From positions 1-27,576 of IMG/VR virus record IMGVR_UViG_3300030060_002287: 27,576 nt of DNA. The stretch is one strand, 5' to 3'. This stretch comes from a virus. The notes below the pieces were generated by a model that was not told the origin of the DNA, searched no databases, and saw only the letters and a program-made list of their open reading frames with translations. The translations under genes were made by a program, and so were the position numbers. Shown here piece after piece: positions 1 to 27,576 of this stretch; position 1 is the stretch's first letter; each line of letters starts with the position of its first letter.

Positions 1-136
1 AAAGAAAAGTTTTTTCTGTTTCTTTAAACATGAATCTAAGAGGTTGGGAGCATCTCTGCCCTATAATTCAATATTATCATTCCCTAAAGTGTATGTACAG
101 TAAAAGTGTTCGGTTTATGAACTGGTGCATCTAGGG

Positions 137-164
137 TAGACTATGGGGAACTATGTGGTACAAT
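137..164 (+). promoter_or_regulatory. Candidate sigma70-type promoter upstream of the first gene
   Basis: TAGACT (137-142) and TACAAT (159-164) are separated by 16 bp and resemble -35 and -10 hexamers. The predicted transcription start lies near 171, where a GNRA-loop hairpin begins. The -10 box sits inside a 14-bp element, ACTATGTGGTACAA (150-163), that recurs with one mismatch before the second gene group. This is a prediction from consensus only. Confidence 0.35.
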
Positions 165-170
165 GGTAGT

Positions 171-190
171 AAGGGCAAGAGATTGTCCTT
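171..190 (+). promoter_or_regulatory. Leader hairpin with GAGA tetraloop
   Basis: AAGGGCAA (171-178) pairs with TTGTCCTT (183-190), giving 8 bp including one G-U pair, closed by a GAGA (GNRA) loop. It would lie at the very 5' end of a transcript from the TACAAT box, 27 nt before the first start codon. A role in mRNA stability or translation control is inferred. The rest of positions 1-217 shows only an AT-rich stretch, a TATAAT at 62-67 and no credible gene. Confidence 0.4.
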
Positions 191-217
191 GTTCACGTAC
201 CTCGACATTTTAATACT

Positions 218-514
218 ATGACTACAAAGTCAGATAAGAAAGCAACTACACTTGCTTTCATCTTTGGTGGCCGCTTACCCAACTGCTGGGCGCAAGGCTC
301 AGAAGACAATCTTGTACTAGCTACAAAGGCTGGAAAACATTTTAAAAGATGTAATAAGCATCTTTATAAATTTCCAAAAAATCAAAAGTTGATCGTTCAT
401 CTTTTCGATATTTCAAAAGCCGAAGGCTGGTCTATGGGTACCGGAGACATTTGCACTTGCTTAGAAACCAAGAAAGAATGTCCATACATCGGGAAACTAT
501 ATGTAGTTGTTTAA
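218..514 (+). CDS. Hypothetical protein, 98 aa
   Basis: I do not recognise this protein. It is 98 residues long, basic, with six cysteines, four of them in the C-terminal half in the sequence context ICTCLETKKECPYIGK. A metal-binding or disulfide role is possible but unproven. The ATG at 218 has no convincing Shine-Dalgarno upstream, so the start is uncertain. It is preceded by a candidate promoter and GNRA hairpin and followed 8 nt after its stop by a strong intrinsic terminator, so it looks like a monocistronic unit. Such small isolated genes in phages are often early host-takeover genes, but nothing in the sequence shows this. Confidence 0.6.
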   Translation: MTTKSDKKATTLAFIFGGRLPNCWAQGSEDNLVLATKAGKHFKRCNKHLYKFPKNQKLIVHLFDISKAEGWSMGTGDICTCLETKKECPYIGKLYVVV

Positions 515-521
515 CTAATAC

Positions 522-550
522 AAGCTGCTCTTAATCGGGCAGCTTTTTTT
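522..550 (+). terminator. Intrinsic terminator
   Basis: AAGCTGCTC (522-530) pairs with GGGCAGCTT (537-545) through a 6-nt loop, giving a 9-bp stem with one wobble, and runs straight into a T tract (544-550). This is a textbook Rho-independent terminator for the 98-aa gene. Confidence 0.85.
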
Positions 551-555
551 AACCT

Positions 556-652
556 ACTGCGGTGTTTTAATACAACTGGTAACCATAATACTGCTGTTGG
601 CCAACTGCTGTAGTTTAAATACAAGTGGTTACTATAATACAGCTATAGGTTT
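556..652 (+). pseudogene. Relic of a tail-fibre repeat (NTxGxxNTAxG units)
   Basis: Two direct repeat units of about 48 bp start at ACTGC 556 and ACTGC 604. Translated, they read NTTGNHNTAVG (569-601) and NTSGYYNTAIG (618-650), the signature of the NTxGxxNTAIGxxAL repeats of cyanobacterial and phage tail-fibre proteins. The two units are in different frames because of a one-base indel. The first frame meets TAG at 611-613, and no start codon or ribosome-binding site opens them. The 32-bp cores match at 26 positions. I interpret this as a decayed fibre fragment left between a terminator and a promoter. No fibre gene in this window carries the same repeat, so the source lies elsewhere. Confidence 0.6.
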
Positions 653-674
653 TGCACCAATCCAAATACCGAAC

Positions 675-711
675 ACTATATGGTACAACTTGGGGAAAGA
701 TACCCTATAAT
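675..711 (+). promoter_or_regulatory. Promoter with perfect TATAAT and a repeated upstream box
   Basis: A perfect TATAAT lies at 706-711, with a predicted start near 718. No good -35 hexamer is present. Instead the box ACTATATGGTACAA (675-688) matches ACTATGTGGTACAA at 150-163 in 13 of 14 bases. It drives the two small genes at 751 and 933. The shared box may bind a phage or host activator, which is inference. Confidence 0.55.
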
Positions 712-721
712 AAAAGAGTAA

Positions 722-733
722 GGCAGAGATGCC
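722..733 (+). promoter_or_regulatory. Short leader hairpin with GAGA tetraloop
   Basis: GGCA (722-725), GAGA loop, TGCC (730-733). The stem is short, but its place just after the predicted transcription start and its GNRA loop copy the arrangement at 171-190. Its sequence is also nearly the reverse complement of 49-60. Confidence 0.35.
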
Positions 734-750
734 ACAACCCCGAGGCTTAA

Positions 751-933
751 ATGGCTACTTATCAAAAAAAAGATTGGACTAACGAACTAGGCCAACCAAC
801 TCACATTCTTAAGAGAACCAAAGAATTGGTAATGATCTTTGAAACAGACACACCAAGCGGTTTACTACATTGCTTAACTAATAACGAAGCAAGTGTATGG
901 GTAGAGATGAGACAGCTAGAGGAGATCAAATAA
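751..933 (+). CDS. Hypothetical protein, 60 aa
   Basis: An unrecognised 60-residue protein. The central part, LVMIFETDTPSG, looks like two beta strands and the C-terminal end is acidic and helical. The leader has GAGG (741-744) 6 nt before the ATG as a weak ribosome-binding site. Its stop overlaps the start of the next gene in a TAATG junction, so the two are translationally coupled and share the promoter at 706-711. No function can be assigned. Confidence 0.65.
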   Translation: MATYQKKDWTNELGQPTHILKRTKELVMIFETDTPSGLLHCLTNNEASVWVEMRQLEEIK

Positions 934-1256
934 TGACTTCTTTACAAACACTTCTAGGCGACCTTAAGAGAGAGCAAGAAAACTTATTTAAGTTTACTAA
1001 GGCTCAAACAGAAAGAATCAATGGCCTACATCATGCCACTACAAATACTGCAAGTGACATACTTGCACCAGAGGTAATGGCTACTTTAAAGCTATCTTTA
1101 CATAAAGAAGGTCAAAGGCTTCTTGATGAAACAAGAGAAATTACTGCAAGAATTGACAATATTAATTGGCAAATACGAGCAGCAGTTGGTCTTTCAATGC
1201 AAGAGATGTTTGACGCAGTAAAGGTATCTAAACAAAGCATCACAGATGTAGTTTAG
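933..1256 (+). CDS. Hypothetical helical protein, 107 aa
   Basis: I chose the ATG at 933 because it forms a TAATG overlap with the preceding stop and has GGAG (921-924) 8 nt upstream. An upstream in-frame start at 897 would overlap the previous gene needlessly. The 107-residue product is rich in Lys, Glu, Gln and Leu and should be mostly helical, with a likely coiled coil around residues 5-30 and 55-85. No motif identifies it. It is the last gene of its unit, followed by the terminator at 1336-1366. Confidence 0.65.
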   Translation: MTSLQTLLGDLKREQENLFKFTKAQTERINGLHHATTNTASDILAPEVMATLKLSLHKEGQRLLDETREITARIDNINWQIRAAVGLSMQEMFDAVKVSKQSITDVV

Positions 1257-1292
1257 TAAAAAGGTTGACTAGGTACTATTGTTATCATTAAA

Positions 1293-1329
1293 GCGTAAGT
1301 AATCTTTCCTTAAAGAACCGCCTTACCGC
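1293..1329 (+). other. Stem-loop upstream of the terminator
   Basis: GCG/TAAG (1293-1299) can pair with CTTA (1322-1325) and CGC (1327-1329) with one bulged C. An inner stem TCTTT/AAAGA (1303-1307, 1312-1316) closes a CCTT loop. A TTGACT lies at 1265-1270, so a small RNA of about 70 nt ending at the terminator is possible. It may equally be the 3' UTR of the previous gene. Confidence 0.3.
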
Positions 1330-1335
1330 CTTTCT

Positions 1336-1366
1336 AAAAAAACCCTGTACAAAGGGTCTTTTTTTT
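1336..1366. terminator. Probably bidirectional intrinsic terminator
   Basis: ACCCT (1342-1346) pairs with AGGGT (1353-1357) around GTACAA. An A run (1336-1342) precedes it and a T run (1359-1366) follows it, so it can end transcripts from either side: the unit ending at 1256 on the plus strand and the rusA-like gene on the minus strand. Confidence 0.7.
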
Positions 1367-1376
1367 GTTTATTGTG

Positions 1377-1382
1377 TATTAT
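1377..1382 (+). promoter_or_regulatory. Candidate -10 box before the structured element
   Basis: TATTAT lies 7 bp upstream of A1389, the first base of the 8-bp closing stem of the structured element at 1389-1480. No -35 hexamer is evident. It could start a short RNA, or the plus-strand transcript that must cross the rusA region to reach the operon at 1901. Confidence 0.3.
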
Positions 1383-1388
1383 TAAAGT

Positions 1389-1480
1389 AATCAGGGAGCC
1401 TGATGCCCTTTGTAGAGTTGGGGCTGAAAGCTGTAATGGCAGGGCAGTCTCGGCGAGGTTGACTGATCTATCCCCTGATT
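1389..1480. ncRNA. Potential structured RNA element of unknown class
   Basis: AATCAGGG (1389-1396) is the exact reverse complement of CCCTGATT (1473-1480) and would close a 92-nt element. Inside, GCCC (1405-1408) can pair with GGGC (1421-1424), and CAGTC (1445-1449) with GACTG (1461-1465). An alternative pairing is GCCCT (1405-1409) with AGGGC (1441-1445). The segment is clearly richer in G and C than its surroundings and holds no reading frame. On the plus strand it starts at the predicted +1 of a TATTAT box. On the minus strand it is the 3' UTR of rusA, between stop and terminator. It matches no riboswitch, ribozyme or tRNA pattern I know. Confidence 0.45.
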
Positions 1481-1907
1481 AACTTTCTAATTCAACGACA
1501 AGTATATCTGCACCTACCTCTTCGCCTTCTTCGCAGTACCTTTTCTTTGCAGTAAGAATTGTTACCAATGAATCATCTACAAATGTTATTCCGCTGAGAG
1601 CATCTAAACTAGACCTTACAAGTTTATCTAAATCATTTCTTCGAATCGTAACATTTCTAGGTGACCCTGTACGGAGAGTGCCATTGGAGTAATAATGAGC
1701 CTTCGGACGCCTAAACCTAAAAGTGGCCTCCACATAGCAAGCACCCTTGATAGGTGGTTGTTTTATTTTACTAGCTTCATTCCTAACCAACTCTCGCCAT
1801 GGTTTTACTCTTTTACTTACTTCAATCATCCGACCCTTTCCAATATATTTTTTACTGCCTTGCGGTGCTGCTTCAAGACCATTTACAGAAAATTTAAAAG
1901 ATGTCAT
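1479..1907 (-). CDS. rusA: RusA-like Holliday junction resolvase
   Basis: The 142-residue protein matches the RusA endonuclease family, dimeric metal-dependent enzymes that cut four-way DNA junctions. It opens with the usual strand and PQGSKK loop (residues 15-20), then VEATFRFRRPKAH (59-71) and the acidic site NDLDKL (91-96) with D92 and D94, followed by VDDSLV (110-115) supplying the third Asp. The position equivalent to E. coli RusA Lys76 appears to be Arg98. The length is slightly above the 120 of E. coli RusA. It is the only minus-strand gene. The ATG at 1907 gives a normal N-terminus and overlaps the divergent start at 1901. It would resolve recombination or replication branches before packaging. 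Confidence 0.85.
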   Translation of the reverse strand: MTSFKFSVNGLEAAPQGSKKYIGKGRMIEVSKRVKPWRELVRNEASKIKQPPIKGACYVEATFRFRRPKAHYYSNGTLRTGSPRNVTIRRNDLDKLVRSSLDALSGITFVDDSLVTILTAKKRYCEEGEEVGADILVVELES

Positions 1908-2716
1908 TTAATCCACAAGGGTATCAATTTACCGCACTACCAACAAATCTTAGAGGGAAAATACAACCAAATCAACTTGCGGTGTTATGGGTAATACAGA
2001 GCTATGCCAACAAAGATGACCAACAATGCTGGCCATCATTAAAGACCATAGCCGACAATGCTGGTCTTAGTAAAAGAACAGTTCAAGATGTTGTAAATCA
2101 ATTAGTGTCTCTTGGTTGGTTACAAAGAACCCACCAAAAGGGAAACAACGGACAACAGGGTAGCAACTTATATAAAGTTACTGTTTGGCATCTTGCTAAT
2201 GTACCAGATCCCAGTGTTGATCGGCGTGGCAAATCCTGCACCCCTGCACCAGTTGCTACGACCCTATGGCAAGAGTTGCCATGCCCCATAGCAGCAGATG
2301 CCACCAAACTAGATACAATTAAACTAGATACAAAAGAACTAAATAAAAAAACTAATAAAAAAGATTATTCAGATGACTTTCTTGAGTTTTGGTTTTTATA
2401 TTTAGATATTAAAAAACGAGCTAGTGGCCAGAACAAACCAAAGGCTTGGGAAGAATGGAAAAGAGCTACAAAGAAAACAACACCAAATAATATAAAACTT
2501 TCTTTGCTTGCTGCCATTAAACAACAAAGAGCAACAGAAAGAGACGGTGGCTTTGCTGTCTGTTTTCCTAATTGCTTTAGATGGTTAAGAGATGAGTGCT
2601 ATGAAGGATATCTAAAAGATGAGAAAGATGCCCTGTACAAGAAAAGAAAAGGTGTTACAAACAAAGAAAGACCTTGGGAAAAAGATAAACCCCAAGATTC
2701 AGAATTACCTTTTTAA
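1901..2716 (+). CDS. HTH replication-initiator-like protein
   Basis: The 271-residue protein has a winged-helix domain at about 25-100: PNQLAVLWVIQSYANKDDQ, then SLKTIADNAGLSKRTVQDVV, then a wing with GNNGQQGSNLYKV. This is the pattern of phage O-like or DnaD-like replication proteins that recognise an origin or load the helicase. A Lys/Thr/Asn-rich linker (about 140-160) leads to a C-terminal domain with LEFWFLYLDIKKR and CFRWLRDECYEGYL, typical of the same group. The next gene starts 6 nt after its stop. No helicase or polymerase is in the window, so replication probably uses host enzymes or genes outside it. A transcriptional regulator role is the alternative. Confidence 0.65.
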   Translation: MSFNPQGYQFTALPTNLRGKIQPNQLAVLWVIQSYANKDDQQCWPSLKTIADNAGLSKRTVQDVVNQLVSLGWLQRTHQKGNNGQQGSNLYKVTVWHLANVPDPSVDRRGKSCTPAPVATTLWQELPCPIAADATKLDTIKLDTKELNKKTNKKDYSDDFLEFWFLYLDIKKRASGQNKPKAWEEWKRATKKTTPNNIKLSLLAAIKQQRATERDGGFAVCFPNCFRWLRDECYEGYLKDEKDALYKKRKGVTNKERPWEKDKPQDSELPF

Positions 2717-2722
2717 CCTCCC

Positions 2723-3274
2723 ATGACAGTTAATTACAGAAGAACATCACTAGATAGAGACACTACGTTTTATATACCAAAAGTAGAATGTTTTGCTTGT
2801 TACGACTCGGGTATTGTCTCAAATGGCGATGCCTTTGTTAACCAATTTATACCAGACTATGACCGAGACCAAAAAGGCAGACTTTGTGGTGGACAAGACT
2901 TAGCTATTATTTGTCATTGCAAAGCTGCCTATGGCGATAGTGAAAGTGATAATGAAAGAGAAAGAGTAGGATTCAGAGATAGTTATGGCAATATAAGAAC
3001 AGCAGATTCTATAAGAGGAGAGCCACAACCCCTTGGTTTTTCTCTTGAAAAAGAAAAAATACGACAGATACATACACAAAGAAAAGATGCTTGGCAAAAA
3101 AGTGCCAAAGACATAAATGAAACCAGACAAAAAATTGCTAAAGGAGAAAAATACGAAACCCCTTACTACATACAAGTGGTAAAGGAAGAGTTAACCAAAG
3201 TAGGCGATATGTTTTCTTTTCCTTCAGAAAAAGCTATTGTACAAACAATGACAGAATCTAATGACCAAAATTAA
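2723..3274 (+). CDS. Hypothetical protein with Cys-rich, possibly zinc-binding N-terminus
   Basis: The 183-residue protein has CFACYDSGIV (23-32) and then LCGG (54-57) and ICHCKAAYG (63-71). A CxxC followed by a CxC about 40 residues later is a plausible zinc site, similar in style to zinc modules in phage replication accessory proteins. The second half is charged and helical (about 100-165). It lies between the initiator-like gene and the ParB-like gene, and its last 14 nt overlap the latter. A replication accessory role follows only from position; I cannot name the family. Confidence 0.6.
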   Translation: MTVNYRRTSLDRDTTFYIPKVECFACYDSGIVSNGDAFVNQFIPDYDRDQKGRLCGGQDLAIICHCKAAYGDSESDNERERVGFRDSYGNIRTADSIRGEPQPLGFSLEKEKIRQIHTQRKDAWQKSAKDINETRQKIAKGEKYETPYYIQVVKEELTKVGDMFSFPSEKAIVQTMTESNDQN

Positions 3275-3764
3275 CGACCTAAAACCAGACCATAAAAACG
3301 CAAGAAAAAGAACAGATCGTTCTGCTTCTTTAATTCAAGAATCATTAGAAAGATATGGTGCAGCAAGATCAATAGTTATTGATGAAGATGGTCGTGTACT
3401 TGCTGGCAACGGAACTATAGAAGGTGCGAAAGCTGCTGGCTTAGAGAATGTTCGCGTTATAGAATCTGATGGCAAAGAGATTATTGCAATAAAACGAACT
3501 GGCCTTACTGAAGATCAAAAAGTTGGTCTTGCATTAGCTGACAACAGAACATCTGACTTGTCCGATTGGGATGCAAGTATGTTGCACCATTTATCAATGG
3601 AACATGAAATTGACCCATGGTTTGAACCAGAGGATTTAACAGAATTAATGGACGATAGAACAGATGCAGAAGCACCTGAGGATTTTAAAGATGTTGATGA
3701 AGATATAGAAACAGAACATAGATGTCCAAGTTGTGGTTATGAGTGGAGTGGAAAAGCAAAATAA
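3261..3764 (+). CDS. ParB/sulfiredoxin-fold protein with C-terminal zinc knuckle
   Basis: The 167-residue protein starts with the ParB N-terminal-like fold: KINDLKPDHKNARKR, a helix SASLIQESLERYG, then RSIVIDEDGRVLAGNGTIEG (36-55). The phosphate-binding box reads AGNGT rather than the GxRR of chromosome-partitioning ParB, as in phage ParB/Srx proteins found with DNA methylases. A middle helical part (82-135) is followed by an acidic linker and HRCPSCGYEWSG (153-164), a two-cysteine knuckle that would need a partner for a full zinc site. It opens a block of four overlapping or abutting genes with an ATP pyrophosphatase, a C5 methylase and a CmoA homologue. A DNA-recognition, nuclease or nucleotide-using subunit of that system is inferred. 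Confidence 0.75.
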   Translation: MTKINDLKPDHKNARKRTDRSASLIQESLERYGAARSIVIDEDGRVLAGNGTIEGAKAAGLENVRVIESDGKEIIAIKRTGLTEDQKVGLALADNRTSDLSDWDASMLHHLSMEHEIDPWFEPEDLTELMDDRTDAEAPEDFKDVDEDIETEHRCPSCGYEWSGKAK

Positions 3765-4563
3765 TATAAGAGATATTTTTGAACATTTTTTGCAGAATCT
3801 TCCAGACGGTTTTGTTGTAGCAACCTCTGGGGGTATTTCTTCTGCTGCTTTACTTGCATCTGCTATTGCTGTAAATAAAAGACCTAAAGTTATTTCTTTT
3901 ACATTTGATGATTTTGAATCAACAGATTTTATACTTGCCAAAGCAATGGCACATTATTTTAATGTTCCTTTCTTTCCTGTATATTTACCATCCGATAAAA
4001 ATATAATTAATAATTCTGTTTCTACACTTATACATAAATACAAACTAAGAAAAAAGGCTCGTATTGAATGTTCTTTTCCTTTTTTATATGTAGCAGAAAC
4101 CTTGAAATCCATTGGTATCACTACACTTGTAACAGGTCTTTGTGATGATGGTCATTTTGGTTTATCCAAAAAAGCAATGATACATTACAAGCATACGCAA
4201 GAGAAGTTTGACCAGTTTAGACATGAATATTTTGCAGACCCCGATGCTGCGGGTCGTAAAGGCATACATAAAATCTGTCAAGACTTTAATGTTGATATTT
4301 TTAATCCATATTGCCACCCAACTGTTTTTAAATTATTTATTGGTAAATCTTGGGATGAACTAAATAGACCAAAACAAAAATATGCTATTCGTAAACACTT
4401 TCCAGAGTTAGAACAATTTAAACTTCCTAACCACACTAATTTACAACTGGGTGATAGCAAAATTGCACAAAGAGTAGGAAATGCGGTAATTTCTAAGTAT
4501 AAACCTAATGCAAAATCACCAGTTGGTATCTATAACAGAATCGCAAAAGGCATCTATGCCTAA
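3739..4563 (+). CDS. Asparagine-synthetase-type ATP pyrophosphatase (PP-loop), stand-alone
   Basis: The 274-residue product resembles the synthetase domain of AsnB without the glutaminase domain. It has a PP-loop TSGGISSAALLA (29-40), a second strand VISFTFDD, then TGLCDDGHFG, which corresponds to the SGEGxDExFGG loop, and a C-terminal part with FNPYCHPTVF and KQKYAIRKHFPEL, matching the PFLDxxxxxF and KxxLR elements of the family. The family activates a carboxylate as an acyl-adenylate and joins it to ammonia or an amine. The canonical SGGxDS has Ser in place of Asp here. The ATG at 3739 overlaps the ParB-like gene by 26 nt; GTG 3733 or GTG 3748 are alternatives. With no glutaminase it would use free ammonia, another amine or a partner. 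The substrate may be modified DNA (inference). Confidence 0.7.
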   Translation: MSGVEKQNNIRDIFEHFLQNLPDGFVVATSGGISSAALLASAIAVNKRPKVISFTFDDFESTDFILAKAMAHYFNVPFFPVYLPSDKNIINNSVSTLIHKYKLRKKARIECSFPFLYVAETLKSIGITTLVTGLCDDGHFGLSKKAMIHYKHTQEKFDQFRHEYFADPDAAGRKGIHKICQDFNVDIFNPYCHPTVFKLFIGKSWDELNRPKQKYAIRKHFPELEQFKLPNHTNLQLGDSKIAQRVGNAVISKYKPNAKSPVGIYNRIAKGIYA

Positions 4564-5614
4564 ACCACTTTATAAAATACCTTCTATGGTAGAAATAGAA
4601 GCAACTCCGTGGAATGGTTTTAAAGTTGCTTCAACATTCTCTGGTTGTGGTGGTTCTTGTCTTGGTTATCGTATTGCTGGTTATAAAGTTGTATATGCAA
4701 ATGAATTTATAGAATCTGCAAGGCAAACTTACAAAGCTAACCACCCTAACAGCTTTCTTGACCCTAGAGACATAAGAAAAATAAATGCAGATGATATTTT
4801 AGAAAAGATTAATTTAAAAAAAGGCGAACTTGATTTATTTGATGGCAGCCCTCCTTGCGCTGCTTTTTCCATTGGCGGTAAAAGGGAAGCAGGGTGGGGT
4901 AAAGAAAAAAAATACAGCGAAACAACGCAAAGAGTAGATGATTTGTTTTTTGAATATGCTCGCATACTAAATGGTCTACAACCTAAAGTTTTTGTCGCAG
5001 AAAATGTTGCTGGTCTTGTACAAGGTACTGCAAAAGGTTATTTCAAACGCATACTTACAAAACTAAGGGCTTGTGGTTATAACGTAAAATGTAAAGTCCT
5101 AGATGCACAATGGCTTGGTGTACCACAGATGAGAAAAAGAACAATTTTTGTAGGAGTTAGAAACGATCTTAATATAGAACCAGCACATCCAAAGCCAATT
5201 CCATATCAATATTCTGTAGGCGAAGCACTTGTTGGTGTAGAAGAATCAAACGAATACAAGACCATACCAGAGCATACAGAAACTTATAAATTATGGAAAC
5301 TTACAAAACCCGGCGATCAATTTTATAAAGCAGCTATAAAACTTACTGGTCAAAATAAATTCTTTTCTCATGTAAAGCAATCGCCGTTTCGTGTGGCTAA
5401 TACTGTAGTGCAAGGAACTATGGATAAGTACCATTGGACAGAACCTCGCTTGTTTACAATTCAAGAACTAAAAAGAATCAGCAGTTTTCCTGACGATTTT
5501 ATTCTGCATGGTAACCTATCACAAAAGTGGGAGAGAGTTGGTAGGGCTGTACCTCCACTTATGATGGCCAAAGTTGCAGAAACTGTTGCCAAACAAATAT
5601 TAGAAAAAATCTAA
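4556..5614 (+). CDS. C5-cytosine DNA methyltransferase with Asn-to-Arg change in motif X
   Basis: All catalytic motifs are present in the 352-residue protein: I STFSGCGGSCLGY (27-39), IV GSPPCAAFS (97-105) with nucleophile Cys101, VI ENV (149-151), VIII QMRKR (191-195), a target-recognition region of about 90 residues, IX RLFTIQELKRISSFPDDF (298-315), and X. Motif X reads VGRAVPP (328-334): Arg330 replaces the Asn that is almost invariant in this family and lies beside the cofactor. Motif IV has Ala where Gln is usual. The ATG at 4556 has AAAAGG upstream and overlaps the previous stop by 8 nt; an in-frame ATG at 4508 is less likely. The next gene begins immediately after its stop. It may transfer carboxymethyl from carboxy-SAM instead of methyl; plain 5mC formation is the alternative. 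Confidence 0.9.
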   Translation: MPKPLYKIPSMVEIEATPWNGFKVASTFSGCGGSCLGYRIAGYKVVYANEFIESARQTYKANHPNSFLDPRDIRKINADDILEKINLKKGELDLFDGSPPCAAFSIGGKREAGWGKEKKYSETTQRVDDLFFEYARILNGLQPKVFVAENVAGLVQGTAKGYFKRILTKLRACGYNVKCKVLDAQWLGVPQMRKRTIFVGVRNDLNIEPAHPKPIPYQYSVGEALVGVEESNEYKTIPEHTETYKLWKLTKPGDQFYKAAIKLTGQNKFFSHVKQSPFRVANTVVQGTMDKYHWTEPRLFTIQELKRISSFPDDFILHGNLSQKWERVGRAVPPLMMAKVAETVAKQILEKI

Positions 5615-6268
5615 ATGGATATACCTACAAACTGGACTTTTGAAACCTCTGGTGTTGCACAAGGTTTTGATCGTCATGTAAGAGAACAGTTGCCTTGGTA
5701 TGACTTAGCAACAAACGCAATACTTCATGTGGCGAGACACTATATTTCAGAGAATGGTCTTGTTTATGATTTCGGTGCATCTACTGGCAATATTGGTAGA
5801 GCATTAGAACCAATACTGACAAAAAGAAAAGCACACTTAATAGGCATAGAACCTAGTGAAGAAATGATAAAACTTTATAAGGCACCGGGCGACGTCATAT
5901 GCAGCAAAGCAGAAACATTTATTGCAAAAGATTTTGATTTATCTGTTTTATTTTTATGTTTAATGTTTGTTCCACCAGCCAAAAGATTTAATCTTATGCT
6001 AAGACTAAGGGAGAAATGTAAACCCGGAGGGGCAATCATTGTCTTTGACAAGTTAGAACCAATTGGTGGCTACGCTTCAACTGTTTTCTATCGTCTTACA
6101 CTTGCTGGTAAAAAAGCATCTGGTACAAACTCAGATGAGATAATTGAAAAAGAATTATCTTTGTCAGGTGTACAAAGACCTATTACAGAAGATCAACTTG
6201 CTGGCGATTTCATAAATTGGTTTAAATTTGGCGATTTCTCAGGATACCTTATAGAAAAACCAGCATAA
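5615..6268 (+). CDS. CmoA-like class I SAM-dependent enzyme (candidate carboxy-SAM synthase)
   Basis: The 217-residue protein aligns along its length with CmoA, which converts SAM and prephenate to carboxy-SAM for tRNA wobble-uridine modification. Shared parts are the N-terminal VAxxFxxxVxxxxPxY (14-29), the SAM site VYDFGASTGN (50-59) where CmoA has VYDLGCSLG, GIEPSEEM, KPGGAIIVFDK (136-146), the EIIEK helix, and the C-terminal WFKFGDFSGYLIEK (202-215) where CmoA has WFQCFNFGSLVALK. By hand alignment CmoA Arg199, which binds the carboxylate, falls on Glu180, so the product could differ. Prephenate would come from the host. It starts directly after the methyltransferase stop and overlaps terS. 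The phage has no CmoB, so tRNA is not the obvious target. An ordinary methyltransferase is the alternative. Confidence 0.75.
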   Translation: MDIPTNWTFETSGVAQGFDRHVREQLPWYDLATNAILHVARHYISENGLVYDFGASTGNIGRALEPILTKRKAHLIGIEPSEEMIKLYKAPGDVICSKAETFIAKDFDLSVLFLCLMFVPPAKRFNLMLRLREKCKPGGAIIVFDKLEPIGGYASTVFYRLTLAGKKASGTNSDEIIEKELSLSGVQRPITEDQLAGDFINWFKFGDFSGYLIEKPA

Positions 6269-6591
6269 TGGCAGCTTCACAAACAACACAAGCAGAAACA
6301 GAGATGCGTATTGCAAGATGCGCAAGAATTATTGCCAATGGTGGTAGAAGGTCTGATTGTATTCAATACGCTGCAACAAATTGGGGGGTCAGTAAGAGGA
6401 CTGTTGATAATTATTTAAAAGAAGCAAGGGCACAACTACGTGCAGATTGGGACATAGAAAGACCACAAATGATTGCTGATTTATTAAGTCAGTGCAGTAC
6501 TTTACACCTAGAGGCAAGACGTAATGGACAACTTAATATTGCTCTTGGGTGTATCAATACAGCAGCTAAGTTAGCTGACCTCTGCTCATGA
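6268..6591 (+). CDS. terS: Terminase small subunit
   Basis: A 107-residue protein with a helix-turn-helix at about 25-50, containing NWGVSKRTVDNYLKEAR, followed by helices that would form the oligomerisation region. Small terminases bind the packaging site and present DNA to the large subunit. It overlaps the preceding gene (TAATG) and the large terminase (ATGA at 6588), which fixes both starts. Length and position are typical. Confidence 0.8.
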   Translation: MAASQTTQAETEMRIARCARIIANGGRRSDCIQYAATNWGVSKRTVDNYLKEARAQLRADWDIERPQMIADLLSQCSTLHLEARRNGQLNIALGCINTAAKLADLCS

Positions 6592-7928
6592 GTATTCTTG
6601 AAACAGTTAAAAAAGGCCATGTATTATTTGGTGATGGCTTATTTGATATACCCTCTACAAAGGCAGTACAGGATAAAATAAGATCTAATTTATTGCCGCA
6701 TCAAGAAAAGTTTTGCGCAGATACAGAACATAGAAAATTAGCTTTAGTCTGTGGCTTTGGTGCTGGTAAAACATATGCGCTGGTAAGTAAATCAATACTG
6801 TTGGCATCTATGAATGTTGGTCACATCTCAGCAATCTTTGAACCAACTGCACCTATGCTTCGGGATATTTTAATGAGAACTATGAATGACTTACTTGATG
6901 AATGGCAGATACCATATACATTTAGAGCTTCACCACTTCCGGAATATCAACTGCAATTTAAAGAAGGTATGCACACTATCTTGCTGCGTACAATTTTGAC
7001 TTATCAAAGATTGCGTGGTCAAAACTTATGTGCTGTTGGTTTTGATGAAGCAGATACCGTAGCAAAACGGGATGCCGAACAAGCAATGAACATGGCACTT
7101 GCTAGACTTAGGTCAGGTAATGTTCAACAGTTTTACGCTACTACAACACCAGAAGGTCATTCATGGGCGTTTGATACCTTCGAAAAAAACGCCAAAGAAG
7201 ATACTCGGTTGATAAAAGCTAAAACATCAGATAATCCCTACCTACCAGAGGGATTCATTGATTCGTTACTCGAAAACTACCCACCACAGCTTATACAGGC
7301 TTACCTTAACGGAAACTTCTGCAACTTAACCACAGGGCAAGTCTATGACAAGTTTGATCGCAAAATTCATGTTCTACAGAATAATCCATATGTTGATGAT
7401 AATGAACCTTTACGAATTGGAATTGACTTTAACATTGGAAACATGAATGCAGTGATTGGTGTGGCAGTAGGAAATAAATTTATGGTTATAGATGAAATCG
7501 CAAAAAGTCACGACACCGACAGCATTGCAAAGGAGATCAAAGGTAGATACCCTTTCAATAAAATTTATATCTATCCTGATGCGTCAGGTGGAAACAGAAG
7601 TACAAATGCTACAAAGACCGACATCCAAATATTAGAAAGTTATGGTTTTGTTAATCAGTCAGCACTATCTAATCCCCCTGTAAGAGATAGGGTTAACTCT
7701 GTACAAGGATTGCTCTTAAATGGAAAAGGTGAAACAAGATTAATGGTTTCTAAAAAAGCTGTGAAATTAATTGAATGTTTAGAATTACAAAGTTATAACG
7801 AAAGAGGTGAACCAGACAAAGATGCAGGGTACGATCATATGAATGATGCGCTCGGTTATATAACTTGGCGGTTGTTCAATCCCTTACATATGGGTGCTGG
7901 TCGTAAAACTGGTATTAGGCTTTATTAG
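6588..7928 (+). CDS. terL: Terminase large subunit
   Basis: The 446-residue packaging motor has an ATPase domain with Walker A CGFGAGKTYAL (55-65), Walker B CAVGFDEAD (148-156) and the coupling segment YATTTPEG (183-190). The RNase H-like nuclease domain has acidic residues at IGIDFN (D280), YPDASG (D331) and DHMNDALGY (D416, D420). It cuts concatemeric DNA and pumps it into the procapsid through the portal. All key residues look intact. It starts inside the stop of terS and is followed by a 40-nt gap before the portal gene. Confidence 0.93.
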   Translation: MSILETVKKGHVLFGDGLFDIPSTKAVQDKIRSNLLPHQEKFCADTEHRKLALVCGFGAGKTYALVSKSILLASMNVGHISAIFEPTAPMLRDILMRTMNDLLDEWQIPYTFRASPLPEYQLQFKEGMHTILLRTILTYQRLRGQNLCAVGFDEADTVAKRDAEQAMNMALARLRSGNVQQFYATTTPEGHSWAFDTFEKNAKEDTRLIKAKTSDNPYLPEGFIDSLLENYPPQLIQAYLNGNFCNLTTGQVYDKFDRKIHVLQNNPYVDDNEPLRIGIDFNIGNMNAVIGVAVGNKFMVIDEIAKSHDTDSIAKEIKGRYPFNKIYIYPDASGGNRSTNATKTDIQILESYGFVNQSALSNPPVRDRVNSVQGLLLNGKGETRLMVSKKAVKLIECLELQSYNERGEPDKDAGYDHMNDALGYITWRLFNPLHMGAGRKTGIRLY

Positions 7929-7968
7929 TATTATTGTCTAAACTATAAACAAACAATGGAGCAAAACT

Positions 7969-9390
7969 GTGTATTCTGGTTATAGTCATTACAACAGACA
8001 AACAGCAGGTAGTAGGGGTACAGAAATAAACGACCCTAATAATACATGGTTTCAGCAAGAACCTCACTGGATACTTATTGAAGATTTACTTGGCGGTACA
8101 TATCAGATGCGTTCTAAGCATAGAAAATATCTTATGCAAGAACCAAGAGAATTAGATGAAAGCTATGACAACAGACTAGCTCGTTCTGTCTGTCCACCTT
8201 ACTTTCTTAGGTTAGAAAGAATGTTGGCTGGTATGTTAACTCGTAAACCAGTAAGGCTTTCTGATACAGGAAATAATTTAAGAGAACAACTGTTTGATGT
8301 TGACTTACAAGGTAATGATCTCAATGTTTGGACATATGAGACTGCTAGAAAAATGATTCGTTATGGTCATGTTGGTGTTTTGATAGATGCACCAACTGGT
8401 GGAAATAATGGCAGACCTTATTGGGTTACATATACACCAAGAGATATTCTTGGCTGGCGTACAGAAATGATAGATGGCGAAATGCAATTTACACAACTAC
8501 GGTTACAAGAAAAAGTATCTGAACCAGATGGCTTGTATGGCGAAAAGATCGTTGAGCAAATTCGCTTGTTAACACCCGGCAACTTTGAAATACATAGAAA
8601 AGCAAAGACAGGTAAGTTTGTAAAAGTAGATGAGGGAACAATGCCAGTAGATAAGATACCCTTTTCTGTTGCCTATTCAAACAGAATAAACCTTCTTGAT
8701 TCAAGACCACCAATGTCAGATATAGCTGAACTAAATTTAAAAGCTTATCAAATACAATCTGATCTTGATAACCAATTACATATTTCTGCAGTTCCTATGT
8801 TGGCGTTTTATGGCTTTCCACAAAATGCTGAAGAAGTATCGGCTGGACCCGGTGAGGCAATTGCTTTTCCTCCTGATGGTCGTGCTGAATATATTGAACC
8901 TGCTGGAAGAAGTTATGACGCACAGTTTCGCCGACTTGATAGGCTTGAAAGTCAAATAAATGAACTAGGTCTGGCAGCAGTACTTGGGCAGAAACTATCT
9001 GCAGAAACAGCAGAAGCAAAACGTATAGATAGATCGCAAGGTGATTCAACAATGATGGTTGTAGCACAACAAATGCAAGATATGATTGATAATTGTCTTT
9101 TGTTTCATGGACAATATATAAATGCTGAAGCTGGTAGTTGTTTTGTTAATAGGGACTTTCTATCACAAAGACTTGAGCCACAAGAAATACAAGCACTTCT
9201 TACTCTTTACACATCAGGTTCTATTACACAAAAAACACTTCTTGATCAACTTACTGAGGGTGAGGTTCTTGGAGATGAGTTTGATGTTGAGGAGGAAATA
9301 GAAGCAACACAAACTGGTGGCATGGTTGAAATGGCACAGCCAAAACAAAAGGGTAAACCTGAAGAACCTGAAGAACAAGATGAAGAGTAA
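7969..9390 (+). CDS. Portal protein (DUF4055-type)
   Basis: The 473-residue protein has the features of the DUF4055 portal group: RLERMLAGMLTRKP near residue 85, an alpha/beta core, and the C-terminal helix region with LRRLESQ-like RLDRLESQINELG and KLSAETAEAKRID. The acidic tail (about 450-473) is typical. Portals form the dodecameric vertex for DNA passage. The start is a GTG at 7969 chosen because AATGGAG lies about 8 nt upstream; there is no suitable ATG. It is followed closely by the MuF-like gene. Confidence 0.88.
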   Translation: MYSGYSHYNRQTAGSRGTEINDPNNTWFQQEPHWILIEDLLGGTYQMRSKHRKYLMQEPRELDESYDNRLARSVCPPYFLRLERMLAGMLTRKPVRLSDTGNNLREQLFDVDLQGNDLNVWTYETARKMIRYGHVGVLIDAPTGGNNGRPYWVTYTPRDILGWRTEMIDGEMQFTQLRLQEKVSEPDGLYGEKIVEQIRLLTPGNFEIHRKAKTGKFVKVDEGTMPVDKIPFSVAYSNRINLLDSRPPMSDIAELNLKAYQIQSDLDNQLHISAVPMLAFYGFPQNAEEVSAGPGEAIAFPPDGRAEYIEPAGRSYDAQFRRLDRLESQINELGLAAVLGQKLSAETAEAKRIDRSQGDSTMMVVAQQMQDMIDNCLLFHGQYINAEAGSCFVNRDFLSQRLEPQEIQALLTLYTSGSITQKTLLDQLTEGEVLGDEFDVEEEIEATQTGGMVEMAQPKQKGKPEEPEEQDEE

Positions 9391-9393
9391 TTT

Positions 9394-10572
9394 ATGTCAA
9401 CACCCGAAACTTTTTACAGAGAGGCGATTGACTTAAACCGCTACAGCAACCAAGTTGCTAGACAGATTGTTACGAATTACAACAATGTAATTTTAGATTT
9501 AACCAATAAATTAGCGACTATAGATGAAGTAACAGCGCCAGCTACCGTTGCAAGAATAAGAGCAATGCTGGTACAGATGAAAGAAAGTTTAGAGAGTTGG
9601 TCAAATGAAAGTGCAGTTTATTTAGCAGACGAACTACAAGGGCTAGCTGTATTTCAAACAGAATTTGTAAAAGACCAACTTGAAAGGGTATTACCAAAAG
9701 GTACTGTTGGTGTTAACTCTGTAGAAATATCGCCAGACTTTGCTCGTAGTGTTGTATTTACTGACCCTACAGAAATAAATATATTAACGTTGCCAACTGA
9801 TTTAGAATCTACTGTACAAAGATCTTTCAATTTAACCGCAGCTAAAGGTTCAGCTATAACATTACCTAGCGGCCAAGTAGCACAAAAAGCTTTTAGAGGA
9901 ATATCTACAAAGCAAGCAGAATTAATTTCAAGTCAAATACGTATTGGTATTACAGAAGGGGAGTCTATACCAAAGATTGCAAAAAGGTTAAGAGGCAGAT
10001 TGCAGTTTGGTGCAAATCAAGAAATGACTGCAAAAGCACAAAGACTTGCTGGTGGTGAAGGAATGAAGCTTGCTAATAACCAAGTAATGACTATTGTTCG
10101 TACATCAGTTAACCAAGTACAAAATTCTGTAAACCAAGAAACGTATGCAGCTAATCGTGATGTAACCCAAAGATATGAATATGTTGCAACTCTAGATTCT
10201 AGGACAAGTGCTATTTGTGGAAGTTTAGATGGCAGAATTTTTAAGTATGGAGAAGGTCCAATGCCACCACAACATTTTAACTGTAGATCAACGACTGTTC
10301 CAATTATAGATGATGATGATTTACGGAGACGTTTTCCTGATACTAGGCCAAGTGCTACTGGTAGAGTCCCTCAAGGTGTTAACTATGCATCTTGGTTAAA
10401 AGATAATCCTTCAATACAACAACAGGCATTAGGTAATAAAAAAAGATTTTTTAATTATCTTATTGATAAAAAAAATAAAAGTCCAAGAGAGGCTTTGCGA
10501 TTAATAATAAAAGATGATGGAACAGAGCTACCATTAAAAGAGTTAATAAAAAAATATCCAAATGCCACTTAG
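9394..10572 (+). CDS. MuF-like minor head protein
   Basis: The 392-residue protein has a long helical N-terminal part and a MuF domain near residues 235-305, with RTSVNQVQNSVNQETY, then YVATLDSRTSAICGSLDG and GPMPPQHFNCRSTTVPI. The conserved D, C, P, H, C and R of this domain are all present. MuF-like proteins attach to the portal and help head assembly, and some are injected. It overlaps the next small gene by 11 nt. No toxin or protease domain is fused to the C-terminus; the remaining 80 residues are basic. Confidence 0.85.
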   Translation: MSTPETFYREAIDLNRYSNQVARQIVTNYNNVILDLTNKLATIDEVTAPATVARIRAMLVQMKESLESWSNESAVYLADELQGLAVFQTEFVKDQLERVLPKGTVGVNSVEISPDFARSVVFTDPTEINILTLPTDLESTVQRSFNLTAAKGSAITLPSGQVAQKAFRGISTKQAELISSQIRIGITEGESIPKIAKRLRGRLQFGANQEMTAKAQRLAGGEGMKLANNQVMTIVRTSVNQVQNSVNQETYAANRDVTQRYEYVATLDSRTSAICGSLDGRIFKYGEGPMPPQHFNCRSTTVPIIDDDDLRRRFPDTRPSATGRVPQGVNYASWLKDNPSIQQQALGNKKRFFNYLIDKKNKSPREALRLIIKDDGTELPLKELIKKYPNAT

Positions 10573-10711
10573 AAAAGGTAAACAACCAAAGACAATAACA
10601 GGTAATATTAGGCAGCTTGTACAAGAAGGATATTCAAGAATGCAAGCTGTTGCTATTGCTTTGTCAAAAGCTGGTAAGAAAAAGAAAAAAACAAGACGGA
10701 AAACAAAATAA
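10562..10711 (+). CDS. Small basic protein, 49 aa, QAxAIALSxAG-type motif
   Basis: Reads from ATG 10562 inside the MuF-like gene's end to TAA 10709-10711. The product has RQLVQEGYSRMQAVAIALSK followed by a run of Lys and Arg. The motif is close to the (K)QAIAIALSxAGK signature seen in many small phage and bacterial proteins of unknown function. It is the first of six small basic genes between the MuF-like gene and the scaffold. Binding to DNA or acidic protein surfaces during head filling is possible but unproven. Confidence 0.65.
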   Translation: MPLRKGKQPKTITGNIRQLVQEGYSRMQAVAIALSKAGKKKKKTRRKTK

Positions 10712-10744
10712 AAGATATGATAGTTATAGCTACTAGGTAAACTT

Positions 10745-10813
10745 ATGCCCGTACACTATGGTTCTATGAAGCCTAAAGGTAAAAAAAAGAAAAAAAAAGG
10801 TGGTAAAAAATAA
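10745..10813 (+). CDS. Lysine-rich micropeptide, 22 aa
   Basis: ATG 10745 to TAA 10811-10813 encodes MPVHYGSMKPKG followed by ten residues, eight of them Lys and two Gly. The MPxHYG opening with a Lys-rich tail recurs, as I remember it, in small proteins of marine phages, which makes this more than a random frame. Its stop overlaps the next start in TAATG. The role is unknown; a DNA- or nucleic-acid-binding peptide is a guess. Confidence 0.5.
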   Translation: MPVHYGSMKPKGKKKKKKGGKK

Positions 10814-10908
10814 TGGGAAAGACATTAGCTGAAAGACTATCTGAAGCAAAAAAAGCACCAGAACCTAAAAAACCCAAGAAAGATGCGAAAGCTAAGAAGG
10901 GTTCCTAA
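10813..10908 (+). CDS. Small basic protein, 31 aa
   Basis: ATG 10813 to TAA 10906-10908. The product starts MGKTLAERLSEAKKAPEP and continues almost entirely as Lys, Ala, Pro and Asp. The TAATG junction with the micropeptide and the 26-nt overlap with the next gene support translation. No family recognised. Confidence 0.5.
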   Translation: MGKTLAERLSEAKKAPEPKKPKKDAKAKKGS

Positions 10909-11107
10909 GGATAAAAAAACTGGCATTGCTAAAAAGTATTTGTCAGGTTCAAGAAATCGTGCTGCAAAAGCTGCTGAAATTAAACGAACAGCAAAGCTTT
11001 ATAAAAAAGGTGCTTATATTGATATAAAAGCTGTACAAAAATCCAGAGTTGCCCAAGATGTCACAAAAAAGCAGAAGAAAACCACTAAGCGCCGCAACAA
11101 AAAATAG
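10883..11107 (+). CDS. Small basic protein, 74 aa
   Basis: This protein has a recognisable ordered part, RRVPKDKKTGIAKKYLSGSR, with helices containing AAKAAEIKRTAKLYKKG, and ends in a basic tail. Genes of this kind sit beside the head genes of many marine phages, but no function is known to me. ATG 10883 overlaps the previous frame by 26 nt, and its end overlaps the next gene by 50 nt. The long overlaps are unusual even here, but the composition of each product argues that both are real. Confidence 0.6.
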   Translation: MRKLRRVPKDKKTGIAKKYLSGSRNRAAKAAEIKRTAKLYKKGAYIDIKAVQKSRVAQDVTKKQKKTTKRRNKK

Positions 11108-11309
11108 TCTTAAGAAAAAGGCTGAAGGCACCAAATTTAAATACGGTGAACTTGCTGCTGTCTATAGAAAAGGACAAGGCGCATATCTTTCTGGTGGTTC
11201 TCGTAATGTACCTATGGCTGCGTGGGCTATGGGTCGTGTAAATAGTTACATGAGAGGAGATAAAGCAAGAACAGTTGATATGGCTATCTACAAAAGGTAT
11301 AGAAAATAA
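11058..11309 (+). CDS. Small phage protein with GAYLSxGSR / WAxGRVNS motif, 83 aa
   Basis: The ATG at 11058 is preferred to an upstream TTG at 11049. Residues about 30-70 read YGELAAVYRKGQGAYLSGGS and WAMGRVNSYMRG, a conserved core I have seen in small phage proteins encoded near head genes. The core is followed by ARTVDMAIYKRYRK. Its biochemical role is not known. It ends in a TAATG overlap with the next gene. Confidence 0.7.
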   Translation: MSQKSRRKPLSAATKNSLKKKAEGTKFKYGELAAVYRKGQGAYLSGGSRNVPMAAWAMGRVNSYMRGDKARTVDMAIYKRYRK

Positions 11310-11587
11310 TGAGCGACCCTAGAATAAAAAGGTTTGGTCTTGCTGGTTTTAATAAACCAAAGAGAACACCAAGCCACCCTAAAAAATCACATATTGTTTT
11401 AGCTAAAGAAGGCGACAAAATAAAGCTAATTAGATTTGGTATGCAAGGTGCAAAAAATAAACCACCTAGACAAGGAGAGTCAGCTGCAGATAAAGCAAAA
11501 CGAAAAAGCTTTAAGGCAAGACATGCAAAAAATATTGCAAAAGGTAAAATGAGTGCTGCGTTTTGGGCTAATAAAGTCAAATGGTAA
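11309..11587 (+). CDS. Small basic phage protein with RKSFxARH motif, 92 aa
   Basis: The C-terminal half reads AKRKSFKARHAKNIAKGKMS and ends in AAFWANKVKW. This resembles the RKSFRARHxCDxPGPKTKARYWSCKxW core of a widespread small phage protein, with the cysteines of that core missing here. The N-terminal half has IKLIRFGMQGAKNKP, again typical. Function unknown. Coupled to the previous gene by TAATG. Confidence 0.7.
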   Translation: MSDPRIKRFGLAGFNKPKRTPSHPKKSHIVLAKEGDKIKLIRFGMQGAKNKPPRQGESAADKAKRKSFKARHAKNIAKGKMSAAFWANKVKW

Positions 11588-11607
11588 ATTATCTGATATA
11601 TTGTTTT

Positions 11608-11625
11608 TTAAAGGCTACGCTTTAA
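11608..11625 (+). promoter_or_regulatory. Hairpin covering the ribosome-binding site of the scaffold gene
   Basis: TTAAAG (11608-11613) pairs with CTTTAA (11620-11625) around GCTACG. The AAAGG that would act as Shine-Dalgarno for the ATG at 11629 lies in the stem and loop edge, so the hairpin could limit scaffold translation. The stem is AT-rich and weak. Confidence 0.3.
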
Positions 11626-11628
11626 TTT

Positions 11629-12318
11629 ATGTCAGAAGAAACCAAGGAAGTGGCTACGCCACCAACACCAAACAACCAAGAAGTTGAACAGCTAAAAGAA
11701 TCAATAAAAAAATTAGAAGCTAAAAATTTTGAGTTAATAGGTAAAATGCAAAAAAAAGAATTAATGCAAGTGCCTGATGACTATGAGGCTTTGTTAGCGT
11801 TTAAACAAAAACACGAACGAGAACAGCTTGAAAGTGAAGGAAAATACACAGAAGCTACACAAAAATTAGAACAGCAATACAGAGAAAAATCTGCAGAAGA
11901 TAAAAAAAAGATTGAAGAATTAACAATAAGAAATAGGGAACTTGAACTTATAGCACCAGCTATGCAAGCTTTGTCTGAAGTAACTCATGACCCTGAGTTG
12001 GTATTAAATAATCTTGTACCAAAAGACCAGATACAGATTAAAGAAGGTATACCAGTTGTAGTTGATGGGTATGAACAGTTACCAGTACAGGAATATGTCA
12101 AAAATAAATTAGAAAAAACAAAACCTTATTTGTTAAAAAATAAATTACCAACTGGTGGAGGTGCGCCTATCTCAAGGCCATCAACAGATAGTTTTTCAGA
12201 AGATATGTTAAAACCATACTTAAAAGAAACTTTTAATTTGTCTGAGCAGGGTAGAATTTTAAAAACTAAAGGTAGAGAAATACACGAAAAGTTGATTGAA
12301 ATAGCAAATTCACGTTAG
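11629..12318 (+). CDS. Scaffold protein
   Basis: The 229-residue protein is dominated by charged coiled coil (about 15-110, for example LEAKNFELIGKMQKKELM), then a small ordered segment around residues 110-160 and a Gly/Pro hinge GGGAPISRPS near 182-191. The C-terminal 40 residues form a basic helical region suitable for binding the capsid protein. Composition, size and position just before the major capsid gene fit phage scaffolds, which guide procapsid assembly and then leave. No protease motif is present. Confidence 0.78.
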   Translation: MSEETKEVATPPTPNNQEVEQLKESIKKLEAKNFELIGKMQKKELMQVPDDYEALLAFKQKHEREQLESEGKYTEATQKLEQQYREKSAEDKKKIEELTIRNRELELIAPAMQALSEVTHDPELVLNNLVPKDQIQIKEGIPVVVDGYEQLPVQEYVKNKLEKTKPYLLKNKLPTGGGAPISRPSTDSFSEDMLKPYLKETFNLSEQGRILKTKGREIHEKLIEIANSR

Positions 12319-12393
12319 TATGTTGCTATAAGGCAAAGTTACGCTAGGCCAAAATAGGGTTACGCCCACACCGTTAAAATTATTTTTCAGGAC

Positions 12394-13422
12394 ATGGCAG
12401 TTCTAAGGAGTGATATTATCATCCCTGAGATATTTACGCCGTATGTCATTGAACAGACCACTCAGCGAGATTCATTTCTTGCAAGCGGTGTGGTCGCACC
12501 AATGGCAGAGCTAAATGCAACAGAGGGTGGTGATTTCGTAAATGTACCTTTTTTCTCCGCTAACCTAAGTGGCGATTTTGAGGTTCTTTCAGATTCATCT
12601 TCATTGACACCCGGCAAGATTTCCACCGACAAACAAGTTGGAGTTATCTTACATCGTGGTCGTGCCTTTGAATCTCGTGATTTAGCTGCACTTGCAGCAG
12701 GTTCAGACCCAATGGCAGCAATCGGTCAAAAGATCGGTGCTTACATTGCAAACCAAAGACAAAAAGATTTACTTGCTTGTCTTGATGGAGTATTTGGTTC
12801 TGTTAATTCAACAGACTCTAATGCTGCATTTTTTGGTCTTACTATTGATGGTGGTTCTGGTGATACACCAACTGGTTTATCTCCTAGACACGTTGCAAAA
12901 GCAAGATCAATTCTTGGCGATCAAGGTGACAAACTAACAGCCGTTTGTATGCATAGCAAGGTATATTATGACCTTGTTGAAAGAAAAATGGTTGATTATG
13001 TTCTTGCATCTGATGGTAACGGCGGTTCTGCAACTGCATCTGGTGGTTCTATTGCTGGTGCATATGGTGGAGACAATACAGTTCCAACATATTGCGGACT
13101 TCGTGTAATTGTTTCAGATGACGTTTCTACTACTGGTAGTGGTTCATCAACTGAGTACAGTACATATTTCTTTACTGCTGGTGCAGTAGCAAGTGGCGAG
13201 CAAGCTGGTCTATCAACAGAGACAGACAGAGACATTCTGGCTAAATCTGATGCTATGGCTATTGATCTTCACTACACATATCATCCTGTTGGTTCAAAGT
13301 GGGCAGTTACAACAACTAACCCAAACAGAACACAACTTGCAACTGTAGGCAACTGGTCGAAAGTCTACGAGACAAAGAACATTGGTATCGTAAGAGCTAC
13401 CAACGTATCCACTCAAGACTAA
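12394..13422 (+). CDS. Major capsid protein
   Basis: The 342-residue protein begins IIIPEIFTPYVIEQTTQRDS and has an ordered N-arm and E-loop region with GGDFVNVPFFSANLSGDFEV, then a long helix DPMAAIGQKIGAYIANQRQK and a P-domain/A-domain rich in Gly and Ser. This is the pattern of HK97-fold coat proteins, 415 or more copies of which form an icosahedral shell. No long N-terminal delta domain is evident, in line with the separate scaffold. CAGGA about 5 nt upstream supports the ATG at 12394. The following gene may be a decoration protein. Confidence 0.85.
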   Translation: MAVLRSDIIIPEIFTPYVIEQTTQRDSFLASGVVAPMAELNATEGGDFVNVPFFSANLSGDFEVLSDSSSLTPGKISTDKQVGVILHRGRAFESRDLAALAAGSDPMAAIGQKIGAYIANQRQKDLLACLDGVFGSVNSTDSNAAFFGLTIDGGSGDTPTGLSPRHVAKARSILGDQGDKLTAVCMHSKVYYDLVERKMVDYVLASDGNGGSATASGGSIAGAYGGDNTVPTYCGLRVIVSDDVSTTGSGSSTEYSTYFFTAGAVASGEQAGLSTETDRDILAKSDAMAIDLHYTYHPVGSKWAVTTTNPNRTQLATVGNWSKVYETKNIGIVRATNVSTQD

Positions 13423-13435
13423 AGGTAATTAAATT

Positions 13436-13801
13436 ATGCCAAGTTTATTCGAGGTTAGTGCTGGTAAGTTAGCTGGACCAACAACAGGTGGTACAGTAAC
13501 CCAAGCAACAAGCAAATCTACAGGTGTAACTCTAAATACAGAGTCAGGTCAAATAACAATGAACGCTGCAGCTTTAGCTGCTGCTGCAGAAGTATCATTC
13601 ACAGTAACTAATGACAAGATTACTGCAACTGATGTTGTAGTAGTCAATCATGGTTCTGGTGGTACTGCTGGTAGCTATTTAGTTGCTGCAAACACTGTTG
13701 CTGCTGGTTCTTTTGCAATCACAGTTTCAAACGTTTCTGCTGGTTCATTAAGTGAAGCTATTGTCATTAACTTTGTTGCACTTAAAGGTGCTTCAAGCTA
13801 A
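13436..13801 (+). CDS. Putative head decoration or structural protein, 121 aa
   Basis: Residues 35-121 form a beta-rich domain with VSFTVTNDKITATDVVVVNH and SGGTAGSYLVAANTVAAGSF, typical of small Ser/Thr/Gly/Val-rich virion proteins. Its position directly after the major capsid gene is the usual place for a decoration protein that binds the shell surface. AAAGG upstream supports the ATG. The overlap TAATG leads into the next small gene. Decoration is inferred from place and composition. Confidence 0.6.
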   Translation: MPSLFEVSAGKLAGPTTGGTVTQATSKSTGVTLNTESGQITMNAAALAAAAEVSFTVTNDKITATDVVVVNHGSGGTAGSYLVAANTVAAGSFAITVSNVSAGSLSEAIVINFVALKGASS

Positions 13802-13962
13802 TGGGAATGTTTGCTTTTAAGCGTATGAGAGAACAAGAGGCTGCCAAAGCGGTGGTCTCTGTTCCTTCTAAAAAAAAGAAATCTAAACTAAAACAAAATG
13901 GCAATCACGATAGACGCAACAGTAGGGGGAGCATCAGCCAACAGCTACATAACACTGTCTGA
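13801..13962 (+). CDS. Small basic protein overlapping the connector gene, 53 aa
   Basis: ATG 13801 overlaps the previous stop (TAATG) and the frame runs to TGA 13960-13962, covering the first 65 nt of the next gene. The product starts MGMFAFKRMREQEAAKAVVS, has a Lys stretch and ends with QNGNHDRRNSRGSISQQ. I recall similar short basic proteins with an N-terminal FKxxREREAA helix at this place in other siphoviruses. Without it there would be a 96-nt gap, so it is probably translated. Function unknown. Confidence 0.55.
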   Translation: MGMFAFKRMREQEAAKAVVSVPSKKKKSKLKQNGNHDRRNSRGSISQQLHNTV

Positions 13963-14458
13963 TGCAAACACAATCATTGAGGGTCTAGTTGCAGATGATG
14001 ATGTTGCTGCATGGGACGGGTCATCTACAGATAATAAAAACAGAGCCTTATTTACTGCTGCAGTTAGAGTTGATAGAGAAAGATTTTTAGGAGCAAGAGT
14101 TACCAATACACAAGCATTACAATGGCCTAGACAAGGCGTCCGAAAACCAGATACTTATATCAATACATATTCAATAGGTTTTCCATTTAGAATTTCAACT
14201 GATTATTTTGCAGAGACAGAAATACCAGAGCAAGTTAAAAAAGCACAAGTAATACTAGCTGTTTACTTGAATAACAACCGAGATGGTTTAGGATTGAGTG
14301 GTCTTGAGGATTTTAAAAATGTAAAAATTGGTAGTCTTGATGTAACACCGAATTTTTATGGTTCGGTTGGTGCTGATAGAGTACCACCACTATTTGAACG
14401 CTATTTTACTGGTTTAAGAATAAGTGGCCCCGGCAACGTTGCAATTAAAAGGAGTTAA
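13898..14458 (+). CDS. Head-tail connector (DnaT-like ssDNA-binding-type family)
   Basis: The 186-residue protein opens MAITIDATVGGASANSYITL and has the FTAAVRVDRERFLGARVTNT and QALQWPRQGV segments typical of proteins labelled DnaT-like in phage annotation. In structural clusters these act as head-tail adaptors that fit under the portal. EIPEQVKKAQVILAVYL forms the characteristic second helix. It starts within the preceding small gene and is followed by a strong AAAAGGAG ribosome-binding site for the next. Confidence 0.75.
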   Translation: MAITIDATVGGASANSYITLSDANTIIEGLVADDDVAAWDGSSTDNKNRALFTAAVRVDRERFLGARVTNTQALQWPRQGVRKPDTYINTYSIGFPFRISTDYFAETEIPEQVKKAQVILAVYLNNNRDGLGLSGLEDFKNVKIGSLDVTPNFYGSVGADRVPPLFERYFTGLRISGPGNVAIKRS

Positions 14459-14460
14459 CA

Positions 14461-14682
14461 ATGAGCTATTACCCAGCAGCAGTTATTATCAATGACACAA
14501 GTACAGTTACAGGAAGATTTGGCTGTATAAAAGCACTAAAGGATTCAGAGATCGCGACTTTAGTTGCAGAAAATATTACCGGCGATTTAACAAGTATAGA
14601 GTTCAAGTCTAATTGTGCAATTGAAGGTGTCATTACAAGTATTACTCTTGCAAGCGGTACCGTAATTGCTTATTTATTATGA
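14461..14682 (+). CDS. Small beta-rich structural protein, 73 aa
   Basis: An unrecognised 73-residue protein made mainly of predicted beta strands. VTGRFGCIKALKDSEIATLV leads into LTSIEFKSNCAIEGVITSIT and LASGTVIAYLL. The pattern resembles small virion proteins that measure or coat surfaces in other marine phages. AAAAGGAG (14447-14454) 6 nt before the ATG is one of the best ribosome-binding sites in the window. The end overlaps the next gene in ATGA. Confidence 0.6.
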   Translation: MSYYPAAVIINDTSTVTGRFGCIKALKDSEIATLVAENITGDLTSIEFKSNCAIEGVITSITLASGTVIAYLL

Positions 14683-15032
14683 GCCTTGCTAACGCATTAA
14701 AAAAAGCTGCATCAAAAACACTTCTCAAGCTTGGTGGCGATATAACATTAAGGCGTGTTACCAATGGGATTTATAATCCAGTTACTGGTACTATTTCAGA
14801 AACAATTTCTGATACTACGATTAAAGGTGCGCTTACAAATGTATCTAGGTCTGAAGTAAATGATCTTGTTGAAGCACAAGATAAATTATTAATAATATCT
14901 GCTGGTGATATAACTTTTGTACCTACTACGAAAGATAAGGTGATTGTTGCTGGTGTTGAATTTAAAATAATACAGATAAAAATTGATGAGCAAGATAATA
15001 CACCGATTGCCTACCAACTTCTTTTGAGATAA
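14679..15032 (+). CDS. Head-closure / head-tail joining protein
   Basis: The 117-residue protein has a short helical N-terminus and then the beta-barrel pattern of head-tail joining proteins: DITLRRVTNGIYNPVTGTIS, TTIKGALTNVSRSEVND, DKLLIISAGDITFVPTTKDK and GVEFKIIQIK. Head-closure proteins plug the connector after packaging and receive the tail. Start and stop overlap or nearly touch the neighbours, and position in the connector block supports the call. Confidence 0.7.
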   Translation: MSLANALKKAASKTLLKLGGDITLRRVTNGIYNPVTGTISETISDTTIKGALTNVSRSEVNDLVEAQDKLLIISAGDITFVPTTKDKVIVAGVEFKIIQIKIDEQDNTPIAYQLLLR

Positions 15033-15034
15033 CC

Positions 15035-15388
15035 ATGGCCAGACAAATAAAAGTAACCCAGATTGATGATGTATTTAAAGAAGCAGTACAAGAATTAGTG
15101 CAAAAAACTACATTACGTTGGACTGAACTTTCAAAAAAAGCTACACCTGTTGATACTGAAAATTTGAGAGATGGCTGGAAAACAAAGATAACACCATATA
15201 GAGGAACAATTATAAATGCAGTTGAATATGCGGAACCAGTTATATTTGGAACATCTTTACCACCTAGTTGGCAGGGTAAATATAGAACAAGACAGCAAAC
15301 AATAAAAGGGTTTCCAGAATTACAGGCAAAACAATTAACAGCACAATATATACCTAACCAATTAAAAAAAATTATTAGAGGTATGTAA
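15035..15388 (+). CDS. Tail completion / HK97 gp10-like neck protein
   Basis: The 117-residue protein has the core of the gp10-like family: a long helix (about 10-35), then KKATPVDTENLRDGWKTKIT and NAVEYAEPVIFGT, where the PVDTGxLRxS and YAxxxExGT-like motifs are recognisable. Such proteins complete the neck or tail. Its stop overlaps the start of the tail terminator gene. Confidence 0.75.
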   Translation: MARQIKVTQIDDVFKEAVQELVQKTTLRWTELSKKATPVDTENLRDGWKTKITPYRGTIINAVEYAEPVIFGTSLPPSWQGKYRTRQQTIKGFPELQAKQLTAQYIPNQLKKIIRGM

Positions 15389-15825
15389 TGGCTGCAACTA
15401 ATTTAAACACCGTTCGTAAGATTATTGAAAAACGTCTTAACGATGAATTTAGAACAGGCCCATCTATCCCCTTAGTTTTTAATAATGTACCTTTTGATAG
15501 TTCATCTGCAGATAAATATATACAGTGCATTATTAGTTTTGGAGCAAGTGAATACCTTACACAGCAAGCACCAAATTCTGCTACCACTGCAACAAACCTT
15601 GTTGTGGGTCTTACTACTTTTAATATATATACGGCTCAAGGATTAGGTGCTGGCGCTAATTTTGCTATTGCTAAAAGATTAAGAAATTTATACAATAGAA
15701 TCACTGTTTCAGATGTAAGGTTTGATTCACCTATAGGGCCAGAGGTATTACAGCCAACACCAGAAGGTAAGTTTCAAACACAAGTTAGAATTACATTTGA
15801 ATTATACGAAGCACTAACACCATAA
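15388..15825 (+). CDS. Tail terminator protein (DUF4128-like)
   Basis: The 145-residue protein has LNTVRKIIEKRLNDEF at the N-terminus, then PLVFNNVPF, and later GANFAIAKRLRNLYN and TQVRITFELYEAL, the features of small terminators that stop tube growth and join tail to head. The next gene, the tail tube, follows after a 64-nt gap holding a possible promoter. Confidence 0.75.
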   Translation: MAATNLNTVRKIIEKRLNDEFRTGPSIPLVFNNVPFDSSSADKYIQCIISFGASEYLTQQAPNSATTATNLVVGLTTFNIYTAQGLGAGANFAIAKRLRNLYNRITVSDVRFDSPIGPEVLQPTPEGKFQTQVRITFELYEALTP

Positions 15826-15860
15826 AAACAATAATAGAAAAATTACTAAAAAAAGGTTAA

Positions 15861-15866
15861 TATAAT
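15861..15866 (+). promoter_or_regulatory. Candidate -10 box before the tail tube gene
   Basis: TATAAT at 15861-15866 in an AT-rich gap, 23 nt before the tail tube ATG. There is no matching -35. Extra transcription of the abundant tube protein would make sense, but AT-rich DNA gives such boxes by chance. Confidence 0.3.
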
Positions 15867-15889
15867 TATAAATCTTTCTTTTAATTGTT

Positions 15890-16309
15890 ATGGCTGCTGT
15901 AAAAGGTGATGTTGGGCAAGTCAAATTTGATGATGGAGGCTCTTCAGTTAACCCTGTATTAGGTACGAGATCTTGGACTATGTCCATGAACAAAGATACC
16001 CAAGAAACAACTGTTCAAGGTGACACTTTTAAATCATTTATTGGTGGACTTATTGAAGGTGAAGGCACTGCTGAATTAGTTTATGATAACGCTGCCTCTG
16101 GTGAGACTGCAAGTTTTGTAGATGGTATTTTAACAACAGGTGATGCTGGAACAGCAGCTTTTGAACTTTTCCCTGATAGTGCTAGTGGATCTGCAAAAAT
16201 CAGCTTCAGTGGTCTTATAACAAGCTTTGAGCAAAGTTCAGCTTTAGGTGATGTTAACGTAATAACTATTACATTTAAACCAAGCGGTACTATTACCTCA
16301 GCCATCTAA
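15890..16309 (+). CDS. Major tail tube protein
   Basis: The 139-residue protein has the tube-protein pattern: GTRSWTMSMNKDTQETTVQG near residues 26-45, a loop, then GEGTAELVYDN and a C-terminal strand set with GSAKISFSGLITSFEQSSAL and VNVITITFKPSGTIT. Copies stack as hexameric rings around the tape measure. Location before the frameshifted chaperone pair is diagnostic. Confidence 0.85.
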   Translation: MAAVKGDVGQVKFDDGGSSVNPVLGTRSWTMSMNKDTQETTVQGDTFKSFIGGLIEGEGTAELVYDNAASGETASFVDGILTTGDAGTAAFELFPDSASGSAKISFSGLITSFEQSSALGDVNVITITFKPSGTITSAI

Positions 16310-16316
16310 TTAATTT

Positions 16317-16673
16317 ATGCCAAATAAAAGAAGCGCAGAAGTTTTACTTGCAGCATTTCAAGATGAAATGGTTGTAAGAAGACAGTTTGATGTTAAAAAC
16401 TCAAAAGATGAAGTCATTATGAGTTTGTACTTTAAACCTATTACAAGATATGCAAGGGTAAGAGCGCAACAACTTGCAGGGGCTGGTGCTGATGCTTTAG
16501 TCATTTCAACTCAACTTCTCTGCCAGATGGCTGAGAAAGAAGATGGAACACCAGCTTTTGATATGTCAGATGCACCAATACTACAAAGACAACTTCCAGA
16601 AAAAGTATTAAACGATTTAGAACTTTTCTTAAACGACATCAAGCTTGATATTGACACAGCAAAAAAAGAATAA
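16317..16673 (+). CDS. Tail assembly chaperone, short form (gpG-like)
   Basis: The 118-residue zero-frame product is predicted to be helical, with RRQFDVKNSKDEVIMSLYFK and a C-terminal helix ending IKLDIDTAKKE. Like lambda gpG, it would coat the tape measure and recruit tube protein. It is not a virion component in lambda. The seven A's just before its stop allow a shift to the -1 frame, so a minor longer product is expected. Confidence 0.8.
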   Translation: MPNKRSAEVLLAAFQDEMVVRRQFDVKNSKDEVIMSLYFKPITRYARVRAQQLAGAGADALVISTQLLCQMAEKEDGTPAFDMSDAPILQRQLPEKVLNDLELFLNDIKLDIDTAKKE

Positions 16674-16849
16674 AAGGGGATAACTGGTTTAGATTTGAGT
16701 TTTTCCTAGCAACAGAACTTGGCAAGACAATACAAGAACTCAGAATGAATATGACTGAGGTAGAGCTTATTTATTGGGCTGGTTATTACGAAGTAAAAAC
16801 TGACGAAGAAAAAAAAGCATTGCAACGACAAAAACACAATTCAAGGTAA
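16317..16849 (+). CDS. Tail assembly chaperone, frameshifted long form (gpGT-like)
   Basis: At A AAA AAA G (16661-16668) a -1 shift puts ribosomes in a frame that continues to TAA 16847-16849, adding 60 residues: RIKGDNWFRFEFFLATELGK near the start, then MNMTEVELIYWAGYYEV. That segment matches the FLAxxLGxTxxELxxxMxxxEL..W..YY pattern of the T domains of other siphoviruses, and it has no start codon of its own in a suitable place. The fused product would be about 177 residues. The frame of the extension and the slippery run are both visible in the sequence; the efficiency is unknown. Confidence 0.85.
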
Positions 16850-16876
16850 TATAGAGAAAAGGTTTTAATTTTTTTT

Positions 16877-18682
16877 GTGGCAGAAGCAGTTGTTAGATTA
16901 AGAGTTGATGCTACTGGAGCTACAAGAGCATTAAGTAATGTTCAGCAACAAACAAATAAATTATCAGTTTCAGCTAATCGTGCAACAGGTTCTTTAGCTG
17001 CAACATCTACAGCAGCTAAAGGTTTAGGTGCATCGTTAGCTGCATCACTTGCTCCTATTGTTGCTGTTGGTACTGCTTTTACTGTTCTAAGTAATAGTGT
17101 TGGAACTTTTTTAGCTAGAGATAGAGATATAAAAATACTTTCACAAGGTTTACAAAATCTGGGTGCTAGTACGACTACTTTAAATGAATTACAAGAGGTT
17201 GCGGATAGATTTGGTAAGACAACTTTATTTAACGAAGAAGATTTTACAAGAGGATTTAACTTACTTACAAGTTTTAGAAATATTGGTGTAGATGCTTATG
17301 AACGAGTTGCTCAATCTGCAGCAGATATTGCACAGGTAAACCAAGTAGATGTTAGTACCTCATTTATGCAGTTGGCAAAAGCGTTACAAGATCCTGAAAG
17401 AAACTTATCTAACCTAAATCGTTCTGGTATTGCATTTACAAAGCAACAAACAAAGGTCATTAAACAATTAATGAAAACAAATAAAGTAGCTGAGGCACAT
17501 AAAATGATTTTAGATATTGTAGATGAAAGTTATAATCAATTAGCACAAGCTGCTGCTGTAGGTTTTGCTGGCTCTGTTGATACGTTAGGAGAATCATTTA
17601 GAGATTTTAGTCAAGCTTTAGGCAAAGCATTAGTTCCAGTAATAACTCCTGTTGTAAAAGGTTTAACAGCATTGTTAGATGTAATTACTAAATTTGTTAA
17701 TTCTCCAATAGGAAAAGCTGCAATATTACTAACAACTATGGGTGGTGCAGCCAAAGTACTTTCATTTGCATTACCGTTTGTATCTGCTGGTTTAATGAAA
17801 GTTGCTGCTGCTGGTGGAATAGCTGCTGTGGCCTTAAATGCATTACCTTTTGTTGCAATAGCAAGTGGTATTGGTTTAGTGACTACTGCAATCATTGCAT
17901 ATATTGATAAACAAAAAGAAAAAACAAAAAAAATAGAAGAAGGTTCAGTGGTAGAAATGCGAGCTGCTATTAAGTCACTAAAAGCAGAAAGATCAAAGGT
18001 AGCATCACAAAAAAGGGGTGTCGCTTTTCAACAAGAAAGATTAGACAAGTTAGATGAAGAAATAGAAAAACTAGAAAGAATGTTAGAAATACAATTAAAA
18101 ACTAATAAAGCTAAAGAAGATGCAGAAAAAGAAACAAAAAAGAATGAGGAAGCTGCTAAAAAATTGAAAGAAAGATTTATGGAAATCGGTAAGTCTGTAG
18201 AAGAAGGAATTGTGCAGAATTTGACTGATGCTGTAATGGGAACAAAAACATTAGCTGAAGCTGCAATTAATGTTTTAAATCAACTTAAGAGAAAACTTGT
18301 TGAATTAGCAATACAGAGAGCAGTTGCTGGTATTGGTGATTTTATAGGAAATGCTTTAACTGGCGCATTTGGTGGAAAAACAGGAGGTTCAAAGAAAGCA
18401 CCAATTACAAAAAGAGCTAGAGGTGGCTCAGTATCATCTAGTGGTAATTTTTTGGTTGGTGAGAGAGGGCCAGAATTGTTTGTTCCTTCTAGATCAGGTA
18501 CTATTATTCCAAACGATAAAATTGGTGGTTCTTCTATTACAAATAATATTAGTATTAGTGTAGATGCCTCTGGTTCATCTGTTCAAGGTGATGGTGATGG
18601 TCAGCAGTTTGGTGAGGCCCTTGCAACTGCAATACAGTTAGAAATAGCAAAACAAAAACGTAGCGGAGGTTTACTTGCATAA
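16877..18682 (+). CDS. Tape measure protein
   Basis: The 601-residue protein starts with GTG 16877 and reads EAVVRLRVDATGATRALSNV. It has helical segments rich in Ala, Gln and Thr, hydrophobic stretches at about 265-345 that resemble membrane-spanning helices, then a long Lys/Glu coiled coil (about 345-440). The end is the lambda-type C-terminus with RGGSVSSSGNFLVGERGPEL and FVPSRSGTIIP. Tape measures set tail length; by the lambda relation 601 residues suggest a fairly short tail near 90 nm. The ribosome-binding site is unclear, since AAAGG lies rather far upstream. Confidence 0.88.
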   Translation: MAEAVVRLRVDATGATRALSNVQQQTNKLSVSANRATGSLAATSTAAKGLGASLAASLAPIVAVGTAFTVLSNSVGTFLARDRDIKILSQGLQNLGASTTTLNELQEVADRFGKTTLFNEEDFTRGFNLLTSFRNIGVDAYERVAQSAADIAQVNQVDVSTSFMQLAKALQDPERNLSNLNRSGIAFTKQQTKVIKQLMKTNKVAEAHKMILDIVDESYNQLAQAAAVGFAGSVDTLGESFRDFSQALGKALVPVITPVVKGLTALLDVITKFVNSPIGKAAILLTTMGGAAKVLSFALPFVSAGLMKVAAAGGIAAVALNALPFVAIASGIGLVTTAIIAYIDKQKEKTKKIEEGSVVEMRAAIKSLKAERSKVASQKRGVAFQQERLDKLDEEIEKLERMLEIQLKTNKAKEDAEKETKKNEEAAKKLKERFMEIGKSVEEGIVQNLTDAVMGTKTLAEAAINVLNQLKRKLVELAIQRAVAGIGDFIGNALTGAFGGKTGGSKKAPITKRARGGSVSSSGNFLVGERGPELFVPSRSGTIIPNDKIGGSSITNNISISVDASGSSVQGDGDGQQFGEALATAIQLEIAKQKRSGGLLA

Positions 18683-19050
18683 TGGCTACATTTGATGATT
18701 CAACACTTGGTACTACTACAGGTGCAACTACACCTACATACAGTTCTGTTGAAACAGCATCACCAAGAAACATCACAGTTCAATTCGGGGATGGCTACAA
18801 ATCTCGGAATGCCTTTGGCCTGAATCAAAACCCTAAATTATATAGTTTGACTTTTGTTGTTTCTGTTTCTGATGGTGATAAGATTTTAGCTTTTTTTGAT
18901 GCTAGAGCTAAAGACAGTGCAAGTTTTACATTTACACCACCAGCTACAAGCACAGCAAGACAATTTATTTGTGAAAAATATCCTAGAACAAACACTTACT
19001 TAAATAGAGTTACAATACAAGCAACATTTGAGGAGGTATTTCAGCCATGA
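18682..19050 (+). CDS. Minor tail protein M-like
   Basis: The 122-residue protein matches lambda gpM-type minor tail proteins: ASPRNITVQFGDGYKSRNAF at about 28-47, YSLTFVVSVSDGDKILAFFD, then FTFTPPATSTARQFICEKY and a C-terminal TIQATFEEVF. These proteins form the ring between tube and tip (distal tail). It starts at the last base of the tape measure stop (TAATG) and overlaps the next gene in ATGA. Confidence 0.85.
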   Translation: MATFDDSTLGTTTGATTPTYSSVETASPRNITVQFGDGYKSRNAFGLNQNPKLYSLTFVVSVSDGDKILAFFDARAKDSASFTFTPPATSTARQFICEKYPRTNTYLNRVTIQATFEEVFQP

Positions 19051-19637
19051 CGATACCAGTTGAACAGCTACAAAAATTAGATAATATAACAATTATTGAA
19101 TTATTTGAACTTCAGCTTTTTGATCCAATTCATTTTGCAACTGGAGATACTTCTGTAACTACTCTATATAGATTTCATAATGGCACAAGCGAAATTAACT
19201 CAGATATAATTTTTAACACTAATTCTTATACAGCCATTGCCTGTCAGGCTGAAGGTTTTGAAAGTGGCGATAATACAACAATGGCTAGACCTACTATGAC
19301 TTTTGCTAACACTGTTGGTAATTTTTCTGCAATATTAGAGATTGTAAATGCCCAAACTCCTTTTAATGATTTACAAAAAGCCCAAATCAAAAGAATAAGA
19401 ACAATGGCGCAATTTTTAGATCACGAAAACTTTACAGGTAATAATCCCTATGGCACACCAGATTCTACAAAGAAATTAAGTGATGATACTTTTGAAATAA
19501 ATAAAAAAATTATTGAAAATAATCAAGTATGTAGTTTTGAACTTGTTAATACTATTGATTCTGAGGATTTAACGTTGCCCAGAAATCAAATAACAAAAGA
19601 TAGATTCCCCGCTGCTGGTAGTTTTGTATTTGTATGA
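19047..19637 (+). CDS. Minor tail protein L-like, without the Cys-rich C-terminus
   Basis: The 196-residue protein corresponds to lambda gpL: ITIIELFELQLFDPIHF, LYRFHNGTSEI, a central SGDNTTMARPTMTFANTVGN segment and a C-terminal ELVNTIDSEDLTLPRNQIT. Lambda gpL (232 aa) ends in a cysteine-containing metal or iron-sulfur domain. Here the chain stops at about that point, with no such cysteine set. It may be a naturally shorter version. Overlaps the next gene by 4 nt. Confidence 0.8.
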   Translation: MTIPVEQLQKLDNITIIELFELQLFDPIHFATGDTSVTTLYRFHNGTSEINSDIIFNTNSYTAIACQAEGFESGDNTTMARPTMTFANTVGNFSAILEIVNAQTPFNDLQKAQIKRIRTMAQFLDHENFTGNNPYGTPDSTKKLSDDTFEINKKIIENNQVCSFELVNTIDSEDLTLPRNQITKDRFPAAGSFVFV

Positions 19638-19969
19638 ACTGGAAAGAAGAAGCAAAAAAACATTTTTTACAGTGCAAACCAGCAGAAGGTTGTGGTTTGT
19701 TAGTAGAAAGAGGTGGCAATGAATTTTTTTATCCCTGTAAAAATATTGCTTCTTATATACAAGATGATATTACTTTTGCTATTGACCCTTTAGATTTTGC
19801 TGCTTGTGAAGATAGTGGCGCAGATATATTAGCTGTTATTCATTCTCATGTAGAAGGCAGTTCAGAGCCTTCTGAAGCTGATATAAATAATTGTAAGTTA
19901 TACATGATGGATTGGTATATTTATTCGATCTCAGACGATAATTGGCACTTTATGGAGACAGATTTATGA
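19634..19969 (+). CDS. JAMM/Mov34-type peptidase, lambda K N-terminal-like
   Basis: The 111-residue protein carries a complete JAMM zinc site: Glu18 in AEGCGLLV, then H70-S-H72, seven residues, S80, two residues and D83. The pattern ExnHxHx7Sx2D is intact in AVIHSHVEGSSEPSEADI. In lambda gpK a JAMM domain is joined to an NlpC/P60 cell-wall peptidase; here the NlpC/P60 half is absent. It may process a tail protein or act on peptidoglycan. ATGA-type overlap with the next gene. Confidence 0.85.
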   Translation: MNWKEEAKKHFLQCKPAEGCGLLVERGGNEFFYPCKNIASYIQDDITFAIDPLDFAACEDSGADILAVIHSHVEGSSEPSEADINNCKLYMMDWYIYSISDDNWHFMETDL

Positions 19970-20502
19970 TAAGAAAAATAAAATTGTATGGGCCTTTAAG
20001 AAAATTATGTGGTGTAAAAGAGTTTGAAGCTGATGTTTCTAATGTAGATCAAGTATTTAGTTTTATTAAAGTTAATTATCCAGATTGTAAGCAACATTTA
20101 GCTGAAGCTGCATACAGTGTTTACATGAAAGATATAGATATAACATTTGCAAATTTATCAATAGAGGGTGAAGGTGATATTAAGGTTATTCCCATAATAA
20201 GTGGTAACTTTGTTCAATTGCTTATTCCATTTGTCACAGGATTTATTGCTTATGGTACTGTTACCGCAGCTTTACTTTATACAGCAGCTATCGTAGGTCT
20301 TACATTTTTAGCAGATTTACTTACTCCCACTCCTGAAGATTCTACAGCAGATCCACAAGTAACTTCTTTTCTTAGTAATCAAACTGCTAATACCACGAAA
20401 TCTGGCGTCCCAGCCCCTTTAATATTTGGAGAATGTCTGGTCGGATCTGTGGTTATTAGTGCTGGTTCTGATACATTAAAGGTTGATGATAGTACGACAT
20501 AA
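19966..20502 (+). CDS. Tail assembly protein I-like
   Basis: I chose ATG 19966, with GGAG (19954-19957) 8 nt upstream, over a TTG at 19942. The 178-residue product starts IRKIKLYGPLRKLCGVKEFE, the ubiquitin-like beta-grasp domain of lambda gpI, followed by a hydrophobic stretch (FVTGFIAYGTVTAALLYTAA and onward) with Gly/Ala that may span a membrane, and ends in a short region like that of the tip protein's partner. It lies between the K-like and J-like genes as in lambda. Confidence 0.8.
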   Translation: MIRKIKLYGPLRKLCGVKEFEADVSNVDQVFSFIKVNYPDCKQHLAEAAYSVYMKDIDITFANLSIEGEGDIKVIPIISGNFVQLLIPFVTGFIAYGTVTAALLYTAAIVGLTFLADLLTPTPEDSTADPQVTSFLSNQTANTTKSGVPAPLIFGECLVGSVVISAGSDTLKVDDSTT

Positions 20503-20504
20503 AA

Positions 20505-23500
20505 ATGGCAAAACAACTAGGTAGCATAAGGCTAGAAAAATTATCTGAGGATCTTCCTAATAATTTTTTAAAAGCTGAACAGTTTTTTACCTTTTTAGAT
20601 TTAGTTTCTGACGGAGCGGAAATTGAAGGTTTTGCTACACCATCGAAAAATAATTTATCTATACCAGCAAGCTTATTAGCTCCAAGCACTGCAGAAGACG
20701 CTACGCTAACAACTGATGCTGAGAGAACATATATACAAGAAGCGCAAAAAGATATTTTTTTAGATGGTCGTGCTATTAGAGATTCTGCTGGTGCTGAAAA
20801 TATACAAAATACTTCTCTTGCAATAAGAACTGGAACAAACGACCAAAAAATAATGCTTGGAGTAGAGGAGCAAAGGGCTGCTGGTAATTTAACCCCAGCT
20901 AAAGTATTGAATAATAATGATGCGGAGGCAAATAAAGTAACAGGTACTCTTAATGCTGGAACCGATTTAAATAGCACTCCAAGAGCAGCAATAATTACTT
21001 TGACATGGGAAAGAATTTTTCAAACAGGTGCGGATGATGGGTCAGCAGTTGGTTTGGGAATAAATACTGGCCATAGAAAAGGTGAATTTGGTGATGTAAC
21101 TATTCTTCTAAGACTAAGAGATAAAAATAATATTGAAATTTATAGAAGAACAGAATTAGTAAATGGAGTTTCAAGAGGTCAATTTAGTAGAGATTATAGG
21201 GTAGAAATTCCAGAAAGTTATTTTCAAAACATGACAACAGTTGCAAATCATTATCCGATAAGTGTTGATGTTTTAAGACTAGATTTAGAATTTAGAGCTA
21301 ATGGTGGTAGCGATCCTTTTAATAGTAAACGTGATGCAAATGTCTATGAAGAAGGAGATAGAAGATTTACAGAATTTTTCTTTTCAGGACTACAAGGAGT
21401 TTTACCTTTAGATCCTCTAGGACAACCAATAATAACTTTTCCAAAGTCAGCATATATAGGTTTGAGATACTCAGCAGAGCAATTTCCAAGCATACCCGCA
21501 AGGCAGTATCTTGTTAGAGGAATCAAGATTCGCATACCAACTGGAGTAACTGTTGACACTGCTGATACAGGCAGAATTATATATCCATCAGGGTATTCAT
21601 TTGCTGTTTTAACAGGTATAAGAAATCAGGAAGGTGATAAATTTTGGACATCAGACCCAGCTTGGATTTTATATGCCTTACTAACAGAAGATTATGGACT
21701 AAATATAGATGATTCAAAAATAGATAAGGCTTCTTTTTATGCTGCAAGTGTATATTGTTCAGACTTTAATTCCACTGGTAAGCCTAGATATTCTTTTAAC
21801 GGGGTTATTAACCAAAGAAAAAAAGCTCTTGATCTGATAAAAGAAGTAGCTGGTCTGATGAGAGCAACTGTTTATTACAAAAATGGTTCTATAAAAATTG
21901 CTTTAGATAAACCAGAAACTGTTACTTCTTATTTATTTACTAATGCAAATGTAATTAATGGAGCATTTACTTATTCTGGAACTGATAAAGATAAAAAATA
22001 CACCCAAATAAATGTTTCATATTTCAACAACGAGATACAAGAATTAGATCAAATTTCTGTCAGTTCAGATAATTTAGATGCTTCTTTAAAACAAAATTAT
22101 GGTTTAAATCAAATTAATATTCAATCTTTATATACAACAGATAGAGAACAGGCAAAGCGTCTTGGCAGATCATTAATTTACAGTTCAAGTCGGGAAGCAG
22201 AGATTGTATCTTTTGAATGTGGTTTGGAGGCTGCTGCTATATTAGAGCCTTTTAATGTTATTAAAGTAGCTGATAGATTAAAAGAGACTATTAGAGCTAG
22301 TGGCAGAATAAATACAGTGACAAGCTCTACAGAGGTGGTTGTTGATGATAGTACAGATACTACTGTTGGTTTAGTTGGAGATACTTTTTTAATTATTGAC
22401 AAACAAGGAGGGGTGCAAGAAAGAACAATAGATGCGGTTTCTGGCAGTACGGTTACATTATCATCAGCATTAGATCCTCTACCACAAGCTGGTACGATAT
22501 GGGCTGTTAAAACTGGTAATGTACAACATAGAAAATATAGAATTACAAATATAAAGCAGAAAAATAATTTTGTATTTAGTATTTCAGCAATAGTTTATGA
22601 CGATAATAAATATACTTTTATTGATGACGAAACTAGCACTCTTGGTTTAGGTAGAAGTCCGACAACTTTATTAGATAGATTACAAGCTCCAGAAATACAA
22701 AATTTAAGCGAAGAACTTATTGTTGTAAGGGGTAGGGCTACTACAAGAATAGTTTTAAATTTTAGTAATGTAGCAGGAGCAAAAAAATATCAGGTTGTTT
22801 ACAGACTTGATAGCGGTTCACCTATAGTAACTACTACCACAGAAACAGAATTTGTATTAATAAACAATAGAGAAGGTAGTTATGAATTTACTGTAAAATC
22901 ATTAAATTCTGCTCATGTTCATAGCAGAGAAGGTTCTACACAAACAATTCTTGCAGAAGGTTTAAGTGCAAAACCAAGTGCTGTAACTAATTTAAGAGCA
23001 GAAGAAAGTGGTGATAATCTTATTTTAAAATTTGACAGGTCAACAGATTTAGATGTTTTGTTTGGGGGCAAAATAAAACTTAAGTATTCTTTAGTTTCTG
23101 ATGGTACTGCTTCTGTCGGTGATGCTAACTTTTTAAAAGAAGTTGATGGTAATTTTGATGAAATTATTATAAATGACTACCAAAGTGGTGAATATTTTTT
23201 AAGATTTGTTGATGTAGAAGGCAATGAATCAGATTCTGCTACTTCAGTTGTTGTAAATAGAACTATTGCATCTAATAATTTAGTTGCTGCTCAAATAAGA
23301 GAGAATACAAATAATTTTGCTGGAGCAAAAGTAAATTTAGAATACGACAGTAATATTAGTGGCTTAAAACTTTCAAGTGCGGTAAGTTTTGATTCACTTT
23401 CAGATTTTAATACTCTTGCCTTATCTGATGGCACAACATTTGCTTCATTAGATTTGGTTACTGGAGGAGGTGGTAGTGGTATTCCTAGTGAAGGCACTTA

Positions 23501-24155
23501 TACGTTTGCTGCTAATGATATTGATTTAGGTGCTGCTTTTAGATTTCATATAGAACCACATTTTAAAAAATCTGGATTTGATACTCTTGGCCCTTCTGGT
23601 TTATGGGATTCACATACTGATGATATAGATGATTGGCCTGATATTTTTACATCAGGTACAACAGTGGTTGATAAAAGTGCAGATCTTATATTTCAAGTAG
23701 CAAAAAGTCAAACAGGAACTGCAAGTACAAGCTTTGAAACTTTTGATAATACTGATATTATTGGAAGAACTTTATCATTTAAAGTCTTAGTGCAAAATAC
23801 AAGCACCTATGAAAACGTAGATATAGAAGAATTAGGTGTAAATATTATATTCAGACCAAGAACTGAGAGAAGTATTGATAATTCAAGTGCAACAAATGGA
23901 GTTTTAACAAGTTCTAGCAGTGGAGCGACTACAGTTAATTTTAATAAAAAATTTTTCACAGGGACAACTGCTATAGGTGGCAGCACAACAGCATTTAATC
24001 CAGTTGTTTTTATAAACATAAATAATATGCAGACAAATGATTTCTTTACTATTGATAGTGTAAGTTCAACTCAATTCGTCGTAAGTATTAAAAACGGCTC
24101 TAGTTTTGTTCAGAGATCATTTACATATAGTGCTTTCGGATATGGTGAAGGGTAG
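20505..24155 (+). CDS. Central tail tip protein J-like
   Basis: The 1216-residue protein is by far the largest. The N-terminal half has the features of the hub of the tail tip: GSIRLEKLSEDLPNNF, DGAEIEGFATP (host-specificity J type), KDIFLDGRAIRDSAGA, TWERIFQTGADDG and a middle segment RYSFNGVINQRKKALDLIKE. After about residue 730 there are fibronectin type III-like domains (KKYQVVYRL, YEFTVKSLNSA) and a repeat-free beta-rich C-terminus. In lambda the end of J binds the receptor, so the last 250 residues are the likely host-range part. It starts 3 nt after gpI-like. Confidence 0.88.
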   Translation: MAKQLGSIRLEKLSEDLPNNFLKAEQFFTFLDLVSDGAEIEGFATPSKNNLSIPASLLAPSTAEDATLTTDAERTYIQEAQKDIFLDGRAIRDSAGAENIQNTSLAIRTGTNDQKIMLGVEEQRAAGNLTPAKVLNNNDAEANKVTGTLNAGTDLNSTPRAAIITLTWERIFQTGADDGSAVGLGINTGHRKGEFGDVTILLRLRDKNNIEIYRRTELVNGVSRGQFSRDYRVEIPESYFQNMTTVANHYPISVDVLRLDLEFRANGGSDPFNSKRDANVYEEGDRRFTEFFFSGLQGVLPLDPLGQPIITFPKSAYIGLRYSAEQFPSIPARQYLVRGIKIRIPTGVTVDTADTGRIIYPSGYSFAVLTGIRNQEGDKFWTSDPAWILYALLTEDYGLNIDDSKIDKASFYAASVYCSDFNSTGKPRYSFNGVINQRKKALDLIKEVAGLMRATVYYKNGSIKIALDKPETVTSYLFTNANVINGAFTYSGTDKDKKYTQINVSYFNNEIQELDQISVSSDNLDASLKQNYGLNQINIQSLYTTDREQAKRLGRSLIYSSSREAEIVSFECGLEAAAILEPFNVIKVADRLKETIRASGRINTVTSSTEVVVDDSTDTTVGLVGDTFLIIDKQGGVQERTIDAVSGSTVTLSSALDPLPQAGTIWAVKTGNVQHRKYRITNIKQKNNFVFSISAIVYDDNKYTFIDDETSTLGLGRSPTTLLDRLQAPEIQNLSEELIVVRGRATTRIVLNFSNVAGAKKYQVVYRLDSGSPIVTTTTETEFVLINNREGSYEFTVKSLNSAHVHSREGSTQTILAEGLSAKPSAVTNLRAEESGDNLILKFDRSTDLDVLFGGKIKLKYSLVSDGTASVGDANFLKEVDGNFDEIIINDYQSGEYFLRFVDVEGNESDSATSVVVNRTIASNNLVAAQIRENTNNFAGAKVNLEYDSNISGLKLSSAVSFDSLSDFNTLALSDGTTFASLDLVTGGGGSGIPSEGTYTFAANDIDLGAAFRFHIEPHFKKSGFDTLGPSGLWDSHTDDIDDWPDIFTSGTTVVDKSADLIFQVAKSQTGTASTSFETFDNTDIIGRTLSFKVLVQNTSTYENVDIEELGVNIIFRPRTERSIDNSSATNGVLTSSSSGATTVNFNKKFFTGTTAIGGSTTAFNPVVFININNMQTNDFFTIDSVSSTQFVVSIKNGSSFVQRSFTYSAFGYGEG

Positions 24156-24161
24156 TATAAT
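24156..24161 (+). promoter_or_regulatory. Candidate -10 box before the S74 fibre gene
   Basis: TATAAT immediately follows the stop of the J-like gene, 18 nt before the next ATG. No -35 is clear. It would give the fibre genes their own transcript; chance occurrence is also plausible. Confidence 0.25.
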
Positions 24162-24179
24162 AAGAAAAACATAAAAAAA

Positions 24180-25352
24180 ATGTCAAAACCAGATGATTTT
24201 GTAGTTGATAATGCTTCAGGTTCAGCAGTTAGAACTGATCTAAATAATATTTTTGATGCGATAAGTATTAATAATGGTTTTGGTACTGTGCCTACCACTA
24301 AATACAAATATATGTGGTATGCGGATGAATCTACAGGTAAGATGTCATTTTATCAGGCAAATGCGACCTCCAAATTAGATTTTATAAGCCTTACTGATGG
24401 TAGTTTTTTCGGCCCTAATGGTTCAGCGGGTAATCCATCATATACTTTTACAAACAGTACAAGTACAGGTTTTTACAGAAGTGCTAGTAATGAGATAGGG
24501 GTTTCTAATGGTGGTACAAATACAGCATTATTTAAAAGTACAGGAACAGATATAAAAGGCGTGTTAACTGTTGCACCATCAAGCGGTGAAGCCTTTATAC
24601 AAGTTCAAACTAATAGTATAAATAATGAAGACGCATATATAGATATTGTTGCTGATACTACATATACAGATTATGGTTTACGTCTTTTAAGAGCAGATCA
24701 AGGAGCAAATTCCTTTTCTCAATTAGTGCATAGAGGAACAGGAGATCTTCGATTAGAAACTACTGAAGCAGCATCATTACTTTTTAAAACATCTAATACA
24801 GATAGATGGAAAGTAAACTCTTCTGGGGCATTTATTTGGACTGGACATACAGGTTCGTTAGGATCTAATGTTGGTCTTACTGGTGATATTTTACCTCGTG
24901 GAATTATAAGTAAACAAGGAGGCACTGCTGGAGCAGTTACATCTGATAATTTATATAATTTTTATTGGACGGGATCAGCTTTGCAATGTTGGATTGATGG
25001 AGCCAATGAATTTACTGTAGCTGCTACTTCTGATTACAGAGTTAAAAAAGATATTACAACTTTAACAGACATAGGAATTGACAAGATAAAACAATTAAGA
25101 CCTGTTAATTATGAATTTAAGGACAACACAGCTTTTAGTTTTAAAGGTGATGGTGTTCAAAGGGTGGGTTTTATAGCAAATGAGGTTGCAGAAGTAATCC
25201 CCAGTGCAGTTGATGGAGAGAAAGATGCCACAAATCAATTACAATCTCTACGAATTGATGCAATCGTCTCTGTTTTAACAAAAGCATTACAAGAAGCAGT
25301 TGTTAAGATAGAGACATTAGAAACTAAAGTTGCTGCATTGGAGGCTGGTTAA
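24180..25352 (+). CDS. Tail fibre/spike with C-terminal S74 chaperone-peptidase
   Basis: The 390-residue protein has an N-terminal attachment part, beta-strand repeats (for example NGSAGNPSYTFTNSTSTGFY) and a C-terminal intramolecular chaperone of the peptidase S74 type. The self-cleavage motif is SDYRVKKDI, with Ser284 and Asp285, followed by LRPVNYEFK and RVGFIANEVAEVIP, and a trimeric coiled coil at the end. In family members the chaperone drives trimer folding and cuts itself off between Ser and Asp, leaving about 106 residues released here. It probably binds the host surface. Confidence 0.88.
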   Translation: MSKPDDFVVDNASGSAVRTDLNNIFDAISINNGFGTVPTTKYKYMWYADESTGKMSFYQANATSKLDFISLTDGSFFGPNGSAGNPSYTFTNSTSTGFYRSASNEIGVSNGGTNTALFKSTGTDIKGVLTVAPSSGEAFIQVQTNSINNEDAYIDIVADTTYTDYGLRLLRADQGANSFSQLVHRGTGDLRLETTEAASLLFKTSNTDRWKVNSSGAFIWTGHTGSLGSNVGLTGDILPRGIISKQGGTAGAVTSDNLYNFYWTGSALQCWIDGANEFTVAATSDYRVKKDITTLTDIGIDKIKQLRPVNYEFKDNTAFSFKGDGVQRVGFIANEVAEVIPSAVDGEKDATNQLQSLRIDAIVSVLTKALQEAVVKIETLETKVAALEAG

Positions 25353-25705
25353 TGGCTATTATCGCTGGAACCGCAGATTTTGATGTTACAAGACGTAATG
25401 ATTTCCCGATTAAACTTACTTTCAGGGATGGCAACAGCAATCTTATTGATTTGACTGGATATACAGTTGATGCTGAAGTCTATAGTATTACTTCTGATGG
25501 TTTTAGAGATACAAAATATGCAGATTGGTCTATAACCTATACAAATAGAACAGGCGGTGTTGTAGATATTGCTTTGACAGATACACAGACAGCAACTTTT
25601 AACAAACATGAATTAAAATATGATGTGCAACTAACGCAGCCAAATGGAGAGAAATTTCAATATTTACGAGGTACACTATTTATAAATGAGGGCTATTCAG
25701 AATGA
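25352..25705 (+). CDS. Beta-sandwich fibre/baseplate-like protein, 117 aa
   Basis: The 117-residue protein reads DFDVTRRNDFPIKLTFRDGN and TGYTVDAEVYSI, then VVDIALTDTQTATFN and HELKYDVQLTQPNGEKFQYL, ending RGTLFINEG. It has the alternating strand pattern of the BppU-N-like small domain found in phage baseplate or fibre attachment proteins. It overlaps the S74 gene (TAATG) and the next gene (ATGA). A linker between the tip and the fibres is inferred. Confidence 0.7.
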   Translation: MAIIAGTADFDVTRRNDFPIKLTFRDGNSNLIDLTGYTVDAEVYSITSDGFRDTKYADWSITYTNRTGGVVDIALTDTQTATFNKHELKYDVQLTQPNGEKFQYLRGTLFINEGYSE

Positions 25706-25935
25706 GTACACCAAACAAAGTTGAAATTAGTCAGGTTAATGAAGTCACTACTGTTGAAATTACAACGGTTGGACCTCAAGGGCCAGCAGGGCCAGCAGGT
25801 GCAACAGGTGGACTACAAGTTGATGAAACTAATAAAGTTGATGGATCTGTTGTTTATTATGATGCTAGTAGTGCTACATTTAAAGCAGATTCAACAACAA
25901 CAAAACTTACATTAGTCTTTGGGGGTAGTTTTTAA
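25702..25935 (+). CDS. Short fibre protein with collagen-like segment, 77 aa
   Basis: After an N-terminal strand region (EISQVNEVTTVEITTVG) the protein has GPQGPAGPAGATGG (28-41), a collagen-like triple-helix stretch of four to five GXY units, and a C-terminal beta part DGSVVYYDASSATFKAD. Phage tail fibres often use such short collagen-like pieces as trimeric links. Three identical copies would be needed for the triple helix. The next gene starts directly after the stop. Confidence 0.75.
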   Translation: MSTPNKVEISQVNEVTTVEITTVGPQGPAGPAGATGGLQVDETNKVDGSVVYYDASSATFKADSTTTKLTLVFGGSF

Positions 25936-27435
25936 ATGGCTAACACGATCAGAATTAAAAAAAGGGCAGCTAGTGGAAGTGCTGGCGCACCTTCAACGCT
26001 TGCCCCATCAGAGTTAGCTTTTAATGAAAATACTGGAGACTTAAAACTATATTATGGATATGGTGATAATGGTTCTGGAGAGGCATCTTCAATCATTACT
26101 GTTGGTGGTTCTGGTGCGTTTTTTAGCAAGACTGATACAAGAACTGCAAATACTATTTTAGCTGGTCCTACCAGTGGAAGTGCTGCTGCTCCTACATTTA
26201 GATCTCTTGTTGTTGCAGACGTACCAACACTTACATCAGCAAAGGTAAGCGACTTCGATACACAAGTAAGAACATCAAGACTAGATCAATTAGCAAGTGC
26301 AACAAACCCAGTATCAGGAGTTACTCCTACTGCTGATGCTCATTTTGCGACAAAAGGATATGTAGACAGCACCAGTGAAGGTCTTGATGTCAAACAATCT
26401 TGTAAGGTAGCCACCACAGCAAATATAACTTTATCTGGTACACAAACTATTGATGGTGTAGCTGTTTCTGCTGATGAAAGAGTACTTGTAAAAGATCAAT
26501 CTACAGCATCAGAAAATGGAATATATTTATGTAAAGCTAGTTCATGGGTAAGATCTGATGATTTAGCCACTGGTGCAAATGCTGCTGGTGCTTTTACTTT
26601 TGTAGAGCAAGGTTCTACAAATGCTGACATTGGATTTGTCTGTACAACTGATACTGCAACAGTTGGTACAAATAACTTAGCTTTTAGTACTTTTTCATCT
26701 AGTGGTAATGTCACTGCTGGAAATGGTTTAGATAAATCTGGTAATGAATTAAGCGTTGATCTAAAAGCAAATGGTGGTCTTGTTATTGAATCAACTGAAA
26801 TAGCTGTTGATTTAGCTGCCAGTTCAATTACAGGAACTTTAGCTATAGGTGATGGTGGTACAGGTGCAACTTCAGCTAGTGCAGCTAGAACAGCTTTAGG
26901 TTTAGCTATTGGTACAAACGTCCAAGCTTATGACGCTGATTTAGATAATTTATCAGGTATGCAGTCAGGTGCTTCTGCTGCTTTAGCTTTACTTACTTCA
27001 ACTGAAGTGGGAATCCTTGACGGAGCAACTTTAAATACTACAGAACTAAATTATGTAGATGGTGTTACTTCAGCTATTCAAACTCAATTAGATGCAAAAC
27101 AGGCATCAGACGCAGATTTAACTGCATTATCTAGTTGTCAAACTGGTGCTGCTGCAGCATTAGCATTATTGACTGCTACTGAAGTTGCAATTCTTGACGG
27201 GGCTACATTAACAACTTCTGAATTAAATATTCTCGATGGTGTAACTGCAACAACTACAGAAATAAATACAGTTTGTGATGGTAATACTTCAGCTTCTACT
27301 CCAACTCTTGCAGCAACAGATAAATTTATTGTTAATGATGCGGGAAGTATGGGCCAAGTTGAGCTTAGTAGGTTAGTTACGTTCCTTGAAGATGGGGCAA
27401 CTTCTGGTTTCGATATAGACGGTGGAACTTATTAA
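25936..27435 (+). CDS. Repeat-containing tail fibre protein, 499 aa
   Basis: It starts MANTIRIKKRAASGSAG and LAPSELAFNENTGDLKLYYG, the trimerising N-terminal module of many marine phage fibres, and continues with a segment HFATKGYVDSTSEGLDVK, shared by tail collars and fibres. From residue about 331 it has two 59-residue repeats (see the repeat entry), built around ILDGATL and TSELNILDGV. The C-terminus is glycine-rich. It is a long thin fibre, likely for adsorption. The next gene, cut by the window end, begins with a paralogous module. Confidence 0.85.
   Translation: MANTIRIKKRAASGSAGAPSTLAPSELAFNENTGDLKLYYGYGDNGSGEASSIITVGGSGAFFSKTDTRTANTILAGPTSGSAAAPTFRSLVVADVPTLTSAKVSDFDTQVRTSRLDQLASATNPVSGVTPTADAHFATKGYVDSTSEGLDVKQSCKVATTANITLSGTQTIDGVAVSADERVLVKDQSTASENGIYLCKASSWVRSDDLATGANAAGAFTFVEQGSTNADIGFVCTTDTATVGTNNLAFSTFSSSGNVTAGNGLDKSGNELSVDLKANGGLVIESTEIAVDLAASSITGTLAIGDGGTGATSASAARTALGLAIGTNVQAYDADLDNLSGMQSGASAALALLTSTEVGILDGATLNTTELNYVDGVTSAIQTQLDAKQASDADLTALSSCQTGAAAALALLTATEVAILDGATLTTSELNILDGVTATTTEINTVCDGNTSASTPTLAATDKFIVNDAGSMGQVELSRLVTFLEDGATSGFDIDGGTY
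26926..27279 (+). repeat. Two 59-residue repeats in the fibre gene
   Basis: Unit 1 (26926-27102) and unit 2 (27103-27279) share the pattern (A)xDADLxxLSxxQxGAxAALALLTxTEVxILDGATLxTxELNxxDGV. The DNA differs at many synonymous sites, so these are old repeats and not a recent duplication. Repeats of this type form rod-like trimeric shafts. Confidence 0.85.
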
Positions 27436-27460
27436 ATCCAGCTATTAGGAGGAAAAACCC

Positions 27461-27576
27461 ATGGCTAACACTATTAGAAACAAAAGAGGTACAACAAAAC
27501 CAGCAGCCTCAGATTTAGTTACAGGAGAAATCGCTGTAAAAACAGATGATGCTAAATTATATATAGAAAATGATTC
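27461..27576 (+). CDS. Partial tail fibre paralogue, cut by window end
   Basis: TAGGAGG (27446-27452) lies 8 nt upstream of ATG 27461, the strongest ribosome-binding site seen here. The 38 readable codons begin MANTIRNKRGTTKPAASDLV and continue TGEIAVKTDDAKLYIEND, very close in layout to the opening of the fibre gene before it. The rest is outside the window, so length and type cannot be judged. Confidence 0.8.
   Translation, partial: MANTIRNKRGTTKPAASDLVTGEIAVKTDDAKLYIEND

Follow-up and report, generated by a model that had tools for sequence, protein, structure and literature searches.

The DNA analysed here, called the window, is the whole 27,576-nt stretch (positions 1 to 27,576) of the virus record IMGVR_UViG_3300030060_002287 in IMG/VR. 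Close to its left end a 92-nt element lies between a terminator and a convergent rusA gene, beyond which the plus strand carries genes for replication and packaging, the latter beginning within 6268 to 7928 on the strand of the element (Table 1). A further plus-strand gene (3733-4560) is asparagine-synthase-like (PF00733, 22.1 bits, cut-off 21) and is flanked by a ParB-like gene and, judged by eye, a putative cytosine methyltransferase gene. Several features that a preliminary description had read from this stretch are indeed there: the exact 8-bp closing stem of the element, AATCAGGG against CCCTGATT, a TATTAT box separated from it by six bases, the terminator on the left (1342-1357) with minus-strand rusA on the right, and a raised local GC content (0.53 in the element versus 0.33 and 0.38 in the 200-nt flanks). 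A promoter consensus scan predicted no promoter at 1377-1382. The terminator region (1330-1366) has T-runs on both strands, so that the rusA transcript may include the antisense of the entire element before it terminates.

Table 1. Positions of the features in the window and, in the last three rows, in three other loci (R1, covariance model of the family)
Feature	Position	Strand	Basis or remark
Intrinsic terminator, T-runs on both strands	1342-1366		Predicted from the sequence of both strands; would end upstream plus-strand genes and possibly the rusA transcript
TATTAT, -10-like box	1377-1382	+	Would make the transcript start coincide with or adjoin the first P1 base
Structured RNA element (P1 to P1')	1389-1480	+	Member of a new family; R1 match and covariation
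P1	1389-1396 / 1473-1480	+	Double changes at 4 of 7 modelled pairs (40 sequences), 5 of 7 (larger alignment)
P1b	1399-1401 / 1442-1444	+	Paired in 40 of 40; U.G, C-G or U-A at one pair only
GAU side of the tandem G.A, A.G, U.U motif	1402-1404	+	Faces 1425-1427
P2	1405-1409 / 1420-1424	+	Double changes at 4 of 5 pairs
UGA side of the tandem G.A motif	1425-1427	+	Faces 1402-1404
P3	1430-1432 / 1438-1440	+	Second pair CG 32, UA 7, UG 1 (40 sequences)
P4	1445-1448 / 1462-1465	+	Double changes at 4 of 4 pairs
Unpaired conserved linker AUCUAU, P4 to P1'	1466-1471	+	Distinct rows
rusA, Holliday junction resolvase, convergent	1479-1907	-	phrog_140 1.7e-24, PF05866
Replication initiation protein, first long plus-strand gene past the element	1901-2716	+	phrog_270 1.2e-33
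Candidate small terminase gene	6268-6591	+	Named by position; phrog_34910, no stated function
Large terminase	6588-7928	+	phrog_2 2.9e-45
Second candidate RNA, L202	5021-5113		Before convergent rusA
Second candidate RNA, L203	5167-5261		Before convergent rusA
Second candidate RNA, L206	5287-5379		Before convergent rusA

Thermodynamic folding against shuffled sequences gave z values of -1.35 for the plus strand (17 of 200 shuffles fold as well) and -1.48 for the minus strand (20 of 200 as good), and the window holds 64 8-mers with an exact reverse complement 40-100 nt downstream. With such z values, and chance pairs of 8-mers so common, the folding of a single sequence is uninformative alone, and the comparison of both strands with shuffled controls, which had been proposed as a check, does not by itself set the element above chance.

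Relatives of the element were the main source of evidence. A blastn search with the window copy found a 47-nt piece in the Prochlorococcus phages P-HS2 and MED4-184, again adjoining rusA, and searching with the copy from P-HS2 brought in MED4-117 as well; the same element is present in close rusA relatives from IMG/VR. Pattern scans of IMG/VR returned 32 stretches, at least 119 in another scan and 36 with a variant core. By pattern, at least 118 distinct members of the family occur among IMG/VR virus contigs and the three cultured phages. The covariance model R1 was built from 40 family members, which it matches by construction; the window is one of them (positions 1386-1482, 77.1 bits, E 1e-13). 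R1 is strong in 94 of 100 sources, the other six being five chance pattern matches and L119. It matches 29 of 40 in a second set (all but L072 and ten distant rusA loci) and all 79 loci of a third. There is one copy per contig, with the sole exception of a weak second R1 hit in L147 (18.9 bits). The context counts given below, such as the 118 copies, rest on the sequence pattern and not on R1; L072, L096, L099, L119, L122, L134 and L160 were dropped as chance pattern matches before context and strand were counted, among them L119 with an R1 score of 27.6 bits (E 0.005). The strict pattern found no bacterial copy in genome contigs, and the lone stretch there, L072 (Omnitrophota), is unrecognised by R1. 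The L101 element had no blastn match in the phages collection.

Rfam 15 yielded no match in the window at gathering scores and none up to E 5 on the plus strand of the element (1250-1600). The best result for L047 was sRNA-Xcc1 at 21.3 bits, against a gathering score of 53 bits, and across 13 loci the only match was a group I intron elsewhere in L056, a contig that carries a copy of the element (962-1204, minus strand, 67.2 bits). The element and its relatives thus resemble no known class, as had been suspected, and our search of titles and abstracts in the open-access literature found no published description of it. The element belongs to a widespread, conserved family of structured cyanophage RNAs without a counterpart in Rfam 15.

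Comparative analysis gave a fold of five helices, P1, P1b, P2, P3 and P4. In the 40-sequence alignment 97.6% of 880 cells are paired, versus 84.3% in shuffled alignments; sliding the partners by 1-3 columns lowers the share to 34-55%. Cells changed on both sides number 118 (36.5 shuffled), and the covariation score of 0.441 (0.188 shuffled) was reached by none of 500 shuffles. Among 65 distinct rows, in an alignment fitted to the model and so biased toward the structure, 97.0% are paired, with 238 double changes versus 69.4 and a covariation score of 0.492 versus 0.214. The covariance comparison in related phages that had been proposed for this locus was thus carried out, and covariation was found; it bears out the claim of a real RNA, and the objection from absent covariation falls away. 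We regard it as practically certain that 1389-1480 is a genuine structured RNA.

The alignment started from 48 representatives, of which L102, L158, L060, L091, L001 and L045 (six) were left out before alignment; dropping L108, L040 and L041, three of 43 references, gave the 40 sequences. The reasons for these omissions were long inserts, duplication or shortening the alignment. L045, L108 and L040 were readmitted in the 79-locus set, L102, L158, L091 and L041 match R1, and L060 is outside the set searched with R1.

Judged by this covariation, P1, P2 and P4 are firm, and sequence comparison identifies P2 and P4 as the two internal hairpins recognised earlier. P3 and P1b are the helices least supported by covariation: P1b is nearly invariant and has the weakest support, whereas P3 has one covarying pair and a third pair that is not formed in 11 of 40 sequences. 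They replaced the RNAalifold consensus pairing of columns 13-14/59-60 and 96-98/143-145, because columns 60-93 covary (CG 32, UA 7, UG 1) and columns 13-60 show only GC and GU. The minimum-energy fold of the window copy is at -35.0, versus -26.6 when constrained to the comparative fold, the difference being in the central part. Loops and inserts vary freely in length, with 94-144 nt over the model, and most relatives have a longer P3 loop, which can form an extra hairpin. In L101, L080, L113 and their relatives the P2 loop often repeats the P1 3' strand as UCCCC, and this repeat could pair with the GGGGA of P1 in an alternative fold or between molecules; the window copy lacks it.

The same alignments point to the strand. 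In the family alignment, read on the plus strand, there are 91 G-U cells versus 12 A-C cells, and 54 versus 1 after excluding columns 16-96 (G-U) and 61-92 (A-C). Since G-U is kept over A-C, the functional RNA strand is, on this comparison, the plus strand, which does not favour the earlier suggestion of a rusA 3' UTR element; moreover, no convergent rusA directly follows in 78 of 118 distinct copies.

At the centre of the fold a tandem G.A motif sits between P1b and P2 and forms part of a three-way junction; on the 3' side it is followed by AA, P3 and one invariant A. G.A and A.G are present in all 65 distinct rows, with U.U (57) or C.U (8) at the third position. The AUCUAU linker is similarly conserved (first A 65/65, second A 63/65, last T 63/65 distinct rows). 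In a box C/D kink-turn, UGAUG...CUGA forms tandem G.A, A.G and U.U beside a stem, together with a three-base bulge and a canonical C-stem. The element has the non-canonical side of this arrangement (G.A and A.G 65/65, U.U 57/65), but on the C-stem side P1b follows the G.A directly and P3 is inserted on the opposite strand, a junction at most. A likeness to the hammerhead ribozyme is seen in CUGAUG and GAAA around a three-way junction. The hammerhead has CUGANGA between stems I and II, GAAA between II and III, and cleavage after UH. Membership in that class was rejected, as the connectivity of the core differs: the column pairs 20-53 and 21-52 are each present in 40 of 40 sequences, and C then A precede the P1b 3' strand in 65 of 65 rows.

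We next consider the surroundings of the copies. Packaging genes (relatives of terS, terL or portal) are in reach in 80 of the 118 distinct copies and lie downstream on the same strand in 79 of these 80, the lone exception being the L094 group, with packaging genes on the other strand. The distance to them, in a smaller set, is 194 nt to about 5.4 kb. Neighbouring genes vary by lineage (rusA/rep, parB-like, terS, portal), with convergent rusA directly after the element in 40 of 118 copies. L123 has the same arrangement with a terminase of GpA type versus the Terminase_6 type of the window, a phrog_4652 gene follows the element in L088 of the L094/L088 group, and exonuclease VIII does so in L163. 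Of 107 copies, 72 have the first plus-strand start codon (frame of at least 45 codons) no more than 100 nt away and 104 no more than 500 nt away. The window and P-HS2 clades have an opposite-strand gene next, and their next long plus-strand gene starts ~420 nt away. Some lineages depart from the common arrangement: in L262/L288/L290 the plus-strand run behind the element is short and made up of small genes, and L105, L143 and L089 show no packaging gene downstream within the fetched DNA, L105 having a small-terminase gene upstream. The short operon that the element heads in L290 encodes, at +418 to +616 from the element, a small protein with an NrdR-like zinc ribbon (PF22811). Overall, the element heads or sits between co-directional genes, nearly always upstream of packaging genes.

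Upstream, 76 of 113 copies have a plus-strand open frame that ends -1 to 14 nt ahead of P1, mostly at 5 or 6. The upstream genes differ despite this narrow spacing; a terminating ribosome would keep P1 open, a possible coupling. A terminator precedes the element in 15 of 118 distinct copies. A -10-like hexamer (at least 5 of 6) is near P1 in 17 of 20 terminator-bearing upstream regions, many of which are close relatives (shuffles, 15%), and in 19 of 107 regions without a terminator. The order in the window clade is terminator, -10 box, element. Downstream, none of 116 copies has a terminator within 200 nt (shuffled, 2 of 348).

Related phages without the element were also examined. The isolates S-H1 and KBS-S-2A, which have related large terminases, show no match, and their early genes are divergent from the late genes. 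Among 80 terminase relatives chosen irrespective of the element, many with little upstream DNA, 10 match. Upstream DNA reaches at least 5.8 kb in 23 TerL relatives; of these, four have the element, three (L202, L203, L206) have another RNA-like sequence and 16 have neither; in 13 of these 16, minus-strand early genes abut plus-strand late genes, as judged by eye. The other sequence, a second candidate RNA (Table 1), also occurs in six further sequences, with a -10-like TATTCT ahead in most. It is closed by GUCGAA/UUCGAC (or UUCGGC) and has inner hairpins and conserved sequence, with folding z values of -1.39, -0.52 and -2.91 in L202, L203 and L206. It has no Rfam match and is no recognisable relative of the element (best R1 score 2.7 bits). 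Lying where the element would otherwise be, it hints at a functional replacement.

Several known RNAs provide points of comparison. Put RNAs of the HK022 type suppress pausing and termination via the zinc-binding domain of beta', the EAR (epsC) element of Bacillales is a structured RNA within an operon that promotes read-through, and the phi29-type packaging RNA is a free RNA bound to the portal ring. PMC9378689 describes put RNAs as molecules of about 70 nt that form two stem-loops close to where early transcripts begin; they need no phage protein to act on the elongation complex, and their effect persists for at least 10 kb. The element would resemble putL and putR, as described there, as a phage RNA in cis near the head of a predicted long transcript with no dedicated phage protein. 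It lies upstream of same-strand packaging genes in 79 of 80 copies, but most copies are inside a run of plus-strand genes, and the L094 group and the L262 lineage are exceptions. Its shape differs, with about 92-150 nt (94-144 nt over the model), five helices including a closing helix, two three-way junctions and tandem G.A in place of two stem-loops. The EAR element, mentioned as the epsC motif in PMC2864571, has another host group and other genes, and no Rfam match is present on the plus strand of the window element. The marine cyanophage RNAs manA, wcaG and PhotoRC-II, each with an Rfam accession, adjoin metabolic, exopolysaccharide or psbA genes according to the same source, unlike the element, and their Rfam families match neither the element nor its relatives. 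To the phi29-type packaging RNA, the likeness is proximity to packaging genes only.

The preliminary description had left three options, a free small RNA, a leader of the plus-strand operon crossing rusA, or a rusA 3' UTR element. The operon leader is best supported; the other two are not favoured, the free small RNA because of the missing terminator within 200 nt downstream in 116 copies. As mechanism we favour, at a probability of roughly one in three, an operon-head leader RNA that would act on the elongating polymerase like HK022 put. In the window clade, transcription would restart at the -10 box beyond the terminator and the first bases of the RNA would pair into P1. The folded RNA would stay in the nascent transcript while the polymerase proceeds through rusA, in antisense, into the replication, terminase and structural genes; by contacting the elongation complex it may confer resistance to pausing and termination over the remaining operon, as a put or EAR element does, through a different fold. 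Since no terminator follows within 200 nt, transcripts should read on past the element, and the varied neighbour genes argue against a gene-specific switch. Three points together make the put-like reading the best fit: the RNA would stay in a transcript that reads through, the genes next to it vary, and nothing like a switching platform for a single gene can be seen.

In favour of the put-like leader we count the covariation in 40 and 65 sequences, the plus strand, the position upstream of packaging genes, the lack of the element in S-H1 and KBS-S-2A, and the different RNA-like sequence in L202, L203 and L206. Against it count the short-operon L262/L288/L290 lineage, the L094 group, L105, L143 and L089, the different shape of put, and the 16 of 23 TerL relatives with neither RNA. 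In addition, no strong intrinsic plus-strand terminator was found downstream of the element in the window, so there is no obvious terminator to overcome.

The nearest rival, which we consider unlikely but closest in merit, is a 5'-end stabiliser or processing element, in which a closed P1 at or near the 5' end would shield the message from decay of the RNase E type. The -10 box of the window clade would make transcripts begin on the first P1 base, a cut in the 76 of 113 copies that begin next to a stop codon would leave a structured 5' end, and PMC9692554 describes a cyanophage factor inducing RNase E of the host; a plain hairpin would suffice for protection, however, and the invariant G.A motif together with the linkers and the junction points to binding or catalysis. 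Somewhat less probable is a noncoding RNA acting in trans (a regulator, a decoy, or a structural or packaging RNA) that would be excised from the operon transcript. Both ends close in P1, the neighbours vary, the copy is single apart from the weak hit in L147 and often near packaging genes, all of which would suit such an RNA, but its 3' end would need processing with no terminator following in 116 copies, and a free RNA would not need the position and strand relative to the late genes that are kept.

Catalysis itself, as a self-cleaving ribozyme that would separate early from late transcripts, is improbable: the compact junction, the near-invariant unpaired bases and the hammerhead-like CUGAUG...GAAA speak for it, yet the G of CUGAUG pairs with C in P2 (40/40), the base after it is paired too, the junction has no U paired to A beside the cleaved base, and no Rfam ribozyme matches. 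We give equally little weight to a ligand-sensing riboswitch for the downstream gene. The complex conserved junction and the nearby start codons (within 100 nt in 72 of 107) would be expected of one, but the downstream genes differ, no expression platform was seen among the copies, and the window and P-HS2 clades have the opposite-strand gene next; a transcription-attenuation platform was rejected, with a terminator overlapping or after the aptamer in none of 116 copies within 200 nt. Least probable by far is conservation driven by coding or by a DNA-level site (replication origin, packaging or attachment). Coding is disfavoured by the freely varying lengths of loops and inserts. In the window clade the element does adjoin rusA and the replication initiator, but most relatives have no adjacent replication gene and G-U pairs are kept on one strand only. 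PMC7852597 gives P-HS2 490-bp terminal repeats, suggesting T7-like packaging; the P-HS2 element at 13.8 kb is far from these repeats, on account of which the idea of a packaging end was dropped.

Returning to the put-like leader, a wider form of it is possible but doubtful: that an RNA class found only in phages alone reprograms the cyanobacterial polymerase at the head of the late operon and may be replaced by at least one unrelated RNA, as in L202, L203 and L206.

The sea abounds in phages that infect Prochlorococcus and Synechococcus, and to our knowledge little is known of how early and late expression is ordered in cyanobacterial siphophages. A single-copy, strongly conserved RNA near the early/late boundary, present in cultured MED4 phages, makes this question directly testable. 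If the element acts on RNA polymerase, control of elongation by RNA only would extend past the lambdoid and Bacillales cases.

Follow-up and report, generated by a model that had tools for sequence, protein, structure and literature searches.

The closest described system is that of Synechococcus phage S-B43, from which Yang et al. (December 2025) characterized the proteins CmoX, CmoA and CmoY (PMC12783734). In this phage, CmoA makes carboxy-SAM (Cx-SAM), the cytosine C5-carboxymethyltransferase SpCmoX uses Cx-SAM to form 5-carboxymethylcytosine (5cxmC) in the DNA motif GC, as demonstrated by LC-MS, and SpCmoY couples the carboxylate of 5cxmC with glycine (PMC12783734). The structure of SpCmoX with Cx-SAM (PDB 8YF3, 1.9 A) places Arg350, which occupies the position of M.HhaI Asn304, on the carboxylate of the cofactor; the wild-type enzyme takes Cx-SAM only, the R350N variant is inactive with either cofactor, and the comparison with M.MpeI N374K was already drawn in that study (PMC12783734). 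ParBc genes were found alongside many CmoX genes, and 5,615 candidate CmoX sequences were collected from IMG/VR and other sources (PMC12783734), so that the DNA analysed here, or relatives of it, may already be included among them. The core idea of carboxymethylation is thus known, and the locus described below is a further member of the family. What we add is a two-residue signature, enzymes with Asn at motif X (Asn-type) within the CmoX clade, and an exchange of the ligase gene.

The sequence under study, hereafter the window, is the whole of a 27,576-nucleotide stretch of viral DNA (IMG/VR virus record IMGVR_UViG_3300030060_002287, positions 1 to 27,576, with ends as classed by IMG/VR). Its relevant features are as follows:

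3261..3764, + strand: ParB-like protein, first gene of the cassette, 167 aa (PHROG 620 ParB-like, E 5.8e-30)
3733..4563, + strand: putative CmoY-like ATP-dependent amide ligase, 276 aa (weak match to Pfam Asn_synthase)
3838..3840, + strand: Ser36 of the ligase (SGGISS), where the normal PP-loop SGGxDS has Asp (sequence motif)
4144..4146, + strand: Asp138 of the ligase, an extra Asp next to the invariant Asp139 (CDDG versus xADG; sequence motif)
4556..5614, + strand: CmoX, homologue of the DNA cytosine C5-carboxymethyltransferase, 352 aa (DNA_methylase, E 5.7e-61)
4859..4861, + strand: Ala102, motif IV of CmoX (PPCA), at the position of M.HhaI Gln82
5543..5545, + strand: Arg330, motif X of CmoX (ERVGRAVPP), codon AGG, at the position of M.HhaI Asn304 and SpCmoX Arg350
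5615..6268, + strand: putative CmoA-like carboxy-SAM synthase homologue and predicted supplier of Cx-SAM, 217 aa (TIGR00740 CmoA, E 1.2e-14)

The four genes ParB, CmoY-like ligase, CmoX and CmoA follow one another in this order from 3261 to 6268, whereas the order in S-B43 is CmoA-CmoY-CmoX. With a replication-initiation gene upstream and the large terminase gene on its downstream side, the cassette is placed between genes for replication and genes for packaging. A PHROG 35089 protein is encoded upstream of ParB (2723-3274); it often occurs in relatives and varies more than CmoX. We consider it very probable that a tailed phage carries here, at 3261-6268, a CmoA-CmoX-CmoY cassette for DNA hypermodification. 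This reading is supported by 8YF3 being the best PDB match of CmoX in both sequence and fold, with the Cx-SAM contacts conserved, and by the presence of CmoA directly downstream and of a ligase of asparagine/beta-lactam synthetase fold directly upstream. Against it stands the modest identity to the tested proteins (39% for CmoX, about 21% for CmoA, and about 31% for CmoY).

The CmoX protein of the window matches 8yf3 best among PDB sequences (E 2.3e-74), and its AF2 model (pLDDT 87.0) again has 8yf3 as best fold match (E 4.3e-32). All Cx-SAM contacts named for SpCmoX (PMC12783734) are conserved, namely F28, E50, F51 and D72 (F25, E47, F48 and D69 in SpCmoX) and R330, together with the catalytic C101, which ends an SPPC motif at residues 98-101. 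The first-pass annotation of this DNA had proposed that AGG at 5543-5545 encodes Arg330, that this residue corresponds to M.HhaI N304, and that a Cx-SAM-using enzyme could explain its occurrence beside a CmoA-like gene. The codon is in frame when counted from the ATG at 4556, and an ungapped motif X alignment agrees with the equivalence to N304 and also to SpCmoX Arg350 (the M.MpeI match in the PDB ended before motif X, and the equivalence to N374 is taken from PMC12783734). An upstream ATG at 4508, from which the same Arg would be residue 346, was rejected as the start, as relatives begin at 4556 (MPKP...) and 4508-4555 lies within the ligase gene in another frame. The cofactor proposal is likewise supported, the same chemistry having been demonstrated in SpCmoX (PMC12783734), to which the window protein is 39% identical. 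The Arg is invariant in 23 of 23 CmoX relatives (alignment A1), which rules out decay or a sequencing error at this codon, and it is found in 101 dereplicated clusters, so that its occurrence is not due to chance. In line with the earlier view that the enzyme is not simply decaying, motifs I, IV, VI and VIII are intact, with C101 and E149-N150-V151 present.

The CmoA-like gene noted earlier as a neighbour begins directly after CmoX. Its product has CmoA structures (1im8, 4gek) as PDB matches, and it falls below the curated cut-off of NCBIfam TIGR00740 (54.5 versus 193.3 bits). However, SpCmoA, whose activity is biochemically proven, misses it as well with 115.6 bits, showing that the cut-off excludes true phage CmoA proteins. 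An Arg near the C-terminus of the window protein is Lys in SpCmoA; this site thus varies. Bacterial CmoA, the Cx-SAM synthase of the tRNA cmo5U pathway, belongs to the same family, but the window protein is a distant member that would serve DNA modification; no CmoB was seen among the window genes examined. Five related loci (L003, L005, L007, L010 and L017) carry about 150 extra bases between CmoX and CmoA, which the window does not.

Our observations cover residues, the order of the genes, homology, fold, covariation and exchange of the ligase; the activity of these particular proteins, what Ala102 does, which amine and DNA motif are used and any protection afforded are inferred, as follows. 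CmoA would convert SAM and host prephenate into Cx-SAM. CmoX would flip a cytosine out of the helix, attack its C6 through Cys101 and transfer the carboxymethyl group to C5, with Arg330 holding the carboxylate of Cx-SAM and Ala102, smaller than the Gln otherwise found there, probably making room. The CmoY-like ligase would then adenylate the new carboxylate and join it to an amine, and the resulting amide on the major-groove face may shield the DNA from host restriction. The window CmoX shares with SpCmoX (8YF3) the motif X Arg, a PPC[S/A] motif IV, the fold and the neighbouring CmoA and ligase, but it has Ala after the catalytic Cys where SpCmoX has Ser. The published carboxymethylcytosine system thereby gains independent support from a distant phage group. 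Cultured phages carry the system too, Pseudomonas phage PaBG being one of them.

The ligase gene, which went unnamed in the finding of the first-pass annotation, overlaps both ParB and CmoX and encodes an asparagine-synthetase ligase domain without the glutaminase domain. A sequence search of the PDB gave nothing useful for it, but its predicted fold (AF2, pLDDT 91.5) did give matches, the best being beta-lactam synthetase (1mc1) and asparagine synthetase B (1ct9). Like the glycine ligase SpCmoY, it is a stand-alone enzyme of the asparagine-synthetase type beside CmoX; the two proteins are about 31% identical (84 identities in a global alignment), and the window ligase differs by Ser for the SGGxDS Asp and by the additional Asp of its second motif. 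The canonical SGGxDS PP-loop is thus absent, its place being taken by SGGISS coupled to CDD: CDD was found in 11 of the 11 distinct Ser-type ligases in which both motifs could be read, and in no readable Asp-type ligase. In beta-lactam synthetase, the corresponding Asp residues, including that of SGGxDS, presumably bind Mg2+, and the metal site of the window ligase may therefore be rearranged. Our search of the open literature found nothing direct on this metal site.

One alternative is that the cassette ends at 5cxmC, the Ser-type ligase being inactive or employed in another job for want of the SGGxDS Asp. The replacement of that Asp by Ser is what this alternative would expect, and the ligase is missing altogether from some close relatives. 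We nevertheless regard it as unlikely: the Ser type forms a supported clade (98/97) whose members are 77-96% conserved, the extra Asp always accompanies the Ser (11/11), decay would not yield such coupled changes, and the ligase fold is predicted with high confidence.

Comparison with close relatives indicates that the ligase gene is exchangeable. Relative to the window, their CmoX proteins are 92-98% identical, CmoA 89-97% and ParB 93-100%, whereas the ligase is either 83-96% or, in most cases, 53-60% identical. At the DNA level, identity is about 85-98% in the flanks, falls to about 65-84% within the ligase gene and rises again where the gene ends. The ligase tree separates the Ser and Asp types (98/97), while the CmoX tree requires at least three changes of type. 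There is also an empty state, seen in L022, L024, L028 and L035, in which CmoX comes right after ParB and its start is fused to MSGV, the sequence that otherwise opens the ligase; a search of the L024, L028 and L035 records revealed no ligase. The slot thus exists in three states, namely the two ligase types and empty, and the gene between ParB and CmoX appears to have been exchanged among closely related phages. For example, in L021, L012, L007 and L022 the ligase (window 3733-4563) is swapped or absent on a nearly identical ParB-CmoX-CmoA background, the ligase of L021 being of the Asp type.

Such exchanges suggest that what changes fast in the arms race is the final DNA decoration and not the first step; they also provide pairs of nearly identical phages for a direct comparison of DNA chemistry. 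We also put forward, tentatively and as a rather doubtful proposal, that ligase exchange changes the DNA chemistry while CmoX and CmoA are kept, and that the Ser/CDD type, with its rearranged metal site, attaches to 5cxmC an amine that is not glycine.

The second unusual residue of CmoX had also been pointed out earlier, as an Ala replacing the usual Gln of motif IV, and it indeed falls on M.HhaI Gln82. In M.HhaI, the two conserved positions shortened to accommodate bulky cofactors are Q82 and N304 (PMC10666283). Both M.HhaI Q82A/N304A and M.MpeI N374K resemble CmoX in being altered at the same motif X position (and, for HhaI, in motif IV) and in their altered cofactors, but they are laboratory variants of methyltransferases, while the phage CmoX is natural and comes with its own Cx-SAM synthase homologue. 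The engineered M.HhaI double variant retains some methylation (PMC10666283), and one may thus envisage a dual-cofactor enzyme making 5mC as well as 5cxmC depending on the supply of Cx-SAM; as wild-type SpCmoX takes Cx-SAM only (PMC12783734), we hold this to be highly improbable, and a dedicated carboxymethyltransferase remains our preferred reading.

Whether the motif X residue tracks CmoA was a check proposed by the first-pass annotation. Loci were collected with CmoX, ordinary C5-methyltransferase (C5-MTase) and ligase queries as well as from named phages, and their C5-MTases were clustered to 175 dereplicated viral or phage clusters; the set was gathered independently of CmoA, and the survey covers CmoA in relation to C5-MTases. 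Arg-type clusters had a nearby CmoA in 94 cases and none in seven, compared with 0 of the 74 Asn- or Met-type clusters (Fisher 1e-41, a value which ignores relatedness), so that Arg tracks CmoA almost perfectly. Of the seven exceptions, three (L088, L089 and L158) carry a complete CmoA at another place in the record, one (L077) shows part of a CmoA where its contig ends, and the remaining three are on contigs of 10-17 kb. No CmoA was found in 20 Asn- or Met-type records searched whole with a query that does recover CmoA where it is present.

Motif IV shows a parallel pattern. When motif IV is read from a profile alignment, the residue after the catalytic Cys is Gln in 54 of 56 readable Asn-type clusters and in 1 of 94 readable Arg-type ones, nearly all of the latter having Ala or Ser; a simpler text match gave 62/65 and 1/99, respectively. 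The main text of the CmoX paper makes no mention of the motif IV Gln (PMC12783734), and its loss may be a second marker, one that could help to tell database entries for carboxymethyltransferases and methyltransferases apart. These covariation counts are inflated by shared ancestry: there are only three independent contrasts, in the expected direction or neutral, and the association of Arg with Gln loss, strong in the raw counts, is consequently suggestive but not significant once ancestry is allowed for.

In a C5-MTase tree built without the motif X and motif IV columns, the Asn-type enzymes L115, L117 and L123 nest within the CmoX clade; their records contain no CmoA, although two of the three are short contigs. 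L115 and L117 have Gln in motif IV, as does every sampled Asn-type row that is readable there. A CmoX-like WGxxK loop is found in six Asn-type enzymes (L069, L115, L117, L123, L223 and L224) for which no CmoA was found; for the first four, the record holds none. These CmoX-like enzymes are possible reversions to ordinary methylation, and those nested in the clade offer natural Asn-type enzymes for comparison.

It is least probable of all that the window enzyme is an ordinary SAM-using 5-methylcytosine methyltransferase with a neutral or alternative motif X residue, next to an unrelated small methyltransferase resembling CmoA: its intact C5-MTase motifs I, IV, VI and VIII and the Met tolerated at motif X in other phage enzymes (GMSVPP) would fit, but within the CmoX clade the sampled enzymes that have another residue instead of Arg all lack CmoA, SpCmoX, a tested relative sharing this Arg, takes Cx-SAM only (PMC12783734), and CmoA is kept beside CmoX in distant phages.

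In the Met-type enzymes L083, L084, L086 and L090, motif X reads GMSVPP, motif IV has Ser and a WGKEKK loop resembles that of CmoX; their cofactor pocket is, judging from these motifs, unusual. As their records yielded no CmoA, loss of the motif IV Gln is by itself insufficient to predict CmoX. Erwinia phage pEa_SNUABM_5 (L088) and Yersinia phage fHe-Yen9-02 (L089) encode C5-MTases of about 700 residues in which Arg stands in GRVCVP and motif IV has Lys. In both phages, CmoA and a CmoY-like ligase are encoded together at a distance of about 13-18 kb from CmoX, so that the pathway is intact although split.
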